DNA of 64,000 bases, from positions 1-64,000 of the forward strand of contig NZ_QMIM01000020.1 in NCBI RefSeq assembly GCF_003287355.1. The letters are read 5' to 3'. Under the pieces are notes generated by a model. The model was not told where the DNA came from and ran no database searches. It was given only the letters and a program-made list of their open reading frames with translations. This DNA is from Halorubrum sp. 48-1-W (GTDB lineage: Archaea > Halobacteriota > Halobacteria > Halobacteriales > Haloferacaceae). This document shows, in pieces, positions 1 through 64,000 of the stretch. Numbering within the stretch: position 1 is the first letter of the stretch; each line of letters starts with the position of its first letter. The position numbers and the translations under genes were made by a program.

Positions 1-116
1 CGGCCGGTGGCCGCGAGGAGCCCGCGCGAGGGAGTCGGTGGTCCGACGCGAAGCGGAGGACCACCGACGAGGCTGGGGAGGCGTGAGGTGCGGGGCGGTT
101 GCGGTTCGGGTGGGAC

Positions 117-291
117 TCAAAGGGGCAGTCGCGAGGCGGGCGCAGGTGACGTAAGGACCGCAGGGAGCGAGCATCGCGAGCGACCGAGGACCACAACGAG
201 CGTGCGCCCGCCTCGCGGCTGGGGCTTTGGAAGTGTTCTCCGAAGTCGCGCTCACTGTTCTGTAGTACCGAACTGCTGGGGCTTTGGAAGT
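117..291. repeat. Haloarchaeal dispersed repeat element with long inverted arms
   Basis: No convincing gene is seen in positions 1-345. The stretch holds a structured non-coding element. The arm at 117-144 (containing AAAGGGGCAG then CGCGAGGCGGGCGCA) pairs with 203-230 (TGCGCCCGCCTCGCG, then CTGGGGCTTTGG). The innermost 15 bp are perfectly complementary. The 17-bp tail CTGGGGCTTTGGAAGTG at 219-235 recurs at 275-291. A related copy lies in the opposite orientation at 28118-28139, upstream of mutL. Open frames across it are low-complexity Arg/Gly sequences and are not believed. Function unknown: it could be a mobile remnant or a structured RNA. Confidence 0.55.
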
Positions 292-345
292 GATCGTCGG
301 TGCGGAATCAACTGATCGTCACGTCACGTGCGACGACACGAACGC

Positions 346-1455
346 TTATTTCCGCGCGACGATGCGGAGCACGTCCTCGTCCGCCAACTCGTGGCCCTTC
401 CCGACCTGCTGGTCGTCGTGTTTCGCGCTCGACCCCGACACGCGCGCGAACTTGAACCGCTCGTCGAACTCGCCGCCGATCTTCTCGCAGGCGTCGCCGA
501 CGGTGTCGCCCTCGAACAAGATTAGCGGCTCCTCGTAGTCGACGCCGCGGCCCGGCTTGTCCATGTAGATCCGGACGAGCCCGAGCTCCTCCCAGAGCCG
601 TTCTTTGAGCCCCTCGAGTCCGCGTTCCTCCTCCGCCGAGATGAACACCACGTCGTCGGGGTCGAGCCCGCGCTCGCGGAGTTCGGCCTGGACCGTCGGG
701 AGGTACCCCTTGTCGATGAGGTCCGCCTTGTTGACCGCGACCATCGACGGCAGGTAGACGCGGTTGTCCATCACCGCGTCGACGAGCTCGTCGATCGTGA
801 GGTCGTGCGGGATCGTCACCTTGGCGTTGACGTAGCCGTACTCGCGGAGCACCTGCTTGACGGTGTCCTCCTCGAGGCTCACCTCGTCGCTCATCGTCAC
901 CCCGATGCCGTCCTTGTGCGTCTTCCGAATGTTGATGTTCGGCGGATCCGTGTCGGTCCGGATGTTCGTGGCGTACAGCTCCTCGCTCAACCGGTCGTAC
1001 TGCTCGATCTCGAACACCGAGAGCATGAACACGACGAGGTCCGCGGTCCGGACGACCGAGAGCACCTCCTTGCCGCCGCCGCGCCCGCCCGCGGCCCCCT
1101 CGATCAGTCCGGGGACGTCGAGGATCTGGATCTGTGCGCCCCGGTACTGGAGCATGCCCGGGTTGACGTCGAGCGTCGTGAACTCGTAGGAACCGACCTC
1201 GCTGTCGGCGTTGGTGAGGGCGTTTATCAGCGTGGACTTGCCCACGCTCGGGAACCCGACGAGCGCGACGGTGGCGTCGCCGTGCTTCTCGACGGCGTAG
1301 CCGTGGCCGCCGCCGGCGGAGGACTGGTTCTCCAGTTTCTCCTTTTTCTCCGCGAGCTTCGCCTTCAGCCGCCCGATGTGCGCCTCCGTGGACTTGTTGT
1401 AGGGCGTCTCGGCGATCTCCTCGCGGAGTTCCTCTATCTCTGCTTCCAGTCCCAT
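346..1455 (-). CDS. drg: DRG/Obg-family GTP-binding protein with TGS domain
   Basis: Developmentally regulated GTP-binding (DRG) protein of 369 aa, the usual archaeal size. It is a cytosolic TRAFAC GTPase associated with ribosomes or RNA in this family. An N-terminal helical segment (about residues 1-50) is followed by the G domain: G1 GFPSVGKS at about 67-74, G3 DVPGLIEGA, and G4 NKAD. The C-terminal TGS domain follows and the protein ends VLRIVARK. The ATG at 1455 is preferred over in-frame ATG at 1518 because homologues begin MGLEAEIEELREEI and a TATA-like TTTTAAC lies about 26 nt upstream, giving a leaderless mRNA. Identification is firm; the cellular role is inferred from the family. Confidence 0.95.
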   Translation of the reverse strand: MGLEAEIEELREEIAETPYNKSTEAHIGRLKAKLAEKKEKLENQSSAGGGHGYAVEKHGDATVALVGFPSVGKSTLINALTNADSEVGSYEFTTLDVNPGMLQYRGAQIQILDVPGLIEGAAGGRGGGKEVLSVVRTADLVVFMLSVFEIEQYDRLSEELYATNIRTDTDPPNINIRKTHKDGIGVTMSDEVSLEEDTVKQVLREYGYVNAKVTIPHDLTIDELVDAVMDNRVYLPSMVAVNKADLIDKGYLPTVQAELRERGLDPDDVVFISAEEERGLEGLKERLWEELGLVRIYMDKPGRGVDYEEPLILFEGDTVGDACEKIGGEFDERFKFARVSGSSAKHDDQQVGKGHELADEDVLRIVARK

Positions 1456-1480
1456 CGGTACTACCTCGGCCGGTCGGCTC

Positions 1481-1490
1481 GTTAAAAGTG
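1481..1490 (-). promoter_or_regulatory. TATA box of the DRG gene
   Basis: On the minus strand this reads CACTTTTAAC, centred about 30 nt before the ATG at 1455. This matches the haloarchaeal leaderless promoter spacing and supports the short start. Confidence 0.5.
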
Positions 1491-1576
1491 TTCCTTCGGG
1501 AGTCGCCGGAGAACACATTACTGGAGAGACATTTCGACACGGTTATGCGGGGGTCGTCCGTCACAGGACACGTCGA

Positions 1577-1777
1577 ATGCCCGACGCCTCGACGTTCCGC
1601 GACAGCACGCAGATACTGCTCCCCGTCCGTGCGCTCGACGGGCTCCGCGAGGGGCTCGAAGAGCGGTTCACCTTGACGATCGTCGAGACCGACGGGCGCT
1701 GTCGGATCATCGGGAGCCCCGTCGAGATCAAGGACGCGAGCGCGTACCTCTCCCGCAACGGCGTCTCGATCGCGTGA
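1577..1777 (+). CDS. Small conserved haloarchaeal protein (VNG_1110C-like)
   Basis: 66-aa cytosolic protein with no membrane segment. It contains a central IVETDGRCRIIGSPVEIK stretch followed by a short helix, and resembles the haloarchaeal VNG_1110C family from memory. No catalytic motif is visible. It lies divergent from the DRG gene (about 120 bp apart) and convergent with the following membrane-protein gene. The function is unknown; the assignment rests on recalled family resemblance and a plausible small acidic protein with normal codon use. Confidence 0.7.
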   Translation: MPDASTFRDSTQILLPVRALDGLREGLEERFTLTIVETDGRCRIIGSPVEIKDASAYLSRNGVSIA

Positions 1778-1792
1778 GCGGTCAGTGGGCGG

Positions 1793-2245
1793 TCAGCCGA
1801 CGACGCCGACGAGCAGCTGGACCGTGATCAACACGAGAAAGACCAGCCCCGCTGCGAACGAGCCGGCGGCGACACCGTGGGCGTTTCCGAGTCCGCGGCC
1901 GCGCACGCCGAAGTACGCCCCGAGGAAGACGAAGCCGGTGAGGAGCAGTCCGACGACGGCGTACACGATCGCGAGGAGCGAGCCGGAGAACCCCTCGACG
2001 AACGCGAAGTTTCCGACCGAGAGGACGACGAGCGCGCCGACGCCGAGCGCGATGACGACGAACGCGATCGACCACACGGCCGGGGTTCTCACGACCTCGG
2101 CCAGCCGTCGGGTGATCGCGGTGTAGGTGTCTACCGAGTCGTCGGCACCCGGCGCGCGCTGTCCGCCGATCCGAGCGGCGGCGACGATCGTGGCCAGGAC
2201 GAGCAGGCCCATCAGCGCCGTACTCAAGAGGGTAAGCGAAACCAT
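1793..2245 (-). CDS. Hypothetical four-helix membrane protein next to cox genes
   Basis: 150-aa integral membrane protein. Hydrophobic segments lie at about residues 3-24, 56-78, 84-108 and 122-148. A short polar loop (about 28-50) separates the first two. I do not recognise a named family. It is divergent from coxB, so the shared 137-bp interval could hold promoters for both. A link to the terminal oxidase (assembly or accessory function) is only an inference from position. Confidence 0.75.
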   Translation of the reverse strand: MVSLTLLSTALMGLLVLATIVAAARIGGQRAPGADDSVDTYTAITRRLAEVVRTPAVWSIAFVVIALGVGALVVLSVGNFAFVEGFSGSLLAIVYAVVGLLLTGFVFLGAYFGVRGRGLGNAHGVAAGSFAAGLVFLVLITVQLLVGVVG

Positions 2246-2382
2246 GATTTCCTCGTTACTACTCGGTCCGGACGCGTGTACAAATAGCCTTCGTATGTGC
2301 CACCACGGGCCTCACGGACGCCGGGGTACACAAGAGCTAAGTGCGCCATCCCCAAGGGAAGGATAAGAGCTGAGAGACGAAC

Positions 2383-3177
2383 ATGATAGACCCAATTACC
2401 CTACAACAAGGGACCGACTGGCGGGCACAAGCGGAGGTGTTCGACGAGATCTTCTTCGTCTTCCTCACGCTGGGGACGGTCGTCGGAATCATCGTGGTCT
2501 CGTACACGTTGTGGAACGTCTACAAGTATCGCGACGACGGCGGCGAACCCGACAAGGACTTCGACGCGCCGGTGGTCGGCGAACTGCCGACCGGACAGGG
2601 CGGGCCGAAGGCGAAGAAGCTCTTCCTCTCGTTCGGGCTGAGCGCGATCGTCGTCATCAGCCTCGTCGTGTACTCGTACGGACTGCTCCTCTACGTCGAG
2701 GACGGTCCCGACACGGACGAGGAAGGCGACATCGAGATCACCGTGGAGGGATACCAGTTCGGCTGGGAGTACATGTACCCCAACGGTCACTCGGAGACGA
2801 ACGAACTGGTCGTCCCCGCGGACCAGCGGATCGACCTGAAGGTGACTTCGACCGACGTCTGGCACAACTTCGGGTCCTCGGAATTGCGGATAAAGACCGA
2901 CGCCATCCCCGGTGAGACCAGCGAGACTTGGTTCTCCGTGAGTTCCGAGGAGGTCGAAGAACAGGGCGGCGAGGCGACCTATCGCGTCGAGTGCTTCGAA
3001 CTCTGCGGCTCCGGCCACTCGGCGATGAAAGGCCAGATCACGGTCCTCCCCGAAGACGAGTGGGAAGAGTGGTACGCGGACACCGAAGGGTCGGAGGACG
3101 AAAACAGCTCGAACGTCGAGGGTGACCTCGCGACCCCGAGCGTGACTGGTTCGGCCGTCGGAGGTGTTTCCGCATGA
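2383..3177 (+). CDS. coxB: Cytochrome c oxidase subunit II
   Basis: 264-aa CuA-bearing subunit of an aa3-type haem-copper oxidase. It accepts electrons at the outer face of the membrane and passes them to subunit I. Two N-terminal membrane helices (about residues 24-46 and 80-106) precede a cupredoxin domain. CuA ligands are visible: a His at about residue 161 (VWHNF), and the [13 protein letters not shown] motif with Cys204, Cys208 and His212. An acidic Ser/Glu-rich tail follows. The stop overlaps the start of the fused coxAC gene (ATGA), so the two are translationally coupled. Confidence 0.96.
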
Positions 3178-5672
3178 GCGAGCTCCCGCCGACGACGTCG
3201 GTCCGCCGCTGGCTCGTCACGACCAACCACAAGGACATCGGGATCCTCTACCTGATCACGGCGCTGTTCTTCCTGCTCTTCGGCGGGGTACTCGCGCTAC
3301 TGATCCGCGTCCAGCTCTGGGACCCGTCGAACCAGGTCCTCTCCGGGCTCGCGTACAACGAGGCCGTCACCGCCCACGGGATGATCATGGTGTTCTGGTT
3401 CCTCTCGCCGTTCGCGTTCGCGTTCGCGAACTACGTCGTCCCGCTCCAGATCGGGGCCGACGACCTCGCGTTCCCCCGGCTGAACGCCCTCTCCTACTGG
3501 CTGTACCTCTTCTCGGGCGTCCTGCTCGCGATCAGCTTCTTCCAGGGCGGCACGCTCACCGCCGGCTGGACCATGTACGCGCCGCTCAACGTCCCGATGT
3601 ACACGCCGAGCATCGGCTCGACCGGGGCGATCCTCGCGCTCACCATGTTCATCGTCGGGGTGACCGCCTCGACGGTGAACTTCCTCACGTCGATCCACCA
3701 CTCGCGTGCCGAAGGAATGGGGATCATGGACATGCCGCTTTTCACCTGGTCGATCCTCGCGACCGTCTGGATGATGCTGTTCGCGTTCGCCGCCCTGCTC
3801 GGAGCGTTGCTGATCCTCGGGTCCGACCGCGTGCTCGGGAGCGTCTACTTCTCGGCGACCGAGGGCGGCTCCCTGCTGTGGGGTCACCTCTGGTGGTTCT
3901 TCGGCCACCCCGAGGTGTACATCGTCTTCTTCCCGGCCCTGGGAGTCATGCTCGAACTGTTCCAGACGTTCTCCGGCCGCCGGCTCGTCGGCCGCAAGTG
4001 GGTCATCATCGCCATCTGTCTTATCGCCGTCCAGTCGTTCCTCGTGTGGATGCACCACATGTTCCTGACGACGATCAACCTCGAGATCAAGACGCTGATG
4101 ATGGCGACCACGATCGGGATCTCGTTGCCGTTCGACCTGATTGTCTTCTCGCTCATCTACACGCTCATGAAGGGCCGTATCCAGTTCACGACGCCGTTCC
4201 TGTTCGCGTTCGGCGCGCTACTGTTGTTCATCCTCGGGGGCATCACCGGCGTCTTCCTCGGCGCCATCATCCTCGACTACGAGTTCCGCGGCACCTACTG
4301 GGTGGTCGCACACTTCCACTACGTCATGTTCGGCGGCGCGACCGCACTCGTCGGAGCGATCTACTACTGGTTCCCGAAGATGACGGGGAAGATGTACGAC
4401 GAGTTCCTCGGCAAGCTTCACTTCGCCGCGTTCTTCATCGGCTTCAACGCCGTATACTTCTCGATGTTCCTCGCGTGGGAGACGCCCCGCCGGGTGTTCG
4501 AGTACGATCCCGCGCTCCAGATCTTCCACCAGGCCGGCACGATCGGCGCCTTCATCCTCGGCTTTTCGTTCCTCATCATGTTCTACAACCTCGGAAAGTC
4601 GTACGTCTCCGGCCCCGTCGTGGGCGAGAACCCGTGGGATTACTCGCGGACCGCCGAGTGGGCGGTTCCCTCGCCGCCGCCGCTCGAGAACTGGCCGAAC
4701 CGCCCCTCCTACGCCTCCGGGAAGCTGGAGTTCGTGAAGGATTACGTCCCGGACGGCGGGCCGGCGGTGAAAGCCGACGAGAACGGGAACGCCGTCACCG
4801 ACGGCGGCGACAGCCACGCCGACCACATCCGCGAGTACGCACACTGGGACAAACACCCCAGCCACGCGAGCATCTGGCCGTTCACGCTCTCGTTGATGCT
4901 CGGGGTCATGCTCCTGGGCCTGTCCGGCTTCAACGACTCGATCTCGATCGGTGTCGCCGACTCGCTGGCGACGACGCCGGTGACGATCAGCAACCCGGTG
5001 TACCCGGCGTTGACCGTCCTCGGACTGCTCGGACTCGTGTACTCCGGCGTGATGTGGGGCTTCGAGGACTTCTACGCGCCGCCCACGGAGTTCGCCGAGC
5101 GCTGGCCGTTCAACGGCGTCGAGAAAGTCAAGCTGGGGATGTGGTTCTTCCTCGCCTCGGACGTGCTCGTCTTCGGCGCGTTCATCTCCGCGGCCGTGTT
5201 CATCCGGTACAACGCCGGCTGGCAGGAGTGGTCGCCGCTGACCGAGTCGCTGCCGGGACTCATCAACACGTTCGTGCTGCTCACGTCGTCGTTCACGGTG
5301 ATCCTCGCGCTGGTGGCGGCCCACCGGAACAGCCGAAAGGGGCTGCTTGCGTCACTGGGGGCGACGATCGCTCTCGGGCTGACGTTCCTCGCGATCAAGA
5401 TGTGGGAGTGGCACCACGAGATATACGACGTCGGCGTCACGATCGCGGAGAACTCCCACGGCGACCCGATCCAGGCGTCGATCTACTACGTCACGACCGG
5501 CCTCCACGGCGTACACGTGGTCGGTGGGCTGTTGATCGCCGGGTTCCTCTTCTACCGGGCGTACCACGGCGCGTACCTGGAGGACGAACGCCCGGTGGAG
5601 TACTTCGGGCTCTACTGGCACTTCGTCGACATCGTCTGGGTCTTCCTCTTCCCGCTCTTCTACCTCTTCTGA
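3174..5672 (+). CDS. coxAC: Cytochrome c oxidase subunit I+III fusion
   Basis: 832-aa fused catalytic subunit that reduces O2 to water and pumps protons. The subunit I part (about residues 1-515) shows the haem ligand TAHGMIM, the D-channel region [25 protein letters not shown] (CuB His-Tyr cross-link and Glu), the HHMF pair, and HFHYVM with ligands to both haems. A polar linker (about 500-560) leads to a subunit III-like part with [24 protein letters not shown] and a terminal [18 protein letters not shown]. Two hydrophobic helices (about 565-640) bridge them. It overlaps coxB by 4 nt. Fusions of I and III are known in other oxidases; assembly genes are not in this window. Confidence 0.96.
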
Positions 5673-5815
5673 GGCGCGGTCCCCCTTCGACGCGGCGCCG
5701 GTTTCCGTTCTCCCCGTTTCGAGCGACGGCCCCGCGTCACGCTCGAACCAGCCGCTTAGGGACGCGACGGCTCCGGATCCGCGTATTCGAGGCGGAGCCT
5801 CCGGCCTCAAGGAGC

Positions 5816-6203
5816 GAGTGGGTCGAGCGGTTGTACGAGTACGTCGAATACAAGGCCGAACGCCACGGCATCGACGTGGCACAGGTGGACCCGAAGAATA
5901 CGTCACGCCGTTGTTCACACTGTGGGTCACTGACCCGGCCGCGACGGCGAGGACTCCGAGTGTCTGAAATGCGGCTACGAGAACCACGCCGACCACAACG
6001 CCGCAAAGAACATCGGACTGCGGTATCTCCGTCGGAAGCAACCTGGGTCCGGCGGAGGCGCCCCCGTAGGCGTGCGGTTGAATCGCGGGACGGTGAACGC
6101 GAACGGAAGATATGAACCGCCTGCCGGGGATTCCGGCGAGAGCGGGAGTCCACGCGAAAGCCCCACCCCCAACGAAGCGAGGTCGTCAGACCGAACGAAG
6201 TAG
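5816..6203 (+). pseudogene. tnpB: Decayed TnpB (IS200/IS605 family) C-terminal remnant
   Basis: Only the C-terminal end of an RNA-guided TnpB nuclease remains. The first frame encodes [20 protein letters not shown], then [14 protein letters not shown], the start of the zinc ribbon and the region before RuvC-III. A frameshift at about 5925-5945 moves the reading to another frame that continues [20 protein letters not shown] (second Cys pair and RuvC-III Asp) and stops at 6203. The N-terminal two thirds are absent. It lies between coxAC and an FAD oxidoreductase and cannot encode an active nuclease. Confidence 0.85.
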
Positions 6204-6210
6204 GGTGGGG
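6161..6210 (+). mobile_element. IS605-type right-end hairpin
   Basis: The sequence CCCCACCC at 6161-6168 pairs perfectly with GGGTGGGG at 6203-6210 and encloses the last codons of the tnpB remnant. A subterminal imperfect palindrome at the 3' end of tnpB is characteristic of IS200/IS605 elements, where it is recognised by TnpA and can also form the guide-RNA scaffold. No left end is seen in the upstream 140 bp. Confidence 0.5.
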
Positions 6211-6214
6211 TAGT

Positions 6215-7441
6215 TCACTCGGCCGTTCCGACCACGTCCGCGTCGGTCGGTCCCCCGCCGTCGAAGGCGGCGACCGCCTCGTCGAGCCGATCCGGGTCGT
6301 CCGCCGCCGGGAGCGTCCGGTCCGCGGTTCGACACTCGGCGTCGACGCCGAGGCGGTCACAGACGAGGTCGGCCGTCGACTCGGCCATCAGCCGGTAGGT
6401 CGTCAGCTTCCCGCCGACGACGCTGACGGCGTTCTCGACGCCGTCCGGCGCGTGGTCGAGCCTGAAGAATCCCCGGGAGATCCCGCGTCCGCCGCGTTCG
6501 TCCTCGTCCGGTGCGTACAGCGGGCGGACTCCCCACCACTCGCGAACGACCGGCGCGTCCGCGACCGGCGGGAGCATCGCCGCACACTCCTCGATCGACG
6601 TCTCTACCTCCCACCGGGCTCGTTCGTAGTCGTCCGGGTCGTTCACCGGGACGCTCGTCGTCCCGAGGACGGCCTCCGAACCGTGTGGAACGACGATATC
6701 GCCGTCGTCGGGGTCACGACAGCGGTTCAACACCGGGTCGAGCCCGTCGTACTCGACCGAGACCATCACGCCCCGGGTCGGCCGCATGTCGACGTCGAGC
6801 CCGGCCATCGACGCCACCTCGCCCGCCCACGGGCCGGCGGCGTTCACGGCGTACTCCGGCCGGATCGTCCCGTCGACGTCCCCGCCGACGTCGACCTCGG
6901 TTATCGCCCCGTCCTCGACTGTCACCGACTCCACCGGCGCGTGCGGGTAGACGTCGGCGCCGTGCTCCTCGGCGTCGAGCGCGTTCGCTGCGACCAGCCG
7001 GGAAGGATACACGACCCCGTCGGGCACGCGGAACGCCCGCTCGACGTCGTCGGCGAGGTCGGGGACGAGTTCGCGCGCTGTGTCCGAGTCCATCCGCTCG
7101 GCGGGGATGCCGACTTCCGTACAGGCGTCGTACTTCTCCTCGAAGTAGTCGTCGTCGTCGGCAGCGAGACTCACGAAGAGGCCGTCGGTCTCGCCGACGC
7201 ACGCCCCGGCGATCCGGCGGAGGACGCGGTTCTCCTCCAGACACTCCACTGCCCCGTCGGGGTCGGCCTCGGCGTAGCGGGCCCCGCTGTGTAACAGCCC
7301 GTGTGAGCGCCCGGACGTCCCACTACAGAGCCCACCCCGGTCGATCAGGGTCACGTCCAGCCCTCGCATCGCGAGGTCCCGGGCGGTTCCGGACCCCGTC
7401 GCTCCGCCGCCGATCACGAGCACGTCGGGTGATAACGACAT
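6215..7441 (-). CDS. FAD-dependent oxidoreductase, glycerol-3-phosphate dehydrogenase-like
   Basis: 408-aa member of the DAO/GlpA superfamily, probably oxidising glycerol-3-phosphate or a related substrate with FAD. The N-terminal dinucleotide-binding motif VIGGGATGSGTARDLA, then SGRSHGLLHSGARY and a C-terminal VVGGKLTTYRLMAE segment are all GlpA-like. It lacks the BFD-like iron-sulfur C-terminal domain of full GlpA. No glpB, glpC or glpK is adjacent. The stop lies 5 bp from the IS right-end hairpin, so truncation by insertion is possible, although short GlpA-like proteins of this size also exist. The start at 7441 puts the Rossmann motif close to the N-terminus. Confidence 0.85.
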   Translation of the reverse strand: MSLSPDVLVIGGGATGSGTARDLAMRGLDVTLIDRGGLCSGTSGRSHGLLHSGARYAEADPDGAVECLEENRVLRRIAGACVGETDGLFVSLAADDDDYFEEKYDACTEVGIPAERMDSDTARELVPDLADDVERAFRVPDGVVYPSRLVAANALDAEEHGADVYPHAPVESVTVEDGAITEVDVGGDVDGTIRPEYAVNAAGPWAGEVASMAGLDVDMRPTRGVMVSVEYDGLDPVLNRCRDPDDGDIVVPHGSEAVLGTTSVPVNDPDDYERARWEVETSIEECAAMLPPVADAPVVREWWGVRPLYAPDEDERGGRGISRGFFRLDHAPDGVENAVSVVGGKLTTYRLMAESTADLVCDRLGVDAECRTADRTLPAADDPDRLDEAVAAFDGGGPTDADVVGTAE

Positions 7442-7508
7442 ACGATCCGTACGGCTCACAGCTCCAAGAGCCTGTCCGTGGGTCCGGTCACGGGCTCCCG
7501 AGGGCAGG

Positions 7509-8192
7509 TCAGTTCTCCGGTTCGGTCGGTGGGTTCCCCTGAAGTCGACGGGCGGCCAGGGTGAAGAGCCCGAGGCCGACGAGATAGAGCCGCCAACCTC
7601 GCCCCGCGATCGGGAAGCGGCGGTCTATCGTCTCCGACGCCGCGAGCGTCACCGGGTCGTCCGGCTCGACCGGATTGTTCACGTGGACCGACTGCGTGGT
7701 CCCCGTGCTGCCGGCGTCGACCCGCCGGCTCCCCGTCTCGGGATCGAGGTCGATATCGACGAACGTTTGCACGAAGCCGTCGGTCGTGGACCAGAGCAGC
7801 TCCCCGTCCAGCCGGAAGAAGGCGTCGTGGAGCGGCCAGAGGACGTTCACGCCGTCGAGGTGCGCCCAGTCGAGCGACACGTGCGCGAAGACGTGGACGA
7901 ACACCACGGCCCAGGCGATCCGGACGCCGCGCTCCGCGAACGCGTCGCGGAGGGCGGACCGCTCGCGGATCCGGGTGTCGTAGTAGAGCAGGAGCGCGGC
8001 AACCGCCGGAAACACGAAGTTGTGGCCGACGGTTCGATGCGCGCCGGACATGACGAGGCCGAGAAACGAGTCGGCCTCGGGGAGGACGACCACAGCGAGG
8101 ACGACGGCGAGCGCTCTCCGGTCGTAGTCCCCCCGCAACAGTCCCGCAGTGAGCACCAGCGCGAAGCCGGCGTGAACGACCGTGGAGACCAT
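7509..8192 (-). CDS. YdjM/DUF457 family membrane-bound hydrolase (copy 2)
   Basis: 227-aa integral membrane protein of the YdjM/DUF457 superfamily, predicted metal-dependent hydrolases with His/Asp residues on membrane helices. Candidate ligands are seen in STVVHAGFAL (His7), VLPEADSF, AHRTVGHNFVFPA and SLDWAHLDG. A soluble segment (about 125-180) is followed by one last helix. Its start immediately follows the stop of the upstream paralogue at 8193, so the two form an operon. This copy keeps the His/Asp set better than its partner. Substrate unknown. Confidence 0.75.
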   Translation of the reverse strand: MVSTVVHAGFALVLTAGLLRGDYDRRALAVVLAVVVLPEADSFLGLVMSGAHRTVGHNFVFPAVAALLLYYDTRIRERSALRDAFAERGVRIAWAVVFVHVFAHVSLDWAHLDGVNVLWPLHDAFFRLDGELLWSTTDGFVQTFVDIDLDPETGSRRVDAGSTGTTQSVHVNNPVEPDDPVTLAASETIDRRFPIAGRGWRLYLVGLGLFTLAARRLQGNPPTEPEN

Positions 8193-8888
8193 CTATCGGC
8201 TCGCCTCCGTCGCTGACTCCTCCGTCGCGGGTTCCGTCCCGGCCCGTCCCCACGGTCGGAACCGGACCGCGAGCGACGCGACCGCGCTCGCGACGACGAC
8301 CGCCTGCCACCCGGCGTCGACGACGACGAACACGCGCTCGCTCCCGAGCCCGAGTCCCGGTCGACCGTCGGGGTTCACCCACGTGGAGACGGCGTGCGTT
8401 TCGGTCGTTCCCGGGCTCTCGAACGGGAGGACCCCGGGACCCCCGCCGCCCGAGACGAACGTCTGGACGACGCCGTCCTGCGTCGAGAACAGCAGGAGGC
8501 CGTCGACAACGTAGTAGACGTTTTCGACGGGATACAGCAGGCTCACGCCCGGCCCGACGAAGAGGTCGGGGGCGATCCCGGCGATCGAGAACCCGGCGAG
8601 TGCGACCCAGCCGACCCGGACGCCCCGCCAGCCGTACCGCTCGCGGAGGGCGGACCGCCCGCGAAGCGCCGTGTCCCAGTAGAGGAGCCCCGCCAGCGCG
8701 AGCGGGACCCAGACGTTGTGGGCGAGGGCGTTCGTCGCGCCCGCGAGCGCGAGGCTCACGACCGCGTCGAGGGTCGGCAGGAGGGCGGCAGTGACGACGA
8801 CCGCGACCGACCGGCCGTCGAACGCCGGCCCCAGGAGTGCCGCAGCGAGCAACGCGCCGAGCGCGGCGGTGAGCAGGGTCGGTGCCAT
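8193..8888 (-). CDS. YdjM/DUF457-like membrane protein (copy 1)
   Basis: 231-aa membrane protein that parallels the downstream gene along its length: helix, LLPTLDAVVSLALAGATNAL, AHNVWVPLALAGLLYWDT, RSALRERYGWRGVRVGW, YPVENVYYVVDGLLLFSTQDG and VVQTFV. It probably arose by tandem duplication. Several putative metal ligands present in copy 2 are changed (AHRTVGHN is TNALAHN here; DWAH is APDLF), so it may be non-catalytic. ATG at 8888 is preferred because the AT-rich GAGGATAAG lies about 25 nt upstream and the longer in-frame extension is non-homologous. Confidence 0.72.
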   Translation of the reverse strand: MAPTLLTAALGALLAAALLGPAFDGRSVAVVVTAALLPTLDAVVSLALAGATNALAHNVWVPLALAGLLYWDTALRGRSALRERYGWRGVRVGWVALAGFSIAGIAPDLFVGPGVSLLYPVENVYYVVDGLLLFSTQDGVVQTFVSGGGGPGVLPFESPGTTETHAVSTWVNPDGRPGLGLGSERVFVVVDAGWQAVVVASAVASLAVRFRPWGRAGTEPATEESATEASR

Positions 8889-9031
8889 TGGCGGGTCCTT
8901 CGGTCCCGCGAGGATAAGTTCTCTGGCGGGAGGAGGCGCCGCCCGTGGGTTCCGACACACCCGACCGGATCTCACAGCTTCCGACGCACCCGACCGAAGC
9001 TATTCGGGCCTCGATCCCGAACGGTCGCGTG

Positions 9032-9748
9032 ATGAAGGTCGGACTCCTCTCGGACGTCCACGCGAACCTGCCCGCACTGGAGGCGGTCCTCGAGGACATG
9101 CCGCCGGTCGCCGAGGTCGTCTGTGCCGGCGACGTGGTCGGCTACAACCCGTGGCCCGCCGAGTGTCTCGCGCGCGTCCGCGAGGTCTCCACGGCGACGG
9201 TCCGCGGGAACCACGACCGGACCGTCGAGACGCCCGAGCGGTACCGCGCCAACCTGATGGCCGAGGCCGGACTCGAACACGCGAAACGCGAGCTCTCGAG
9301 CGAGGGATTGACGTGGCTTCGCTCGTTGCCGCGGGCGACGTGGTTCGGGGACGGTCGCTACCACCTGGTCCACTCACATCCCGCATCCGAACGTGAGGAC
9401 GCGTACGTCTACCCCGGGGAGTTCCCGGCGCTCGACCGGCACCTCGACGCGCTCGCCGACGACGCGCCGACCGACGTGGAGGGCGACCGCGACGACATCG
9501 ACGGCCTCGTGCTCGGTCACACCCACGTTCAAGGGGCCCGCTCGGTCGACGGTCGGCTCGTCGTCAACCCGGGTAGCGTCGGCCAGCCCCGCGACGGCGA
9601 CCCGGACGCCGCTTACGCGGTGCTCGACGTCGACGCCGGCGAGGTCGACCTCCGACGGGTCGCCTACGACGTCGACCGCGTCGCCGAGGCGGTCGAACGT
9701 GAGGGGTTGCCGACGCGGACCGCGGAACGGCTGTATCGCGGGGAGTGA
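9032..9748 (+). CDS. YfcE/MJ0936-type metallophosphoesterase
   Basis: 238-aa cytosolic phosphodiesterase or phosphatase with a calcineurin-like fold. All metal-binding blocks are present in order: LLSDVHANLPAL (DxH), CAGDVVGYNP (GDxxG), RGNHDRTVE (GNHD), HSHPAS, and LGHTHVQ (GHTH), then VNPGSVGQPRDG. The ATG at 9032 places the DxH motif at residue 8, the usual position. It is divergent from the DUF457 pair. The substrate cannot be told from sequence. Confidence 0.88.
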   Translation: MKVGLLSDVHANLPALEAVLEDMPPVAEVVCAGDVVGYNPWPAECLARVREVSTATVRGNHDRTVETPERYRANLMAEAGLEHAKRELSSEGLTWLRSLPRATWFGDGRYHLVHSHPASEREDAYVYPGEFPALDRHLDALADDAPTDVEGDRDDIDGLVLGHTHVQGARSVDGRLVVNPGSVGQPRDGDPDAAYAVLDVDAGEVDLRRVAYDVDRVAEAVEREGLPTRTAERLYRGE

Positions 9749-9770
9749 CGGCGTGGACCCGGCCGTCCGC

Positions 9771-10088
9771 TCAGGGCCAGTAGCCCGCGACGAGGAGCAG
9801 GTTCCGCCCGGCAACGAGAAGCGAGAGCCCCCCGACGCCGGCACACATCAGCGTGGCCACCAGCCGACGGCTCCCGCCCGCGACCGCGATCGGGATCCCG
9901 ATGACGGCCATTCCGAGGGCCTTCGTGACCAACATGCCGCGGAGCGGGCCGAGCCACGTGATGAACGTGCGACCGACCGGCGAGCCCTCGACGAAGCCGC
10001 CCGTCGAGATCGCGAGGTACGTCGACCACACGTCGGCGACGGTACCGACGACGAGGAGGGCGATCGCGACGGCGAGTCGTCGGGACAC
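9771..10088 (-). CDS. DUF5658-like small membrane protein
   Basis: 105-aa protein with four hydrophobic segments, starting VSRRLAVAIALLVVGTVADV. The pattern DVWSTYLAI, EGSPVGR, KALGMAVIG resembles the DUF5658 family of small archaeal membrane proteins. I chose the GTG at 10088 because a TATA-like AAACTTATG sits 25 nt upstream; in-frame ATGs at 10115, 10196 and 10202 would add an Arg-rich extension. Function unknown. It is convergent with the phosphoesterase gene. Confidence 0.65.
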   Translation of the reverse strand: MSRRLAVAIALLVVGTVADVWSTYLAISTGGFVEGSPVGRTFITWLGPLRGMLVTKALGMAVIGIPIAVAGGSRRLVATLMCAGVGGLSLLVAGRNLLLVAGYWP

Positions 10089-10112
10089 GACCGGAGGCAC
10101 GCGCCCGGCGAG

Positions 10113-10122
10113 CATAAGTTTC
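10113..10122 (-). promoter_or_regulatory. Putative TATA box deciding a GTG start
   Basis: Read on the minus strand as GAAACTTATG, about 25 nt before the GTG at 10088. The position supports the short form of the DUF5658-like protein and argues against the upstream ATG codons, one of which lies inside this box. Confidence 0.4.
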
Positions 10123-10228
10123 CTGACCGCCCGCCGTCGGTCGAACTCGAATCCGGCCGGGCGCCGACGGCTGGTCGCCCGGCGCGCACGCCCCATGGAC
10201 ATTTAACCCGATCCGACGCGTACGACGG

Positions 10229-11314
10229 ATGATGAGTGCTTCCGACGAGAACGCATACGACGTCGCGGTCGTGGGCGGCGGCCCGGCCGGACTGACGACC
10301 GCGCTGTACGGCGCGCGGCTCGGCCACGAGACGCTACTGATCGACCGCGGCGGCGGCAGGGCAGCGATGATGGCGGACACCCACAACGTGATCGGCGTCA
10401 CCGAGGAGGTCTCCGGCAACGAACTCCTCGCGACCGGCCGCGAGCAGGTGGCCTCCTACGGCGCCGACCTCGAGCGGGGGTTCGTCGAGGCGGTCGAGCG
10501 GGTCGACGACGGGGGCGACGGCGAGGAGCGGTTCCGGCTCGTCGCCGGCGACGACGAGTTCACCGCCGGGCGGGTCGTGCTCGCGACGGGCTTCTCGGAC
10601 GAGCGTCCGGACCCGCCGCTGCCGCGGAACGCCAGAGGGCTCCACTGGTGTCTCCACTGTGACGCGTACATGTTCGTCGACGAGCCGGTGTACGTGATGG
10701 GTCACGGCGAGGCGGCCGCCCACGTCGCGATGATCATGCTCAACGTCACCGACGACGTCGACCTCCTGACCCGCGGCGCGGAGCCGACCTGGAGCGACGA
10801 GACAACAGCACAGCTCGAGGCGCACCCGGTCGAGGTGGTCCACGAGGAGGTCTCCGGCGTGGAGAACGACCCCGACTCCGGCTGGCTGGAGGCGATGGAG
10901 TTCGCGGACGGCACCCGCCGGGAGTACCGCGGCGGCTTCCCAATGTACGGCTCCGACTACAACACCGCGCTCGCGGAGTCGCTCGGCTGTGAGCTGACCG
11001 ACGACGGCCGGATCGACGTCGACGACCACGGTCGAACGAGCGTCGACGGCGTCTTCGCGGTCGGCGACGTCACCCCGGGTCACAACCAGATCCCGGTCGC
11101 GATGGGCCAGGGCGCGAAGGCCGGCCTCGCGATCCACAAGGAGATCCGCGAGTTCCCGCGCTCGAAGGAGGCCATCGCCCGCGACGGCCCCGTGAGCGAG
11201 GCGGAGGTGCCCGCGATCTCGCCGGAGCTTCTGGCCACCGCGGTCGCCCACGAGGGGCACGCCGGCGGACCGCGGGAGTCGCCGTCGGCGGAGGCGGCCG
11301 CGGACGACGACTGA
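10229..11314 (+). CDS. Thioredoxin reductase-like FAD/NAD(P) oxidoreductase
   Basis: 361-aa pyridine nucleotide-disulfide oxidoreductase of the TrxB type. FAD site GGGPAGLTTALYGARLG is near residue 15-31; the redox-active pair is in HWCLHCDAY (CxxC, about residues 147-150), as in TrxB. The second FAD motif TSVDGVFAVGDVTPGHNQIP is intact. The NADPH domain carries MGHGEAAAH in place of the usual GGGDAA. The C-terminal 50 residues extend beyond minimal TrxB. It probably reduces a thioredoxin-like partner; the natural partner is not in the window. ATG at 10232 is an equivalent start. Confidence 0.87.
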   Translation: MMSASDENAYDVAVVGGGPAGLTTALYGARLGHETLLIDRGGGRAAMMADTHNVIGVTEEVSGNELLATGREQVASYGADLERGFVEAVERVDDGGDGEERFRLVAGDDEFTAGRVVLATGFSDERPDPPLPRNARGLHWCLHCDAYMFVDEPVYVMGHGEAAAHVAMIMLNVTDDVDLLTRGAEPTWSDETTAQLEAHPVEVVHEEVSGVENDPDSGWLEAMEFADGTRREYRGGFPMYGSDYNTALAESLGCELTDDGRIDVDDHGRTSVDGVFAVGDVTPGHNQIPVAMGQGAKAGLAIHKEIREFPRSKEAIARDGPVSEAEVPAISPELLATAVAHEGHAGGPRESPSAEAAADDD

Positions 11315-11327
11315 GGAGGGAGGTCGT

Positions 11328-12491
11328 CTACTCGGAGAGATCGAAGCGTTCCGCGGCCGTCCGCATGTCCTTGTCGCCGCGGCCACAGAGGTTGACCAAC
11401 AGCGTTTCGTGTCGGTCCTCCTCCGCTAACTTGGCGGCCAGCGCGAGCGCGTGTGCGGGCTCTAACGCCGGGATGATCCCTTCGGCCTCGCTCAGTTCAC
11501 GGAACGCGGTCAACGCCTCGTCGTCGGTGATCGCGTGGTATTCGGCACGGCCCATCTCCTGGAGCGCGGCGTGTTCCGGACCGATGGCCGGGTAGTCGAG
11601 GCCGGCGGAGATCGAGTGGTTCCGCGTCTCCTCACCGATGGTCTTCGTTTTCATCCCCTGGAAGATCCGCGGCTCCTCCTGTCTGGTCTTCGATAGCGGG
11701 GCGGAGTGATTGGCGTCGTCGGTTCCGCCCGGTTCGGCCCCGTAGAACAGCACGTCGTCGTCTTTGAACGCGTGCCAGAGCCCGATCGAGTTCGAGCCGC
11801 CGCCGACACACGCCACACACGCATCGGGTAACTCCCCGTGTAACTCCAGGATCTGCTCGCGTGCTTCCTCGCCGATGACGGACTGGAACTCCCGAACCAT
11901 CCGTGGGAACGGGTCCGGACCCACGACGCTTCCGACGAGGTAATGCGTCGAATCGACGTTTTCGGCGAAGTCCTCCAAGGCGGCGTCGACGGCCTCCTTG
12001 AGCCCCGCGTTGCCGCGCTCGACCGGCTCCACGTCGGCGCCCATGAGGCGCATTCTGAAGACGTTCATCTCCTGTCGTCGCATGTCGTGACGGCCCATGT
12101 ATACCGTCACGTCCAGGTTCAGGAGTGCCCCGACCATCGCCGTCGCGGTCCCGTGTTGTCCGGCTCCCGTCTCGGCGATCAGTCGATCCTTACCGGCGCG
12201 GTCGGCCAGCAGCGCCTGTCCGAGCGTGTTGTTCAGTTTATGGGCACCACCGTGGAGGAGGTCCTCGTGTTTGAGATAGATGTCCGTATCGTACCGCTCG
12301 CTCAGCGTTTCCGCGTGAAACACCGGCGTCGGTCGTCCGGCGAAGTGTTCGAGCAGGTCACGGAACTCGGCCATGAACTCCTCGTCCGCGACCGCGTCCT
12401 CGTACGCCGCCGCCAACTCCGCTAGCGGCGCTTCGAGCGGTTCCGGAACGTGTCGACCGCCGAACTCGCCGAATTCACCTGGCGTAGCCAT
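11328..12491 (-). CDS. trpB: Tryptophan synthase beta subunit (solitary copy)
   Basis: 387-aa PLP enzyme that condenses indole with serine. Key TrpB elements are present: KHEDLLHGGAHKLNN with the PLP lysine, ETGAGQHG with the catalytic Glu, GGGSNSIG phosphate loop, and the terminal CGRGDKD. The COMM-region segment following EPGG is divergent (DDANHSAPLSKTRQEEPRIF). No trpA, trpC or other trp gene is nearby, unlike the usual haloarchaeal trpCBA cluster. It is divergent from an SDR gene across a 22-bp tandem repeat. ATG at 12491 matches the family start MATPGEFGEFGGR. It may be a second, specialised TrpB. Confidence 0.9.
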   Translation of the reverse strand: MATPGEFGEFGGRHVPEPLEAPLAELAAAYEDAVADEEFMAEFRDLLEHFAGRPTPVFHAETLSERYDTDIYLKHEDLLHGGAHKLNNTLGQALLADRAGKDRLIAETGAGQHGTATAMVGALLNLDVTVYMGRHDMRRQEMNVFRMRLMGADVEPVERGNAGLKEAVDAALEDFAENVDSTHYLVGSVVGPDPFPRMVREFQSVIGEEAREQILELHGELPDACVACVGGGSNSIGLWHAFKDDDVLFYGAEPGGTDDANHSAPLSKTRQEEPRIFQGMKTKTIGEETRNHSISAGLDYPAIGPEHAALQEMGRAEYHAITDDEALTAFRELSEAEGIIPALEPAHALALAAKLAEEDRHETLLVNLCGRGDKDMRTAAERFDLSE

Positions 12492-12578
12492 GACTCGTAC
12501 ATGGAGACAGATCACCAAAAGTTCGATGACGGCAGATCGACGTGTTTTATCCGGACCGCCCGCCGGCTCCCCCGTCCC

Positions 12579-12660
12579 CTCACGCCGACTCCCCCGTCCT
12601 CTCACGCCGACTCCCCCGTCCTCTCACGCCGACTTCCCCGTCCTCTCACGCCGACTTCCC
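12579..12660. repeat. 22-bp tandem repeat between trpB and SDR gene
   Basis: Unit CTCACGCCGACTCCCCCGTC plus CT at 12579, 12601, 12623 and a partial fourth copy at 12645. Later copies carry one C-to-T change. The 323-bp intergenic interval otherwise holds only promoters; a TTTTTGATCC stretch precedes the SDR start. No spacer structure, so not CRISPR. Confidence 0.9.
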
Positions 12661-12814
12661 GGGATCTCCGCTCATCTCCGTTCCCCGTCCCGTTCGGTCG
12701 CTTCCGGTCTCCGTCCCGTTCGGGTGCTTTCGTCGGGACTCGGTGCGTGACGGGACGCCCGCTCGAGGGACGTCGATACCGACCCTTTTTGATCCGCCCT
12801 CGCCGACGGTTCGT

Positions 12815-13585
12815 ATGGGAACCATCGACGCGGACTTCTCCGGCGAGACGGTCGTCGTTACGGGGGGATCGAGCGGTATCGGTCGCGCGGTCGCGACCGG
12901 GTTCGGCGACGCGGGTGCGACCGTGATCAACGCCGACGTCCGGGCGGAACCGAAGGACGTCGACGCCGACACCCCCACACACGAGGCCATCGAGGAGCGC
13001 GGCGGAACCGCCGTCTTCGTCGAGACCGACGTCTCCGACCCGAACCGGATCGAGTCGGTGATCGAGGCAGCTCGCGAGTTCGGCGGGGTCGACGTGATGG
13101 TGAACAACGCGGGCGTCCACCGCAACCTCGAGTTCCTCGAGGTCGACCCCGAGGACTTCGAGTTCGTCCACGGCGTCAACCTCAGGGGCGCGTTCTTCGG
13201 GACGCAGTTGGCTGGACGGGACATGATCGACCGCGGCGTCGAGGGAGCGATCGTGAACACGTCGTCGACGACGGCCGAACGCGCGGAGTGGAACCACTCC
13301 CACTACGCGACGACGAAGGGCGGTATCCGGATGCTCACCCGGAGCGCAGCGCTCGAACTCGACCGGCACGGGATCCGGGTAAACGCTGTCGCGCCGGGAC
13401 CGATCGCCACCGAGATCCGTGAGGGCTGGTCCGACGAGGCGAGTCAGATCGGGGAGTCGGACGGACTCCCGTCCCGATCCGGGGTTCCCGAAGACCTGCG
13501 TGACGCGTACCTCTACCTCGCCTCGGAGGGCGCGAGCTACGTGACCGGCGAGACGGTGTGGGTCGACGGCGGAGCGAGCCTGTAG
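12815..13585 (+). CDS. Short-chain dehydrogenase/reductase
   Basis: 256-aa classical SDR that oxidises or reduces an unidentified alcohol, ketone or 3-oxoacyl substrate with NAD(P). The cofactor motif is TGGSSGIGRAV (about 16-26), followed by NNAG, the catalytic Ser in NTSST, YATTKGG (YxxxK) and PGPIATE. It ends GETVWVDGGASL, as is standard for the family. An acidic residue-rich segment after the second strand (NADVRAEPKDVDADTPTHE) suggests NAD preference. The start at 12815 places the glycine motif at the usual distance. It is divergently arranged with trpB. Confidence 0.9.
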   Translation: MGTIDADFSGETVVVTGGSSGIGRAVATGFGDAGATVINADVRAEPKDVDADTPTHEAIEERGGTAVFVETDVSDPNRIESVIEAAREFGGVDVMVNNAGVHRNLEFLEVDPEDFEFVHGVNLRGAFFGTQLAGRDMIDRGVEGAIVNTSSTTAERAEWNHSHYATTKGGIRMLTRSAALELDRHGIRVNAVAPGPIATEIREGWSDEASQIGESDGLPSRSGVPEDLRDAYLYLASEGASYVTGETVWVDGGASL

Positions 13586-13614
13586 GACGTGGGGGCCAGA
13601 CCCTCGAATCCGCT

Positions 13615-13626
13615 CCGTATTTTTCC
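13615..13626 (+). terminator. T-rich terminator after SDR gene
   Basis: CCGTATTTTTCC lies 30-40 nt after the SDR stop. Archaeal termination commonly uses short U-tracts without a stable stem. Confidence 0.4.
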
Positions 13627-13645
13627 TCGCTTCGTTCGAGAAAAA

Positions 13646-13738
13646 CGCCGGCCGGGACCCCCGCGAGCAAACGCCGTGAGAGAGTGGGGGTACGGGCGGC
13701 GCACGACCGAAGGGAGTGCGCCGGCCGGGATTTGAACC
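13646..13738 (-). repeat. Duplicated tRNA-Gly 3'-end fragments
   Basis: The segment 13717-13738 is an exact 22-nt copy of the 3' end of the tRNA-Gly gene (13830-13851). A shorter 12-nt copy (CGCCGGCCGGGA) is at 13646-13657. Both the shorter copy and the real gene are preceded by CTTCGTTCGAGAAA. Between them, GGGTTCAAATCCC at about 13784-13796 looks like the T-arm of another tRNA remnant on the plus strand. Such repeats are typical of attachment sites left by integrative elements. No integrase is present here. Confidence 0.7.
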
Positions 13739-13829
13739 GGAATCAGACGTGCTCGCTCGCTTCGCTCGCTGTGCGCGACTGATAGGGTTCAAATCCCTCT
13801 CGGCGATTTCTCTCACTTCGTTCGAGAAA

Positions 13830-13900
13830 TGCGCCGGCCGGGATTTGAACCCGGGCCATGAGCTTGGAAGGCTCAGGTCCTACCACTAGACCACCGGCGC
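13830..13900 (-). tRNA. tRNA-Gly (anticodon UCC)
   Basis: Complete cloverleaf on the minus strand. Acceptor GCGCCGG pairs with CCGGCGC, D-arm GGTCTAGTGGTAGGACC, anticodon stem-loop TGAGC-CTTCCAA-GCTCA giving UCC, T-arm CCGGG-TTCAAAT-CCCGG, and an A discriminator. No intron; CCA is not encoded. It decodes GGA/GGG glycine codons. Confidence 0.95.
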
Positions 13901-14080
13901 GCGTTCGTGAGAAACGGGTGCCGGAATAAGGAGTTTACCCTTTGGCGTCGCCGACGCCGACGCCGGAGGAAACGACCGTGCAGGAAAGGAAGCCACGACC
14001 GATCGAGCCGAGCCGACCGGACCCTCGATCTCGTTTTCAGCGTGCTTGACGGTCGCTGACGCCGCTCCCCGAGGCTCGCC

Positions 14081-14719
14081 TCAGACGGTCGTCTCCGGGT
14101 CGCGGACGGTCCCGTAGCAGTTCCCGCTCGAGACCTCGACGTCGACGGCGACGAGGTCGCTCTCGGCGAGGTCCGCCTCGAACTCCTCGGGGTCGTAGAC
14201 GTGGTAGTAACGGGGAACCGTCTCGCCGCCGGGGAGCGTCCAGTCGACGGTCGTGTCGAACCCCTCCTCGCGGTCGAACCGGTCGTGAGCGGTGCTCCAC
14301 GCGCTCACGAGCGCGACGCCGCCCGGCCGGAGGACCCGGGCGAGTTCGTTCAGGCTCCGGATCCGACATGTCCGCGGCGAGAGGTGATGGAGGGTTGCGA
14401 CGTACACCGCCAGATCGACCGCGTCGTCCGCGATCGGGAGCGCCGCGGCGTCGCCGTGGACGAACGCCGTCCGGTCGTCGAACCCCCGTTCTCGTGCCCG
14501 TCGAACCGCCTCACGGAGCAACCCGCGGCTGAGGTCGACGCCGACCGCGATCCGCGCACGCTCGCTCAGGGGCTCGGTGTGCCGTCCGTTTCCGCAACCG
14601 ACGTCGAGCGCGCGGTCGGCGGTCCGTCCCTCGAGGAACGACTCGACCTCCGGCCAGGCGTACTCGCGCGTCTCCGAGAAGTGGCCGGCGATCCGGTCGT
14701 ACGTCGACTGCGGGTCCAT
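14081..14719 (-). CDS. SAM-dependent methyltransferase, Trm9/ABH8-like
   Basis: 212-aa class I methyltransferase resembling Trm9/ALKBH8, which modify wobble uridines in tRNA. It starts MDPQSTYDRIAGHFSETREY, has motif I ALDVGCGNGRHT (about 36-47), acidic loop VGVDLS, HGDAAALPIADDAVD, and VATLHHLSPRTCRIRSLNEL, a hallmark of the Trm9 group. The end segment holds DWTLPGGETVPRYYHVYDPEEF, also typical. It lies in the interval after tRNA-Gly, a suggestive but possibly accidental neighbour. The ATG at 14719 begins right at the conserved N-terminus. Confidence 0.85.
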   Translation of the reverse strand: MDPQSTYDRIAGHFSETREYAWPEVESFLEGRTADRALDVGCGNGRHTEPLSERARIAVGVDLSRGLLREAVRRARERGFDDRTAFVHGDAAALPIADDAVDLAVYVATLHHLSPRTCRIRSLNELARVLRPGGVALVSAWSTAHDRFDREEGFDTTVDWTLPGGETVPRYYHVYDPEEFEADLAESDLVAVDVEVSSGNCYGTVRDPETTV

Positions 14720-14770
14720 ATCCGGCGGTCGGGGGCGACCGATATAGGTTCGGTGGCCTGCCGTGCCCGC

Positions 14771-16912
14771 TCACAGCCCGCCCATCGCCGCGAAGGCGAC
14801 GAGCGTGAACACGAGCAGGAGCGCGGCGTGTTTCGCGCCATCCCTGACGGAGCCTTCCCCGAGCTGTCCGGCGACGATTCCCGAACACAGCGCCTGTATC
14901 GCCGCCGAGTGGAAGAACAGCCGTTCGTAGGCGGTCGTGTCGATGTCGCCGAGCCCCCCCACGAGTCCACCGCCGGCTCCCGTGCCGACGCCGGTACCGG
15001 ATCCCGTCGTCGCTCCCCCGACCGACGCTCCCTCGACCGCGGGGATGAACGACACCGAGAGCGCGGCGATAACGCCGAGGAACACCAGAAACGAGATGTA
15101 GATGACGATGAGGTACGTCAACATCAGCTGCCGGCGCTCGCGTCGGAGCGTCCACGTCGCCCGCGCCTCGTCGGCCGCGATCCGGAGCACCGGCGCGACG
15201 TCGCCGCTCGCGTGGATCGCGTTCGTCACGAGCACGACCGCTCGCGACGTCATCGGCGAGGCGACCCGCCGCTCCAGCCGGCGGAGCGCCGAGGTCACGT
15301 CGGCCCCCCAGTCGATGTCCCGGCGGGTTCGCTTCAGGTCGGCCGTCAGCGCCTCGAGGTCGGTCTCGGCCACGCGTCGGATGCTCGCCACGACGGAGGT
15401 CCCCGCCTCGTTGACGCTGGCGAGCCGGTCGAGGAAGTCGGGTATCGCCGCTTCGATCCGGCGCACTCGGCGTTTCTTGATCTCGTAGACGACCGCGTAG
15501 GTCGCGAGGACGAACGCGGAGGCGCCCACGATCGGGGCGTCGACCTGCGCGACGACCTCGGTCAGGGTTCCGATCGACAGCGGGTGGACGGCCGCGATGA
15601 CGCCGAGGACCCCGATCGGGACGGCGACGGCGAGGATAGCCTCCGGCGAACGGAGGACGTGTTCGACCGGCGAATTCGCCCACTCCCGGACCGAACGGAA
15701 CCGGTCGTACGTTCGGAGCCGCTCACTGCTCGTCCGCCATCGGTCGGCGACGCTCCCGCCGTCGGACCGAGGTGACGCCGCCGTCGCGGTGGCCCCCGCC
15801 GACGTTCGGCGATCGCGGTCACCGTCGTCGCCGGCGCGACCGTGTGACGTCTCGGACGGCTGAACCCGTTCGGTTCCCCCTATCCCCTGGGTGATGCTGT
15901 CGACGTACACCGCGAACCCGAACGTCGCCAGCGGGACCGCGACGTAGACGACGATGCGCAAGAGCGGGAGGGTGTCCTCTAAGACGAGCCCGATCACGAC
16001 GAGGATGGTAATGAAAAACAGGGGACCGGCGACGAGCGTCGTGACGTACGCCTCCGCGAACGTCGAGAGGAGCTCGAGGTACTGTTCCTGTTTCGATTCG
16101 GCCTCCTCCTGGTAGCGCTCGTACTGGTCCTCGAGGAACGCCGACAGCGGCTGACCGGTGCCGAGGACCGACGCGAGGTTCGCCGAGAACTGCGAGAGGT
16201 CGTCGCTCGGCGTCCGCCGCGCGGTGTGTCGGAGCGCGGTCAACACGTCCGTCCCGAAGGCGTTCATCTCGCGTACCGCGACCGACAGCTCCGTGGCGGC
16301 CTCGCCGTACACCGCCTCGTTCTCGGCGAGCGTGTCCATCACCCGGGGAAACGCCATTCCCGACCGCGAGAGCGCGTACACGAACGCCACGGTCCGCGGG
16401 AGCGTGGCATCGATCTCCGCGGCGCGGGCGGTCGCCCGCTGGCTCAACAGGGTCCAGCGCGCGTAGTACGCGCCGACCGAGAGCACTGCTCCCACGGTCG
16501 CCGAGGCGACCACCAACAGGGCGAACAGTTCGAGGAGGCCGGCCTCCGTCAGCCGTGTCACCCCGGCCAGGAAGGACAACGAGACGGGGAGACGTTCGAT
16601 CAGGCCGTCGCCACCGACTTCGAGTGAGGCCAGGAACCCGGCAGCGAGGTACACCCCGACCACGCTCCCGGCGACGCCGAGGACGCCGGCGTACAGCAGG
16701 GTTCGCGAGGCGTACTCCCGGTGAGTCCCGCCGACGTGGGCGGCGCGCATCAGGTCCCGCTCGCGCCGTCTGCGGTCCTGGCCGGCGACGTAGTCGCCGA
16801 AGAGCGACAGCGCCAGCCTGGTGACCGCGAGGTTCGCCCTCGGAAACGCCCGTGACGCCACGAGCGCGAGACAGGAGGCGACGACGACGACGAGCGGGAG
16901 GGACGCGATCAT
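14771..16912 (-). CDS. pilC: Type IV pilus assembly membrane protein PilC/TadC-like
   Basis: 713-aa inner-membrane platform protein with two T2SSF domains, the archaeal PilC/FlaJ layout. The first domain is at about residues 150-290, with helices at about 290-345; the second domain is at about 480-600, with final helices to the C-terminus. A disordered linker rich in Gly, Asp and Arg (about 350-400) and a Gly-rich loop (about 630-665) are present. The ATG at 16912 overlaps the pilB stop (ATGA), so the pair is coupled. It should anchor the PilB ATPase and drive pilin extension. No pilin or prepilin peptidase gene is adjacent. Confidence 0.9.
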   Translation of the reverse strand: MIASLPLVVVVASCLALVASRAFPRANLAVTRLALSLFGDYVAGQDRRRRERDLMRAAHVGGTHREYASRTLLYAGVLGVAGSVVGVYLAAGFLASLEVGGDGLIERLPVSLSFLAGVTRLTEAGLLELFALLVVASATVGAVLSVGAYYARWTLLSQRATARAAEIDATLPRTVAFVYALSRSGMAFPRVMDTLAENEAVYGEAATELSVAVREMNAFGTDVLTALRHTARRTPSDDLSQFSANLASVLGTGQPLSAFLEDQYERYQEEAESKQEQYLELLSTFAEAYVTTLVAGPLFFITILVVIGLVLEDTLPLLRIVVYVAVPLATFGFAVYVDSITQGIGGTERVQPSETSHGRAGDDGDRDRRTSAGATATAASPRSDGGSVADRWRTSSERLRTYDRFRSVREWANSPVEHVLRSPEAILAVAVPIGVLGVIAAVHPLSIGTLTEVVAQVDAPIVGASAFVLATYAVVYEIKKRRVRRIEAAIPDFLDRLASVNEAGTSVVASIRRVAETDLEALTADLKRTRRDIDWGADVTSALRRLERRVASPMTSRAVVLVTNAIHASGDVAPVLRIAADEARATWTLRRERRQLMLTYLIVIYISFLVFLGVIAALSVSFIPAVEGASVGGATTGSGTGVGTGAGGGLVGGLGDIDTTAYERLFFHSAAIQALCSGIVAGQLGEGSVRDGAKHAALLLVFTLVAFAAMGGL

Positions 16913-18576
16913 TCGTCGTCGGTTCCGGCGTTCCCGTCGTCGGTTCCGGCGTTCCCGTCGTCGACGCCCGCTCGTTCCTCGAGCCGCTCCATCACTCGGT
17001 CGGGGTCCGCGTAGTACTCGTTGACGAGCGCCGTGAACTGCCGATACCCGTTCACACCGAGCTGGGAGAGCAGTTCGAGGAACCGCTCTCGGCGATCGAT
17101 CTCCCGGAGCAGTTCGGAGCGGGTCCAGCCGCGCTCGGTCTGTATCTCCTCGAGGAGGATGGAGTCGTTGCGCCGGAAGTCGTCGGTTTCCGTCCGCCAC
17201 TCGAACGCGGAGGAGTAGTCGAGTTCGCCGGTCCGCTGGTCGATCCCACCGATCTCGCCGATCGTCTTCGCCCGCCGCACCCGCTGGTCGTCCGACCGCG
17301 TCATCGTCTGGATCGAGAGCATGTCGAGCGACTGTACCATCGCGCGCGGGACGTTGATCGGCTCGTTCTCGAGCCGGTTGATCACGGTCTCGATCGAGTC
17401 GGCGTGCATCGTCGAGAACGTGGTGTGGCCCGTGTTCATCGCCTGGAACAGCGTGATGGCCTCCTCGCCGCGAACCTCGCCGACGACGATGTACTCCGGG
17501 CGGTGTCGGAGCGCCGACCGTAGCAGGTCGTACATGTCGATGTCGGCCCCCTCGTAGCGCCGCTCGCGGGTGATAGAGGAGAGCCAGTTGTCGTGGTACA
17601 AGGAGAGTTCGCGGGTGTCCTCGATCGAGAGCACCTTCGCGCGCGGCGGGATGAACATCGAGACCGCGTTCATCGAGGTGGTCTTCCCCGAGGCGGTCCC
17701 GCCCGCGAAGATGAGGCTCTTGTTGTGCTCGATACAGAGCCAGAAGTACGCCATCTGCTCGATCGAGAAGGTCCCGTACTCGACGAGATCGATCGGGGTG
17801 AACGGCTCCTCGGCGTACTGGCGGATGGTGAACGCCGAGCCGCGCGGCGTCACCTCCTCGCCGAGCGCGAGCTCGGCGCGGGAGCCGTCGGGGAGCGTCG
17901 TCGCCACCATCGGGTCGCCGACGGAGACGTGCCGACCCGAGCGCTGGGCGAGCCGGATGACGTAGTTGTCGAGCTCCGCTTTCGCGAACGAGACGTTCGT
18001 CTCGATGTCGGTGTACTCGTCGTGGTAGACGAAGATCGGGAGGTCGTACCCGTCACAGGAGACGTCCTCGATGTGGCCGTCGTTCAAGAGCGGGTCGACC
18101 TTCCCGTATCCGCGGAAGTCGCGGTAGAGGTAGTACGCGAGCGTGTGGAAGGTGTCCATGCCGGCCTCGACGCCGTACCCCGCGAGCAGCGACTCCAGTT
18201 CCGTCCGGAGCGTCTCCTCGTCGGTGTGTCCGCTTCCCTCTCGGTAGAGGAGGGGATCGCGGATGTCGTCGGCGACGCGGTCGAGGAGGTCCCGCTCGAA
18301 GCCGTCGAGGTCGGGTTCGACGGCGTAGTAGCGGTGTTCGCTCTCGGGTTCGTCGTAGGTGATCACGACGAACGCGTACGGTGCGTTCACCCAGTAGCGG
18401 TCGACCTCGCGTTCGTCCGGCGGCACGGTAAAGGAGGCGAGCGGGCCGTCCTCGCCCGGCCTGAACGGGCGGACTTCGAGCTCCGAGCCGCGGAGCATCT
18501 TCCAGGTGTGCTCGAGGCGTCGTCGGAGCGCCCCGACGGCGCCTTCGACGTCCGCCGTGCGTGTGTCCCCCGCCAT
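16909..18576 (-). CDS. pilB: Type IV pilus/secretion ATPase PilB-like
   Basis: 555-aa secretion ATPase of the archaeal PilB/FlaI group that powers pilus assembly. Visible motifs are Walker A GGTASGKTT (about 294-302), Asp box SIEDTRELSLY, Walker B-like YIVVGEVRGEEA and His box TGHTTFSTMHAD. The N-terminal about 200 residues form the usual substrate/ring-contact domain. The last 17 residues are a tandem repeat (DDGNAGT twice) from a 21-bp DNA duplication. It is first in the pilB-pilC operon; a TATA-like CCTTTTAAT is about 33 nt upstream on the minus strand. Confidence 0.93.
   Translation of the reverse strand: MAGDTRTADVEGAVGALRRRLEHTWKMLRGSELEVRPFRPGEDGPLASFTVPPDEREVDRYWVNAPYAFVVITYDEPESEHRYYAVEPDLDGFERDLLDRVADDIRDPLLYREGSGHTDEETLRTELESLLAGYGVEAGMDTFHTLAYYLYRDFRGYGKVDPLLNDGHIEDVSCDGYDLPIFVYHDEYTDIETNVSFAKAELDNYVIRLAQRSGRHVSVGDPMVATTLPDGSRAELALGEEVTPRGSAFTIRQYAEEPFTPIDLVEYGTFSIEQMAYFWLCIEHNKSLIFAGGTASGKTTSMNAVSMFIPPRAKVLSIEDTRELSLYHDNWLSSITRERRYEGADIDMYDLLRSALRHRPEYIVVGEVRGEEAITLFQAMNTGHTTFSTMHADSIETVINRLENEPINVPRAMVQSLDMLSIQTMTRSDDQRVRRAKTIGEIGGIDQRTGELDYSSAFEWRTETDDFRRNDSILLEEIQTERGWTRSELLREIDRRERFLELLSQLGVNGYRQFTALVNEYYADPDRVMERLEERAGVDDGNAGTDDGNAGTDDE
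16915..16962. repeat. 21-bp in-frame tandem repeat in the pilB 3' end
   Basis: Unit GTCGTCGGTTCCGGCGTTCC plus C at 16915 and 16936, then a partial copy GTCGTC. It encodes the DDGNAGT repeat in the acidic tail of PilB, immediately before the pilC start. Confidence 0.85.
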
Positions 18577-18608
18577 CGGTCGTCGTACCGGTGTACATGC
18601 GTCCCGGT

Positions 18609-18617
18609 ATTAAAAGG
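18609..18617 (-). promoter_or_regulatory. TATA box of pilB-pilC
   Basis: CCTTTTAAT on the minus strand, 33-41 nt before the pilB ATG. It is the only AT-rich stretch in the interval. Confidence 0.45.
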
Positions 18618-18791
18618 ACCACGTCGCGTCCCACCCGCGCGTTCGCGACACGCCGAACAGCCGACGGGACGTCGGGACCGCCCGGCGCCCACCCCGATCC
18701 GACCCGTCCCCGTGCTCCCCGTCGACGCGTCCCGCACGGTGACGGGGCCCGTTACGTTCATACGGGCGGACCGCTAAGTAGCGAACAGGCA

Positions 18792-19259
18792 ATGCGGCGT
18801 GACTACTTCGAATTGACCGTCGAGGGCGTCGGGGACGACGCCGGCGAGCCGACGACCCCGCTGGTCCGTATCGATTTCCACGGACCGGAGGGGCTGTTGC
18901 GGGACCGGCTCTCGGACGCGGACGGCGACCTGCTCTCCGCGGGCGAGGTCGACGTGGCCTTCCGGCTCCGCGAGCCCCTCGAGAGCGGCACCGCCGAGGG
19001 GGTCGTCGGCGTGACGAACCGGATCACGGGCGATTTCGTCCTCGAACTGAACGAGACCGCCGACGACGTCCTTCCGTTCATCCGCGCCGCCCGCGAGTCC
19101 GTCGATGCCGCCGACGGCGACGACGCCCGCTACCGCGTCGAGATCGACCTCGACGGCGAGCGGCTCGTGAGCTACGACAAGGAGACGTTCCTCGTCTACG
19201 ACCACGAGGGGAACCTCCTCCGGAGCGAGAGCCTGATCCCCTCGGGCGTCGAGCTGTAG
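18792..19259 (+). CDS. DUF5793-like conserved haloarchaeal protein
   Basis: 155-aa acidic cytosolic protein that starts MRRDYFELTVEGV and ends LLRSESLIPSGVEL. The internal pattern RIDFHGPEGLL, VTNRITGDFVLELNE and FIRAARES matches, from memory, the DUF5793 family found only in haloarchaea. No catalytic or DNA-binding motif is visible. It is divergent from pilB and convergent with the SAM-hydrolase gene. Function unknown. Confidence 0.75.
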   Translation: MRRDYFELTVEGVGDDAGEPTTPLVRIDFHGPEGLLRDRLSDADGDLLSAGEVDVAFRLREPLESGTAEGVVGVTNRITGDFVLELNETADDVLPFIRAARESVDAADGDDARYRVEIDLDGERLVSYDKETFLVYDHEGNLLRSESLIPSGVEL

Positions 19260-19343
19260 TCGACGGTCCCGTTTCCCGTCCGCCTCCCCGTCGACCGTTC
19301 CGTCCTCCCGCCGATCTCGTGCCTCGTCCACCGTTCCCGTCGA

Positions 19344-20219
19344 TCACCCGAACCGGAACTCGACTCGCTGCCCCGGCGAGAGTCCGAACGCGTCGGCACC
19401 GCGCCCGTCGTTCACGTCGCACTCGGCGTAGCCGTGGCTCCCCGTCGTGACGAGTGGGTCGCCCGCGGGCACGTCCGCGAACGTTTCCCCGACCGGCACC
19501 GACTCGCCGTTCACGCGCACGCGGTCGCGACCGCGCACGTACTCGCCCGGAACGGTGGTGATGACGTTTCCGAAGTCGTCGACGACGACCACCTCGCCCT
19601 CGACGGCGACGGGTGCCGATCCCCCGTCGACGTCCCGGACCGTCGGCTCCGGGAGCCGGGCGTCGGCGTAGTCGTCGACCCGGGTCAGCCAGGCGAGGTC
19701 CTGGAGGGCCTCGCTGACCTCACGAGTCCCCCCGGTCGTCCCCTCCACGACCGAGGCCGCGATCGCCTCCCGAACGTCGGCAGCGGCGGGGGCGAACACG
19801 TCGCGCCCGTGGAACGTCGAACTCGCCGGGTCGAAGCCGTCGATCCGGTAGACGTCGACGTCGTCGCCTCCCCTGCCAGTAGCCCGACGCGTTTCCTCGC
19901 CCGCCAGCGCCCGTGCCGGCGGCAACGCGAGCCCGTTGTCGGGCGCGACGACGACGTGTGCCCCCGCGCGGACGGCGAGCGCGGCGCGGTCGGTGCCGAC
20001 GCCAGGGTCGACGACGGCACAGTGGACCGCCGGCGGGAACTCCGGGAGCACGAACCGGAGCCAAAAGGCGGCCGCTCGCGGGTCGCCTCGCGGGAGGTCG
20101 TGACTCACGTCGATCACCTCCGCGTCGGTCCGGCGCCGGATCACCCCTCTCATCGCCGCCGGATACGGCGAGCCGAAGTCGGAGGCGAGCGTGACGGGAA
20201 ACGGGGCGGTCCGAGTCAC
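19344..20219 (-). CDS. S-adenosyl-L-methionine hydroxide adenosyltransferase family protein
   Basis: 291-aa DUF62 enzyme, expected to split SAM to adenosine and methionine. Motifs include TLASDFGSPYPAAMRGVI at the N-terminus, SHDLPRGDPRAAAFWL, VVDPGVGTDRAALAV, APDNGLA, TFHGRDVFAPAAA and DDFGNVITTVP. The start is GTG at 20219, which overlaps the nadM stop (GTGA), so it is translationally coupled to nadM. Coupling of NAD synthesis with SAM turnover is a recurrent haloarchaeal gene arrangement, but the metabolic reason is not obvious. Confidence 0.9.
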   Translation of the reverse strand: MTRTAPFPVTLASDFGSPYPAAMRGVIRRRTDAEVIDVSHDLPRGDPRAAAFWLRFVLPEFPPAVHCAVVDPGVGTDRAALAVRAGAHVVVAPDNGLALPPARALAGEETRRATGRGGDDVDVYRIDGFDPASSTFHGRDVFAPAAADVREAIAASVVEGTTGGTREVSEALQDLAWLTRVDDYADARLPEPTVRDVDGGSAPVAVEGEVVVVDDFGNVITTVPGEYVRGRDRVRVNGESVPVGETFADVPAGDPLVTTGSHGYAECDVNDGRGADAFGLSPGQRVEFRFG

Positions 20220-20734
20220 TCGCCACCCGTCGCGTCGGTCTCGGCGATCCGGCGGATCCGCTCGACGCCGTCGACCTCCTCGATGACGTCGACGACGGCC
20301 TCCGGGACGAGTTCGACCCAGTCGTGGCCGCGGATCATGCGCTCGCGGAGCTCCGCTCCCTCGAGGACCTCCCGCCGGAACATCGGCGAGCCCCTCACCT
20401 CGACGCCGGCCTCCTCGAAGAGCCGGACGACGAGCGGGTTGTTCGAGTACGCCACGTCGAACCGCGGGGTCATGCTCCGGACGTGGCTCACCCAGACGGA
20501 GTTGCGGTCGAGGTCTTCGATGGGGACGACGTAGGTGGTGACGTCGAGGTCCTCGACCGCCTTCGTCACCATCATCACGCGCTCTCCCGCGGTGAACGGG
20601 TTGCGGGTCGTGTGCGAGTCGCCGGCGGAACCGATCCCCAACACCAGCTCGTCGACCTCCCCGGCGATCTCCTCGATCATGTGTCGGTGGCCGTCGTGGA
20701 ACGGCTGGTACCGACCGATGTAAAAACCCCGCAT
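20216..20734 (-). CDS. nadM: Nicotinamide-nucleotide adenylyltransferase
   Basis: 172-aa archaeal NMN adenylyltransferase that makes NAD from NMN and ATP. The nucleotidyltransferase signature FYIGRYQPFHDGHRHMIEEI lies at residues 4-23 with HDGH catalytic residues, then GIGSAGDSHTTRNPFTAGER (the ISTMTxR equivalent). Length is normal. A TTTATAAA box 24 nt upstream shows a leaderless promoter, and the downstream SAM-hydroxide adenosyltransferase is coupled by a GTGA overlap. Confidence 0.96.
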   Translation of the reverse strand: MRGFYIGRYQPFHDGHRHMIEEIAGEVDELVLGIGSAGDSHTTRNPFTAGERVMMVTKAVEDLDVTTYVVPIEDLDRNSVWVSHVRSMTPRFDVAYSNNPLVVRLFEEAGVEVRGSPMFRREVLEGAELRERMIRGHDWVELVPEAVVDVIEEVDGVERIRRIAETDATGGE

Positions 20735-20757
20735 GGATACACGGTGCGACGGCCGGA

Positions 20758-20765
20758 TTTATAAA
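20758..20765 (-). promoter_or_regulatory. TATA box of nadM
   Basis: TTTATAAA, symmetrical, 24-31 nt before the nadM ATG at 20734. Strong match to the haloarchaeal TATA consensus. Confidence 0.65.
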
Positions 20766-20852
20766 CCTCCTGGGACCCGGACGCCGACGCATACGGGCGT
20801 TATCTGCCGATATCTGGGGTCTAACGCGTTGGGACGCGATAGTCGCGGGGAG

Positions 20853-20862
20853 AAAGTATATC
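20853..20862 (+). promoter_or_regulatory. TATA box of lonB
   Basis: AAAGTATATC, about 41-50 nt before the ATG at 20903. The spacing implies a short 5' leader. Confidence 0.45.
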
Positions 20863-20902
20863 AGTAGCCGACCCTTCCGACCTGATAACGGATATCGATT
20901 CT

Positions 20903-23251
20903 ATGAGCAACGAGAAGGATACGAACGATCCGCCGGAGGAGGACGCCACGCCCCCGGACGACCCCGCGTCGGACGGCGAGGACGGGACCGTCCGGAGTCC
21001 GTCCGGGAACGGCGAGGACACCCCCGACGAGGAGCGTCGGGACCGCTCCGGCGACGAGGCGGACCACACGGGACCGGATCCGATCGACGACGGGTTCCGC
21101 GAGCCCGAAGTCGCGCCGGTCGAAGGGGACGACCCGGTCGGCGAGAACCAACCCGAATCCGTCGACGACGGCCTCGAGGGAGATAACCGCGACGACCTCG
21201 AGAACGGTGACCACGGCGACCTCGGGAACGGTGACCACGGCGACCTCGGGAACGGTGACCACGGCGACGGGAGGAACGAGATCGACTCCGACGACGGCGG
21301 GATCGACGACCTCGGGAGTACCGTCGAGGTCGAGGGCGCGGAGATCGAGGAGGACCCCGACGAGGACGACCTGCTCGGGGGGCTCAAGATCGACACGACC
21401 TCCGAGATCTCCATCCCCGACCGCCTCGTCGACCAGGTGATCGGCCAGGAGCACGCCCGCGACGTGATCATCAAGGCGGCCAAACAGCGCCGTCACGTGA
21501 TGATGATCGGCTCGCCCGGGACCGGGAAGTCGATGCTCGCGAAGGCCATGTCCGAACTGCTCCCCAAAGAGGAGCTTCAGGACGTCCTGGTGTATCACAA
21601 CCCCGACGACGGCAACAAGCCGAAGGTCCGGACCGTCCCGGCCGGGAAGGGCGAACAGATCGTCGACGCCCACAAGGAGGAGGCGCGCAAGCGCAACCAG
21701 ATGCGCTCGTTGCTGATGTGGATCATCATCGCCGTCGTGTTGGGCTACGCGCTCATCATCGTCGGGCAGATCCTCGTCGGCATCATCGCCGCCGGGGTCG
21801 TCTACCTCGTCTTCCGCTACCTCAACCGCGGCTCGGACGCGATGATCCCGAACCTGCTCGTGAACAACGCGGACACGAAGTCCGCGCCGTTCCGCGACTC
21901 GACCGGCGCTCACGCCGGCGCGCTCCTCGGCGACGTCCGGCACGACCCGTTCCAGTCCGGCGGGATGGAGACGCCGAGTCACGACCGCGTCGAGGCCGGC
22001 GCGATCCACAAGGCCAACAAGGGCGTGCTGTTCATCGACGAGATCAACACGCTCGACATCCGTAGCCAGCAACACCTCATGACGGCGATCCAGGAGGGCG
22101 AGTTCTCCATCACGGGGCAGTCCGAGCGCTCCTCGGGCGCGATGGTCCAGACCGAGCCCGTCCCGACGGACTTCGTCATGATCGCGGCGGGGAACCTCGA
22201 CGCGATGGAGAACATGCACCCGGCGCTCCGCTCGCGGATCAAGGGGTACGGCTACGAGGTGTACATGGAGGACACCATCGATGACACCCCGGAGATGCGC
22301 CGACAGTACGTGCGCTTCATCGCCCAGGAGGTCGCGAAGGACGGCCGCCTGCCGGAGTTCACCGCGGAGGCGATAGAGGAGGTCATCCTCGAGGCCAAGC
22401 GGCGCTCCGGCCGGAAGGGCCACCTGACGCTTCACTTCCGGAACCTCGGCGGGCTCGTGCGGGTCGCCGGCGACATCGCCCGCGGCGAGGACGCCGACTT
22501 CACCACCCGCGAGCACGTGTTACAGGCGAAGGGTCGCTCGCGCTCCATCGAACAGCAGCTCGCCGACGACTTCATCGAGCGCCGGAAGGACTACGAGCTC
22601 CAGGTCTCGGACGGCTACGTCGTCGGCCGCGTCAACGGCCTCGCCGTGATGGGCGAAGACTCCGGGATCATGCTCCCGGTGATGGCCGAGGTCGCCCCCT
22701 CGCAGGGGCCGGGCGAGGTCATCGCCACGGGCCAGCTGAAGGAGATGGCCCAGGAGTCGGTCTCGAACGTCTCGGCGATCATCAAGAAGTTCTCCGACGA
22801 GAACATCTCGGAGATGGACATCCACATCCAGTTCGTCCAGGCGGGCCAGCAGGGCGTCGACGGCGACTCCGCGTCGATCACGGTCGCGACCGCCGTGATC
22901 AGCGCGCTGGAGAACGTCGGCGTCGACCAGAGCCTCGCGATGACCGGCTCGCTTTCGGTCCGCGGCGACGTGCTCCCCGTCGGCGGCGTCACCCACAAGA
23001 TCGAGGCGGCCGCGAAGGCCGGCTGTACCCGGGTGATCATCCCGCAGGCGAACGAGCAGGACGTGATGATAGAAGAGGAGTACGAGGAGATGATCGAGGT
23101 CATCCCGGTGAGCCACATCAGCGAGGTGCTCGACATCGCGCTCGAGGGCGAAGCCGAGAAGGACTCGCTCGTCTCGCGGCTCAAGTCGATCACCGGCTCG
23201 GCGCTCAAAGACCAGGGCGTCTCCGGACCCTCCAGTCCGAGCCCCCAGTAG
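20903..23251 (+). CDS. lonB: Membrane-anchored ATP-dependent protease LonB
   Basis: 782-aa archaeal LonB. An unusually long acidic N-terminal tail (about 1-155) precedes the AAA+ module with Walker A GSPGTGKS at 203-210 and Walker B VLFIDEINTL. Two membrane helices (about 269-285 and 288-304) are inserted between the Walker motifs, as in all LonB. The protease domain has the Ser656-Lys699 dyad (GDSASIT and THKIEAA), 43 residues apart as in Lon. The tail contains three repeats of NGDHGDLG encoded by a 24-bp DNA repeat. It degrades damaged and regulatory membrane proteins, and in haloarchaea is essential and controls membrane lipid enzymes. Confidence 0.96.
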   Translation: MSNEKDTNDPPEEDATPPDDPASDGEDGTVRSPSGNGEDTPDEERRDRSGDEADHTGPDPIDDGFREPEVAPVEGDDPVGENQPESVDDGLEGDNRDDLENGDHGDLGNGDHGDLGNGDHGDGRNEIDSDDGGIDDLGSTVEVEGAEIEEDPDEDDLLGGLKIDTTSEISIPDRLVDQVIGQEHARDVIIKAAKQRRHVMMIGSPGTGKSMLAKAMSELLPKEELQDVLVYHNPDDGNKPKVRTVPAGKGEQIVDAHKEEARKRNQMRSLLMWIIIAVVLGYALIIVGQILVGIIAAGVVYLVFRYLNRGSDAMIPNLLVNNADTKSAPFRDSTGAHAGALLGDVRHDPFQSGGMETPSHDRVEAGAIHKANKGVLFIDEINTLDIRSQQHLMTAIQEGEFSITGQSERSSGAMVQTEPVPTDFVMIAAGNLDAMENMHPALRSRIKGYGYEVYMEDTIDDTPEMRRQYVRFIAQEVAKDGRLPEFTAEAIEEVILEAKRRSGRKGHLTLHFRNLGGLVRVAGDIARGEDADFTTREHVLQAKGRSRSIEQQLADDFIERRKDYELQVSDGYVVGRVNGLAVMGEDSGIMLPVMAEVAPSQGPGEVIATGQLKEMAQESVSNVSAIIKKFSDENISEMDIHIQFVQAGQQGVDGDSASITVATAVISALENVGVDQSLAMTGSLSVRGDVLPVGGVTHKIEAAAKAGCTRVIIPQANEQDVMIEEEYEEMIEVIPVSHISEVLDIALEGEAEKDSLVSRLKSITGSALKDQGVSGPSSPSPQ
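21203..21268. repeat. 24-bp in-frame tandem repeat in lonB
   Basis: Copies begin at 21203 and 21227, with an 18-bp partial copy at 21251; unit AACGGTGACCACGGCGACCT plus CGGG. It encodes the NGDHGDLG repeats in the acidic N-terminal extension. Confidence 0.9.
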
Positions 23252-23280
23252 CCGGGTCGCGGTCGGCGGGTCGGCGTCCC

Positions 23281-23331
23281 GGTCGGTCCGCCGTGGGCTT
23301 CGGTCGGTCCGCCGTCGGTTGCGGTCGGTCC
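23281..23331. repeat. 21-bp tandem repeat downstream of lonB
   Basis: Two near-identical copies (GGTCGGTCCGCCGTGGGCTT plus C, and a variant with CGG/TGC changes) and a 9-bp partial copy. It lies between lonB and the CBS-ParB gene and ends just before the TATA-like TTTTTGTAC at 23338-23346. Confidence 0.75.
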
Positions 23332-23368
23332 CACCCCTTTTTGTACGGTCGAGGTCGTACGGAGCCGT

Positions 23369-24151
23369 ATGTCCGGAAAGCCGACGGTCGGCGAGTACAT
23401 GACCCGCGACGTCGAGACCGTCAGTCCAGACGACACGGTCTCGGCGGTGGCGAAGCGAATGGTCGAATCCACCGGCCACAAGGGCTTCCCCGTCACGCAG
23501 GGCAGAACCGTCGAGGGGTTCGTCTCCGCGGGGGACCTCCTCCTCGCCGACGAGGACGCGCCCGTGTTCACGGTGATGTCCGAGGACCTGATCGTCGCAC
23601 ATCCCGAGATGAAAGTCACCGACGCTGCCCGGGTGATCCTCCGATCCGGGATCCAGAAGCTCCCGGTCGTCGACGACGCCGACAACCTCGTCGGGATCAT
23701 CTCGAACGCGGACGTCGTCCGCTCGCAGATCGAGCGGGCGACCCCCGGGAAAGTCGGCAAGCTGATGCGCACGCTCGAGCAGATCCACGGGATCGACCTC
23801 GAGGAGGAGCGCCGCGAAATCTGTCTCGCGGAGCTCACGCCCACGCAGGCGCGCGTGTACGCCGACGAGTTGGAGGGCAGACAGTACGAGCTCGAGCGGG
23901 GGCTCGCGGAGCCGCTCGTCGTCATCGACAACGGCGGCGTCCTCCACCTCGCGGACGGCCACCACCGCGTGATGGCCGCCCACGAGATGGGGATCGAGTC
24001 GATGGACGCCTACGTGATCGTCACGAAGAGTCCGGTGGAGCTCGGGATGGCCAAGACCGCGAAGAAGGAGGGGTTGGAGTCGATACGCGACATCGAGGTG
24101 GTGGACTACGCGCGCCACCCGCTCGTCGAGACGACGAAGCGGCTCCAGTGA
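23369..24151 (+). CDS. CBS domain pair fused to a ParB-like domain
   Basis: 260-aa protein. Two CBS motifs (about residues 7-60 and 68-125: VGEYMTRDVETVSPDDTV and VMSEDLIVAHPEMKV) form a nucleotide-sensing module. The C-terminal half (about 145-250) is ParB/sulfiredoxin-like: LAELTPTQARVYADELEG, PLVVIDNGGVLHLADGHHRV (GxHR box) and VTKSPVELGM. Such CBS-ParB proteins are widespread in archaea; the ParB part may act as a nuclease, CTPase or kinase-like domain. Function is not established here. A TATA-like TTTTTGTAC is about 25 nt upstream. Confidence 0.85.
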   Translation: MSGKPTVGEYMTRDVETVSPDDTVSAVAKRMVESTGHKGFPVTQGRTVEGFVSAGDLLLADEDAPVFTVMSEDLIVAHPEMKVTDAARVILRSGIQKLPVVDDADNLVGIISNADVVRSQIERATPGKVGKLMRTLEQIHGIDLEEERREICLAELTPTQARVYADELEGRQYELERGLAEPLVVIDNGGVLHLADGHHRVMAAHEMGIESMDAYVIVTKSPVELGMAKTAKKEGLESIRDIEVVDYARHPLVETTKRLQ

Positions 24152-24194
24152 CCTCTGCCGGGAGCTTTTTCGACCCCGGCGACGACTCGAAGCC

Positions 24195-25391
24195 ATGTCC
24201 GAGTATTCCGTCCGTGCGGAGTGGGAACGGCTCTCGGCGGTCAGGGTACATACGCCCGGCCTCGAGCTGTGGTCCGGGAGCCTCGCGCCCGAGGCGAACC
24301 TGTTCGAGGACCACGTTCCGCCAGAACAGGCACGACGCGAACACCAACAGCTCGTCGACACGCTGGCGTCGACGCACGTCGAGGTCCACCACCTCGCCGA
24401 CGACCTCGCAACCGGCGACGCGCTCGACGACCTGACGCGAACCGCCCTCGATAACGGCGGCGTCGACCGGGTCGACGACGTGATCGCGGGGTTCTCGCCG
24501 CGCGAAAAGCTCCAGATCGTGCTCTCGCGGCCCAGCCTCACGCCGGAGACGACGGCTGACGGCGGGACCGACGGGGCAACGATGACGCTCGAGTCACCCA
24601 TCTCCAACGTGTACTTCCAGCGCGACACGACGATCGTCGGGGACCGGGGGCCGATCCTCTGTCACATGTCGAAGCCGATCCGCAGGCGGGAGGTCCCGAT
24701 CGTCAAGCGTGCCTGGGAGTCGATCGGCGCGGATCTCTGCTACGAGATGACCGGCGAACCGCTAGAAGGCGGGGAGTTCATGCCGGCCGGGGAGTTCGCA
24801 CTGCTCGGCGTCTCCGCCGAGGTCGACGGCGAGGAGCACGTCATCCGGACGAGTTACGAGGCCGGCGAGCGGCTCATGCGCGACGGCGCGGTCTCCTACG
24901 ACGAGTTCGGGCTGGTCCGCGCCCCGCTGGAGGCGGACCGGCGGACGCGGGTCGACCGCGGGCTCGGCTCCCGGGTGATGCACCTGCTCGGCTGGTTCAA
25001 CATCGCTGCCGAGGGGCTGGCCGTGCTCGACGCCGACCTGGCCGCGGCGGCCGACGTCGACGTCTACCGCCAGCACGGCGACGTCTACGAACACAGCCAC
25101 ACGACCTCGACGCTGGAGTACGTGCGCGACGAGAAGGGGTTCGACGTGATCGACGTCGCCGACGGCGAGCGATGGCCGACCAACTTCCTCGCGATCGACG
25201 ACGGCACCGTGATCCCGCTCTACGAGCCCGACGAGGAGGGTGAGTACCGGCCCGGGGACAACCCGACCATCGAGACGCTCCGCGACCGCGGCGTGACCGT
25301 GCTCCCCGACGGGGTCGGTATCCCCCGGGCGGCGCTCACGAACGGGGCCGGCGGCCTCCACTGTATGACGACGCCCATCGCGCGCGAGTAG
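24195..25391 (+). CDS. arcA: Arginine deiminase family protein
   Basis: 398-aa amidinotransferase-superfamily protein, expected to convert arginine to citrulline and ammonia. Residues equivalent to ADI catalytic groups are Asp144 (VYFQRDT), Glu191 (LEGGEFM), His263 (VMHLLGWF) and Cys390 (GGLHCMTTP). The Asp that follows His-Leu in typical ADI (HLD) is Leu265 here, which may change activity. Length and overall layout fit ADI. Haloarchaeal arginine fermentation needs arcB, arcC and arcD, but none is adjacent. It follows the CBS-ParB gene by 43 bp. Confidence 0.82.
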   Translation: MSEYSVRAEWERLSAVRVHTPGLELWSGSLAPEANLFEDHVPPEQARREHQQLVDTLASTHVEVHHLADDLATGDALDDLTRTALDNGGVDRVDDVIAGFSPREKLQIVLSRPSLTPETTADGGTDGATMTLESPISNVYFQRDTTIVGDRGPILCHMSKPIRRREVPIVKRAWESIGADLCYEMTGEPLEGGEFMPAGEFALLGVSAEVDGEEHVIRTSYEAGERLMRDGAVSYDEFGLVRAPLEADRRTRVDRGLGSRVMHLLGWFNIAAEGLAVLDADLAAAADVDVYRQHGDVYEHSHTTSTLEYVRDEKGFDVIDVADGERWPTNFLAIDDGTVIPLYEPDEEGEYRPGDNPTIETLRDRGVTVLPDGVGIPRAALTNGAGGLHCMTTPIARE

Positions 25392-25443
25392 CTACGGTCA
25401 CCCGACGAACACCTTTTTGTAAACGAGCCGAGTAGTTCCGGGC

Positions 25444-25683
25444 ATGGGACGAATCAGAACTGCGGTCTCACGGGCGAAGTACGCCGCCGTCGGCGCGGCC
25501 GTCGGGGCCGCGATCGGCGGACTGGTGAACCGGAACGCGGCGAGCACCGGCGGAGCCATCGGCGGGCTCACCGGTGCGACCGTCGGGGAGATCAGGGCCG
25601 GCGATTCCCGCCTCCTCGACGGCGTTCTCCCCGGGGACGACGAGACGGCGGACGACGCGGGATCGGACGGCGACGCCGCCTGA
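25444..25683 (+). CDS. Small glycine-zipper protein, function unknown
   Basis: 79-aa protein. Residues 14-50 form an Ala/Gly-rich segment with GxxxG spacing (AAVGAAVGAAIGGL and GGAIGGLTGATVG), as in glycine-zipper membrane or oligomerising peptides. A basic N-terminus and an acidic tail flank it. The start is supported by TTTTTGTAAAC about 25 nt upstream. No family recognised. Confidence 0.6.
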   Translation: MGRIRTAVSRAKYAAVGAAVGAAIGGLVNRNAASTGGAIGGLTGATVGEIRAGDSRLLDGVLPGDDETADDAGSDGDAA

Positions 25684-25813
25684 ATCGGGCGATCGTCGAC
25701 CCGGTGGGCGGGGACCTCGGAGTGCGCGCTCGGGACGTGGTCCGGAGAGGCGAGACGGTTCCGCGGCCGACACACCGGGATACCTATACGAGTTCGCCCG
25801 CAGTGCTCCGAGT

Positions 25814-26728
25814 ATGACGACCGACGAGAGCGACGCGGGCTGGTTCGCGTCCGTGCCGCCCGACGACCCCGCCGCAGCCCGCGACGCGATCGACCACGGG
25901 AGCGCAGTGTCGCCCGCGGACTGGCCGCGCCTCGCCGTCGAGTCCGGCTTCGCGGAGGACGCGGACGACTACTACGATCGCCTCCACGAGGCCACCCGCC
26001 ACGCCACTCGCGAGGCCGTCGCGGAGCGGGAGCGCGCGGACGACCGACAGCTGATCCACGCGGTTCGGGCCATGGACGACTGTGAACGCGTCGCGAACGA
26101 GTTGGCCGAGCGGGCGACCGAGTGGGCGGGGAGCCGCTTCGACGACGTCGGGACGGGGATCGCGGGCGCTCGCGAGATCGCCGAGCGGGAGCCGGACGGC
26201 GACCTCGACCGGCGGGTGATATCGCTCTCGGCGCGTACAGCCGCACTCGCCGACGAACGGGACGCGCTGAAAGCGACGATCGACCGGGTCGCGCCCGCGG
26301 TCGCGCCGAACCTCGCCGACATGGCCGGCCCGGAGCTCACGGCGCGGCTGATCGCGCTCGCCGGCGGGCTCGAGCCGCTGGCGAAGAAGCCCTCGGGGAC
26401 CGTCCAGGTGCTCGGCGCGGAGGACGCGCTGTTCGCACACCTCTCCGGACGGGCACCCTCGCCGAAACACGGGGTCATCTACACCCACGAGTTCGTCCGG
26501 GGGACCCGTCCCGAGGACCGCGGGTCGGCCGCGCGGGCGCTCGCCGGGAAGCTGGCGCTCGCGGCGCGCGTGGACCACTACTCCGGGGAGTACCGCGAGG
26601 TGCTTCACGAGGACCTCCGCGAGCGGATGGCGACGATCCGGGCGCGGGCGGAGTCGACAGAGTCGACGGGGGGAGACTCGGCGGCCCCGGTGGACGACTC
26701 GGCGGTCTCGGAGGAAGAAGATGCCTGA
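25814..26728 (+). CDS. nop5: NOP5/Nop56-58 C/D box RNP core protein
   Basis: 304-aa archaeal Nop5 that bridges fibrillarin and L7Ae on box C/D guide RNAs for 2'-O-methylation of rRNA and tRNA. The N-terminal region recruits fibrillarin; a coiled coil (about 130-170) is followed by the Nop domain with GGLEPLAKKPSGTVQVLGAE and HLSGRAPSPKHGVIY. The C-terminal 30 residues are acidic Ser/Glu-rich, replacing the Lys-rich tail of eukaryotes. It overlaps the fibrillarin gene by 8 nt, forming the standard nop5-flpA operon. Confidence 0.95.
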   Translation: MTTDESDAGWFASVPPDDPAAARDAIDHGSAVSPADWPRLAVESGFAEDADDYYDRLHEATRHATREAVAERERADDRQLIHAVRAMDDCERVANELAERATEWAGSRFDDVGTGIAGAREIAEREPDGDLDRRVISLSARTAALADERDALKATIDRVAPAVAPNLADMAGPELTARLIALAGGLEPLAKKPSGTVQVLGAEDALFAHLSGRAPSPKHGVIYTHEFVRGTRPEDRGSAARALAGKLALAARVDHYSGEYREVLHEDLRERMATIRARAESTESTGGDSAAPVDDSAVSEEEDA

Positions 26729-27359
26729 GCCCGTCCTTCCCGACGGGGTCGAGCGCCGGGAGTTCGACGGCGAGCCCCGGCTGGCGACGCGGGGGGAGCC
26801 GGTCTACGGCGAGCCGACCGACGGCGAGTGGCGCGCGTGGGACCCCGAGCGCTCGAAGCTCGGCGGGATGCTCGAGCTCGGGTTCGACACCGGCCTCACG
26901 GGCAGTGAGACGGTGTTGTACCTCGGCGCGGCCGCGGGCACGACCGTGGGCCACGTCGCCGACTTCGCCGGCCCGACGTACGCCGTGGAGTTCGCGCCCC
27001 GGCCGACCCGGGACCTCCTCGAGGTCGCCGAATCCCGCGACCGGCTCTTTCCCCTCCTGAAGGACGCCCGAAAGCCGGAGACGTACGCGCACGTCGTCGA
27101 GAGCGACGTCGACGCGATCGTCCAGGACGTCGCGACCCGCGGGCAGGCGACGGTGGCGACCCGGAACGCGCGCTTTCTCGCCGACGACGGGCGGCTGTTG
27201 CTGGCGGTGAAGGCCCGTAGCGAGGACGTCACCGCCGACCCCGACGACGTGTTCGCGACGGTGCTCGACGAACTGGCGGGGACCTACGAGGTGCTCGAGA
27301 GCGGGCGGCTCGACCGATTCCACGAGGACCACCTCGGGGTCGTGGCGACGCCGCGGTGA
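26721..27359 (+). CDS. flpA: Fibrillarin, rRNA/tRNA 2'-O-methyltransferase
   Basis: 212-aa SAM-dependent methyltransferase of the box C/D RNP. Sequence features are WRAWDPERSKLGGML near residues 34-48, motif I VLYLGAAAGTTVGHVADF, YAVEFAPRPTRDLLE, and LLLAVKARSEDVT. A typical Lys in the KxxK-D-H-E tetrad is seen in the VKARS region. It overlaps nop5 and so is co-translated. L7Ae is not in this window. Confidence 0.95.
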   Translation: MPEPVLPDGVERREFDGEPRLATRGEPVYGEPTDGEWRAWDPERSKLGGMLELGFDTGLTGSETVLYLGAAAGTTVGHVADFAGPTYAVEFAPRPTRDLLEVAESRDRLFPLLKDARKPETYAHVVESDVDAIVQDVATRGQATVATRNARFLADDGRLLLAVKARSEDVTADPDDVFATVLDELAGTYEVLESGRLDRFHEDHLGVVATPR

Positions 27360-27419
27360 GGGAGTCGGGGGCGGGGACGTGACGGTCGGGCGTCGGGTTC
27401 CGGTCGGGCGGCGTCGGAC

Positions 27420-27728
27420 TCACCACGTCGGCGGCGAGAACCCGGCGTTCTCGAGGAGGGGTTTCCAGCGTTTCTGGACCGAGAGTCGCGAGACGTCCAT
27501 GGCGTCGGCGACGGCGGACTGGGGGCGCTCCTGGCCGCGGATCAGCGCGGCGGCGTAGAGGCTGGCGGCGGCGGTGGCGGGTTTCGATCGGTCCTCGTCG
27601 GGGACTTCCGAGAGGAAGATGTCGGTCGCGGTCGAGCACGCGTCGTCGTCGAGGTCGAGGTCGGCGCAGGCCTCCTCGAGACGTTCGATCCACTCGGCGT
27701 TGTCGACGCGGTCACTCGCCCGATACAT
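27420..27728 (-). CDS. Half-size TFB-like protein (single cyclin repeat)
   Basis: 102-aa protein that matches only the second cyclin repeat of TFB. The segment DRSKPATAAASLYAAALIRG corresponds to GKSPVGLAAAAVYAAALLTN in the full TFB encoded at 59454-60425, followed by AVADAMDVSRLSVQKRWKPL, which matches the recognition-helix region of TFB. It has no zinc ribbon and no first cyclin repeat, so it could bind DNA (BRE) or TBP but not recruit polymerase in the normal way. The ATG at 27728 is chosen because a CTTTTGTAC box is 21-29 nt upstream. Confidence 0.75.
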   Translation of the reverse strand: MYRASDRVDNAEWIERLEEACADLDLDDDACSTATDIFLSEVPDEDRSKPATAAASLYAAALIRGQERPQSAVADAMDVSRLSVQKRWKPLLENAGFSPPTW

Positions 27729-27748
27729 GCGTCGTCGTTGGCGGTCGA

Positions 27749-27757
27749 CGTACAAAA
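27749..27757 (-). promoter_or_regulatory. TATA box of the half-TFB gene
   Basis: CTTTTGTAC on the minus strand, 21-29 nt from the ATG at 27728. It makes the in-frame ATG at 27755 unlikely, since that codon would fall inside the box. Confidence 0.45.
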
Positions 27758-27841
27758 GCGGTGCGTGCGGGGGAGGGGGTCGTACGGGTGTTCGGTGGCG
27801 TTCGTCAGGTTCTTGAGGTCGTTCCGTCTACGGTGGGTCGC

Positions 27842-27925
27842 GCGCGGGTAGCCAAGCCAGGAAACGGCGCAGCGCTTAGGACGCTGTCCCGTAGGGGTCC
27901 GCCGGTTCAAATCCGGTCCCGCGCA
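27842..27925 (+). tRNA. tRNA-Leu (anticodon UAG)
   Basis: 84-nt class II tRNA. Acceptor GCGCGGG pairs with CCCGCGC. The anticodon stem-loop CAGCG-CTTAGGA-CGCTG gives UAG. A long variable arm follows (CCCGTAGGGG region), then the T-arm CCGGTTCAAATCCGG, with A as discriminator. No intron and no encoded CCA. It reads CUA/CUG leucine codons. Confidence 0.95.
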
Positions 27926-27952
27926 CTGAGGAGCGAAGCGACGAGGGAGCAG

Positions 27953-28015
27953 GCACGGATTTGAACCAGGGAACGGAGCGAAGCGGAGTGAGTGAGGTTC
28001 AAATCCGGTCCCGCG
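27953..28015. repeat. tRNA-Leu 3'-end duplication
   Basis: The last 20 nt of the tRNA T-arm/acceptor (GGTTCAAATCCGGTCCCGCG, 27904-27923) recur exactly at 27996-28015. An inverted partial copy (CACGGATTTGAACC) is at 27953-27966. Pairs like this are left at attachment sites of integrative elements. The interval 27926-28232 has no convincing gene; it is filled by this repeat, GAGCGAAGCG-type low-complexity sequence and the dispersed repeat at 28118. Confidence 0.7.
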
Positions 28016-28117
28016 AGGCGCGAACGGAGTGAGCGCCTCGGAACCGCGAACGGCGAGCACTGCGAGCCGTGAGTGCGGGCGGAGGAGTCATGAGTCGACC
28101 TCGTACGGAGAACGTCT

Positions 28118-28139
28118 CCAAAGCCCCAGTCGCGAGGCG
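28118..28139 (-). repeat. Copy of the dispersed CTGGGGCTTTGG repeat
   Basis: Reads on the minus strand CGCCTCGCGACTGGGGCTTT plus GG, matching 211-230 at the start of the window with one change; the following GTTCTCCG is also shared. It lies about 95 bp upstream of the mutL ATG. Confidence 0.65.
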
Positions 28140-28232
28140 TTCCGCGCCGACGACACCACCGCTCCGCCGACGCGGTCTCCGCCACCGCCGGGGACGGTTT
28201 CAAGTACTCGCTTCCCCCACCCACGAGCAGTG

Positions 28233-30572
28233 ATGGAGCCGCCCGAGATCGAACGGTTGGACGAGCGGACGATCCAGCGGATCGCGGCGGGTGAGGTGGT
28301 CGAGCGACCGGCCAGCGTCGTGAAGGAGCTGGTCGAGAACAGCCTCGACGCGGGCGCGAGCCGCGTCGCCGTCTCGGTCGAGGCGGGCGGCACGGAGGGG
28401 GTCCGCGTCCGCGACGACGGCGTGGGGATCCCGGGAGACCAGCTCGAGGCGGCCGTCGCCGAACACGCCACCTCGAAGATCGCCGACATCGAGGACCTGG
28501 AGGCCGGCGTCGGAACGCTCGGCTTCCGCGGCGAGGCGCTGTACACGGTCGGCGCGGTCTCACAGCTGACGGTCCGGTCGCGGCCGCCCGACGCCGACGC
28601 GGGCGCGGAGATACGCGTCGAGGGCGGCGACGTCGGCGGGGTGCGCCCCGCGGGCTGTCCGGTCGGGACGACCGTCGAGGTCGAGGACCTGTTTTACAAC
28701 ACGCCCGCCCGCAAGAAGTTCCTCAAGCGGGTGACCACGGAGTTCGACCACGTCAACACCGTGGTCACGGGGTACGCGCTCGCGAACCCCGACGTGGCCG
28801 TCTCGCTCGAACACGACGGCAGAGAGACGTTCGCCACGGAGGGGAACGGCGACCTCCGCTCCGCCGTGCTTTCGGTCTACGGCCGGGAGGTCGCGGAGTC
28901 GATGGTCGAGGTCGACTGGGAACCGGCGGCGGCGACGACGGGAACGGCTGACGGGGAGGCGAGCGGTGACCCACCCGTGAGACGCGTCACGGAGCTCGTC
29001 TCGCACCCGGAGACGACCCGGTCGGCCCGCGACTACCTCGCCACGTACGTCAACGACCGGTACGTCACGGCGAGCGCGCTCCGCGAGGCGGTCCTCGAGG
29101 CGTACGGGGGCCAGCTCGCGCCCGACCGGTACCCCTTCGCGGTGCTCTTCGTCGAGGTGCCGCCCGACGAGGTGGACGTGAACGTCCACCCGCGGAAGCT
29201 AGAGGTCCGGTTCGACCGGGAGGCGGGGGTCAGGGCCGCGGTCGAGTCGGCCGTCGAGGCAGCACTGCTCGACCACGGCCTGATCCGGTCGACCGCGCCC
29301 CGCGGGCGGTCCGCGCCCGACGAGGTCGACGTCGCCCCCGAGACCGCCGACGGCGAGGTCGTCGGCGGGGCGGGGACGACGGACCGACGTGAGCGTGTGG
29401 GCGGCGAGGGCGAGGTGGACGGCGCGGGCGACGAGGGCGAGGTGGACGGCGACGACTCAGAACCCGTCACGGCGACCGGGTCGGCGACGGAGCTCGACCC
29501 GGACGACGAGGACGCGTGGGCGGTCGAGGGGCTCGCCGGCGACGCGGACCCCGTCGGAGACGTGGGCCGTGGTGACGACGCCGAACCTCGCGACCACACC
29601 GGTCTCTCGGGATCCGACCGTCCCTCCCCGCGGAGTTGGCAGTCCGCTGACGCGGATCCGGGTGCCGACGTGGAGCCGGGCGCCGACGTAGAGCCGGGCG
29701 CCGACGCGGACGATGGCGTCTCGCCCTCGGACGGCACGGACGACTCCCTCGTCGGCGCCGAGCCGGCTGTAGACCGCGATTCGACCGCCGACGCCGTTCC
29801 CGTCGCGAACCCCGAGTCTCCCCCCGTCCCCGATCCGACCTCCGGGCGTTCCGCGACCAGCCAGCGCACCCTCGCCGGCGAGGAGACGAGCGACGAGCGC
29901 GCGTACGACTCGCTGCCGTCGCTTCGCGTGCTCGGCCAGCTTCACGACACGTACGTCGTCGCGGAGGCCCCCGACGGGCTGGTGTTGATCGACCAGCACG
30001 CCGCCGACGAGCGGGTGAACTACGAGCGGCTCCGACGGGAGTTCGCCGACGGCCCGCCCGCACAGGCGCTCGCGGAGCCGGTGACGATCGAGTTGACGGC
30101 GCGGGAGGCCGCGCTGTTCGGCGAGTTCCTCGAGGAACTGTCGGAGGTCGGGTTCCGTGCGGAGCGCGCGGGCGAACGCGAGGTCGTCGTCGAGGCGGTC
30201 CCCGCGGTGTTCGACGCCGCGCTCGACCCGGAACTCCTCCGGGACGTCCTCACGGAGTTCGTCGCGGACGCGGCGGCGACCGCGGAGGCCGGGGCGTCCG
30301 ACGACGAGGCCACGTCCGACCCGTCCACCGGGAACCCGGTGACCGACGCGGTCGACGACCTGCTCTCCGATCTGGCGTGTTACCCCTCCGTGACGGGGAA
30401 CACGTCGCTCACGGAGGGGCGCGTCGTCGACCTCCTCGACCGGCTCGACGCCTGCGAGAACCCGTACGCCTGTCCGCACGGCCGGCCGGTGGTCATCCGG
30501 CTCGACCGCGAGGAGCTGGCGTCCCGCTTCGAGCGCGACTATCCGGGCCACGCGGGCCGGCGCGCGGAGTGA
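28233..30572 (+). CDS. mutL: DNA mismatch repair protein MutL
   Basis: 779-aa MutL, long for the family because of a roughly 240-residue acidic linker (about 350-585). The GHKL ATPase has VVKELVENSLDAGA (about 29-42), RVRDDGVGI and GTLGFRGEAL. The C-terminal dimerisation domain holds the endonuclease metal-binding motif DQHAADERVNYE at 587-598, matching DQHA-x2-E-x4-E, and the ACPHGRP motif with Cys747, so it should nick DNA. The linker contains short tandem repeats (EVDGAGDEG, VEPGADVEPGAD). No mutS is adjacent. The ATG at 28233 begins with the conserved N-terminal helix. Confidence 0.95.
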   Translation: MEPPEIERLDERTIQRIAAGEVVERPASVVKELVENSLDAGASRVAVSVEAGGTEGVRVRDDGVGIPGDQLEAAVAEHATSKIADIEDLEAGVGTLGFRGEALYTVGAVSQLTVRSRPPDADAGAEIRVEGGDVGGVRPAGCPVGTTVEVEDLFYNTPARKKFLKRVTTEFDHVNTVVTGYALANPDVAVSLEHDGRETFATEGNGDLRSAVLSVYGREVAESMVEVDWEPAAATTGTADGEASGDPPVRRVTELVSHPETTRSARDYLATYVNDRYVTASALREAVLEAYGGQLAPDRYPFAVLFVEVPPDEVDVNVHPRKLEVRFDREAGVRAAVESAVEAALLDHGLIRSTAPRGRSAPDEVDVAPETADGEVVGGAGTTDRRERVGGEGEVDGAGDEGEVDGDDSEPVTATGSATELDPDDEDAWAVEGLAGDADPVGDVGRGDDAEPRDHTGLSGSDRPSPRSWQSADADPGADVEPGADVEPGADADDGVSPSDGTDDSLVGAEPAVDRDSTADAVPVANPESPPVPDPTSGRSATSQRTLAGEETSDERAYDSLPSLRVLGQLHDTYVVAEAPDGLVLIDQHAADERVNYERLRREFADGPPAQALAEPVTIELTAREAALFGEFLEELSEVGFRAERAGEREVVVEAVPAVFDAALDPELLRDVLTEFVADAAATAEAGASDDEATSDPSTGNPVTDAVDDLLSDLACYPSVTGNTSLTEGRVVDLLDRLDACENPYACPHGRPVVIRLDREELASRFERDYPGHAGRRAE

Positions 30573-30666
30573 TCCCCCGCCGGAGCGGTCGCCAGGCAGT
30601 ACCGGTCGAACCGACCACACGGCCGTGGAGAGGTACGCTTTTGCCACGCCGGGGCGACCCCGAGGC

Positions 30667-31827
30667 ATGGAACGCGTAGCGATCGTCGGCGCGTCGATGA
30701 CCCGGTTCGGGCAACGCGACGCCTGGGTTCGGGAACTGCTCGCCGAGGCGGGCGAGGCGGCGCTCGCCGACGCCGGGATCGTCGGCGATGACCTCGATCA
30801 CCTGTACGTCTCGAACATGGCCAGCGGCGAGTTCGAGGGGCAAACCGGCGTCCCGAACGCGCTCGCACACGATCTCGCGGCCACGCCCGCCTACACCGCC
30901 CGGATCGACCAGACCTCCTCCTCGGGCGGTGCGGGCGTGTACGCTGCGTGGCAGTCGGTCGCCTCCGGCGCGTCGGAGCTCACCATGCTCGTCGGCGGCG
31001 AGAAGATGACCCACCGGAGCACTAGCGAGGCGACGGACGTGATCGCCTCGCTCACCCACCCGGTCGAGTACAAACACGGCGTGACGCTCCCCTCGTTCGC
31101 GGGACTCACGGCGCGGCTCTACCTCGAGGAGTACGACGCGCCCCGCGAGAGCCTCGGGAAAGTCGCGGTGAAGAACCACAAAAACGGCGTCGACAACCCG
31201 CACGCGCAGTTCCGCAAGGAGGTCGACCTCGAGACCGTCCTCGAGTCGCCGGTCGTCGCCGACCCCCTCCGGCTGTACGACTTCTGTCCGATCACGGACG
31301 GCTCGGCGGCGCTCGTGTTCTGTCCCGAGTCGGTCGCCGAGGAGTACGCGCCGGACGGCGAGTACGCCGTGATCACGGGGATCGGCGGCGCGACCGACAC
31401 CCACGTCGTCCACGAGCGCGCCGACCCCACCACGATGGGCGGGGTCGTGGATTCCGCTGAGATCGCCTACGACATGGCGGGGATCGCCCCCGACGACGTC
31501 GACGTCGCGGAGCTCCACGACATGTTCACCATCCTCGAGTTCCTCCAGAGCGAGGACCTCGGCTTCTTCGAGAAGGGCGAGGGGTGGAGGGCGGTCGAGG
31601 AGGGCGTCACCGACCGCGACGGCGACCTCCCGATCAACACCTCCGGCGGGCTCAAATCGAAGGGCCACCCGCTCGGGGCCAGCGGCGTCGCACAGGTGTA
31701 CGAGATAGTCGAGCAGGTCACCGGGAACGCCGGCCCGCGACAGGTCGACGCCGAGACGGGCCTCGCCTGTAACGTCGGCGGGTTCGGGAACTGCGTGACC
31801 ACCGCGATTCTGGAGGGGAGCCAATGA
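30667..31827 (+). CDS. Thiolase family protein with Ser at the nucleophile position
   Basis: 386-aa SCP2-type thiolase homologue. The C-terminal catalytic region is intact: NTSGGLKSKGHPLGASG with the active-site His and ETGLACNVGGFGN with a Cys. At the acylation site, where the second thiolase of this window has VENACAASG (Cys86), this protein has IDQTSSSGG, placing Ser84 at that position. It may therefore catalyse a different reaction or serve as a scaffold. The stop overlaps the start of a DUF35-like gene (ATGA), the classical partner of archaeal thiolases. Confidence 0.88.
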   Translation: MERVAIVGASMTRFGQRDAWVRELLAEAGEAALADAGIVGDDLDHLYVSNMASGEFEGQTGVPNALAHDLAATPAYTARIDQTSSSGGAGVYAAWQSVASGASELTMLVGGEKMTHRSTSEATDVIASLTHPVEYKHGVTLPSFAGLTARLYLEEYDAPRESLGKVAVKNHKNGVDNPHAQFRKEVDLETVLESPVVADPLRLYDFCPITDGSAALVFCPESVAEEYAPDGEYAVITGIGGATDTHVVHERADPTTMGGVVDSAEIAYDMAGIAPDDVDVAELHDMFTILEFLQSEDLGFFEKGEGWRAVEEGVTDRDGDLPINTSGGLKSKGHPLGASGVAQVYEIVEQVTGNAGPRQVDAETGLACNVGGFGNCVTTAILEGSQ

Positions 31828-32276
31828 GCGACACGGACGCCGACGCGGAGGCGACAGGGGAAGCGAGCGACGAACCGACCTTCGAAGCCGCGGCGTACGC
31901 CGACGGGAGCGTCTCGTATCCCCCCCACCCGGTCGGGCCGGGCGGCGCGGAGCGGGTCGGGACCGTGGACCTCCGCGAACACGAGGCGCGCGTCGTGACG
32001 TGGACCACCTCGACGGCGACGCCGCCGGGCGTCCGCGAGCCCAACACGCTCGCGATAGTCGAGTTCGAGATGGGCGAGGAGTACGACGGTCCGCCCGTCC
32101 GCGCGCTGGGAGGGGTCGCGGTCGATCCGGACGATCCCGACGGCGGAGCGTTCGACGTCGCCGTCGGCGACCGCGTCGAACCCGTCTACGCCGAAGAACT
32201 TCGCGAGCCTGGCGCGGGGATCCGCGAGCCAGAGAGCCAGGCGTGGGACGGGTTCCGGTTCCGGCCGGTCGGGTAG
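31824..32276 (+). CDS. DUF35-like OB-fold partner of thiolase
   Basis: 150-aa acidic protein following the thiolase with a 4-nt overlap. The central part (LREHEARVVTWTTSTATPPG, LAIVEFEMGE, RALGGVAVD and VAVGDRVEPVYAEE) fits the OB-fold of DUF35 proteins, which bind the CoA of acyl intermediates. The zinc-ribbon cysteines that normally precede the OB fold are absent, since this protein contains no Cys at all. It probably forms a complex with the upstream thiolase. Confidence 0.7.
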   Translation: MSDTDADAEATGEASDEPTFEAAAYADGSVSYPPHPVGPGGAERVGTVDLREHEARVVTWTTSTATPPGVREPNTLAIVEFEMGEEYDGPPVRALGGVAVDPDDPDGGAFDVAVGDRVEPVYAEELREPGAGIREPESQAWDGFRFRPVG

Positions 32277-32300
32277 CCGTCGAGTAGGTACCGCGTCGTC

Positions 32301-32376
32301 GCATCGTCGTCGCGGCCCGCATCGTCGCATCGTCGTCGCGGCCCGCATCGTCGCATCGTCGTCGCGGGCCGCGTCG
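32301..32376. repeat. 26-bp tandem repeat between DUF35 and flippase genes
   Basis: Unit GCATCGTCGTCGCGGCCCGC plus ATCGTC at 32301 and 32327, with a partial third copy at 32353. It fills most of the 120-bp gap between two convergent genes, where it could also fold into hairpins. Confidence 0.9.
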
Positions 32377-32396
32377 GCCGGACCCCCGCGCTCCCG

Positions 32397-33416
32397 TCAT
32401 CGCACCGCCCGAACCCCGAGCGTGGACGTGGCGACCCCGCCTATCACGACGGGTAGCCAGTAGGTGCCGCCGCGGAACACGAGCACGGCCGCGGTGATCG
32501 TCGACGCCTCGATACCCGTGGTCGGTACGAGTAGCGCGACGTAGGCGGCCTCGATCCCGCCGAGCCCACCCGGCATCGGGGTCGCGCCGGCGAGGTTGGC
32601 GAGCGGGATCGCGAAGAGCACGACGTACGGCGGGATCGCGTGGCCGACCGCGGCGAACGCCGCCGTCAGCGCGACCGCCTGCGCGAGCCAGCCGACGAGC
32701 GACAGGCCGACGATGGCCGACAGCCGGAAGCGGTTCGTCCCCACCCGCTCGATGTCCGCGAAGAACCGCTCCAGCCGTCCCGTGAGGTCGGACTCGAGGT
32801 CCGCTGCCTCGTACCGTCCGCGCCCGAGTCGGCCGGCCAGCGGGGCGACGACTCCCGGGAGGCGCTCGACGAGCGTCTCCCGATAACGCCAGACGACGGC
32901 GATCGCGAACACGATCCCGCCGACCAACACGACGGCGGAGGAGACGGCCGTCCCGAGGCGATCGCCGACGGCGGCGGTGGTCGCGTAGTAGCCCACGCCG
33001 ACGAAGACGAGCGACAACGAGGGAACCACGTTGAGGACGTCGACGCTCGCGATACCGGCGAGGCCGGTCTCGTATCGACAGTTCGAGACCTTCGAGATGA
33101 GCAGGGCGGCGACCGGCTCGCCGCCGGCTTGCCCGAACGGGGTGACGTTGTTCGCGAACACCGCGCCGGCGTAGACGAGAAAGGACGTGACGACGGGGAT
33201 CGAGACGCCGAGCGAGCCGAGGACGGTTCGGAGCATCAGGCTCCACGCGAGCAGCCAACAGAGCGCGAACGCGACCGTCACTGCGACGAACGTGGGGTCC
33301 GCCGACCGGAGGGTGTCGATCACGTCCACCGCACCGACGAGGAAGAACAGGACCGCGAGGACGGCGACCGCCGCGATCGACCCGAGAAGCAGCGCGTTGC
33401 GGTTCCCGTCTGCCAT
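32397..33416 (-). CDS. LPG-synthase-TM/UPF0104 family membrane protein
   Basis: 339-aa polytopic membrane protein with about eight helices of the lysylphosphatidylglycerol-synthase transmembrane family, found also in the membrane part of AglD. Family landmarks are ANNVTPFGQAGGEPVAALLIS (about 98-118) and PMPGGLGGIEAAYVALL near the C-terminus. Such proteins are thought to move or modify lipid-linked glycans. It is divergent from the phosphatase-superfamily/GT4 operon, consistent with a role in glycolipid or polyprenol-glycan handling; this is an inference. Confidence 0.85.
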   Translation of the reverse strand: MADGNRNALLLGSIAAVAVLAVLFFLVGAVDVIDTLRSADPTFVAVTVAFALCWLLAWSLMLRTVLGSLGVSIPVVTSFLVYAGAVFANNVTPFGQAGGEPVAALLISKVSNCRYETGLAGIASVDVLNVVPSLSLVFVGVGYYATTAAVGDRLGTAVSSAVVLVGGIVFAIAVVWRYRETLVERLPGVVAPLAGRLGRGRYEAADLESDLTGRLERFFADIERVGTNRFRLSAIVGLSLVGWLAQAVALTAAFAAVGHAIPPYVVLFAIPLANLAGATPMPGGLGGIEAAYVALLVPTTGIEASTITAAVLVFRGGTYWLPVVIGGVATSTLGVRAVR

Positions 33417-33515
33417 ACCCGGGGTACCGCGGTGGCGAACTTGAATCGTCTGATCGGCCACCGATCCGCGGACCAATAAGAATACAACGGTCGATCCGAA
33501 AGGTACCCGCAACCG

Positions 33516-34385
33516 ATGGAAGACCAGCGTTTCCTCGAATCGGAGTGGGACTACTGTCTGGTGCTCGATGCGTGCCGCTACGACGTGTTCCGGGACGTCT
33601 ACGAGGACTACCTCGAGGGCGACGTCGAAAAGCGCTGGAGTACGGGCTCGTCGACTCCCGAGTGGGCCTACCGGACGTTCACCGGCGAGCACGACATCGC
33701 GTACTTCTCCGGGAACCCCTTCGTCAACGACCTGGGGATCCCGCTGAACGAGCTCAAGTGGGGGGCCAGCTGTGACTACGAGTGGACCGCCTCCGAGCAC
33801 ATCAGCGACGTCTTCGACGTCTGGAAGAGCGGGTGGGACGACGACCTCGGAACCGTGCCGCCGGAGGGGATCGCGGAGGCGTTCCGGAACGAGCGGACAG
33901 CCGTCGAGCGGGCCGACCGTACCGTGCTCCACTACATGCAACCGCACGCGCCGTACCTCTCGCGCGGCAAGGGCCAGAAGCTCAAACAGATCCAGAAGGG
34001 GATCAAACGCCAGGAGGAAGAAGAGGCGATGGCGGACGGGGACGGCTCCGACGGCGGGCTCCTCTCCTCGCTCGGCGACTCGATCCGCCCGAAGATCGAG
34101 AGCCGACTGGACGACAGCGAGTTCGCCCAGAAGGCCGGGCTGTGGCTGGAGCTCGACCCGACCGACCTCGTGACGGACGGGACCCGCGTGACCGCGCTCC
34201 GGCTGTACGAGGAGAACCTCCGAATCGTCTTGGAGTCCGTCGCGGACCTGGTCGACGAGCTCGACGGAACGGTCGTCGTCACCGCCGACCACGGGGAGGC
34301 CTTCGGCGAGGAGGGCGTCTGGGAACACCACATCGAGACGCACATCCCGCCGCTGATGGAGGTGCCGTGGCTCGAAGTGGAGTGA
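33516..34385 (+). CDS. Alkaline-phosphatase-superfamily (sulfatase-like) hydrolase
   Basis: 289-aa soluble protein with the end motifs of the alkaline phosphatase superfamily: VLDACRYDVF at residues 16-25 (metal-binding Asp; Cys or Arg near the nucleophile position) and TVVVTADHGEAFGEEG about 250-265 (metal-binding Asp-His), then EHHIETHIPPLMEVPW. A Lys/Gln/Glu-rich segment sits in the middle (about 148-175). There is no signal peptide. The gene is first in a three-gene run with two GT4 enzymes 10 bp and 0 bp downstream. It might transfer or hydrolyse phosphoglycerol or sulfate groups on a glycolipid. Confidence 0.78.
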   Translation: MEDQRFLESEWDYCLVLDACRYDVFRDVYEDYLEGDVEKRWSTGSSTPEWAYRTFTGEHDIAYFSGNPFVNDLGIPLNELKWGASCDYEWTASEHISDVFDVWKSGWDDDLGTVPPEGIAEAFRNERTAVERADRTVLHYMQPHAPYLSRGKGQKLKQIQKGIKRQEEEEAMADGDGSDGGLLSSLGDSIRPKIESRLDDSEFAQKAGLWLELDPTDLVTDGTRVTALRLYEENLRIVLESVADLVDELDGTVVVTADHGEAFGEEGVWEHHIETHIPPLMEVPWLEVE

Positions 34386-34395
34386 CCGCCGGACG

Positions 34396-35382
34396 ATGAA
34401 GGTCAGCCACTACTTCGAGTTCGAGTCGCGGGTCACGGGGGGGATCCGCGAGTCCGTCGCCCATCAACGGAAGATGCTCGACCGCCTCGGGATCGAGTAC
34501 ACGACCGAGCCGACGCTCGAGGCCGACGTGTTCCACTGTAACCTGCTCGGCCCCCGGTCGGCGTGGTACGCGCGACGGGCGTCACGCCGGGGGGTACCGG
34601 TCGTCGCGAACACGCACGTGACCGCGGAGGACTTCGGGGACAGCTTCCGGTTCACCAACGCGCTCGCGAAACCCCTCCGCCCGTACCTCGAGTGGGCGTA
34701 CGGGCTCGCGGACGCGCTCGTCTGCCCCTCCGAGTACAACCGCGGGGTGATCGAGTCGTACGCCGACGTCCCGACGACGGTCATCTCCAACGGCGTCGAC
34801 CGTGAGAAGCTCGCCGGCTTCGAGGGGCTGGAGGCGACCTACCGGGACCGGTACGAGCTCGCGGAGCCGGTCGTCTTCCTCGTCGGCCACGTGATCAAAC
34901 GCAAGGGCCTCGAGACGTTCGTCGAGACGGCCCGCCGGCTACCCGACGTCGACTTCGCGTGGTTCGGCCCGCTCGACCTCCCGTTGAAGGGTCGGGAGAC
35001 GACGGCGCTGATCGAGGGTGCCCCCGAGAACTGTACGTTCACCGGCTACGTCGACGACGTTCGCGGGGCCTACGCCGCCGGCGACGTGTTCTGTTTCCCG
35101 ACCCACGAGGAGAACGAGGGGATCGCCCTGTTGGAGGCGATGACGGCCGGGAAGCCCGTCGTCGTCCGCGACATCGAGACGTTCGCGTGGCTCGAGGACG
35201 GCCGGGAGTGTCTGAAGACCGCGGCGGACGCCGGCGTCGACGCCTTCGTCGAGGCGATAGGGCGACTCGCGGACCCGGACCTCCGCGAGCGGCTCGGGGC
35301 GAACGCGGCGGCGCGGAGCGAGGAGTTCTCGCTCGAGACGGTGGCGGAGCGCTACCGGTCGCTGTACGAGGGGGTGGTCTGA
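34396..35382 (+). CDS. GT4 family glycosyltransferase
   Basis: 328-aa GT-B glycosyltransferase. The N-terminal domain starts MKVSHYFEFESRVTGGIRES; the C-terminal nucleotide-sugar domain holds VFLVGHVIKRKGLETFVE, FTGYVDDVRGAYAAGDVFCF, and the E-x7-E type motif EENEGIALLEAMTAGKPVV. It lacks membrane helices. It probably adds a hexose to a lipid or glycan at the cytosolic face. The next gene starts with GTG directly after its stop. Confidence 0.85.
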   Translation: MKVSHYFEFESRVTGGIRESVAHQRKMLDRLGIEYTTEPTLEADVFHCNLLGPRSAWYARRASRRGVPVVANTHVTAEDFGDSFRFTNALAKPLRPYLEWAYGLADALVCPSEYNRGVIESYADVPTTVISNGVDREKLAGFEGLEATYRDRYELAEPVVFLVGHVIKRKGLETFVETARRLPDVDFAWFGPLDLPLKGRETTALIEGAPENCTFTGYVDDVRGAYAAGDVFCFPTHEENEGIALLEAMTAGKPVVVRDIETFAWLEDGRECLKTAADAGVDAFVEAIGRLADPDLRERLGANAAARSEEFSLETVAERYRSLYEGVV

Positions 35383-36477
35383 GTGCGGATCGGCTTCTTC
35401 ACCGACAGCTACTTCCCCGGGATCGACGGCGTCACCTACACCATCGACCTCTGGCGCGACGAACTCGAGGCGCGGGGCCACGAGGTGTACGTGATCTACC
35501 CGGACGGCGACTACGAGCCCGACGAGCGGGAGATCCCGGTCAGGTCCCTCCCGAACCCCTTTTATGAGGGCTACCGGATCCCGACGTACCGCCGCCTCTC
35601 GACGCTGCCGGAGCTCGACGTGGTCCACTGTCACGGTCCCGCGCCGGTCGGGATGCTCGGGCGGTACTACGCCCGGAAACGCGGCCTTCCGTCGATATAC
35701 ACCCACCACACGCCGCTCGAGGAGTACTTCCATCAGAGCGTCGGCGTCGCCTCGGTCGCGGCAGTCCTCTCGCGACTGTACGTCCCGCTCGAGAACGCGT
35801 TCCTCCGGACGTTCGACGTCGTGACCGCCTCGACGAACCGGATCGACCGCGACGTCGAACACGTCCCGCTCCCGGTCGGGATCGACATGGACTTCTTCGA
35901 GCCGACCGCGGAGGACTGGTACCCCGATCGGACCGTGATCGGCTACAGCGGCCGGCTCAGCATGGAGAAGAACGTCGAGGAGGTGCTTCGAGCCGCCGAG
36001 GCCCTCCCCGAGTACCGGTTCGTCGTGGTCGGCGAGGGGCCGCGTCGCGAGGCACTCGAGCGCGACGCGCCGGCGAACGCGACGATCCGCGATTTCCTCC
36101 CGCGGGAGGACCTCCCGACGTTCTACTCGTCCGTCGACGCGTTCGTCACGGCCTCCACCGGCGACACGCTGGGGCTGTCCACTCTCGAGGCGAACGCCTG
36201 CGGGACCCCGGTCGCCGCGGCCGACGTCCCGCCGTTCGATCAGACGATCGGCTCCGGCAACGGCGAGCGGTTCACGCTCGGCGATCTCGACGGGATGGTC
36301 GACGCCATCGAGACGTGTCTCGCGACCGACCGGGACACGCGGACTGCCGTCGAGGAGTTCGACGTCGAGCGCACGCTGGAGGACCTCGAACACCTCTACC
36401 GGAACGCGCGCACGCCAACCGACCCCACGGCGATGGCCGGGGACGACTGGCCGCTCTCCGAGGGCCCCATCGAGTGA
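35383..36477 (+). CDS. GT4 family glycosyltransferase
   Basis: 364-aa GT-B enzyme resembling diacylglycerol glucosyltransferases: FFTDSYFPGIDGVTYTI at the N-terminus (Gly-rich acceptor loop), HCHGPAPVGMLG, SIYTHHTPLEEYF, then in the C-terminal domain YSGRLSMEKNVEEVL, STGDTLGLSTLEANACGTPV. The GTG start abuts the TGA of the previous gene. With the partner GT4 and the divergent flippase-like protein it is likely to build a glycolipid. Acceptor and sugar cannot be read from sequence. Confidence 0.87.
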   Translation: MRIGFFTDSYFPGIDGVTYTIDLWRDELEARGHEVYVIYPDGDYEPDEREIPVRSLPNPFYEGYRIPTYRRLSTLPELDVVHCHGPAPVGMLGRYYARKRGLPSIYTHHTPLEEYFHQSVGVASVAAVLSRLYVPLENAFLRTFDVVTASTNRIDRDVEHVPLPVGIDMDFFEPTAEDWYPDRTVIGYSGRLSMEKNVEEVLRAAEALPEYRFVVVGEGPRREALERDAPANATIRDFLPREDLPTFYSSVDAFVTASTGDTLGLSTLEANACGTPVAAADVPPFDQTIGSGNGERFTLGDLDGMVDAIETCLATDRDTRTAVEEFDVERTLEDLEHLYRNARTPTDPTAMAGDDWPLSEGPIE

Positions 36478-36513
36478 GCCGACGACCGTGGCGCTGTGGT
36501 CGGGTCGATCCGA

Positions 36514-37395
36514 TTAGATCCGTCGGAAGTCGCCGAGACGCGTCCCGTCGAGGAGGTACGCGTCGCCGGCGACGAGCCCGTCCGGGAGGAACGGCGCGAG
36601 GAACGACCCGCCTTCGACGTTGATCCACGTGCCCCCGGAGCGCTCGTTGAACGCCGGGAACACGACGAGCTCGGGACCGGATCCCGCGGGACCTCCTTCG
36701 CCGTCGTCCGGCTCCCCCTCGCTGTCGTCCGGCTCCCTCTCGCTTTCGTCCGGCTCCCGCTCGCCGTCGTCCCGGTGGTCCTCCGCATCGAAGACGGAGG
36801 GGTTCAACGGGCCGCGGAGCCAGGCGCGCTCGGTTCGGGACCCGCCGACCGCGTCCTCGAGTCTGACCTGCGGGTGTTCGTGACCCATACAGACCACGTC
36901 GGCGGACCGCAACGCCGGGTCGGGCCGGGTGTGGCCGTGGAGGACGCCGAGGCCGGACGCGTCGGCGGTCCGACCGTCGCCCTCACGCGAGGTGCCGTCT
37001 TCCCGCAGGAGGCCCCCCTCGGGCGCGATCACGTCGATATCGTCGGCGAACGCCGCTGCGACGCCGGCGTCGTGGTTGCCCTCGACGAGCGTCAACGGGA
37101 CGCGGTCCGTCACCGCCGACACGAGCCTCGCCAGTTCCTCGCGCTCTTCGCCCTCCGGCGCGCCGATCCGGTGTGCCAGGTCGCCGAGGACGACGAGACG
37201 GTCGACGCCGGTCGCGTCGATCAGCGAACACAGCCGGTCGACGCGCTCGTCGGCACGGCTCTCGAGTTCCACCCCGCGCTCGTAGCGGAGGCCGACCTCG
37301 ATGCCGGCGTGGACGTCCGCGACGAGCAACGCCCGCTCCGCGCCGAGGTCGGCGACGGCCGCCGGCTCGTCGACGACCGGCTCGACCGCGGCCAT
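36514..37395 (-). CDS. rpe: RPA-associated metallophosphoesterase
   Basis: 293-aa calcineurin-like phosphoesterase. Metal-binding blocks are LLVADVHAGIEVG, VVLGDLAHRIG, LVEGNHDAGVA, LHGHTRPD and CMGHEHPQ. It is third in the rpa1-rpap1-rpe run described in other haloarchaea, and its ATG overlaps the rpap1 stop by one base. A 7-residue repeat (E-REPDES, E-REPDDS, E-GEPDDG) lies about residues 210-240 and is encoded by a 21-bp DNA repeat. It may act on DNA ends or nucleotides during repair, which is unproven. Confidence 0.85.
   Translation of the reverse strand: MAAVEPVVDEPAAVADLGAERALLVADVHAGIEVGLRYERGVELESRADERVDRLCSLIDATGVDRLVVLGDLAHRIGAPEGEEREELARLVSAVTDRVPLTLVEGNHDAGVAAAFADDIDVIAPEGGLLREDGTSREGDGRTADASGLGVLHGHTRPDPALRSADVVCMGHEHPQVRLEDAVGGSRTERAWLRGPLNPSVFDAEDHRDDGEREPDESEREPDDSEGEPDDGEGGPAGSGPELVVFPAFNERSGGTWINVEGGSFLAPFLPDGLVAGDAYLLDGTRLGDFRRI
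36697..36780. repeat. 21-bp in-frame tandem repeat in rpe
   Basis: About four diverged copies of a CTCGC(C/T)GTCGTCCGGCTCC unit. It encodes the acidic EPDDSE-type insertion of the phosphoesterase. Confidence 0.8.
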
Positions 37396-38990
37396 CAGAT
37401 CGCCTTGAGCAACCCGTCGCCCGGCTCGTAACACTTCCCGCCCATCAGCGCGTCCTGGACGGCGTCCTCGACGGCTTCGGGGTCGACGCCGTACTCGGCC
37501 GCGACCGCCTCGACGACCGCCTCACGGTCCGCGCCGTCGCCGTCGTCGAGCGCGTCCATCTCCTCGACCGCCGCGGCCTCGAGGTCGACGTCGTCGGGGG
37601 CGACCGCGTCGTCCCCCTCGCCGCCGCTACCGTCGTCCCCCTCGCCGCCGCTACCGTCGTCCCCGCTTCCGTCGTCGACGTCGACCGCCGGCTCCGACCC
37701 GTCGTCATCGCTCACGGCCGCGGGCCCGTCCCCCTCGCCGGCTTCGCCGTCCTCGGACGGCCCGTCGGGTCCGGGCACGTCGATGTCGGCCTCCCCCGGT
37801 TCGTCGACCTCGGATCCGGTCGCGAAGTCGGTCCCGAACTCCGACTCTATCTCCTCACGCTCCGCCTCGTCGAGCTCGTACATCCCGTCGGCGGTGTCGG
37901 GAGCCGTCGGCTCCGAGTCGGAATCGACAGCCTCACCGTCGCTGGCCCGCCCGTCCTCGGTCTCGTCGGCATCGAAGTCGCCGAGGCCGGTCCCGTCGTC
38001 GGTTCCGCTCGAACCGTCCGACTCGCCGAGCGCCTCGGAGTCGCCGGAACCGTCGACCCCGGCGGGATCACCGGTCTCGTCGGCAACGTCGACGGCGTCG
38101 CTCTCGTCGGCAACGTCGACGGCGTCAGCGGCGTCGACGGCGTCTCCCGTTCCGCCCTCGAGCGGTTCGGCCGTCGCGGGCGTGGCGGGTGAGGACTCGT
38201 CCGGGGTCGCCGCCGGATCGGCCGACGGCTCACCCCCTCCGACGGCCACAGTCGGTTCGATCCGCACGTCGGTCTCCGGCAGGGGGCCGACCGTCGCATC
38301 GTTGTCGGCGTCGGGGGCGATCTCGGGGGCACGGACGTCGTCGCGCTCGCCGGCTATCAGCTCCAGCGCGTCGACGGCGAGCCGTCGGACCGCCTCGATG
38401 TACGCGGGGGAGGTGTCGTAGTGGGCGATCGCCTTGGGGATCCCCACTGCCAGCGACGCGGGCGCGCCGCCCGCTTCGAGCGCACTGCGGAGCTCCTCGC
38501 CGCGGAGGTCCGAGTCGAGCGCTCGCTCGAGGACGGCGAGCCGATCGAGCGTCGCCTCGGCCGCGGAGACCACCCACCGGTCGCGGGTGCCGGCGTCGAC
38601 CTCGCTCACGCTCTCCGGGCGCACCGAGGTGAACACCCGGTCCGAGTCCTCGGGCTCGAACGTCCGCGCCTTGCCCGTCAGCGCGACGAACGCGGGCGTC
38701 TCGACCCGCTCGAGGAACGCCTGCTCGTCCGGCTGGTACTGGCCGGCGTACGTCACGAACGCGCCGGAGGGGTCGACCACCCGCCCGCGGCTCGTCCGGT
38801 CGTTGACGCGTTCGACCTCGGTGAGGACGCCCGCGACGAACAGCCGGTTGACCCGCGCGCCCGTCGGCGTCACCACGTAGTTCGGCGCCCGCTCCTCGTC
38901 GCTCTCGGAGTACGACAGCGAGGCGTCGTCGAACTCCGCGGCGAACAGCCGGTGGGCGACCTCGCGGGTTCCCGGCCCGTCGTCGCTCAT
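37395..38990 (-). CDS. rpap1: RPA-associated protein RPAP1
   Basis: 531-aa protein translated with RPA1 (4-nt overlap ATGA). The N-terminal about 210 residues are globular: REVAHRLFAAEFDDASLSYS, RVNRLFVAGVLTEVERVNDR and VDPSGAFVTYAGQYQPDEQ form an OB-fold-like region, followed by a helical part (SVSEVDAGTRDRWV). The long middle (about 225-490) is very acidic and repetitive. The C-terminus (about 495-531: VEAVAAEYGVDPEAVEDAVQ) resembles a winged-helix piece. In haloarchaea RPAPs are needed for RPA function in DNA repair. The tandem repeats at 37608 and 38078 code for parts of the acidic region. Confidence 0.88.
   Translation of the reverse strand: MSDDGPGTREVAHRLFAAEFDDASLSYSESDEERAPNYVVTPTGARVNRLFVAGVLTEVERVNDRTSRGRVVDPSGAFVTYAGQYQPDEQAFLERVETPAFVALTGKARTFEPEDSDRVFTSVRPESVSEVDAGTRDRWVVSAAEATLDRLAVLERALDSDLRGEELRSALEAGGAPASLAVGIPKAIAHYDTSPAYIEAVRRLAVDALELIAGERDDVRAPEIAPDADNDATVGPLPETDVRIEPTVAVGGGEPSADPAATPDESSPATPATAEPLEGGTGDAVDAADAVDVADESDAVDVADETGDPAGVDGSGDSEALGESDGSSGTDDGTGLGDFDADETEDGRASDGEAVDSDSEPTAPDTADGMYELDEAEREEIESEFGTDFATGSEVDEPGEADIDVPGPDGPSEDGEAGEGDGPAAVSDDDGSEPAVDVDDGSGDDGSGGEGDDGSGGEGDDAVAPDDVDLEAAAVEEMDALDDGDGADREAVVEAVAAEYGVDPEAVEDAVQDALMGGKCYEPGDGLLKAI
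37608..37670. repeat. 24-bp in-frame tandem repeat in rpap1
   Basis: Two exact copies of GTCGTCCCCCTCGCCGCCGC plus TACC at 37608 and 37632, then a partial copy. It codes for GSGGEGDD repeats. Confidence 0.85.
38078..38131. repeat. 27-bp in-frame tandem repeat in rpap1
   Basis: Two copies of a CTCGTCGGCAACGTCGACGG-containing unit about 27 bp apart, followed by a shorter related copy (GGCGTCGACGGCGTC). It codes for the AVDVADE repeats. Confidence 0.75.
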
Positions 38991-40261
38991 CGGCGCACCT
39001 CCGCGAGCGCCGCGCGGGCGGCCTCGGCGGGGTCGTCGTCGGCTCCCTCGAAGGCGGTCGCGTCGAGCGTCGCGCCGTACTCGTCGACCGAGAGGCTCCC
39101 GCGGACGCGGTAGGCCCTGCCCACGAGCACCTCCGCGATCGACTCCGCGACCACGTCCTTGTCCATCGCGTCCGTCGCGGCTGTGAGCGCCTCCTCGAGT
39201 CCGCCACCGTACACCTCGGCCGTGAGCTCGTCGTCGAGGACGACGGTGACGGTCTCGGTGCCGTCGTCGAGGATCGCCTTCACGCGGAGGTCGTCCTCGC
39301 CGTCGACCTCGCCGTGGCTCCGGCACTGCCCGTTCTGGATCACCCGGCCACACTCCGGACAGCGCTCGATGAGTCCCGAGCCGTCGCGCACCTCGAGGAC
39401 GTTGCCGACCAGCTCGACGTCGAACATGCCGCCGGAAGCGACCGCCTCGGCGACCGGGAGCCGTGGCGCGCTCTCAGCGACCGCGACGGGCTCCGGGAGG
39501 GGGCTCACCGTCGTGAACTCGGTGAGGTTGATCGAGGGGACCCCGCGGAACTCGCGGGCGTAGACGTCCTCGATCCTGAGGTCCGCGCCGGCCTCCAGCT
39601 CGGGGCGCGGGTTCCAGTCGGTGAAGGGGAGCTTCGCGGTCGGATCGCCCACGACGCCCTCCAGTATCTCCGTCTCGCCGTCGCGCCCGGAGATCGTCTT
39701 CGATTCGACCTCCAGGACGCGTACCTCCACGTTGCGGCCGCGGTCGCCCGCAGCGATATCGACGAGGTCGCGGTCGCCGCCGACCTCGTGGTCGACCGCG
39801 ACGGGCTCGTCCGCGATCGCGACGGTCGTCGACTCGTTGAGGTTGAGCTCGGGCTCGCCGTCCCACTCGCGGACGCCCGCGTTGCCGATCGTGAGCGAGT
39901 CGCCCGGCTCGAACCCGAAGTCCTGCCAGGCGGTGTAGGAGATCGTTCCGGTTCCGTCGGCGAGCTCGCCCTCCCGGATCGTGAGGTCGTCGCCCTGATA
40001 CCGGATCGTTCTGGTGCCGCGGGTGAGCACCCGGACGGTGACGGTGACGTTGCCGTGGTCGGTGGTGATCTCGGCGAGGTCGACCGACTCGGGCGTCGGG
40101 CTCGACCCGCCGCCCCCGCCGCCGTGTTTCCGGCGGACGCTCTGTTTGGCCTCGTCGATCGGCACGCTGTACTCGAGTAGGTTCTCCAGGTCCGCTTTGA
40201 CCTCCGTCTTGTCGACGCCGAGGTCGGAGGCGAGCTCCTCGGCATGGCTGTTGACGTCCAT
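38987..40261 (-). CDS. rpa1: Replication protein A large subunit (single-stranded DNA-binding)
   Basis: 424-aa RPA with three OB-folds and a zinc finger. OB-like blocks are at about residues 75-140, 165-245 and 255-335 (GTRTIRYQGDDLTIREGELA, FGFEPGDSLTIGN, KLPFTDWNPRPELEAGADLR). The zinc finger ERCPECGRVIQNGQC plus RSHGEV (about 285-305) is intact. The first 70 residues form a helical region with a short Gly stretch. It binds ssDNA in replication and repair. The rpap1 and rpe genes follow in one operon. Confidence 0.93.
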   Translation of the reverse strand: MDVNSHAEELASDLGVDKTEVKADLENLLEYSVPIDEAKQSVRRKHGGGGGGSSPTPESVDLAEITTDHGNVTVTVRVLTRGTRTIRYQGDDLTIREGELADGTGTISYTAWQDFGFEPGDSLTIGNAGVREWDGEPELNLNESTTVAIADEPVAVDHEVGGDRDLVDIAAGDRGRNVEVRVLEVESKTISGRDGETEILEGVVGDPTAKLPFTDWNPRPELEAGADLRIEDVYAREFRGVPSINLTEFTTVSPLPEPVAVAESAPRLPVAEAVASGGMFDVELVGNVLEVRDGSGLIERCPECGRVIQNGQCRSHGEVDGEDDLRVKAILDDGTETVTVVLDDELTAEVYGGGLEEALTAATDAMDKDVVAESIAEVLVGRAYRVRGSLSVDEYGATLDATAFEGADDDPAEAARAALAEVRR

Positions 40262-40335
40262 CGGTCGGGAGTTCGGCGCGACCCCACAAAAGGGTTCACC
40301 CGGGGGTGTGCTCCCGCTCGTCGGGGCCGACCGCG

Positions 40336-40389
40336 ATCCGGTCGTCCCTCGCTCGCATCCGGTCGTCCCTCGCTCGCATCCGGTCGTCC
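40336..40389. repeat. 21-bp tandem repeat upstream of rpa1
   Basis: ATCCGGTCGTCCCTCGCTCG plus C repeated at 40336 and 40357, then a 12-bp partial copy. It is in the 164-bp interval between divergent genes, so it could affect promoter spacing. No other feature is seen in the interval. Confidence 0.9.
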
Positions 40390-40425
40390 GGCACAGCTAA
40401 ACCGTTCCCGTCCGCAGGGGGGGAC

Positions 40426-40767
40426 ATGGCCGAGATCGAGACGAGCGAGGTCGGGATCGACACGCGCGTCACGGCGGAGCGAACCGTCATCGAGGTAACC
40501 GGAACGCGGGACGTGGCGGTCGTCGTGCGTTCGGCGGGCGGCGAGCGGATCTACCTCCCGCCGGAGGACTTCGACGAACCCGTCTCGGAGTCGTCGTACG
40601 CCTCCCCGTACACCTCGCCGTACCAGAGCGCGGAGGCCCGCGAGGAGGACGGCACCCCGTATCGTGGAGCGGTCGAGAGCACCCGCGGCGTGGTCGAGAC
40701 GGCAGACGGCTTCCGGGTTCGGCACCCGGAGCCGGTGACCGAGATGGACGTCTTCCGGGCCGAGTAG
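40426..40767 (+). CDS. Conserved hypothetical small acidic protein
   Basis: 113-aa soluble protein. The N-terminal half is beta-rich (VGIDTRVTAERTVIEVTGTR, VAVVVRSAGGERIYLPPEDF); the rest is polar and includes a Tyr/Ser-rich SSYASPYTSPYQSAE stretch, ending in GFRVRHPEPVTEMDVFR. No family recognised. It is divergent from rpa1 and convergent with the glycosyltransferase. Normal codon use supports expression. Confidence 0.65.
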   Translation: MAEIETSEVGIDTRVTAERTVIEVTGTRDVAVVVRSAGGERIYLPPEDFDEPVSESSYASPYTSPYQSAEAREEDGTPYRGAVESTRGVVETADGFRVRHPEPVTEMDVFRAE

Positions 40768-40780
40768 GGTCGCCGACCGT

Positions 40781-41827
40781 TCAAGCCACGTCCTCGTAGA
40801 CCGCGAGCGTGTCCCCGGCGACCGCCGACCAGTCCCGGCGCTCGTACTCCGGCGGCGATTCCCTGTCGAGCGCGGTTATCAGCCCGTCGACGATCGACTC
40901 CGAGTCCGGCGTGACCTCGATCAGACAGTCCTCGGGGAGGATCTCCGCGGCACCACATCGCGTCGAGACGACCTGCGTGCCCGCCTCGAGCGCCTCCGTG
41001 ATCGTGATCCCGAACGGCTCGGAGAAGGAGGGGGAGACGAACGCGTCGCTCGCAGCGTAGTAGTCGCCGAGTTCCGCCTCGGGCACGTAGCCCACGAACT
41101 CCACTTTCTCCTCGATGCCGACCAGCTCGGCGAACCGCTTCAGCTGTTCCGTCTGGTGGCCGGAGCCGCCCACGACGAGCGTGACGTCGCGCCCGCGGAG
41201 CTTCTTCATCGCGTACAGGAGGTGTGAGATCCCCTTCTGGTCGGTGTGTCGCCCGACGAAGAACAGCATCTCGCCGTCGACCCCGAGCTCCTCGCGGACG
41301 TCCTTCCCGGAGAACTTCGGGGTCGAGAAGCCGTTGTAGACGACGTGCGAGTCGGCCCCGTACAGCTCGCGGATGTCCTCGCGGACGATCTCGCTCACGG
41401 CGATGTTCGTGTCCGCGGCGTTCGCGAGCCGGCGCTCGGTCTCGACCTCACGCGTGGGCGGGTCGATGTTCCGATCGCTCGCCAGCGAGTGGAACGAGGA
41501 CACCCACGTCGCGTCCGAGGCCCGCGACGCCTCCCGTCCCGGCCCGTACCCGAACCAGTCGTGGGTGTGGATCACGTCGTAGTCGGGCGCGAGTTCGACG
41601 AATCGGTCGCTGAGACGGCCAACACGGGTCGCCACGTCGCCCTGGCCGGTCTCGACACCCTCCAGTCCCGGCTCGCCGTCGGGCGTGAGCTCCGCGGGCA
41701 ACACCAGCTTGGCGTCGACGTCGAACTCGTCGCGCAGTCCCGAAAAGAGTTCCCCGACGTGGACGTCCAACCCGCCGGTGACGTTCGGCGGATACCCCCA
41801 ACCTAACATGAGTACGCTCGGCGGCAT
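40781..41827 (-). CDS. GT4/GT5 glycosyltransferase, glycogen-synthase-like
   Basis: 348-aa GT-B enzyme. It starts MPPSVLMLGWGYPPNVTGGLDVHVGEL, the family N-terminal glycine loop with the GGL(D/S)xHV pattern of GT4/GT5. The C-terminal domain includes FVGRHTDQKGISHLLYAM and SFSEPFGITITEALEAGTQVV (E-x7-E). It is shorter than bacterial glycogen synthase (about 470 aa). It probably makes a glycan or transfers sugar to a small acceptor. It stands apart from the other GT4 pair. The MLGWGY Met (41812) is an alternative start. Confidence 0.83.
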   Translation of the reverse strand: MPPSVLMLGWGYPPNVTGGLDVHVGELFSGLRDEFDVDAKLVLPAELTPDGEPGLEGVETGQGDVATRVGRLSDRFVELAPDYDVIHTHDWFGYGPGREASRASDATWVSSFHSLASDRNIDPPTREVETERRLANAADTNIAVSEIVREDIRELYGADSHVVYNGFSTPKFSGKDVREELGVDGEMLFFVGRHTDQKGISHLLYAMKKLRGRDVTLVVGGSGHQTEQLKRFAELVGIEEKVEFVGYVPEAELGDYYAASDAFVSPSFSEPFGITITEALEAGTQVVSTRCGAAEILPEDCLIEVTPDSESIVDGLITALDRESPPEYERRDWSAVAGDTLAVYEDVA

Positions 41828-41900
41828 ACGTCCACGATTGGGGACTCGCTACTTAGCTATGGTCCCTCGCGGACGACTGCTCCGGGGACGTCGCGGACGA

Positions 41901-41920
41901 CAAAAAACGGGAAGAAAACG
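41901..41920 (-). terminator. U-rich terminator of rpoL
   Basis: On the minus strand it reads CGTTTTCTTCCCGTTTTTTG, two T-tracts 15-35 nt after the rpoL stop, a clear archaeal-type terminator. Confidence 0.6.
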
Positions 41921-41935
41921 GAGCGACCGACGCGC

Positions 41936-42214
41936 TCAGGCCGCCGTGACGGCGTCGCGGAGCGCAGCCGTCCGCTCCGTGATCGCCGCCGCCGCCGCCT
42001 CGACGGCGTCGAGGGGATCCCCGGACTTGGATTTCACCGTAAGCACGGGGTCGGTCTGGCCGCCGGACTGCTCGGGGTTCACGTCGTAGGTCGCGGCGGC
42101 GACCTCCTCCGTCTCCAACAGCGCGCCCTTCAGCACGTTCATGAACGTGTGGTCCTCGCCGGCGATCTCGATGCGGAGTTCCGTGTCGGTCTTCTCGATG
42201 ACCCGCAGTTCCAT
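41936..42214 (-). CDS. rpoL: DNA-directed RNA polymerase subunit L
   Basis: 92-aa homologue of Rpb11/RpoL, part of the RpoD-RpoL assembly platform. It starts [20 protein letters not shown] and contains [20 protein letters not shown] and [20 protein letters not shown], the characteristic RpoL core. Length normal. It stands alone with its own terminator. The ATG at 42214 matches homologues; upstream in-frame extension is not conserved. Confidence 0.96.
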
Positions 42215-42336
42215 ACCCGTCGTTCGCCCGAGCGGCGTTTCAACGTTTCGTCTCCCGGATCTCGGCCGATCGGAGCTGTGGCCGGGGCGTGGCCGAACCG
42301 TGGCGGGGGTGGGGACGGGCCCGGTCGACCGACACC

Positions 42337-43848
42337 TCACGCCGTCGGCTCGAATTTGACCCCGTAGCGGGGGACGCCCTCCTGCTCGTAGATCCGCCGG
42401 ACCGTCGCCCGAACCTCGTCGCCGACGGCGACGTCGCCCGGGTCCGCGTCGGTGATCTGAGCGGGGAGCCGGACGCGTCCAGCGTCGGCGTCGAGTTCGA
42501 CGATCGCCACGGCGTACGCGCCGTCGCGCTGCTGGAGCTCCGCGAACTCCGGCGGCGCGCCGCCCTGGCCGATGACCGTCAGCGCCCGGACCGTCCCGGT
42601 CCGCGGGGCCTCGAACTCCGTGAACTCGACCCGCGAGCGACACGACTGACAGGCCCCCTCCGGCGGGAAGCTGACGCTACCACACTCGGGACAGACCCCC
42701 GCGACGAGCCGGTAGCGCTGGTCGAGCGACCGCCGCCAGTTCGGCAGGCTGACGTGGGCGCCGCCGCCCGCGACCTCGCCGTCCACGACGTACCCCCGCT
42801 CGCGGAGGTACGAGACGTAGTCGATCGTCGCCCCGCCGTCGAGGTCGGCGATCCCCTCGACGGCGAGACCGCCCTCGACCGCGACCGCGACCGCGGTACC
42901 GCCGCCGAAGAAGGCCGCTATCGACGGCCCGGCGCCGTTCGGCTCGTTCTCGACGTCGCCGGCGTCGTCCGCGTCGCTTTCTGCGTCCGTGTCGCTTTCG
43001 GCGTTCGCGTCGCTTTCGGCGTCGCCGTCGAGGGCGGCGTCCGCGTCGTCCAGGGCTGCGAGCAGTCCGAGCGGGACCGTGGCGGCGCCGGCGTCGCCGA
43101 TCCGGTCCACGACGGTCCCCGCAGAGACCGCCTCGTTCGAAACCGGGAGGTCGGCGGTCGCCCGGTACGGGAACCGGCCGTCCGGCTGGTGGACCGCGGC
43201 CGCGTCGACGTCCGCGGGGTCGACCGGGAGCGACGAGACGGCGTCCGTCACCGCCTCGCGGACCGCGTTCCGTTGGTAGGTCGTGACCCCGAGCGAGTCC
43301 ACCTCCTCCCCGCCGCGCTCGCGAAACCGGACCCCCGGCGTCTCCTCGGTGTGCCAGGCGGTGCCGGTCACCGGCGCGGACGGGTCGTCGTCGACGACGA
43401 ACGCCGCCGCGCCCGCCCCGAGCGGGTGGTCGCCTTCGGCCGGGTCGCCCTCCGGACAGTCGGCGACGACGACGAGCGCCGGCCCCTCGGCGTCGAGCGC
43501 CCGCGAGAGCGCCTCGGCTCCCGCCGCCGTATGGCCGCCGACCGTCGCCGTCTCGACCGACTTCGGGAGCGCGAGCGCCCGCACGAGCCGCGGGAGCAAC
43601 TCGCCCTCCTCGGCCGGAGGGGTCGTCGTCGCCACGGCCGTGAGCGTCAGCTCGTCGCGGTCGACCGCGTCGCTCGAGAGCGCGCGCTCGGCAGCCTCGA
43701 CGGCCATCGTCAGGGCGTCCTCGTCGACAGCCGGCACCGCCTTTCGCCGGATTCCGCTCGCGTGGCTCGTCCCCCACGCCGACGCGAGCTCCTCGGCCGG
43801 GAGCCGGAACCGGGGCACGTACGCCCCGGCGGCGGCGATCCCCCTCAC
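42337..43848 (-). CDS. HMG-CoA synthase-like protein fused to DUF35 zinc ribbon/OB fold
   Basis: 503-aa fusion. Residues 1-360 resemble archaeal HMG-CoA synthase ([20 protein letters not shown] at the N-terminus; [13 protein letters not shown] His region). The position of the HMGCS catalytic Cys (ACYG in the family) reads TATVGGH here, so Cys is replaced by Thr102. Residues about 385-500 form a DUF35 domain with zinc ribbon [18 protein letters not shown] and an OB fold. An acidic insertion (about 278-300) is encoded by an 18-bp repeat. The start overlaps the thiolase stop (ATGA). It may act as a scaffold, or acyl carrier, for the thiolase. Confidence 0.88.
42970..43028. repeat. 18-bp in-frame tandem repeat in the HMGCS-like gene
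   Basis: About three diverged copies of GCGTCGCTTTCGGCGTCC. It codes for the (A/D)ESDA(N/D) acidic insertion. Confidence 0.7.
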
Positions 43849-45014
43849 GCGAGCTCACCCCGTTCGAACACGTGGACGGTGACGCCGCCCCCGCTCCCCC
43901 CGACGTTGTGTGTCAGCCCGTACCTCGGGTCGTCGACCTGGACGTGCGCGTCCCCGCGGAGCTGTTCGAACGCCTCGACGACCTGGCCGGTTCCGGTCGC
44001 GCCGATGGGGTGCCCCTTCGATTTGAGCCCGCCGGAGGTGTTGACCGGGAGCTCCCCGTCGGGATCGGTGACGCCCTCCCGGAGGAGCCGGCCGGCCTCG
44101 CCGCGCTCGCAGAACCCGAGGTCCTCGTACGCGAGCAGCTCGGCGATGGCGAAGCAGTCGTGGACCTCGGCGAAGTCGAGGTCGTCGGGGGCGATCCCCG
44201 CAGCCTCGTAGGCTCTCTCGCCCGCGGTGACGCTCGCCGGGACGCTCGTCAGCGACTCCCGCTGGAACAGCCCGACCCGCCCGCTCGCCGCGCCCGCGCC
44301 GGCGACGCGGACGGGGGCGTCGCTCACCTCGCGGGCGACCGCCTCGCTCGCGACGAGGGTCGCGCTCGCCCCGTCGGTGGTCGGACAGCAGTGGTAGAGG
44401 TTCAGCGGGTCGGCGACGCTTGGAGCGGAGACGGCGTCCTCGAGCGAGCACTCGAACCCGAGGTGCGCCTTCGGGTTCCTCGCACCGTTCGCGTGGTTCT
44501 TCACGGCGACGCGGCTCAGGTCCTCGGCGGTCGTCCCGTACTCGTCCATGTGCGCGCTCGCCATCTGGGCGTACACCCCGGCGAACGTCGTGCCGCTCGT
44601 GCGCTCCCACTCGGTCTCGCCGCTGACGCCGAGCCACCAGCGGGTGTGATCGGAGCTGGCGTCCGTCATCACCTCGTAGCCGCCCGCCAGGGCGACGTCG
44701 ACGAGCCCCGACTTGACGGCAGTGACCGCCTGCCGGAAGGCGAAGCCGCTCGCGGCACACGCGTTCTCGACCCGGGTCGTCGGCACGCCGTGGAGCCCGA
44801 GGTGTTCGGTCACGGCGGGCCCGCTCAACCCGATCTGTCGGCCACCGACGCCGAGGGTGCCGAGGAACGCCTCGTCTATCGCGTCGGGGGAGAACTCGCC
44901 GTCGACGCTCCCGAGCGCCGCGTCGAAGGCGTCGTCGAACAGGGTGAGGTACGTCTCCTCGGGGAACGAGCCGAACGACGATTGCCCGGCGCCGACCACG
45001 TAGGCGTCTCGCAT
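43845..45014 (-). CDS. Thiolase family protein (acetyl-CoA acetyltransferase-like)
   Basis: 389-aa SCP2-type thiolase with the nucleophile Cys86 in RVENACAASGFAFR, GGYEVM, NTSGGLKSKGHPIGATGTGQ with the active-site His, and GLTHNVGGSGGG at the C-terminus. The second Cys of classic thiolases is absent there: Thr lies before HNVGG. It is coupled by ATGA overlap to the HMGCS-like/DUF35 gene and lies upstream of it. The likely role is thiolytic cleavage or Claisen condensation of acyl-CoA. Two CoA-metabolising genes lie further upstream in the same orientation. Confidence 0.9.
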   Translation of the reverse strand: MRDAYVVGAGQSSFGSFPEETYLTLFDDAFDAALGSVDGEFSPDAIDEAFLGTLGVGGRQIGLSGPAVTEHLGLHGVPTTRVENACAASGFAFRQAVTAVKSGLVDVALAGGYEVMTDASSDHTRWWLGVSGETEWERTSGTTFAGVYAQMASAHMDEYGTTAEDLSRVAVKNHANGARNPKAHLGFECSLEDAVSAPSVADPLNLYHCCPTTDGASATLVASEAVAREVSDAPVRVAGAGAASGRVGLFQRESLTSVPASVTAGERAYEAAGIAPDDLDFAEVHDCFAIAELLAYEDLGFCERGEAGRLLREGVTDPDGELPVNTSGGLKSKGHPIGATGTGQVVEAFEQLRGDAHVQVDDPRYGLTHNVGGSGGGVTVHVFERGELA

Positions 45015-45090
45015 AGTCCCGGGTTTCGGTCCGAGGGGGAAAGCGTATCGGGATCCGGATCCGTCCCCTCGGCGGTCGGGAGCGAACTCC

Positions 45091-45145
45091 CCGAGGGTCC
45101 GAACCGAACGTCCCCCGAGGGTCCGAACCGAACGTCCCCCGAGGG
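45091..45145. repeat. 24-bp tandem repeat upstream of the thiolase gene
   Basis: CCGAGGGTCCGAACCGAACG plus TCCC at 45091 and 45115, then CCGAGGG. It lies between the thiolase start and the stop of enoyl-CoA hydratase, within the operon. Confidence 0.9.
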
Positions 45146-45147
45146 CG

Positions 45148-45969
45148 TCACCGACCCTCCCACTCCGGCTCGCGGTCCTCGAGGAACGCGTCGATCCCCT
45201 CGTCCTTGTCCGCGGTCGCGAACAGCTGGGCGAACAGCTCGGCCTCGTAGTCGATCCCGGCCTCGAGGTCCATGCGCTCGCTCGCGTTGACCGCCGTCTT
45301 CGCGAACTCGAGTGCGACCGGGCTCTTCTCGGCCATCGACCCGGCGAGGTCGTAGACGCGGTCGTCGAGCTCCGACGCGGGATACGCCTCCTCGACGATC
45401 CCCATCTCCGCGGCTGTCGTCGCGTCGAGGAGCTCGCCCGAACAGATCAGCTTCATCGCCTGTCCCGTCCCCACGAGTCGGGGGAGCCGCTGTGTGCCGC
45501 CGCCGCCGGGGATGATCCCGAGGTTGATCTCGGGCTGGCCGAGCTTTCCGCCCTCGGCTGCGATCCGGACGTCACAGGCCATCGCGAGCTCGAGTCCCCC
45601 GCCGAGCGCGTGGCCGTTCACGCGGGCGATGACCGGCTTCGGGCAGTCCGCGACGTGCTCGAAGACCCGCGGCCGTTCGCTCGCTGCGCGCTGTTCGAGC
45701 GCGTCGCGCTCGCGGAGCTCGGTCACGTCCGCGCCGGCGACGAACGCGCCGCCCTCGTCGTCGCCGGTCACCACGACGACCCGGACCGCGTCGTCGTCCG
45801 CGACGGCCTCGAACACCGCGATGAGGTCCGCCCTGAGCTCCGCGTCGAGCGCGTTTCGCGCCTCGGGCCGCGAGAGCGTCACCGTCGCGACGCCCTCCAC
45901 GCGGTCGCCCACCGACGCCGACACCGTCCCGCTGTCCGCCGCCGCAGCCTCGGTCGGCGTCCCCGCCAT
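45148..45969 (-). CDS. Enoyl-CoA hydratase/isomerase
   Basis: 273-aa crotonase-fold enzyme that hydrates enoyl-CoA to 3-hydroxyacyl-CoA. Motifs are SRPEARNALDAELRADLIAV, the oxyanion hole AGADVTELRE, NGHALGGGLELAMACD with a catalytic Glu region, and GQPEINLGIIPGGGGTQRLPR (second Glu). The N-terminal 22 residues are an added Ala/Ser-rich segment. One base overlaps the start of this gene with the upstream hydroxyacyl-CoA dehydrogenase stop. The pair carries out successive beta-oxidation steps, and the thiolase completes the cycle. Confidence 0.93.
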   Translation of the reverse strand: MAGTPTEAAAADSGTVSASVGDRVEGVATVTLSRPEARNALDAELRADLIAVFEAVADDDAVRVVVVTGDDEGGAFVAGADVTELRERDALEQRAASERPRVFEHVADCPKPVIARVNGHALGGGLELAMACDVRIAAEGGKLGQPEINLGIIPGGGGTQRLPRLVGTGQAMKLICSGELLDATTAAEMGIVEEAYPASELDDRVYDLAGSMAEKSPVALEFAKTAVNASERMDLEAGIDYEAELFAQLFATADKDEGIDAFLEDREPEWEGR

Positions 45970-46853
45970 CAGTCGCCACCCCGCTCGCCGCTCACGCCGA
46001 CGACCTCGCCGTCCTCCCAGACGTAGAATCCCTCGCCGGACTTCCGCCCGAGCTTGCCGGCACGGACCTTGCGTTTGAGCAGTTGCGGCGGGCGGAAGCG
46101 CTCACCGAGCTCCTCGCGGAGGTACTCGAGGATGTCCAAGCGGACGTCGAGCCCGACCACGTCACAGAGCTCGATCGGACCCATCGGGTGGTTGTAGCCG
46201 AGCTCCATCGCAGTATCGACGTCGCGCGGCCCCGCGACGCCCTCCTCGAGCATTCTGATCGCCTCGACGCCGATCGCGACGCCGAGCCGCGAAGAGGCGA
46301 ACCCGGCCGAGTCGGTGACCGTCACCGGTTCCTTCCCGATCGCCTCGACGAACTCCGTCGCAGTCGAGAGCGTCTCCTCGTCCGTCCGTTCGCCGACGAC
46401 GATCTCGACGAGCCCCATGATGTGGACGGGGTTGAAGAAGTGGAGACCGACGGCCCGCTCGGGTCGGTCGAGGACGCTCGCGATCGCGGTGACCGAGAGC
46501 GAGGAGGTGTTGGTCGCGAGCACCGCCTCCGCCGGCGCGTGGGCGGCCACCTCCTCGAACGTGTCCCGTTTCAGGCCCATGTCCTCGGGGACCGCCTCGA
46601 CGACGAGGTCCGCGTCGGCGACGGCGTCGGGCAGCGAGGTGGTCGTGGCGATCCGCTCCAGGGCGGCCGCCTTCTCCGCGTCGGTCAGCTTGTCCCTGTC
46701 GACGCCGCCCTGGAGGTTCGACTCGATCGACGCGATCCCCGACTCGAGGATCGCCTCCTCGAGGTCACGGATCGTCACGTCGTAGCCCGCCGTCGCGGCG
46801 ACCTGTGCGATTCCGTGACCCATGGTCCCGGCTCCGAGCACGCTTACACGCAT
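45969..46853 (-). CDS. 3-hydroxyacyl-CoA dehydrogenase
   Basis: 294-aa NAD-dependent dehydrogenase for 3-hydroxyacyl-CoA (or 3-hydroxybutyryl-CoA). The NAD site is VLGAGTMGHGIAQVAA (about 5-20), the catalytic His in GLHFFNPVHIMGLVEIV with the Glu partner, and ELGYNHPMGPIELCDVVGLD is the dimer-domain signature. Length is that of the monofunctional type. It is the first gene of the acyl-CoA operon and probably carries its promoter in the interval 46854-47019, which has no gene. Confidence 0.94.
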   Translation of the reverse strand: MRVSVLGAGTMGHGIAQVAATAGYDVTIRDLEEAILESGIASIESNLQGGVDRDKLTDAEKAAALERIATTTSLPDAVADADLVVEAVPEDMGLKRDTFEEVAAHAPAEAVLATNTSSLSVTAIASVLDRPERAVGLHFFNPVHIMGLVEIVVGERTDEETLSTATEFVEAIGKEPVTVTDSAGFASSRLGVAIGVEAIRMLEEGVAGPRDVDTAMELGYNHPMGPIELCDVVGLDVRLDILEYLREELGERFRPPQLLKRKVRAGKLGRKSGEGFYVWEDGEVVGVSGERGGD

Positions 46854-47019
46854 CGGTCACACCGTGATCGACCATGTACATTACGCTGTCGAGTGCGGTC
46901 GGTTCGGGGGGGGAACCGGGATCGCCTCCCGATACCGTCGCTCGTCGGGATGATAAACGAAGAATTCGCCGACAGCGGCGTCGTCGGTGTCGACGTCGAC
47001 CGCGACGTCGTCGGCCGGG

Positions 47020-47661
47020 TTACTCGCCGACGGCGACGTCGTCGGCGTCGACGTCGACGGCGGCCTCCTCCTCGGCGGCGATCTCCTCGGGACGCGCCTC
47101 GAGGGTCAGCTTCTGGACCTCGACGCGGCGCAACGGGTAGATCGTCTTCGCGTCGGCGTACACCGCCGACGAGAGGTTGCCGTCGACGATCGCGTCGACG
47201 AACGACTCGAAGGTGCGCTCCTCGGCGGCAGCGTGGACCTTGTCGATCATGACGCGCCGGATCGCCTTCTCCTGAGAGCGGTCCGCCTTCTTCGTCGTCA
47301 GCGCGACCGGCTGGACGCGGATCCGGTAGTCGTCCGTCGTCACGACCGTGATCGACGCCTCGACCTTCGAGGCGCCGCGGCGGACGAGCGAGCGCAGGTA
47401 ATCGCGCGTCAGCTCGTACTTGATGAACTCGGTGTAGGCCGTGTCGCTCCCCACGTCGGTGATCTTGAACGTGAGCTTCGTGTTGTTCGCGCTCGAGTCG
47501 CCGGTGAGCTCGCCAAGCGTGGTCGTGATCGTGCGGCCGATCACCTGATCGGGCTCGTCGGCGAGCGTCTCGCCGAGCTCCGCGCGGTCGAACTGTTCGG
47601 GTGCCAGTACGGAGTACCAGCGCTTCTGTTCTCTGCTCTTGGATACTGATCGTTCGCTCAT
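47020..47661 (-). CDS. rps3ae: 30S ribosomal protein S3Ae
   Basis: 213-aa archaeal S3Ae (eS1). It starts MSERSVSKSREQKRWYSVLA and includes TYTEFIKYELTRDYLRSLVR-like segments (AYTEFIKYELTRDYLRSLVR) and KAIRRVMIDKVHAAA. An acidic tail ends the protein. It is the last gene of the rps15-recJ-pcc1-rps3ae operon, and its start overlaps the pcc1 stop (ATGA). Confidence 0.96.
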   Translation of the reverse strand: MSERSVSKSREQKRWYSVLAPEQFDRAELGETLADEPDQVIGRTITTTLGELTGDSSANNTKLTFKITDVGSDTAYTEFIKYELTRDYLRSLVRRGASKVEASITVVTTDDYRIRVQPVALTTKKADRSQEKAIRRVMIDKVHAAAEERTFESFVDAIVDGNLSSAVYADAKTIYPLRRVEVQKLTLEARPEEIAAEEEAAVDVDADDVAVGE

Positions 47662-48086
47662 GGGTTGTGTCGTGTGTCGGTGTCCGCGTCTGCGTCTCGT
47701 GTGTCCGTCTCTCGGATGTTCGTCTCTCGGGCGTCCGCCCCGTCGGCGGCCGTCCCGTCGCCTGTCGTCTCGTCCGCGGTCGTCCCGTCGACGGTCCGGT
47801 GTTCGCGAGCCCGTTCGATGACCCGATCCGCGACCCGCAGGTTCACCACGTAGTCGTCGACGGTCGAGCGCAACCCGCCCGTCGTCGGCCGCTCGATTCG
47901 GCAGTCGATCGCGTCGCCGTCGACGCGTACCGCCATCGAGTCGGTGTCGTCGGGCGCGAGCGCGCTCGCGACGAGGTCGGCGTCGGCGTGGGTCGTCCGG
48001 ACCACTGCGGTCCGGCTCCCGCAGCCGTCGGTGCCGGCCTCACTGGAGGCGTCGGTGCCGGCCTCCGCGCGCCTCTCGCCCGTCAT
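47658..48086 (-). CDS. pcc1: KEOPS complex subunit Pcc1
   Basis: 142-aa Pcc1, the dimerising subunit of the KEOPS complex that makes t6A37 in tRNA. The core is THADADLVASALAPDDTDSM, VRVDGDAIDCRIERPTTGGL and RSTVDDYVVNLRVADRVIER (about 32-98). An N-terminal 28-residue and a C-terminal 45-residue Thr/Asp/Ala-rich extension make it long for Pcc1 (about 80-90 aa). It overlaps both neighbours by 4 nt. The gene order with S3Ae and RecJ is conserved in archaea. Confidence 0.9.
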   Translation of the reverse strand: MTGERRAEAGTDASSEAGTDGCGSRTAVVRTTHADADLVASALAPDDTDSMAVRVDGDAIDCRIERPTTGGLRSTVDDYVVNLRVADRVIERAREHRTVDGTTADETTGDGTAADGADARETNIRETDTRDADADTDTRHNP

Positions 48087-49243
48087 AGTGCCCCCCGGAG
48101 CGCGGCCAGCGCGTCCGTCGGGTCCCCGTCGACGGCGACCCCGCCGCGGGTCTCGTCCCCCCAGCCGTCGCCGCCCGCCTCGCGGACAGCCGACCGGCAG
48201 GCGTCGCCGATCCCGCGGTCGCCGGTCCCTGCCGCCGCGATCCGTCCCGCCGACTCGTCGACGGCGATCGCGACGGGCTCCGGCGACCGGAAGTCCCGGA
48301 TCAGCCGAGCGACCGTGGGGAGCGTGCTCGCCGGCGCGTCGACGCGGGCGACGAGACAGCCGTCGTACCGGCCGGTCGTCGCGTCGTCGACGGTACGGTG
48401 GACAGCGGTCCCGTGGGAGCGCCAGGCGTCGACCGCGGCCGTTCGGAGGTCGTCGCCCGGCTCGCTCGCGAGCGCCAGCGCGACGCCCGTCCCCGGCTCC
48501 TCTCGCGCGAGCGCCTCGAGGACGTCGGCGTAGCCGCCGACCGTCTCGAACGGGCCGGCCGCCGCGTCGATCGCGTACGGCCGGAGCGCGCGCTCGACCG
48601 ATGACGCGCTCCGCGTGCTCGCTCCCTCGGCGCCGGCGACGTCCACGGCGACGAGCGAGGCGAGCTGCCTGTGGGCGTCGCCGTCGAGTTCCGCCGGGAG
48701 GTCGAGCGCAGCGAGGGCGGCCCGGGTCGCCTCGACGTCGCCGGAGTACGGCGTCCGGACGAGCGTCGAGGCGGCGATCCCGTCCGCCAGGTCCGCGGTC
48801 GGCACCGCCACGCCGGGACGCCGGGTGACCGCGCCGGCGCGATCGGCGGCCTCGAGCGCGTCGCCCGAGCCGTCGGTGCCGGGGACGGAGCCCGCAGCGA
48901 CGACGCCGGCCAACGCGATCACCGGGTCGGGCTCGACGCCCAGCTCGCGGGCGACCGCGAAGGCGGTCGTGCTCGCGGGCCGTCGCGCCCCCGGCACCGC
49001 GTGTGTGCCCCGGTCGACTCCGAGGGTGACCGCGACGTCGTCGCCGGCAGTGTCGGGGACCGGATCGCGGGCGATCCGGACCTGGAACGGCACCCCACGC
49101 TCGCGGAGCGCGCGGGCGAGCGTTCCCGCCGCGGCGAGCGCGTCGCCGTCGTCGGTCGCGACGAGCCGGACGAACGGCGCGTCGGCGAGGACGCCGGCGA
49201 GCGCGTCGGGGGCGGGCGCGGAGTCGGCGGTGGTCTCGGTCAC
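48083..49243 (-). CDS. RecJ/Cdc45-like DHH-family protein, degenerate
   Basis: 386-aa protein in the place of the archaeal RecJ-like exonuclease of this operon. Motif I reads RLVATDDGDALAAAGTLARA instead of the usual HxDADGxxSA, and the DHH signature is replaced by GVDRGTHAVPG. The DHHA1-like end (GGDGWGDETRGGVAVDGD) is recognisable. It is therefore probably not a nuclease and may be a Cdc45-like structural partner of GINS/MCM, or act with KEOPS. It overlaps pcc1 (ATGA). A gap of 67 bp separates it from rps15. Confidence 0.8.
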   Translation of the reverse strand: MTETTADSAPAPDALAGVLADAPFVRLVATDDGDALAAAGTLARALRERGVPFQVRIARDPVPDTAGDDVAVTLGVDRGTHAVPGARRPASTTAFAVARELGVEPDPVIALAGVVAAGSVPGTDGSGDALEAADRAGAVTRRPGVAVPTADLADGIAASTLVRTPYSGDVEATRAALAALDLPAELDGDAHRQLASLVAVDVAGAEGASTRSASSVERALRPYAIDAAAGPFETVGGYADVLEALAREEPGTGVALALASEPGDDLRTAAVDAWRSHGTAVHRTVDDATTGRYDGCLVARVDAPASTLPTVARLIRDFRSPEPVAIAVDESAGRIAAAGTGDRGIGDACRSAVREAGGDGWGDETRGGVAVDGDPTDALAALRGAL

Positions 49244-49310
49244 GGGTGTGTCGTCGGTGGGGTCGGGTCTGTGTTCGTCTCGTTCGGGTCCGCGTTCGTC
49301 GGTGCGGTCG

Positions 49311-49778
49311 TTACTCCTCGAGGAGTTCGGCGGCGTTCTCGTAGGTGTACGTGAAGTCCTCGTCGAGTTCGTCGCCGCGGTAGTAGTTCACCAGCCGGCG
49401 GATCTTCGACTCCGTGTTCTGGAGCGCGCGCTTGTTCTGGTAGTCCTGACCGTTCTCGGCCATGTGTTCGCGCAGGCGAACCGCGCGGGCCAGCAGGTGC
49501 CGCAGGTCCTCGGGCAGGTCGGGGTCGGCGTCGTGCTCCTCGAGGATCTCGGTGAGCTTCTTTCCGGTGGCGAGTTTGACGTCGGGCACCGGGACGCCCT
49601 TGACGCCCTCGTCGCGCAGTTTGATGCCGATGACGCTCGGGTCCTCGCCCTGCTCCGCCAGTTCGACGACGCGGGACTCGATGTCCTCGGCGTCGACGTC
49701 GCTCCACTCCGGGTTCTCGTCCGTCGCCGGCTTGTCCGAACCGGACGAACCGCGACGGCGCGTGTGCATTCGTGCCAT
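49311..49778 (-). CDS. rps15: 30S ribosomal protein S15
   Basis: 155-aa archaeal S15 (uS15). The N-terminus MARMHTRRRGSSGSDKP is typical of archaeal S15. The region VELAEQGEDPSVIGIKLRDE is the archaeal extension; the S15 core contains RHLLARAVRLREHMAENGQD and NTESKIRRLVNYYRGDELD. It is the first gene of the rps15-recJ-pcc1-rps3ae operon. ATG at 49778 chosen by homology. Confidence 0.96.
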   Translation of the reverse strand: MARMHTRRRGSSGSDKPATDENPEWSDVDAEDIESRVVELAEQGEDPSVIGIKLRDEGVKGVPVPDVKLATGKKLTEILEEHDADPDLPEDLRHLLARAVRLREHMAENGQDYQNKRALQNTESKIRRLVNYYRGDELDEDFTYTYENAAELLEE

Positions 49779-50077
49779 TGTCTGAGGTTGGAACGGCACA
49801 ACCGCGAGTACGTGACCGTGCCCCGCGGGACGCGACTCTCGGACCCCTCGCGAACGCGAGCGGTTCCGGCGAGCGCCCGTGAAACGAGCGCTTCAGCCGC
49901 GTCGCCGGAGCGACGGCGCACCGCTACGTTCCCAAGCCGTGGGTGAAGAGACCCCGGCGCGTCGGATCCGCAGCTGTGCTGTTCCCGTATGAGGGGTCGT
50001 CGTCGGGGTTCTTAAGCGTGTTCTTGTCGGGATCGAGGGCGTGCCGGACGACGCCCTCGAGTCCACGCGTGTCGGTC

Positions 50078-50132
50078 GTGGCCGGGACGTGGCTCGTTGT
50101 GGCCGGGACGTGGCTCGTTGTGGCCGGGACGT
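50078..50132. repeat. 21-bp tandem repeat upstream of PHP gene
   Basis: GTGGCCGGGACGTGGCTCGT plus T at 50078 and 50099, and a partial copy at 50120. The wider gap 49779-50182 has no believable gene; it carries the promoter of rps15 on the left and that of the PHP gene on the right. Confidence 0.9.
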
Positions 50133-50152
50133 CGCCCCGTCGGACCGGGCCG

Positions 50153-50161
50153 TTTTTTAAG
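50153..50161 (+). promoter_or_regulatory. TATA box deciding GTG start of PHP gene
   Basis: TTTTTTAAG, about 26 nt before the GTG at 50183. It implies a leaderless mRNA with a GTG start and excludes the long in-frame extension that begins at 49943. Confidence 0.6.
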
Positions 50162-50182
50162 CCGACTCCCGAACGGTCGGGC

Positions 50183-50866
50183 GTGCTATCGGTCGAGCTG
50201 CACTCCCACTCGGCGCTGTCCCACGACGGGCGTGACCCGGTCGACCTCCTCATAGAGCAGGCCGCCGCGGTCGGCCTCGACGCGCTCGCCGTCACGGACC
50301 ACGACGAGATCGACGCGAGCATCGAGGCGGCCGAGATGGCCCCCGAGCACGGGCTGGTGGGGATCGTCGGCATGGAGGTGACCTCCGCAGCGGGCCACGT
50401 GCTCGCGTTCGGGATCGACGAGCTCGTTCCCAGCGGCCTCCCGTTCGACGAGACGCTCGACCGGATCCGCGAGGCCGGCGGGATCGCCGTCGTTCCGCAT
50501 CCGTTCCAAAAGACGCGCCACGGCGTCGCCGCGCACGTCTCCGAAGAGCAACTCGCGAACGCCGACGCGATCGAGGTGTACAACTCCCGGCTCTTCACGG
50601 GGCGAGCGAACCGCCAGGCGGAGACGTTCGCCGTCCGCCGGAACCTGCCGATGACCGCCGGCAGCGACGCGCACATCTCCGAGATGGTCGGCCAGGCGGT
50701 CACCGAGGTCGGTGCGGACGAGCGCTCGGCCGACGCGATCCTCGACGCTATCGCCGACGGCCGGACCAGCGTCGTCGGGAAACGCACGCCCTGGCGCGTC
50801 TCGTTCCGACAGTTCGCCGGCGGGGCGAAACGCCGCGCGTTCCGGGCGATAAACGAGTTCCGATGA
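50183..50866 (+). CDS. PHP-domain metal-dependent phosphoesterase
   Basis: 227-aa PHP phosphoesterase. The three metal sites are ELHSHSALSHDGRDPVDLL (HxH), AVTDHDEIDASIEAA (DHD), and TAGSDAHISEM (SDxH), with VVPHPFQKTRHG between. The length is right for the stand-alone PHP family (for example 5'-3' exoribonuclease or 3',5'-nucleotide phosphatase). The GTG start at 50183 puts HxH at residues 6-8, and a TATA box confirms it. The asparagine-synthetase-like gene starts 32 nt further on. Confidence 0.85.
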   Translation: MLSVELHSHSALSHDGRDPVDLLIEQAAAVGLDALAVTDHDEIDASIEAAEMAPEHGLVGIVGMEVTSAAGHVLAFGIDELVPSGLPFDETLDRIREAGGIAVVPHPFQKTRHGVAAHVSEEQLANADAIEVYNSRLFTGRANRQAETFAVRRNLPMTAGSDAHISEMVGQAVTEVGADERSADAILDAIADGRTSVVGKRTPWRVSFRQFAGGAKRRAFRAINEFR

Positions 50867-50897
50867 CGGCGGAGTCGACGACGGCGGGGCGAACGCG

Positions 50898-52088
50898 ATG
50901 ACCGACGCACCGGGCGACGGGACCCGTCTCCGCGGCGCGTCCGCGACGCTCGTCGCCCGCGCGGTCCGCGACCGCGACCCCCTTCCCGGGACCCGCGGTT
51001 TCGCCGGGTCGCTCGCGAGGGCGTCGCTCCGGGGACACGACGACGGGGACCCGGACGCTCACGGCCGCGTCCTCGTCCGCGACGTGCTCGGACGACAGCC
51101 CCTGTTCGTCGAGGCCGGCGCGACCGACCCGACCGATCCGGACGCGTGGAGCTTCGATCGGGGCGACCTCCGGGAGCCGGAACCGGTCCCGGCCGGGTCG
51201 GTCGTGTCGGCGTCGGGGGCCGACCGCCGTTGGTCGCTTCCGACGTTCGCCGCCTCGGACCCGGACCCAGCGCAGGCTGTCGTCGACGCCGCGCTCTCGA
51301 CGACCCTCGAGGAGTTCGCCGCCGAGGACGCCGACCCCTCGAGCGGTCGGCTCGCCGTGGCGTTTTCGGGCGGGGTCGACTCGGCGCTCGTCGCGAGCGC
51401 GGTCCCGGAGGCGCCGTGTTACGTCGCGGGCTTCGAGGGGTGTCACGACGTCGCAGCCGCCCGCGAGGCAGCGACAGCGATGGACCGTGACCTGCGGGTC
51501 GTCGAGCTCTCACACGACGACCTTCGGCGGGCGATCCCCGAGATCGCCGCCGCGACCGGCCGGCGGAACCCCATGGACCTCACCATCGCCGTCCCGCTGT
51601 ACCTGACCGCGGAGGCGGCCACAGCCGACGGGGTCGACCGGCTGGCGGTCGGTCAGGGGGCAGACGAGCTGTTCGGCGGCTACAGCAAGGTGGTAGCGCC
51701 CGCGGACGACCACCGCGTCGACGCCGACACCGTCCGAGGCGCGCGGACCGAGACGGTCCGGACGCTCCCCCGTCAACTCGAGCGCGACGTGCTCACGCTA
51801 CGGGCCGCGGGCGTCGAGCCGGTCGCGCCGCTCTTACACGACCGCGTCGTCGACGCCGCGCTCCGGCTGCCGGGCGACCTGCTCGCGACGGCCGACGAGC
51901 GGAAGGTGGCGCTCCGGCGCGCCGCGAACGGACGCGTTCCCGAACCGGTTCGCACGGCCGAGAAGAAGGCGGTCCAGTACGGCACGTACGTCTCCCGGGA
52001 GATCGACCGGCTCGCACGGCAAAACGGGTTCAAACGGCGGATGGACGACCACGTCGGGCAGTACGTCGACGCGTTGCTCGAGGAGTGA
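50898..52088 (+). CDS. Asparagine synthase C-terminal domain protein
   Basis: 396-aa ATP-pyrophosphatase of the asparagine synthetase B C-terminal family. The PP-loop AVAFSGGVDSALVASAVPEA is at about residues 150-169. Further signatures are RNPMDLTIAVPLYLTAEAA, VGQGADELFGGYSK, the catalytic loop, and ERKVALRRAANGRVPEPV with KKAVQYGTYV at the end. The N-terminal part is not a class II glutaminase with Cys2: the domain is short and degenerate, so the enzyme must use ammonia or work on another substrate (as in lipid or tRNA-modifying relatives). Confidence 0.85.
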   Translation: MTDAPGDGTRLRGASATLVARAVRDRDPLPGTRGFAGSLARASLRGHDDGDPDAHGRVLVRDVLGRQPLFVEAGATDPTDPDAWSFDRGDLREPEPVPAGSVVSASGADRRWSLPTFAASDPDPAQAVVDAALSTTLEEFAAEDADPSSGRLAVAFSGGVDSALVASAVPEAPCYVAGFEGCHDVAAAREAATAMDRDLRVVELSHDDLRRAIPEIAAATGRRNPMDLTIAVPLYLTAEAATADGVDRLAVGQGADELFGGYSKVVAPADDHRVDADTVRGARTETVRTLPRQLERDVLTLRAAGVEPVAPLLHDRVVDAALRLPGDLLATADERKVALRRAANGRVPEPVRTAEKKAVQYGTYVSREIDRLARQNGFKRRMDDHVGQYVDALLEE

Positions 52089-52117
52089 GCCGTCCGAACG
52101 GCCACCCCGTGGAAAAC

Positions 52118-52195
52118 CGGCCCGCGCGGGCCGGTCCTGACCAAGCCGCGCGTTGGAGTACCAGTCCTGCGGCTGACGTCCGAGCTCCGGACGCC
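52118..52195 (-). ncRNA. Candidate structured small RNA
   Basis: The interval 52089-52397 lacks a gene. On the minus strand, a TATA-like TTTTATACGAT (52213-52223) is followed, about 25 nt downstream, by two short hairpins (GTCCG-AGCTC-CGGAC; AGCCGC...GCGGCT with an inner TGG/CCA pair) and finally a perfect hairpin ACCGGCCCGC-GCGGGCCGGT (52123-52142) followed by TTTTCC, like a terminator. The whole resembles a 75-100 nt transcript. Alternatively this is the 3' region of the neighbouring UDG mRNA. Prediction only; sequence shows no match to a named RNA. Confidence 0.35.
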
Positions 52196-52397
52196 ACCGA
52201 AACCGATGCGAGTATCGTATAAAATTCGCGCAGTGGCGACAAATATAACCACACGTCACGGCTGAACCTCACCGATCCACGTGGAGTTCCGGGATATTTG
52301 AGACGAACGTCAGATATCGTCCTCGCATCCGGGTCGGAATTCGACGCTTCCGCGTCGTGGGGGCCGAGCGTACGAGGCTGTCGACACCGTCCTCGAC

Positions 52398-53111
52398 TCA
52401 CCTGACGAGGTACGGGTCGTTGCCGGCGATGAATCGGCCGAGGTCGCTCTCGCGCCGGAAGTCGGTCGACTGGAGCCGTCGGAGCGCCTCGATCAACTCG
52501 TCGTCGTCGCCGGCGTCCCACGTCGCGGGGTCTTTGATCGGGAGGACGAGCCAGCCCGCCCCGAGCAGTTCCTCGCCGTGGAGCGCGTCCATGTCGAGGT
52601 CGGTCTTCCAAGCGCGGGCGGTGTACTGCCGGAGGACGTGGTCGGTAGCCCTCGCACCGACCGGGAGGAGGACGTGCGCAGCGATGGCCCGGAGCTCCGC
52701 GTCGAAGTACCGTTCCATGTCGTCGTACGACGCGGGCGTGGGCTCCCCGTCGGGCAGACACATGTGGAGGTACGAGAGGAACGTCCGGTCCACGTCGACC
52801 GGGTCGGGATCGTCGACCGGGTCGGGATCGTCGACCGGGTCGGGATCGTCGTCCGGGTCGGGATCGTCGTCTTCGCCGGGCTCTCCCCTGTCGACCGACG
52901 CGAGGAGACCGCCGTCGGTCAACGCGCCGAGGAACCGCGGCGACCACGGCTCCCCCGTGAACGGGACGCCGTCCTCGAGCCCGCCGTGGACGCCGGGGTG
53001 GTCGCCGATCACGTGGAAGTCGGCGTTGGCGTCGCCGTATCCCGGGACGAACGACGGGCAGTCCGGTTGCATCCCGAACGGGTTCCGCGTGCGATCGGTG
53101 ACGTTCTGCAC
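52398..53111 (-). CDS. Uracil-DNA glycosylase family protein
   Basis: 237-aa UDG-superfamily protein. It begins VQNVTDRTRNPFGMQPDCPS with the glycosylase block FHVIGDHPGVHG (G-x-x-P-G, the GEAPG-like motif), then YLHMCLPDGEPTPASYDDME with further conserved residues and LLGAGWLVLPIKDPATWDAG. It is a cytosolic DNA repair enzyme that removes uracil. The GTG at 53111 is preferred: the in-frame upstream ATG at 53240 adds 43 unconserved residues. Four VDDPDP repeats, coded by an 18-bp DNA repeat (52794-52865), sit about residues 80-105. Confidence 0.85.
   Translation of the reverse strand: MQNVTDRTRNPFGMQPDCPSFVPGYGDANADFHVIGDHPGVHGGLEDGVPFTGEPWSPRFLGALTDGGLLASVDRGEPGEDDDPDPDDDPDPVDDPDPVDDPDPVDVDRTFLSYLHMCLPDGEPTPASYDDMERYFDAELRAIAAHVLLPVGARATDHVLRQYTARAWKTDLDMDALHGEELLGAGWLVLPIKDPATWDAGDDDELIEALRRLQSTDFRRESDLGRFIAGNDPYLVR
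52794..52865. repeat. 18-bp in-frame tandem repeat in the UDG gene
   Basis: Three exact copies GTCGACCGGGTCGGGATC (52794, 52812, 52830) and a fourth with one change (52848). It encodes DPDPVD units in a surface loop. Confidence 0.9.
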
Positions 53112-53345
53112 GCCACCCGCTACGTGGTCGCCCCCTAATAGCCCGTTCGATACACTGCGATACGGACAGCCGTTCGATACCCGGCGACGCGGACGCCGAT
53201 CGACCCACAGGTAGGCGCATGCGTCCCGGTGAATTCTCATAAGTTATGGAAACGAGCCGGATTCGCTGAGCCTGAGATACGCGTCGATCGCCGGTTCCCC
53301 GCGAACGTATCTGATATCGAAAACGTCGAACGAAACCGCACGACA

Positions 53346-53366
53346 GCGTCGGGGTTATCCCGACGC
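53346..53366 (+). promoter_or_regulatory. Operator-like 8-bp inverted repeat
   Basis: GCGTCGGG-GTTAT-CCCGACGC, perfect dyad symmetry, ends 12 bp before a strong TATA box (53379-53388). This is the position of an activator or repressor site for the small gene at 53418. The stretch 53112-53417 otherwise holds no gene; the motif GTTCGATAC occurs twice (about 53142 and 53171). Confidence 0.4.
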
Positions 53367-53378
53367 GTCTGACACAAG

Positions 53379-53388
53379 GTATATATAC
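53379..53388 (+). promoter_or_regulatory. Strong TATA box of the 57-aa protein gene
   Basis: GTATATATAC, the best TATA element in the window, 30-39 nt before the ATG at 53418. Confidence 0.65.
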
Positions 53389-53417
53389 GCCCCTCGACTG
53401 CGGGGAATCGAAGACCC

Positions 53418-53591
53418 ATGTTCGACCGCATCCGCACGGCGGCCCTCTTCGGCCTCCACCAGGCGACCGTTGCCATCGGGATCTCCGCGTTCCCCGTGGC
53501 CGTCTTCGCCCGCAAGCAACTCGGCATCAACATCCCGGTCCACCGGCTCGTCGAGACCACCGGCGAGGCCATCGAGGACGTCGAGGAGTAA
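53418..53591 (+). CDS. 57-aa amphipathic protein with strong promoter
   Basis: Small protein beginning MFDRIRTAALFGLHQATVAI. A hydrophobic central segment (residues about 9-34: LFGLHQATVAIGISAFPVAV, FARKQL) suggests membrane association. The acidic C-terminus ends EAIEDVEE. The start follows the strongest TATA box of the region. It lies 156 bp before the proteasome beta gene in the same orientation. No family recognised. The frame ends with TAA at 53589-53591. Confidence 0.6.
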   Translation: MFDRIRTAALFGLHQATVAIGISAFPVAVFARKQLGINIPVHRLVETTGEAIEDVEE

Positions 53592-53746
53592 TCCGAGCGC
53601 CAGTTTTTCCTCCGTATCCGTCCCCCTTCACCCGCTCTGAGCCCCCGCTCCGCCCGTCGGATCGGCGCCCGGGATATGGTCGTCGGAACCGGCGGCCGGT
53701 CCCCGAAGGGTTGCCTTTATCAGCGCGAGGGGCCAACTGGACGGTA

Positions 53747-54478
53747 ATGCGAACACCGACCGACGATCTCTCCGACGGGGCGTCCCTCGAACTCGGCCGC
53801 GACCAGCCGGTATTCGGGCCTGAACTCGGCGAGTTCGAACACAGCGAACGCCGTGCTGTACAGGCCGACGGCGAGGGCGAGATGAAGACCGGCACGACGA
53901 CGGTCGGCATCCGTACCGCCGACGGCGTCGTGATGGCGACGGACATGCGCGCCTCCCTCGGCGGGATGGTCTCCTCGAAGGACGTCCAGAAGGTCGAGAA
54001 GATCCACCCCCGCGGCGCGCTCACCATCGCGGGCTCCGTCTCCGCAGCCCAGAACCTCATCTCGACGCTCAAAGCGGAGACGAACCTCTACGAGGCCCGC
54101 CGCGGCAAGGACATGTCCATGGAGGCGCTCTCGACGCTCACCGGGAACCTCCTCCGGACGGGCGCGTTCTTCATCGTCCAGCCGATCCTGGGCGGCGTCG
54201 ACGACGAGGGCGCACACATCTACTCCATCGACGCGCTCGGCGGAACCACCGAGGAGGAGTACACCGTCACCGGCTCCGGCTCGCAGTACGCGCTCGGCGT
54301 CCTCGAACAGGAGTACTACGACGAGGTCACGGTCGACGAGGCGAAAACCATCGCAGCGAAGGCGATCCAGTCCGCCGTCGAGCGCGACCTCGCGTCCGGC
54401 AACGGGATCAACGTCGCCGTCGTCACCGACGAGGGCGTCGACATCACCCGCCACAAGGACTTCGACGACCTACTGTAG
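53747..54478 (+). CDS. psmB: Archaeal proteasome subunit beta
   Basis: 243-aa precursor of the 20S proteasome beta subunit. The propeptide of 49 residues ends with EMKTG and is followed by the catalytic Thr (TTTVGIRTADGVVMATDMRA, Thr50 becomes Thr1). Further signatures are IAGSVSAAQNLI and SIDALGGTTEEEYTVTGSG. Autocatalytic cleavage exposes the nucleophile. A TATA-like GCCTTTATC lies 26 nt upstream. PsmA and PAN genes are not in this window. A T-rich stretch (TTCGTTTTCGTTTCC, about 54501) follows the stop. Confidence 0.97.
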   Translation: MRTPTDDLSDGASLELGRDQPVFGPELGEFEHSERRAVQADGEGEMKTGTTTVGIRTADGVVMATDMRASLGGMVSSKDVQKVEKIHPRGALTIAGSVSAAQNLISTLKAETNLYEARRGKDMSMEALSTLTGNLLRTGAFFIVQPILGGVDDEGAHIYSIDALGGTTEEEYTVTGSGSQYALGVLEQEYYDEVTVDEAKTIAAKAIQSAVERDLASGNGINVAVVTDEGVDITRHKDFDDLL

Positions 54479-54556
54479 GCGGCTCCGCGCCGTTCTCGCG
54501 TTCGTTTTCGTTTCCGGCCGTTGGAGCCGTCCGCGTCCAGATTCGGGACGGACCGG

Positions 54557-54646
54557 CCCACTCACCCGCGACCGCCCACTCACCCGCGACCGCCCACTCA
54601 TCCGCGACCGCCCACTCATCCGCGACCGCCCACTCATCCGCGATCG
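54557..54646. repeat. 18-bp tandem repeat, five copies, between psmB and pssA
   Basis: CCCACTCACCCGCGACCG at 54557 and 54575, then CCCACTCATCCGCGACCG at 54593 and 54611, and a fifth, CCCACTCATCCGCGATCG, at 54629. It runs into the end of the pssA gene (stop 54634). It is the longest run of copies in the window, in a convergent intergenic region. Confidence 0.95.
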
Positions 54647-55377
54647 ACTGCCTCCTCGGGCGGTCGGATCCCGTCCCCCCAGTAGAACCGTGGACCCAGG
54701 AGGAGGTACCCGCCCGAGAGGAACAACAGCGCGAACGCGAACCCCTCGCCGATCCAGACGGGAAGCGCGTCCGTGAGCGCGTGTGCGACCGGCGTCAGTA
54801 CCACCGCCGTCTGGACGAACCCCATCACGAGCGCGTCCTGCGCGTGGAGGTCCGGGTACGTCACCGTCGACCCCATGAGCACCGCGAAGACCGCAGTGGC
54901 GACGACGAGCGGTACCGGGGCGGTGTAGCCCGCGAGCACCGCCGCAGCGATGACCGTCGCTGCGAGCGTCGTCGGCACGCCGACCGTCTCCCGGCTGTCG
55001 CTGTCGTAGGCGGTGTACAGTCCGAGGCGGGCGACCGCCATCGCGACGAAGAGGGCGGCGGCCCCGACCCCGGACGCGACGAGGAGGGTGTCGCCGGCGG
55101 TCGGATCGGCCTCGAGCACGACCATCGCGACGAGGGCCGCGGGCGCGACGCCGAAGGAGGCGACGTCCGCGAGCGAGTCGAGGTACTGCCCCGCCGGCGT
55201 CGACCCGCGGTGTCTGGCGACCACCCCGTCGAGCCCGTCGGCGATGGCGGCCAACAGGATCAGTCGGGCCGCGAGCGCGACGTCGACGGTGGCCGCGACG
55301 ACCGCGAGGAAGCCGACCGCGGCGTTCGCCACGGTGACCGCGTCGGCGAGGCCCAGCCGACCGACCCGCAGAGACAT
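54634..55377 (-). CDS. pssA: CDP-alcohol phosphatidyltransferase, archaetidylserine synthase-like
   Basis: 247-aa polytopic membrane enzyme that transfers a phospho-head group to archaeol, probably making archaetidylserine. The CDP-alcohol signature DGLDGVVARHRGSTPAGQYL plus DSLAD (D-G-x2-(A)-R-x8-G-x3-D-x3-D) is at about residues 45-70. About six to seven hydrophobic helices follow, ending in YLLLGPRFYWGDGIR. In haloarchaea such PssA proteins work with ArtA in protein lipidation and sorting; whether this copy does is uncertain, since artA and asd are not adjacent. Confidence 0.85.
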   Translation of the reverse strand: MSLRVGRLGLADAVTVANAAVGFLAVVAATVDVALAARLILLAAIADGLDGVVARHRGSTPAGQYLDSLADVASFGVAPAALVAMVVLEADPTAGDTLLVASGVGAAALFVAMAVARLGLYTAYDSDSRETVGVPTTLAATVIAAAVLAGYTAPVPLVVATAVFAVLMGSTVTYPDLHAQDALVMGFVQTAVVLTPVAHALTDALPVWIGEGFAFALLFLSGGYLLLGPRFYWGDGIRPPEEAVDRG

Positions 55378-55502
55378 ACCGGATCGGTCGACGACCCCGC
55401 TTTTAGGGTTTGTTATCCTCGTGACGGTACCGGTCGAAGCCCGGTCGCTTCGAGGCGGGTCGGCGGGCGAACTGTTAAACGTCCGATGGCCCAATCCATG
55501 GT

Positions 55503-56639
55503 ATGGATCCACTTCCCCTCCAATTCGGTTTCGGGCTGGTGAGCGTCGGCCTCCTGTTTCTGCTGTTGGTGATCGTCACGCTCTGGCAGTCCGTCGCGAT
55601 CGTCGACGCCTACGACAAGGAGGCGCTGACGGTGTTCGGCGAGTACCGAAAGTTGCTCGAGCCGGGCATCAACTTCATCCCGCCGTTCGTCTCGCGGACG
55701 TACGCGTTCGACATGCGGACGCAGACGCTGGACGTGCCCCGTCAGGAGGCGATCACGCGGGACAACTCGCCGGTGACCGCCGACGCCGTGGTGTACATCA
55801 AGGTGATGGACGCGAAGAAGGCCTTCCTCGAGGTCGACGACTACAAGAACGCGACCTCCAACCTCGCGCAGACCACGCTCCGGGCCGTCCTCGGCGACAT
55901 GGAGCTCGACGACACGCTGAACAAACGCCAGGAGATCAACGCGAAGATCCGCAAGGAGCTGGACGAGCCGACCGACGAGTGGGGGATCCGCGTCGAGAGC
56001 GTCGAGGTCCGCGAGGTCAACCCCTCGAAGGACGTCCAGCAGGCGATGGAACAGCAGACCTCCGCCGAGCGGCGGCGGCGGGCGATGATCCTCGAAGCGC
56101 AGGGGGAACGCCGCTCCGCCGTCGAGCAGGCCGAGGGTGACAAACAGTCGAACATCATCCGCGCACAGGGGGAAAAACAGAGCCAGATCCTCGAGGCGCA
56201 GGGGGACGCGATATCGACCGTGCTGCGCGCGCGCTCCGCGGAATCGATGGGCGAACGCGCCATCATCGAGCGCGGCATGGAGACGCTCGCGGAGATCGGC
56301 AAGGGCGAGTCGACGACGTTCGTCCTCCCCCAAGAGCTCACGAGCCTCGTCGGCCGCTACGGCAAGGCGCTCTCCGGCTCCGACGTCCAGGAGATGGAGG
56401 GGCTCGAGGGGCTCGAGTTCGACGACGACACCCGAAAGATGCTCGGGCTCGACGACATCGACGAGATCCTCGGCCAGATCGAGGAGTCCGCGGAGATGGA
56501 CGTCGAGGAGCTCGAGAAGGAGGCCGAGGCGGTCAAATCCGGGGACGCGGGCGCGAACATCAGGTCGGCCGACGAGGTCATCCAGGAGATGGACGAGGAG
56601 GTCCCCGAGGGCGAAGTCGAGCCGGCCGAGGAGACCTGA
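55503..56639 (+). CDS. SPFH/Band 7 stomatin-like protein
   Basis: 378-aa membrane-anchored protein. One helix at residues about 10-32 is followed by the Band 7 domain with AYDKEALTVFGEYRKLLEPG, FVSRTYAFDMRTQTLDVPRQ, AITRDNSPVTADAVVYIKV, and a long coiled coil (about 180-270: QQTSAERRRRAMILEAQG, GDKQSNIIRAQGEKQSQI). The C-terminus is acidic (about 290-378). It probably forms membrane microdomain rings. Its ATG and the pssA start are 125 bp apart and divergent. Confidence 0.9.
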   Translation: MDPLPLQFGFGLVSVGLLFLLLVIVTLWQSVAIVDAYDKEALTVFGEYRKLLEPGINFIPPFVSRTYAFDMRTQTLDVPRQEAITRDNSPVTADAVVYIKVMDAKKAFLEVDDYKNATSNLAQTTLRAVLGDMELDDTLNKRQEINAKIRKELDEPTDEWGIRVESVEVREVNPSKDVQQAMEQQTSAERRRRAMILEAQGERRSAVEQAEGDKQSNIIRAQGEKQSQILEAQGDAISTVLRARSAESMGERAIIERGMETLAEIGKGESTTFVLPQELTSLVGRYGKALSGSDVQEMEGLEGLEFDDDTRKMLGLDDIDEILGQIEESAEMDVEELEKEAEAVKSGDAGANIRSADEVIQEMDEEVPEGEVEPAEET

Positions 56640-56715
56640 GTCGTCCGCCGTCGCATCCTTCCCTGGCGTCGACCCGAACGAAGCGCTTTTCCTGTGTACC
56701 CGCTTACCACGGGTG

Positions 56716-57318
56716 ATGACCGAGGAGGTCGACGAACGGAAGCGCCGGACGCTCCGGCGGTTCGCCGCGGTCGGAGCCGCCGCCCCGTTCGTCGGGTCCG
56801 CGAGCGCCGCGGACGACGGGAACGAGACCCGGGAGGCGATCCGGGGGTACGTCCCCTCGACGCCGGGCGCACACTTCTCGAAGCTCCGTGACGACCTCCG
56901 GCTCGGTACCGGTGAGGCCCAGTACCACCTCCGGAAGCTCGAGGAGGCGGGCGAGATCGAGTCGCGAAAGGACGCCGACTACCGCCGGTACTTCCCGGCG
57001 GGCCGGTTCGACGACCTCGACAAGCGGGCGCTCGGCTACCTCCGCCGGGAGACGCCGCGGGGGATGGTCCTCGGACTGCTGTCGGACCCCGACGCGACCG
57101 GCGCGGAACTCGCCGACGCCCTCGGCGTCTCCCGGCCGACAATAAGTGCGGCGGCGGGCGAACTGGCCACAGCGGACCTCCTCGACCGTACCGACGGCTA
57201 CACGCTGACCGAGCCGGAGCGGCTGTTGACGCTCGTCGTCCGGTACGCCGACTCCTTCGACGCCGACGCGGTCGCGTTCGCCGACGACGCAGCCTCGCTC
57301 GTCAGCTACGACCCTTGA
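56716..57318 (+). CDS. Winged-helix protein with a Tat-signal-like N-terminus
   Basis: 200-aa protein. Residues about 9-30 read KRRTLRRFAAVGAAAPFVGS, with consecutive Arg pairs and an Ala-rich hydrophobic stretch followed by SASAADD, as in Tat signal peptides. Two winged-helix domains follow: about 43-95 (HFSKLRDDLRLGTGEAQYHLRKLEEAGEI) and about 105-165 (LGLLSDPDATGAELADALGVSRPTIS), both of ArsR/MarR type. A secreted DNA-binding protein would be odd; the segment may be an N-terminal membrane anchor instead. No known family matched. Confidence 0.75.
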   Translation: MTEEVDERKRRTLRRFAAVGAAAPFVGSASAADDGNETREAIRGYVPSTPGAHFSKLRDDLRLGTGEAQYHLRKLEEAGEIESRKDADYRRYFPAGRFDDLDKRALGYLRRETPRGMVLGLLSDPDATGAELADALGVSRPTISAAAGELATADLLDRTDGYTLTEPERLLTLVVRYADSFDADAVAFADDAASLVSYDP

Positions 57319-57324
57319 CCTCCT

Positions 57325-57344
57325 CCCACGACTGAAGTCGTGGG
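57325..57344 (+). mobile_element. IS200/IS605-type terminal hairpin
   Basis: CCCACGAC-TGAA-GTCGTGGG forms an 8-bp stem with a TGAA loop, preceded by TGACCTCCT, a sequence common at IS200/IS605 ends in haloarchaea. It directly follows the stop of the winged-helix gene and may also end its transcript. The companion end and transposase are missing. Confidence 0.5.
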
Positions 57345-57394
57345 CTCTCTCCTGTATTCTCTGTAGTCGACCCCGCCCGTCCCCGCAGGAGCCG

Positions 57395-57649
57395 CTACGC
57401 CGTCACCATCCACGTCGTGCCGGACGAGTAGCCCCACTTCTCGACGTCGATGTCGACGGCCGCGTCGGCGACGGCGCCCATGTTCGCGCCGACTTCCTTC
57501 GCGGAGAGGTCGAGCTCGTCGGCGATCAGCCGCGATTTGAAGTAGGTCCGGTCGTCCGCGTTGGACCGGAGGTACTCGAGGATCCGGAGCTGTTTCTCGG
57601 AGAGGCCAGTCGGTTCGACCGCGACGGACGCGACGCGTGCCGTGCTCAT
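57395..57649 (-). CDS. DUF7123-like small haloarchaeal protein
   Basis: 84-aa protein with the core LSEKQLRILEYLRSNADDRT, YFKSRLIADELDLSAKEVGA and a terminal EKWGYSSGTTWMVTA. The middle is a winged-helix-like fold. From memory it matches the DUF7123 family, small haloarchaeal proteins of unknown role. The ATG at 57649 is preferred; the in-frame ATG at 57751 adds 34 residues of Arg-rich sequence. Function unknown, perhaps a DNA-binding regulator. Confidence 0.7.
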   Translation of the reverse strand: MSTARVASVAVEPTGLSEKQLRILEYLRSNADDRTYFKSRLIADELDLSAKEVGANMGAVADAAVDIDVEKWGYSSGTTWMVTA

Positions 57650-57792
57650 GTCTCTACGCTGGACGCGCGTCCGCAAAAGGCGGTTGGTAGACCAGGTTAA
57701 CGCCCCGCTATCGTGCGGTTTCGTCGCCGGACGGCCCCTCGTGACCGCCACCTGCTGGCCGTTTCGGTACGAACCTCGAACCCGGGGGCGCT

Positions 57793-57832
57793 CCCGCCGT
57801 CGGACCCGATCCCGCCGTCGGACCCGATCCCG
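57793..57832. repeat. 18-bp tandem repeat upstream of DUF84 gene 3' end
   Basis: CCCGCCGTCGGACCCGAT occurs at 57793 and 57811 followed by CCCG. It lies in the interval between the DUF7123-like gene start and the DUF84 gene stop. Confidence 0.85.
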
Positions 57833-57850
57833 TGTCGGGGAGATCCCCCG

Positions 57851-58423
57851 TCAGTACAGGTCGGAGACGAACGGGCCGAGCGCCCCGACGACCGCGTCCG
57901 CGAGCGCTCCGGCGCGGTCGATCCCGCCGTTCGTCAGGGCGCCGGCGGCCCCGCCGCGTCTCGCGACGCCCGTGGTGTCGAGCACGTCGTCCATGACGGG
58001 GCCGAGCTCCGCGCCGCCCTCGACGCGGCCAGCGACGCCGTCGGGGAGCCGGAGGCTCGGACCGGTACTGCGACCGACGCGGTCGCCGTCGTCGACCGCC
58101 GCCCACATCACGAGGAAGAGGCCGTCGACGCCCTCGAACCGGGCCACGCCGCCCTCGAGGCCGACGCCGAGGTCGTACCCGCCCGCCTCGATGACGGCCG
58201 CCGCGCGGTTCTCCGCGCCGGCGACGGTCTCGGCGTGGCCGGTCGGTTGCTCGCTCACCCCGGAGGCGACCGGAACGGCGTCGACGTGAATGGAGGCGAC
58301 TCCCTCCGAGTCGACGCGGGGAAAATCGCTCGGTCCGAGCGTTTCGTGCGCCTCGACCGCCTCGAGCGCCCGTTCGACCGCGCGTCGCTTCACCGGGTTG
58401 CCGCTGCCGACGCCGACTCGCAT
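57851..58423 (-). CDS. DUF84 non-canonical purine NTP phosphatase (YjjX-like)
   Basis: 190-aa ITPase/XTPase of the DUF84 family that removes deaminated purine triphosphates. The N-terminus MRVGVGSGNPVKRRAVERAL matches the family, and the core has SGVSEQPTGHAETVAGAENR and DLGVGLEGGVARFEGVDGLF, WAAVDDGDRVGRSTGPSLRL. Start at 58423 is by homology. It is in tandem with the BtuF-like gene, whose stop is 20 bp before. Confidence 0.88.
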   Translation of the reverse strand: MRVGVGSGNPVKRRAVERALEAVEAHETLGPSDFPRVDSEGVASIHVDAVPVASGVSEQPTGHAETVAGAENRAAAVIEAGGYDLGVGLEGGVARFEGVDGLFLVMWAAVDDGDRVGRSTGPSLRLPDGVAGRVEGGAELGPVMDDVLDTTGVARRGGAAGALTNGGIDRAGALADAVVGALGPFVSDLY

Positions 58424-58443
58424 ACCGGGGGTCGGTCGTGGGG

Positions 58444-59208
58444 TCACGAATAGCCTTCGACGCCGAACAGCCCCGCGAGTCGCTCGATCCCGTCGAGCAG
58501 TGCGGGACTCGGCTGGTTCAGGAGCGAGTCGTCGATCACGTGGACCGGCGCGTCGATCCAGTCCCGGTCGGCGACGGCCGCGGGGTCGACCCGGTCGCCG
58601 CGTCCGCAGACGTGGACCACGACGTGGTCGGGGTCGGCGGTAGCGACGGCGGTGGGGTCGACCTCGCGGGACCGCTCGCCCGCCTCGACGAACGGATAGC
58701 GGCCGCCGGCAGCCCGGACCGCGTCGGGGACCCAGTTGCCCGCGGCCATCGGCGGGTCGGACCACTCCTCGCAGTAGACGACGGGACGGGGGCCGTCCGC
58801 GGTGGCGTCGGCGACCGCCGCGAGCCGCTCGCGGGCGTCGGCGACCAGCCTCTCGCCAGCGTCCGGTCGGTCGATCGCTCGAGCCATCCCCCGGAAGTCC
58901 GCGAGCACGTCCTCGAGCGTGGCCGGTTCGCGGTGGTCGACGGCGAGCCCCCGATCTCGGCAGTCGTCGGCGACGTCGGCCTGGAGGGCGTCGCTCGTGA
59001 ACACCACGTCCGGGTCGAGGTCGACGACCCGGTCGAGCGATGGGGTGACCCAGCCGCCGACGGCGACGGGGTCGGTTCCGTGTGCCGACCCGGCGTCCGA
59101 CGGGGGATCGCAGTGGTGGGTGACGCCCACCAGGCACTCGGCTGAGCCGAGCGCGGCGAGGGTCGCGGTCGCGCTCGGCGCGAGCGAGACGACGCGGGGT
59201 TCGGTCAT
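58444..59208 (-). CDS. BtuF-like metal/cobalamin-binding protein without signal peptide
   Basis: 254-aa helical-backbone metal receptor domain. It starts MTEPRVVSLAPSATATLAAL followed by LVGVTHHCDPP, VDLDPDVVFTSDALQ and DDSLLNQPSPALLDGIERL, the layout of BtuF periplasmic proteins. No Tat or lipobox signal is seen, so it is cytosolic or starts at an upstream ATG (59346). No ABC transporter genes are adjacent. It may bind cobalamin for another use. The assignment to the superfamily is solid; the ligand is inferred. Confidence 0.8.
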   Translation of the reverse strand: MTEPRVVSLAPSATATLAALGSAECLVGVTHHCDPPSDAGSAHGTDPVAVGGWVTPSLDRVVDLDPDVVFTSDALQADVADDCRDRGLAVDHREPATLEDVLADFRGMARAIDRPDAGERLVADARERLAAVADATADGPRPVVYCEEWSDPPMAAGNWVPDAVRAAGGRYPFVEAGERSREVDPTAVATADPDHVVVHVCGRGDRVDPAAVADRDWIDAPVHVIDDSLLNQPSPALLDGIERLAGLFGVEGYS

Positions 59209-59376
59209 CGATGCCGGGTTCGCCCCCACTGCTCGAAAACGTTCGGATCGTGGCGAGGCGTCGACGAGCGAAAGGTCGTCGGACGGCGAGGCGTCGAACG
59301 GGCGGGGACCCCGCTGCCGAAATACGTCGTGATCGATCGTGTTCATTCGTCGGCAGCGCGGCGACACGTTCCGGGC

Positions 59377-59388
59377 CTTTTAAGTTAC
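59377..59388 (+). promoter_or_regulatory. TATA-like element of tfb
   Basis: CTTTTAAGTTAC, 66-77 nt before the tfb ATG at 59454, implying a 5' leader of about 40-45 nt. It is the most AT-rich point between the divergent genes. Confidence 0.45.
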
Positions 59389-59453
59389 GTTCACCCGTCT
59401 ACCGAACAAGACTGCTCCCGGGCGTTCTCGATTAAACCGGGGGACAGAGCGCT

Positions 59454-60425
59454 ATGACCGAACGACTACATGCCCGGGGGAGTCGCACCCGTGGGGAGAC
59501 GGAGGAGGAATCGGAACGTACCGACGAGACGCTGAGCTGTCCCGAGTGTGACGGCCAGGTCATCAACGACGAGGAGCACGGCGAGACGGTGTGTGCGGAC
59601 TGCGGGCTCGTCGTCGAGGCGGACTCGGTCGACCGCGGGCCGGAGTGGCGCGCGTTCGACTCCCGCGAGAAGGACGAGAAGTCCCGCGTGGGCGCGCCCA
59701 CGACCAACACGATGCACGACAAGGGGCTGTCGACGAACATCGACTGGCGTGACAAGGACGCGTACGGCCGCTCGCTCGGCGCGCGCCAGCGGCAGAAGAT
59801 GCAACGGCTCCGCAAGTGGAACGAGCGGTTCCGGACGCGCGACTCCAAAGAGCGCAACCTGAAGCAGGCGCTCGGCGAGATCGACCGCATGGCCTCGGCG
59901 CTCGGGCTCCCCGACAACGTCCGCGAGACCGCCTCCGTCATCTACCGCCGCGCGCTCGACGAGGACCTGCTTCCCGGCCGGTCCATCGAGGGCGTCTCGA
60001 CGTCGTGTGTCTACGCTGCCGCCCGGATGGCCGGCGTCCCCCGGAGCCTCGACGAGATCGCCGACGTCTCCCGCGTGGAGAAGGCGGAGATCGCCCGAAC
60101 GTACCGCTACGTCGTCCGCGAGCTCAAACTCGAGGTCAAGCCCGCCGACCCCGAACAGTACGTCCCGCGGTTCGCCTCCGACCTCGAGCTCTCCGAGGAG
60201 TCGGAGATGCGCGCGAAGAGCCTCTTGAAGAACGCCAAGGAGAAGGGCGTCCACAGCGGGAAGTCGCCGGTCGGGCTCGCGGCCGCCGCCGTCTACGCCG
60301 CCGCCCTCCTCACCAACGAGAAGACGACGCAGGCCGCCGTCTCCGAGGTCGCGGACATCTCCGAGGTCACGATCCGCAACCGCTACCACGAACTGCTCGA
60401 GGCCGAGGACGGTCTCGTCGCGTAA
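59454..60425 (+). CDS. tfb: Transcription initiation factor TFB
   Basis: 323-aa archaeal TFIIB. The zinc ribbon is LSCPECDGQVINDEEHGETV and CADCGLV (about residues 28-54); the B-reader/linker has RVGAPTTNTMHDKGLSTNID. Two cyclin repeats follow at about 125-215 and 220-315, ending with ISEVTIRNRYHELLEAEDGL. It recruits RNA polymerase to TBP-bound promoters. Haloarchaea have many TFB paralogues, so which TFB this is cannot be told. A truncated relative is encoded at 27420-27728. Confidence 0.96.
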   Translation: MTERLHARGSRTRGETEEESERTDETLSCPECDGQVINDEEHGETVCADCGLVVEADSVDRGPEWRAFDSREKDEKSRVGAPTTNTMHDKGLSTNIDWRDKDAYGRSLGARQRQKMQRLRKWNERFRTRDSKERNLKQALGEIDRMASALGLPDNVRETASVIYRRALDEDLLPGRSIEGVSTSCVYAAARMAGVPRSLDEIADVSRVEKAEIARTYRYVVRELKLEVKPADPEQYVPRFASDLELSEESEMRAKSLLKNAKEKGVHSGKSPVGLAAAAVYAAALLTNEKTTQAAVSEVADISEVTIRNRYHELLEAEDGLVA

Positions 60426-60475
60426 GCGCGGGTCGAACCGCTCGCTTCTCACCGACCGGACACGACTCCACGACC

Positions 60476-60949
60476 ATGTCCCGTTCCCGCGACCTCCTCT
60501 CCGGCGTCTCGCTCGTCGCCGTCGCCGGCTGGTTCCTCGTCACGACCGGCGCCGGGAGCGACAGCCCCGCCCTCCTCGTCGCCGGGACGGGCTGTGGGCT
60601 CGCCGGCGTCGCGTACCTGCTCGCGGGGACGGGGTCGCCCCGGACGGTCGCCGGTCGCCGGCTGACGCCCGACCGGTTCCGCGGACTCGCGGTGACGGCG
60701 CTCGGGGTCGCGATCCTCGCGCTCGGCGCGGACGGCGTCGGCGGCGGGCTCGATGCGCTCTCCGCCGTCCTGCTCGTCGGCGGCGGCCTCGCGGTCGTCG
60801 CCGGGGTGCTCCGGACGACGCGGAGCGAGCCGCAGGACAGCGAGTCGACCGTCACCGACGACGACGAGCCCATTCACGACGGCGCTGACGACGACGAGCC
60901 CATTCACGACGGGGCCGACGACGACCGCCGGCCGGACGGGGGAAGCTAA
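60476..60949 (+). CDS. Hypothetical membrane protein with acidic repeat tail
   Basis: 157-aa protein with four hydrophobic segments (about 6-24, 28-48, 68-85 and 90-108) and a cytosolic acidic tail. The tail has a 10-residue repeat (DDDEPIHDGA, twice), encoded by a 30-bp DNA repeat (60858-60917). It lies between tfb and aroD, 50 bp after tfb, in the same direction. No family recognised. Confidence 0.65.
   Translation: MSRSRDLLSGVSLVAVAGWFLVTTGAGSDSPALLVAGTGCGLAGVAYLLAGTGSPRTVAGRRLTPDRFRGLAVTALGVAILALGADGVGGGLDALSAVLLVGGGLAVVAGVLRTTRSEPQDSESTVTDDDEPIHDGADDDEPIHDGADDDRRPDGGS
60858..60917. repeat. 30-bp in-frame tandem repeat
   Basis: Two copies of GACGACGACGAGCCCATTCA plus CGACGGCGCT-type at 60858 and 60888 (the second has GGGGCC). 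It is in the acidic tail of the small membrane protein. Confidence 0.85.
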
Positions 60950-60974
60950 GTCCCCCACCGTCGAAGGCCCGAGC

Positions 60975-61676
60975 ATGTTCGAGGAGTTCGTTCTCACGGC
61001 GAGCACCGGCGACCTCTCCGCGGAGCCGCGTGCTCGCGAGACGGCCGACGCCGTGGAGTTCCGTATGGACCTCGCCGACGACCCGTTGGCGCAGCTCGCG
61101 GACTACGACGGCACGCTCCCGCTCGTCGTCACGAACCGCGCAGGGTGGGAGGGCGGGGAGGCGGACGACCTCGGCCGGTACGGCGCGCTGGCGGAGGCTA
61201 TCACACACGACGCGGTCGTCGCGGTCGACGTCGAACTCGCCGCGCTCCGCGGGAACGCGCCGGCCGGCGAGCGGTCGCACGCGACCGCCCTGCGCGAGAG
61301 CGCTCGCGACGAGGGCGTGTCGGTGATCGCCTCCGTCCACGACTTCGAGTCGACGCCCGAGGTCGGAACGCTCACCGACCTGCTCGCGGACGCGGCGGGC
61401 GAGGGGGACGTGGGGAAGCTGGCGACCACCGCGAACGCCCGCGAGGACGCGCTCGCGATGCTGCGGGCCACCCACGAGGCGACCACAGCGGGCCACCGCG
61501 TCGCGACGATGTGTATGGGTGAGCCCGGGAGACACACCCGCGCCGTGGCCCCCGTGTACGGCTCGCGGATCGGGTACGCGCCCGTCGACACAGCGGATGC
61601 GACCGCGCCCGGGCAGTACCCGCTCGCGACGCTCCGTGGGTTGGTCGACGGGTTACTGGGGGAAGCCGAGCCGTAG
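60975..61676 (+). CDS. aroD: 3-dehydroquinate dehydratase, type I
   Basis: 233-aa shikimate-pathway enzyme that dehydrates 3-dehydroquinate via a Schiff base. The catalytic His is in VIASVHDFESTPEV and the Schiff-base Lys in GDVGKLATTANAREDAL. The N-terminal strand EFVLTASTGDLSAEP and VEFRMDLADDP (Glu binding) are present. Length normal for archaeal type I. The start at 60975 begins MFEEFVLTAS. It is convergent with purH, separated by a MITE-like element. Confidence 0.93.
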   Translation: MFEEFVLTASTGDLSAEPRARETADAVEFRMDLADDPLAQLADYDGTLPLVVTNRAGWEGGEADDLGRYGALAEAITHDAVVAVDVELAALRGNAPAGERSHATALRESARDEGVSVIASVHDFESTPEVGTLTDLLADAAGEGDVGKLATTANAREDALAMLRATHEATTAGHRVATMCMGEPGRHTRAVAPVYGSRIGYAPVDTADATAPGQYPLATLRGLVDGLLGEAEP

Positions 61677-61683
61677 GCGGCTC

Positions 61684-61794
61684 ATAGTGATTATTGCGAC
61701 TCTTTACCGCTATACTGGAACGAGACGACTATCAAACGGCCTGAAACACCGATATTTGTGACGTGGTCACGAAAATAATCGCAATAATCACTAT
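61684..61794. mobile_element. MITE-like element with 16-bp terminal inverted repeats
   Basis: ATAGTGATTATTGCGA at 61684-61699 is perfectly repeated in reverse complement at 61779-61794, enclosing 79 bp with no coding capacity. The element is AT-rich relative to its surroundings. It starts 8 bp after the aroD stop and its right end touches the purN-purH stop codon (61794-61796). No target-site duplication is visible. A bidirectional terminator is an alternative role; the TIR length and AT-content favour a MITE. Confidence 0.6.
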
Positions 61795-63398
61795 CAGTCG
61801 TGCCGGAAGCAACGCGACCCAGTGAACGCCATCGCCATGTCGTGGTCGTCGGCGGCAGTGATCACGTCCTCGTCGTTGACGGAGCCGCCGGGCTGGATCA
61901 CGGCCTCGATCCCGGCCTCCGCGGCCTCCTCGATCGCGTCCGGGAACGGGAAGAACGCGTCCGAGGCCATCACCGCGCCTTCGGCCGACTTCCCGTCGGC
62001 GTCCTTCTCGGCTTTCATCGCTGCGAGCGTGACGGCGTCGACGCGGGAGACCTGGCCCATGCCGACGCCGACCGTCTCGGTGCCGGTCGCGAACAGGATC
62101 CCGTTCGATTTGACGTGTTTGAGGGTCCGCCACGCGAACAGCATCGTCTCGACCTGCTCGTCCGTCGGCTCGCGCTCGGTGACGACCTCGAGGTCGACTG
62201 CGGTCGGCGACTGGAGGTCGCGCTCCTGGACGAGCCGCCCGCCGACGATCGGCTTCTCGACGAAGCGCTCCGAGAAGCGCTCGTCCCCGTCGCCGAGCGC
62301 CCCCACGTCGAGCACGCGGAGGTTCTTCTTCTCGGTGAGCACGTCGAGCGCGCTGTCGGTGTAGCCGGGGGCGACGACGACCTCCTTGAACGACTCCGCG
62401 ATCGCCTCGGCGGTGTCGGCGTCGCACCGCCGGTTCAGGGCGACGATCCCGCCGAACGCCGACTTGGCGTCGGTCCGGAGCGCCCTGTCGTACGCGTCCG
62501 CGAGGGTGTCGCTCATCGCACAGCCGGCGGGGTTGGTGTGTTTGATCACGGCGGCTGCCGGCTCGTCGAACTCCTTGATCAGGCCGAGCGCGGCGTCGGC
62601 GTCGTTGTAGTTGTTGTATCCCATCCCCTTCGAGCCGGGGTTCAACTCCGCCGCGCCGACGACGCTCGCCTCCTCGCAGGCGGGGTCGGCGTACAGCGCC
62701 GCGTCCTGATGGGGGTTCTCGCCGTAGCGCAGCGTGTCGGCGCGGTCCTCCGAGACGAACCGCCGGGCCGGGAAGGAGCCGCCGGTGTCGCCGTCGATCC
62801 GGACCGACTCGGGGACCCCGTCGGCGTCCGTCTCGACCTCGACCGCGCCCTCGGAGAACCATCGGATCGCCCGGGGGTACGCCGTGAACTCCGCCTCGTG
62901 GAGGACGCGCTCCTTCAGCGACGCGGCGTCGTCGTCGGCGTAGACCGGGACCGGCTCCTGGGTGAGGATCGGGCCGTCGTCGACCGCCTCGGTGACGACG
63001 TGGACGGTACAGCCGGTCGTCCTGACGCCCGCCTCGAGCACTTGCTCGTGGGCGTCGGTACCGGGGAACGCCGGCAGAAGCGACGGGTGGACGTTCAGGG
63101 TCGTCGGGGCAGTCTCGAGGAACTCGTCGGTGAGCACCCGCATGTAGCCGTCGAGACAGACGAGGTCGAAGTCGTAATCCGCCAACCGGTCGAGGATCCG
63201 GCGCTCGTGGCGCTCCCGCGACTCGCCCTCCTCGCGGGCGACGACTTCGGTCGGGATCCGGCGCTCGGCGGCGGCCTCGATGACCGGCGCGCCCTCGCGG
63301 TTCGTCAGGACGACCGACAGCTCCGCGCCCGCCGGCGCGACGTCGGCGATGTGTCGCAGGTTTCGTCCCCGGTTGCTGGCGAGTCCGGCGATCTTCAT
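61794..63398 (-). CDS. purH: PurN-PurH fusion: GAR transformylase/AICAR transformylase
   Basis: 534-aa bifunctional purine enzyme. Residues about 1-185 are a formyltransferase domain (MKIAGLASNRGRNLRHIADV; LNVHPSLLPAFPGTDAHEQV; CTVHVVTEAVDDGPILTQ) of the PurN type that formylates GAR. Residues about 215-534 are the AICAR formyltransferase part of PurH (GYNNYNDADAALGLIKEFDE, IKHTNPAGCA, KSAFGGIVALNRRC, and GSRCFRHD). The IMP cyclohydrolase domain of bacterial PurH is absent; archaea use PurO. The start at 63398 is by homology. It is divergent from purB. Confidence 0.93.
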   Translation of the reverse strand: MKIAGLASNRGRNLRHIADVAPAGAELSVVLTNREGAPVIEAAAERRIPTEVVAREEGESRERHERRILDRLADYDFDLVCLDGYMRVLTDEFLETAPTTLNVHPSLLPAFPGTDAHEQVLEAGVRTTGCTVHVVTEAVDDGPILTQEPVPVYADDDAASLKERVLHEAEFTAYPRAIRWFSEGAVEVETDADGVPESVRIDGDTGGSFPARRFVSEDRADTLRYGENPHQDAALYADPACEEASVVGAAELNPGSKGMGYNNYNDADAALGLIKEFDEPAAAVIKHTNPAGCAMSDTLADAYDRALRTDAKSAFGGIVALNRRCDADTAEAIAESFKEVVVAPGYTDSALDVLTEKKNLRVLDVGALGDGDERFSERFVEKPIVGGRLVQERDLQSPTAVDLEVVTEREPTDEQVETMLFAWRTLKHVKSNGILFATGTETVGVGMGQVSRVDAVTLAAMKAEKDADGKSAEGAVMASDAFFPFPDAIEEAAEAGIEAVIQPGGSVNDEDVITAADDHDMAMAFTGSRCFRHD

Positions 63399-63501
63399 GT
63401 CCGATCCCTCCGAGCGGCCGCGTTTATCGGTTACGGTCGTCGTCGGACGGATATACACGATCGAGGATAAGAACGCGGTGTGACGGCCGGTGCCGGCGCG
63501 G

Positions 63502-63511
63502 GAGTATACAC
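63502..63511 (+). promoter_or_regulatory. TATA-like element of purB
   Basis: AGTATACACT about 56-65 nt before the purB ATG at 63567. A second ATATACACG (63450-63458) suits the divergent purN-purH gene. Confidence 0.35.
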
Positions 63512-63566
63512 TTCCGTGGGTAGCGCCATCGACACGCTTTTGCGCGCTCCGGGGACACTCGCGGAC

Positions 63567-64000
63567 ATGACCGACGACCCGATCCCCGGACTCTCACGCG
63601 CGGACCCGCTCACGGCGGTCTCGCCGCTCGACGGGCGGTACGCCGGCCGAACCGCGCCGCTCTCGCCGTACGCGAGCGAGGCGGCGCTCATGCGGGCGCG
63701 GACCCGCGTGGAGGTCGAGTACCTGATCGAACTGGCCGAACTGGCGGCGACCCCGATCGCGCTCGAGGAGGGGGAAGCTGGAGCCCTGCGCGACCTCTAC
63801 GGATCGTTTGCTGCGGAGGACGCGAGGCTGATCAAGGACCTGGAAGTCGAGGGCGCGGAGGGCTACGCCGCGACCAACCACGACGTGAAGGCGGTGGAGT
63901 ACTTCCTCCGGATACGGCTGGAGGGGCTGGGGGAGGACGGGACGCTCGCGGACCCGACGGCGCTGTTCCCGTGGATCCACTTCGGGCTCACGAGCGAGGA
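63567..64000 (+). CDS. purB: Adenylosuccinate lyase, 5' part (cut by window end)
   Basis: The first 144 codons are in the window. The N-terminus MTDDPIPGLSRADPLTAVSP then LDGRYAGRTAPLSPYASEAA is the PurB start; NHDVKAVEYFLRIRL and HFGLTSE(D) follow (fumarase-superfamily signature region). The enzyme splits SAICAR and adenylosuccinate in purine synthesis. It continues past the window edge, so length is unknown. It is divergent from purN-purH, making a purine locus. Confidence 0.95.
   Translation, partial: MTDDPIPGLSRADPLTAVSPLDGRYAGRTAPLSPYASEAALMRARTRVEVEYLIELAELAATPIALEEGEAGALRDLYGSFAAEDARLIKDLEVEGAEGYAATNHDVKAVEYFLRIRLEGLGEDGTLADPTALFPWIHFGLTSE

Follow-up and report, generated by a model that had tools for sequence, protein, structure and literature searches.

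A conserved one-repeat paralogue of TFB with a rewritten recognition helix in the Halobacteriales

Can a single cyclin repeat of the general transcription factor TFB exist as a gene of its own, and which DNA would its product read? The question is raised by a small gene in a stretch of 64,000 nucleotides from Halorubrum sp. 48-1-W, here called the window. A sequence-only reading of this DNA had matched the 102-aa product to the second repeat of TFB and proposed a half-TFB that could regulate by competing for TBP or BRE sites. The features discussed below are compiled in Table 1.

Table 1. Features of the one-repeat locus, with positions in the window
Feature	Position	Strand	Basis or remark
One-repeat TFB paralogue, CDS with stop codon	27420..27728	-	ATG, 102 codons, stop; Pfam and TFB-model matches
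Recognition helix, residues 81-94	27447-27488	-	AlphaFold model; residue counts vs TFB second repeats
Helix-turn-helix, residues 70-94	27447..27521	-	AlphaFold model, helices 70-77 and 81-94
TATA-like box of the one-repeat gene	27751..27757	-	23-29 bases upstream of ATG, leaderless layout; position kept over 61 loci
CGTCAGGTTCTTG, local CGACA-type element and T-rich box in the tRNA-Leu promoter	27803..27815	+	Proposed candidate site
tRNA-Leu (anticodon UAG), divergent neighbour	27842..27926	+	113 bp from start codon of the one-repeat gene

Domain content and repeat of origin

The one-repeat protein exceeds the Pfam gathering score for the TFIIB repeat PF00382 (E 8.3e-6, 26.2 bits vs a cut-off of 23.6), and all 61 orthologues match the same domain with E values of at most 0.01. 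Against the NCBIfam TFB model, the alignment is confined to positions 223-305 of 312, which is the second repeat, and reaches 28.7 bits vs a cut-off of 384. The match to the second repeat claimed by the sequence-only reading is thus borne out, with exact coordinates; so is the claimed absence of further TFB parts, PF00382 being the sole Pfam domain over its cut-off and zinc ribbon, B-reader and first repeat being absent from the 102 aa. The protein has neither the two cyclin repeats of a TFB nor the zinc ribbon kept by TFB3-like proteins. A phmmer search of the PDB retrieved TFB of Pyrococcus woesei (E 1.8e-6), as did a profile of the 61 orthologues (E 2.5e-20), and on chain 1d3u_B this profile scores 49.4 bits on repeat 2 vs 25.3 on repeat 1.

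The genome itself holds 21 TFIIB-repeat matches, of which 20 occur in pairs in ten TFB-like genes and one is the lone one-repeat gene; 8 zinc ribbons pass the cut-off. The full TFB that had been noted at 59454 is real according to domain and TFB-model matches and spans 59454-60425 of the window. Two further TFB-like proteins of this genome deviate from the usual architecture. One of 217 aa (positions 1438-2091 of locus L019, contig C33) carries a weak pair of TFIIB repeats, has no zinc ribbon that passes the cut-off, and represents a second reduced TFB; the other (locus L012, contig C24) has 392 aa with a long C-terminal tail and a strongly degenerate second repeat (0.8 bits to the profile of the one-repeat family).

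The family alignment, comprising 61 non-redundant orthologues with a mean column identity of 66%, served as input for AlphaFold. Invariant in all 61 are M1, A4, A34, L39, A54, Y58, Q70, A74, V79, R81, G96, P100, and W102. The resulting model shows six helices (pLDDT 93.9, pTM 0.87); TFB and TFIIB come first in Foldseek, and VIA-align places TFIIB/TFB rows (Z 14.9 to 13.7) ahead of cyclin-type rows (12.8 and lower). Structure prediction, proposed earlier as a check, therefore returned the cyclin-box fold. It is less informative on the repeat of origin: both cyclin repeats of TFB share one common fold, and the chain range superposed by VIA-align is presumably repeat 1. A tree built from 69 repeats recovered the one-repeat family as a single clade (100/100) within a branch that contains the haloarchaeal second repeats (96/96). 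The stem of the family measures 1.67 changes per column, and the tree is based on few columns and includes long branches. Under these same conditions, the AU test did not reject a grouping with first repeats (p 0.375). The phylogenetic check of the earlier proposal hence came out in favour of the second repeat in the best tree, with the first-repeat grouping still compatible with the data. Q70 is common to the family and to second repeats only and does not occur in first repeats. Taken together, sequence and best tree place the protein with repeat 2 and the structural alignment with repeat 1, and the sequence evidence points to repeat 2.

What is left of TFB in this protein bears on one of the possible roles. 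It could act in trans as an initiation co-factor at a subset of promoters, joining TFB, TBP or RNA polymerase there. The analogy is Sulfolobus TFB3, described in the available passages of PMC7289017 as a TFB paralogue acting in trans with canonical TFB, and the invariant terminal residues M1, A4, G96, P100, and W102 could be protein contacts. None of the polymerase-touching parts of TFB is present, however, and no lone first-repeat partner stood out among the TFIIB-repeat matches of the genome, which leaves this role a rather unlikely one.

Conservation within the order

The class search covered 292 genomes, all Halobacteriales by kinship grouping, and 287 of them contain a strong orthologue (best match E 1.1e-24 or better) that nearly always has 102 aa. 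Among the matches listed, orthologues cover residues 1-102 or 2-102, and 20 weaker ones were recovered again. Three of the 292 genomes (G021, G217, G285) gave matches only in TFB-sized frames and hold no one-repeat gene. In G205, which has no orthologue match, the tRNA-Leu lies three bases from the contig edge, so the gene is probably located just beyond the contig. In G183, start and end of the gene are present (1501-1705 of locus L145), about 100 bases between them are lost and the frame is changed; this broken copy may be a pseudogene or an assembly error. The family of G012 has the gene in 25 of 26 genomes, the sole genome without it being 72% complete. The gene is single-copy in the 25 genomes examined for copy number. 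Among the closest orthologues, those from named genomes belong almost exclusively to Halorubrum, and the nearest one (94%) is labelled Halobellus captivus.

A phylum search of 246 genomes included 203 from outside the Halobacteriales, and the one-repeat gene was found in none of these 203. Six of them yielded no match at E 0.001, and the other 197 yielded partial matches with a best E of 4.7e-15; among the matches listed outside the order, the frames have about 250-360 aa, i.e. they are TFBs. An apparent gene-bearing outgroup, 'Actinarchaeum halophilum' (L100), was discarded, its taxonomy being Halocatena halophila of the Halobacteriales. In an RpoB tree of 26 genomes, six of them outgroup, G021, G217, and G285 form one clade (100/98) that is sister to all 17 gene-bearing rows (99/96) and constitutes the deepest branch of the order. 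This topology implies a single event near the haloarchaeal base, either a gain of the gene after the three genomes had branched off or a loss in their own lineage. The RpoB match of one genome (G044, locus L308) holds an in-frame TAA, due to a sequencing error or to a broken or split gene. A mobile or viral origin received no support, as IMG/VR, the PLSDB plasmids and phages contained no relatives of the gene, although these are weak negatives.

Substitution patterns agree with this persistence. The dN/dS ratio amounts to 0.14-0.56 against 13 relatives, with higher values in more distant pairs. Among 117 orthologues with a length of 102 aa, a set that includes near copies, differences per pair average 44.2 at third codon positions vs 23.0 at first and 18.7 at second positions, which makes third positions about twice as variable. 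These comparisons indicate that the gene is under purifying selection.

The gene also has its own promoter. Upstream of the start codon (ATG in 43 and GTG in 18 of 61 non-redundant loci), A+T content reaches 84-93% at -29 to -26 and is high again at -11/-10. The A+T-rich box extends from -30 to -23 and shows a strict TATA-like pattern in 43 of the 61 loci. A box at about -29 to -26 combined with A+T-rich positions -11/-10 is the usual layout of leaderless haloarchaeal promoters, and the leaderless, normal promoter proposed earlier is corroborated by the constant position of the box over the 61 loci. A scan for sigma-70-type promoters and terminators found nothing, as expected in an archaeon.

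It had been conceded beforehand that degradation in relatives would speak against a functional half-TFB. The broken G183 copy fits a decaying, functionless TFB fragment, but length and sequence are kept across the order (287 of 292 genomes), selection is purifying and the promoter is conserved; conservation already contradicts decay, and its probability is negligible. The locus is a real gene and more than a fragment: it encodes a one-repeat TFB paralogue that is core to this lineage and specific for it, and whose reading helix has been rewritten.

Recognition helix and candidate target

The helix-turn-helix is the best-conserved part of the protein. Comparison of the 61 orthologues with 25 TFB second repeats (16 haloarchaeal, 9 from other classes) showed that Q70, V73, V79, and R87 are common to both, so the scaffold is retained, and that the residues of the recognition helix are not those of TFB. 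Position 85 is Arg in 25/25 second repeats, whereas the one-repeat family has Gln in 57, His in 3, and Ser in 1 of 61. Glu81 (22/25) is replaced by Arg in 61/61, Val82 (23/25) by Leu in 58/61, and Tyr88 (24/25) by Trp in 59/61. Positions 82 and 85 are taken to correspond to V283 and R286 of human TFIIB, which read the BRE. A uniform replacement kept over the whole order argues for a new, fixed specificity of a predicted DNA-binding protein.

These residues weigh on the earlier idea of a general competitor, which would occupy BRE sites or TBP and dampen initiation at many promoters. Its basis stands: the protein is a conserved homologue of the TFB second repeat with its own promoter and retains the helix-turn-helix scaffold of the very domain that reads the BRE (second cyclin fold; available passages of PMC7289017). 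Competition for the BRE itself fares worse. Because fixed positions of the recognition helix carry residues other than those of TFB (Arg to Gln in 57/61, Glu to Arg in 61/61), the ordinary BRE is probably not the target site. Moreover, the first repeat is missing, and the TBP contacts of TFB probably lie largely in or beside it. General competition is thus weakened and appears unlikely.

A DNA-binding regulatory role is a reasonable reading of the sequence data, and a stand-alone regulator that reads a site of its own is favoured as a better guess than a general competitor. The preferred explanation, to which a probability of about 0.55 is assigned, is that the second repeat of a haloarchaeal TFB became an autonomous cyclin-fold helix-turn-helix protein. 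According to sequence comparison and the structural model, it would bind a DNA sequence other than the ordinary BRE and act as a local transcription regulator, either repressor or activator. It would hardly serve as an initiation factor, since the zinc ribbon, which recruits RNA polymerase, and the B-reader are absent.

A candidate for such a site is offered by the neighbouring tRNA-Leu(UAG). Of 61 non-redundant loci, 49 have this tRNA divergent to the one-repeat gene, and the other orientation does not occur (49/49); the distance is within 120 bp in 30 loci, 121-250 bp in 3, 251-1000 bp in 12, and larger in 4. The remaining 12 loci have no tRNA-Leu(UAG) within the examined flank. A CG[AT]CA motif occurs in 86 of 127 distinct tRNA-Leu(UAG) promoters vs 4 of 64 other tRNAs, and a CGAAA-type motif in 12 of 127 vs 27 of 64 other tRNAs of the order, counts in which many rows are close relatives and for which the patterns were chosen after looking. 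The genomes without the one-repeat gene have an ordinary tRNA-Leu(UAG) promoter (3/3), which counts as one event because all belong to one clade. A looser form of the element is missing in 8 of the 49 loci that combine gene and divergent tRNA, and G002, G066, and G128 have the gene without the element.

In one genus of Halobacteriaceae (g24, loci L234-L252), the tRNA-Leu(UAG) promoter has a strongly conserved AACGCAATTCTC replacing CGACAGGTTCTT. Covariation of helix and element (family f2 and others) is not strict and was dropped as evidence: a change of residue 83 from Ser to Val/Ala seemed at first to track the loss of CGACA, yet Ser83 persists in L235 next to a changed element, and the element (CGACAC) occurs in both G160 and G274 despite the divergent helix of G160 (L142). 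Autoregulation through the CGACA-type element was rejected, since the element stays with the tRNA where the one-repeat gene has moved away.

The link between the protein and the tRNA-Leu(UAG) promoter is accordingly suggestive only. If the regulator has a local site, the likeliest would be the CGACA-type element, where the protein might block or tune TFB/TBP assembly; this assignment is tentative and, by itself, improbable. Slightly more speculative is a private pair of BRE and BRE-reader, in which the one-repeat protein would control tRNA-Leu(UAG) alone, and with it the decoding of CUN leucine codons, apart from the global TFB set. Such a pair would have arisen when the second repeat was freed near the haloarchaeal base and the tRNA-Leu(UAG) promoter gained its non-standard element.

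The tRNA may be a bystander, because the neighbourhood is conserved as a whole and old synteny may explain its presence. Judged by eye from product names, a convergent CoaD-like gene adjoins the one-repeat gene in 25 of 28 loci; 23 loci have an HTH gene and 22 a GshA-like gene. Upstream, beyond the tRNA-Leu, a DisA_N-like (DacZ-type) gene occurs in 11 and an MscS-like gene in 10 of the 28 loci, again by names; this conserved DisA_N-like/MscS-like neighbourhood lies in L093 between -1248 and -427, counted from the start of the one-repeat gene, and recurs at corresponding positions in 10 other loci. A Nop5-fibrillarin pair adjoins the gene only in part of the Halorubrum group and lies, where found, on the other strand at a variable distance downstream. 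With the CoaD-like gene next in 25/28 loci and this distance variable, a functional link to fibrillarin/Nop5 was rejected. The same observations concern a role away from promoters, namely RNA binding or protein scaffolding, e.g. in the biology of tRNA or rRNA. Both neighbours, tRNA-Leu and the Nop5-fibrillarin pair, would suit it, but the latter is restricted as described and the helix-turn-helix is the best-kept part of the protein, so that such a role seems quite improbable.

Relation to known factors

Archaeal gene control is usually described as a combination of eukaryote-like general factors and bacteria-like regulators. If the preferred explanation holds, a regulator cut from the general factor TFB and kept by nearly every haloarchaeon would represent a third route of control and would show how a promoter-reading domain turns gene-specific. 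In addition, a core member seems to have been omitted from counts and trees of haloarchaeal TFBs. The gene is small and belongs to an order with good genetics.

The open-access literature searched contained no paper describing the one-repeat protein. The haloarchaeal TFB expansion is ancient according to the accessible parts of a TFB survey whose authors manually excluded 'highly divergent and fragmentary sequences' (PMC4230888); on account of this exclusion, the one-repeat family was probably omitted there. Two core haloarchaeal groups of TFIIB homologues, cHOG0004 and cHOG0018, are given in the available part of PMC3287961, and the available passages of PMC5605881 do not name the protein. 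The sole match to HVO numbers guessed from presumed neighbours is a passage of PMC11899642 that concerns a globin gene.

The second repeat of archaeal TFB and eukaryotic TFIIB (P. woesei TFB, PDB 1d3u and 1ais) has in common with the one-repeat protein the cyclin fold with a helix-turn-helix and the residues Q70, V73, V79, and R87. The one-repeat protein differs in having a single cyclin repeat and neither zinc ribbon nor B-reader, in four exchanges within the recognition helix (Glu to Arg, Val to Leu, Arg to Gln, Tyr to Trp), and in a linker between helices 2 and 3 that is shorter by three residues. The haloarchaeal TfbA-G belong to the same superfamily and occur in the same genomes, but they are full-length. 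Sulfolobus TFB3 keeps the zinc ribbon and is devoid of the BRE-reading part; the one-repeat protein is its opposite, with only the BRE-reading part kept. Both are TFB paralogues of reduced architecture, and for TFB3 a regulatory role is described in the available passages of PMC7289017.
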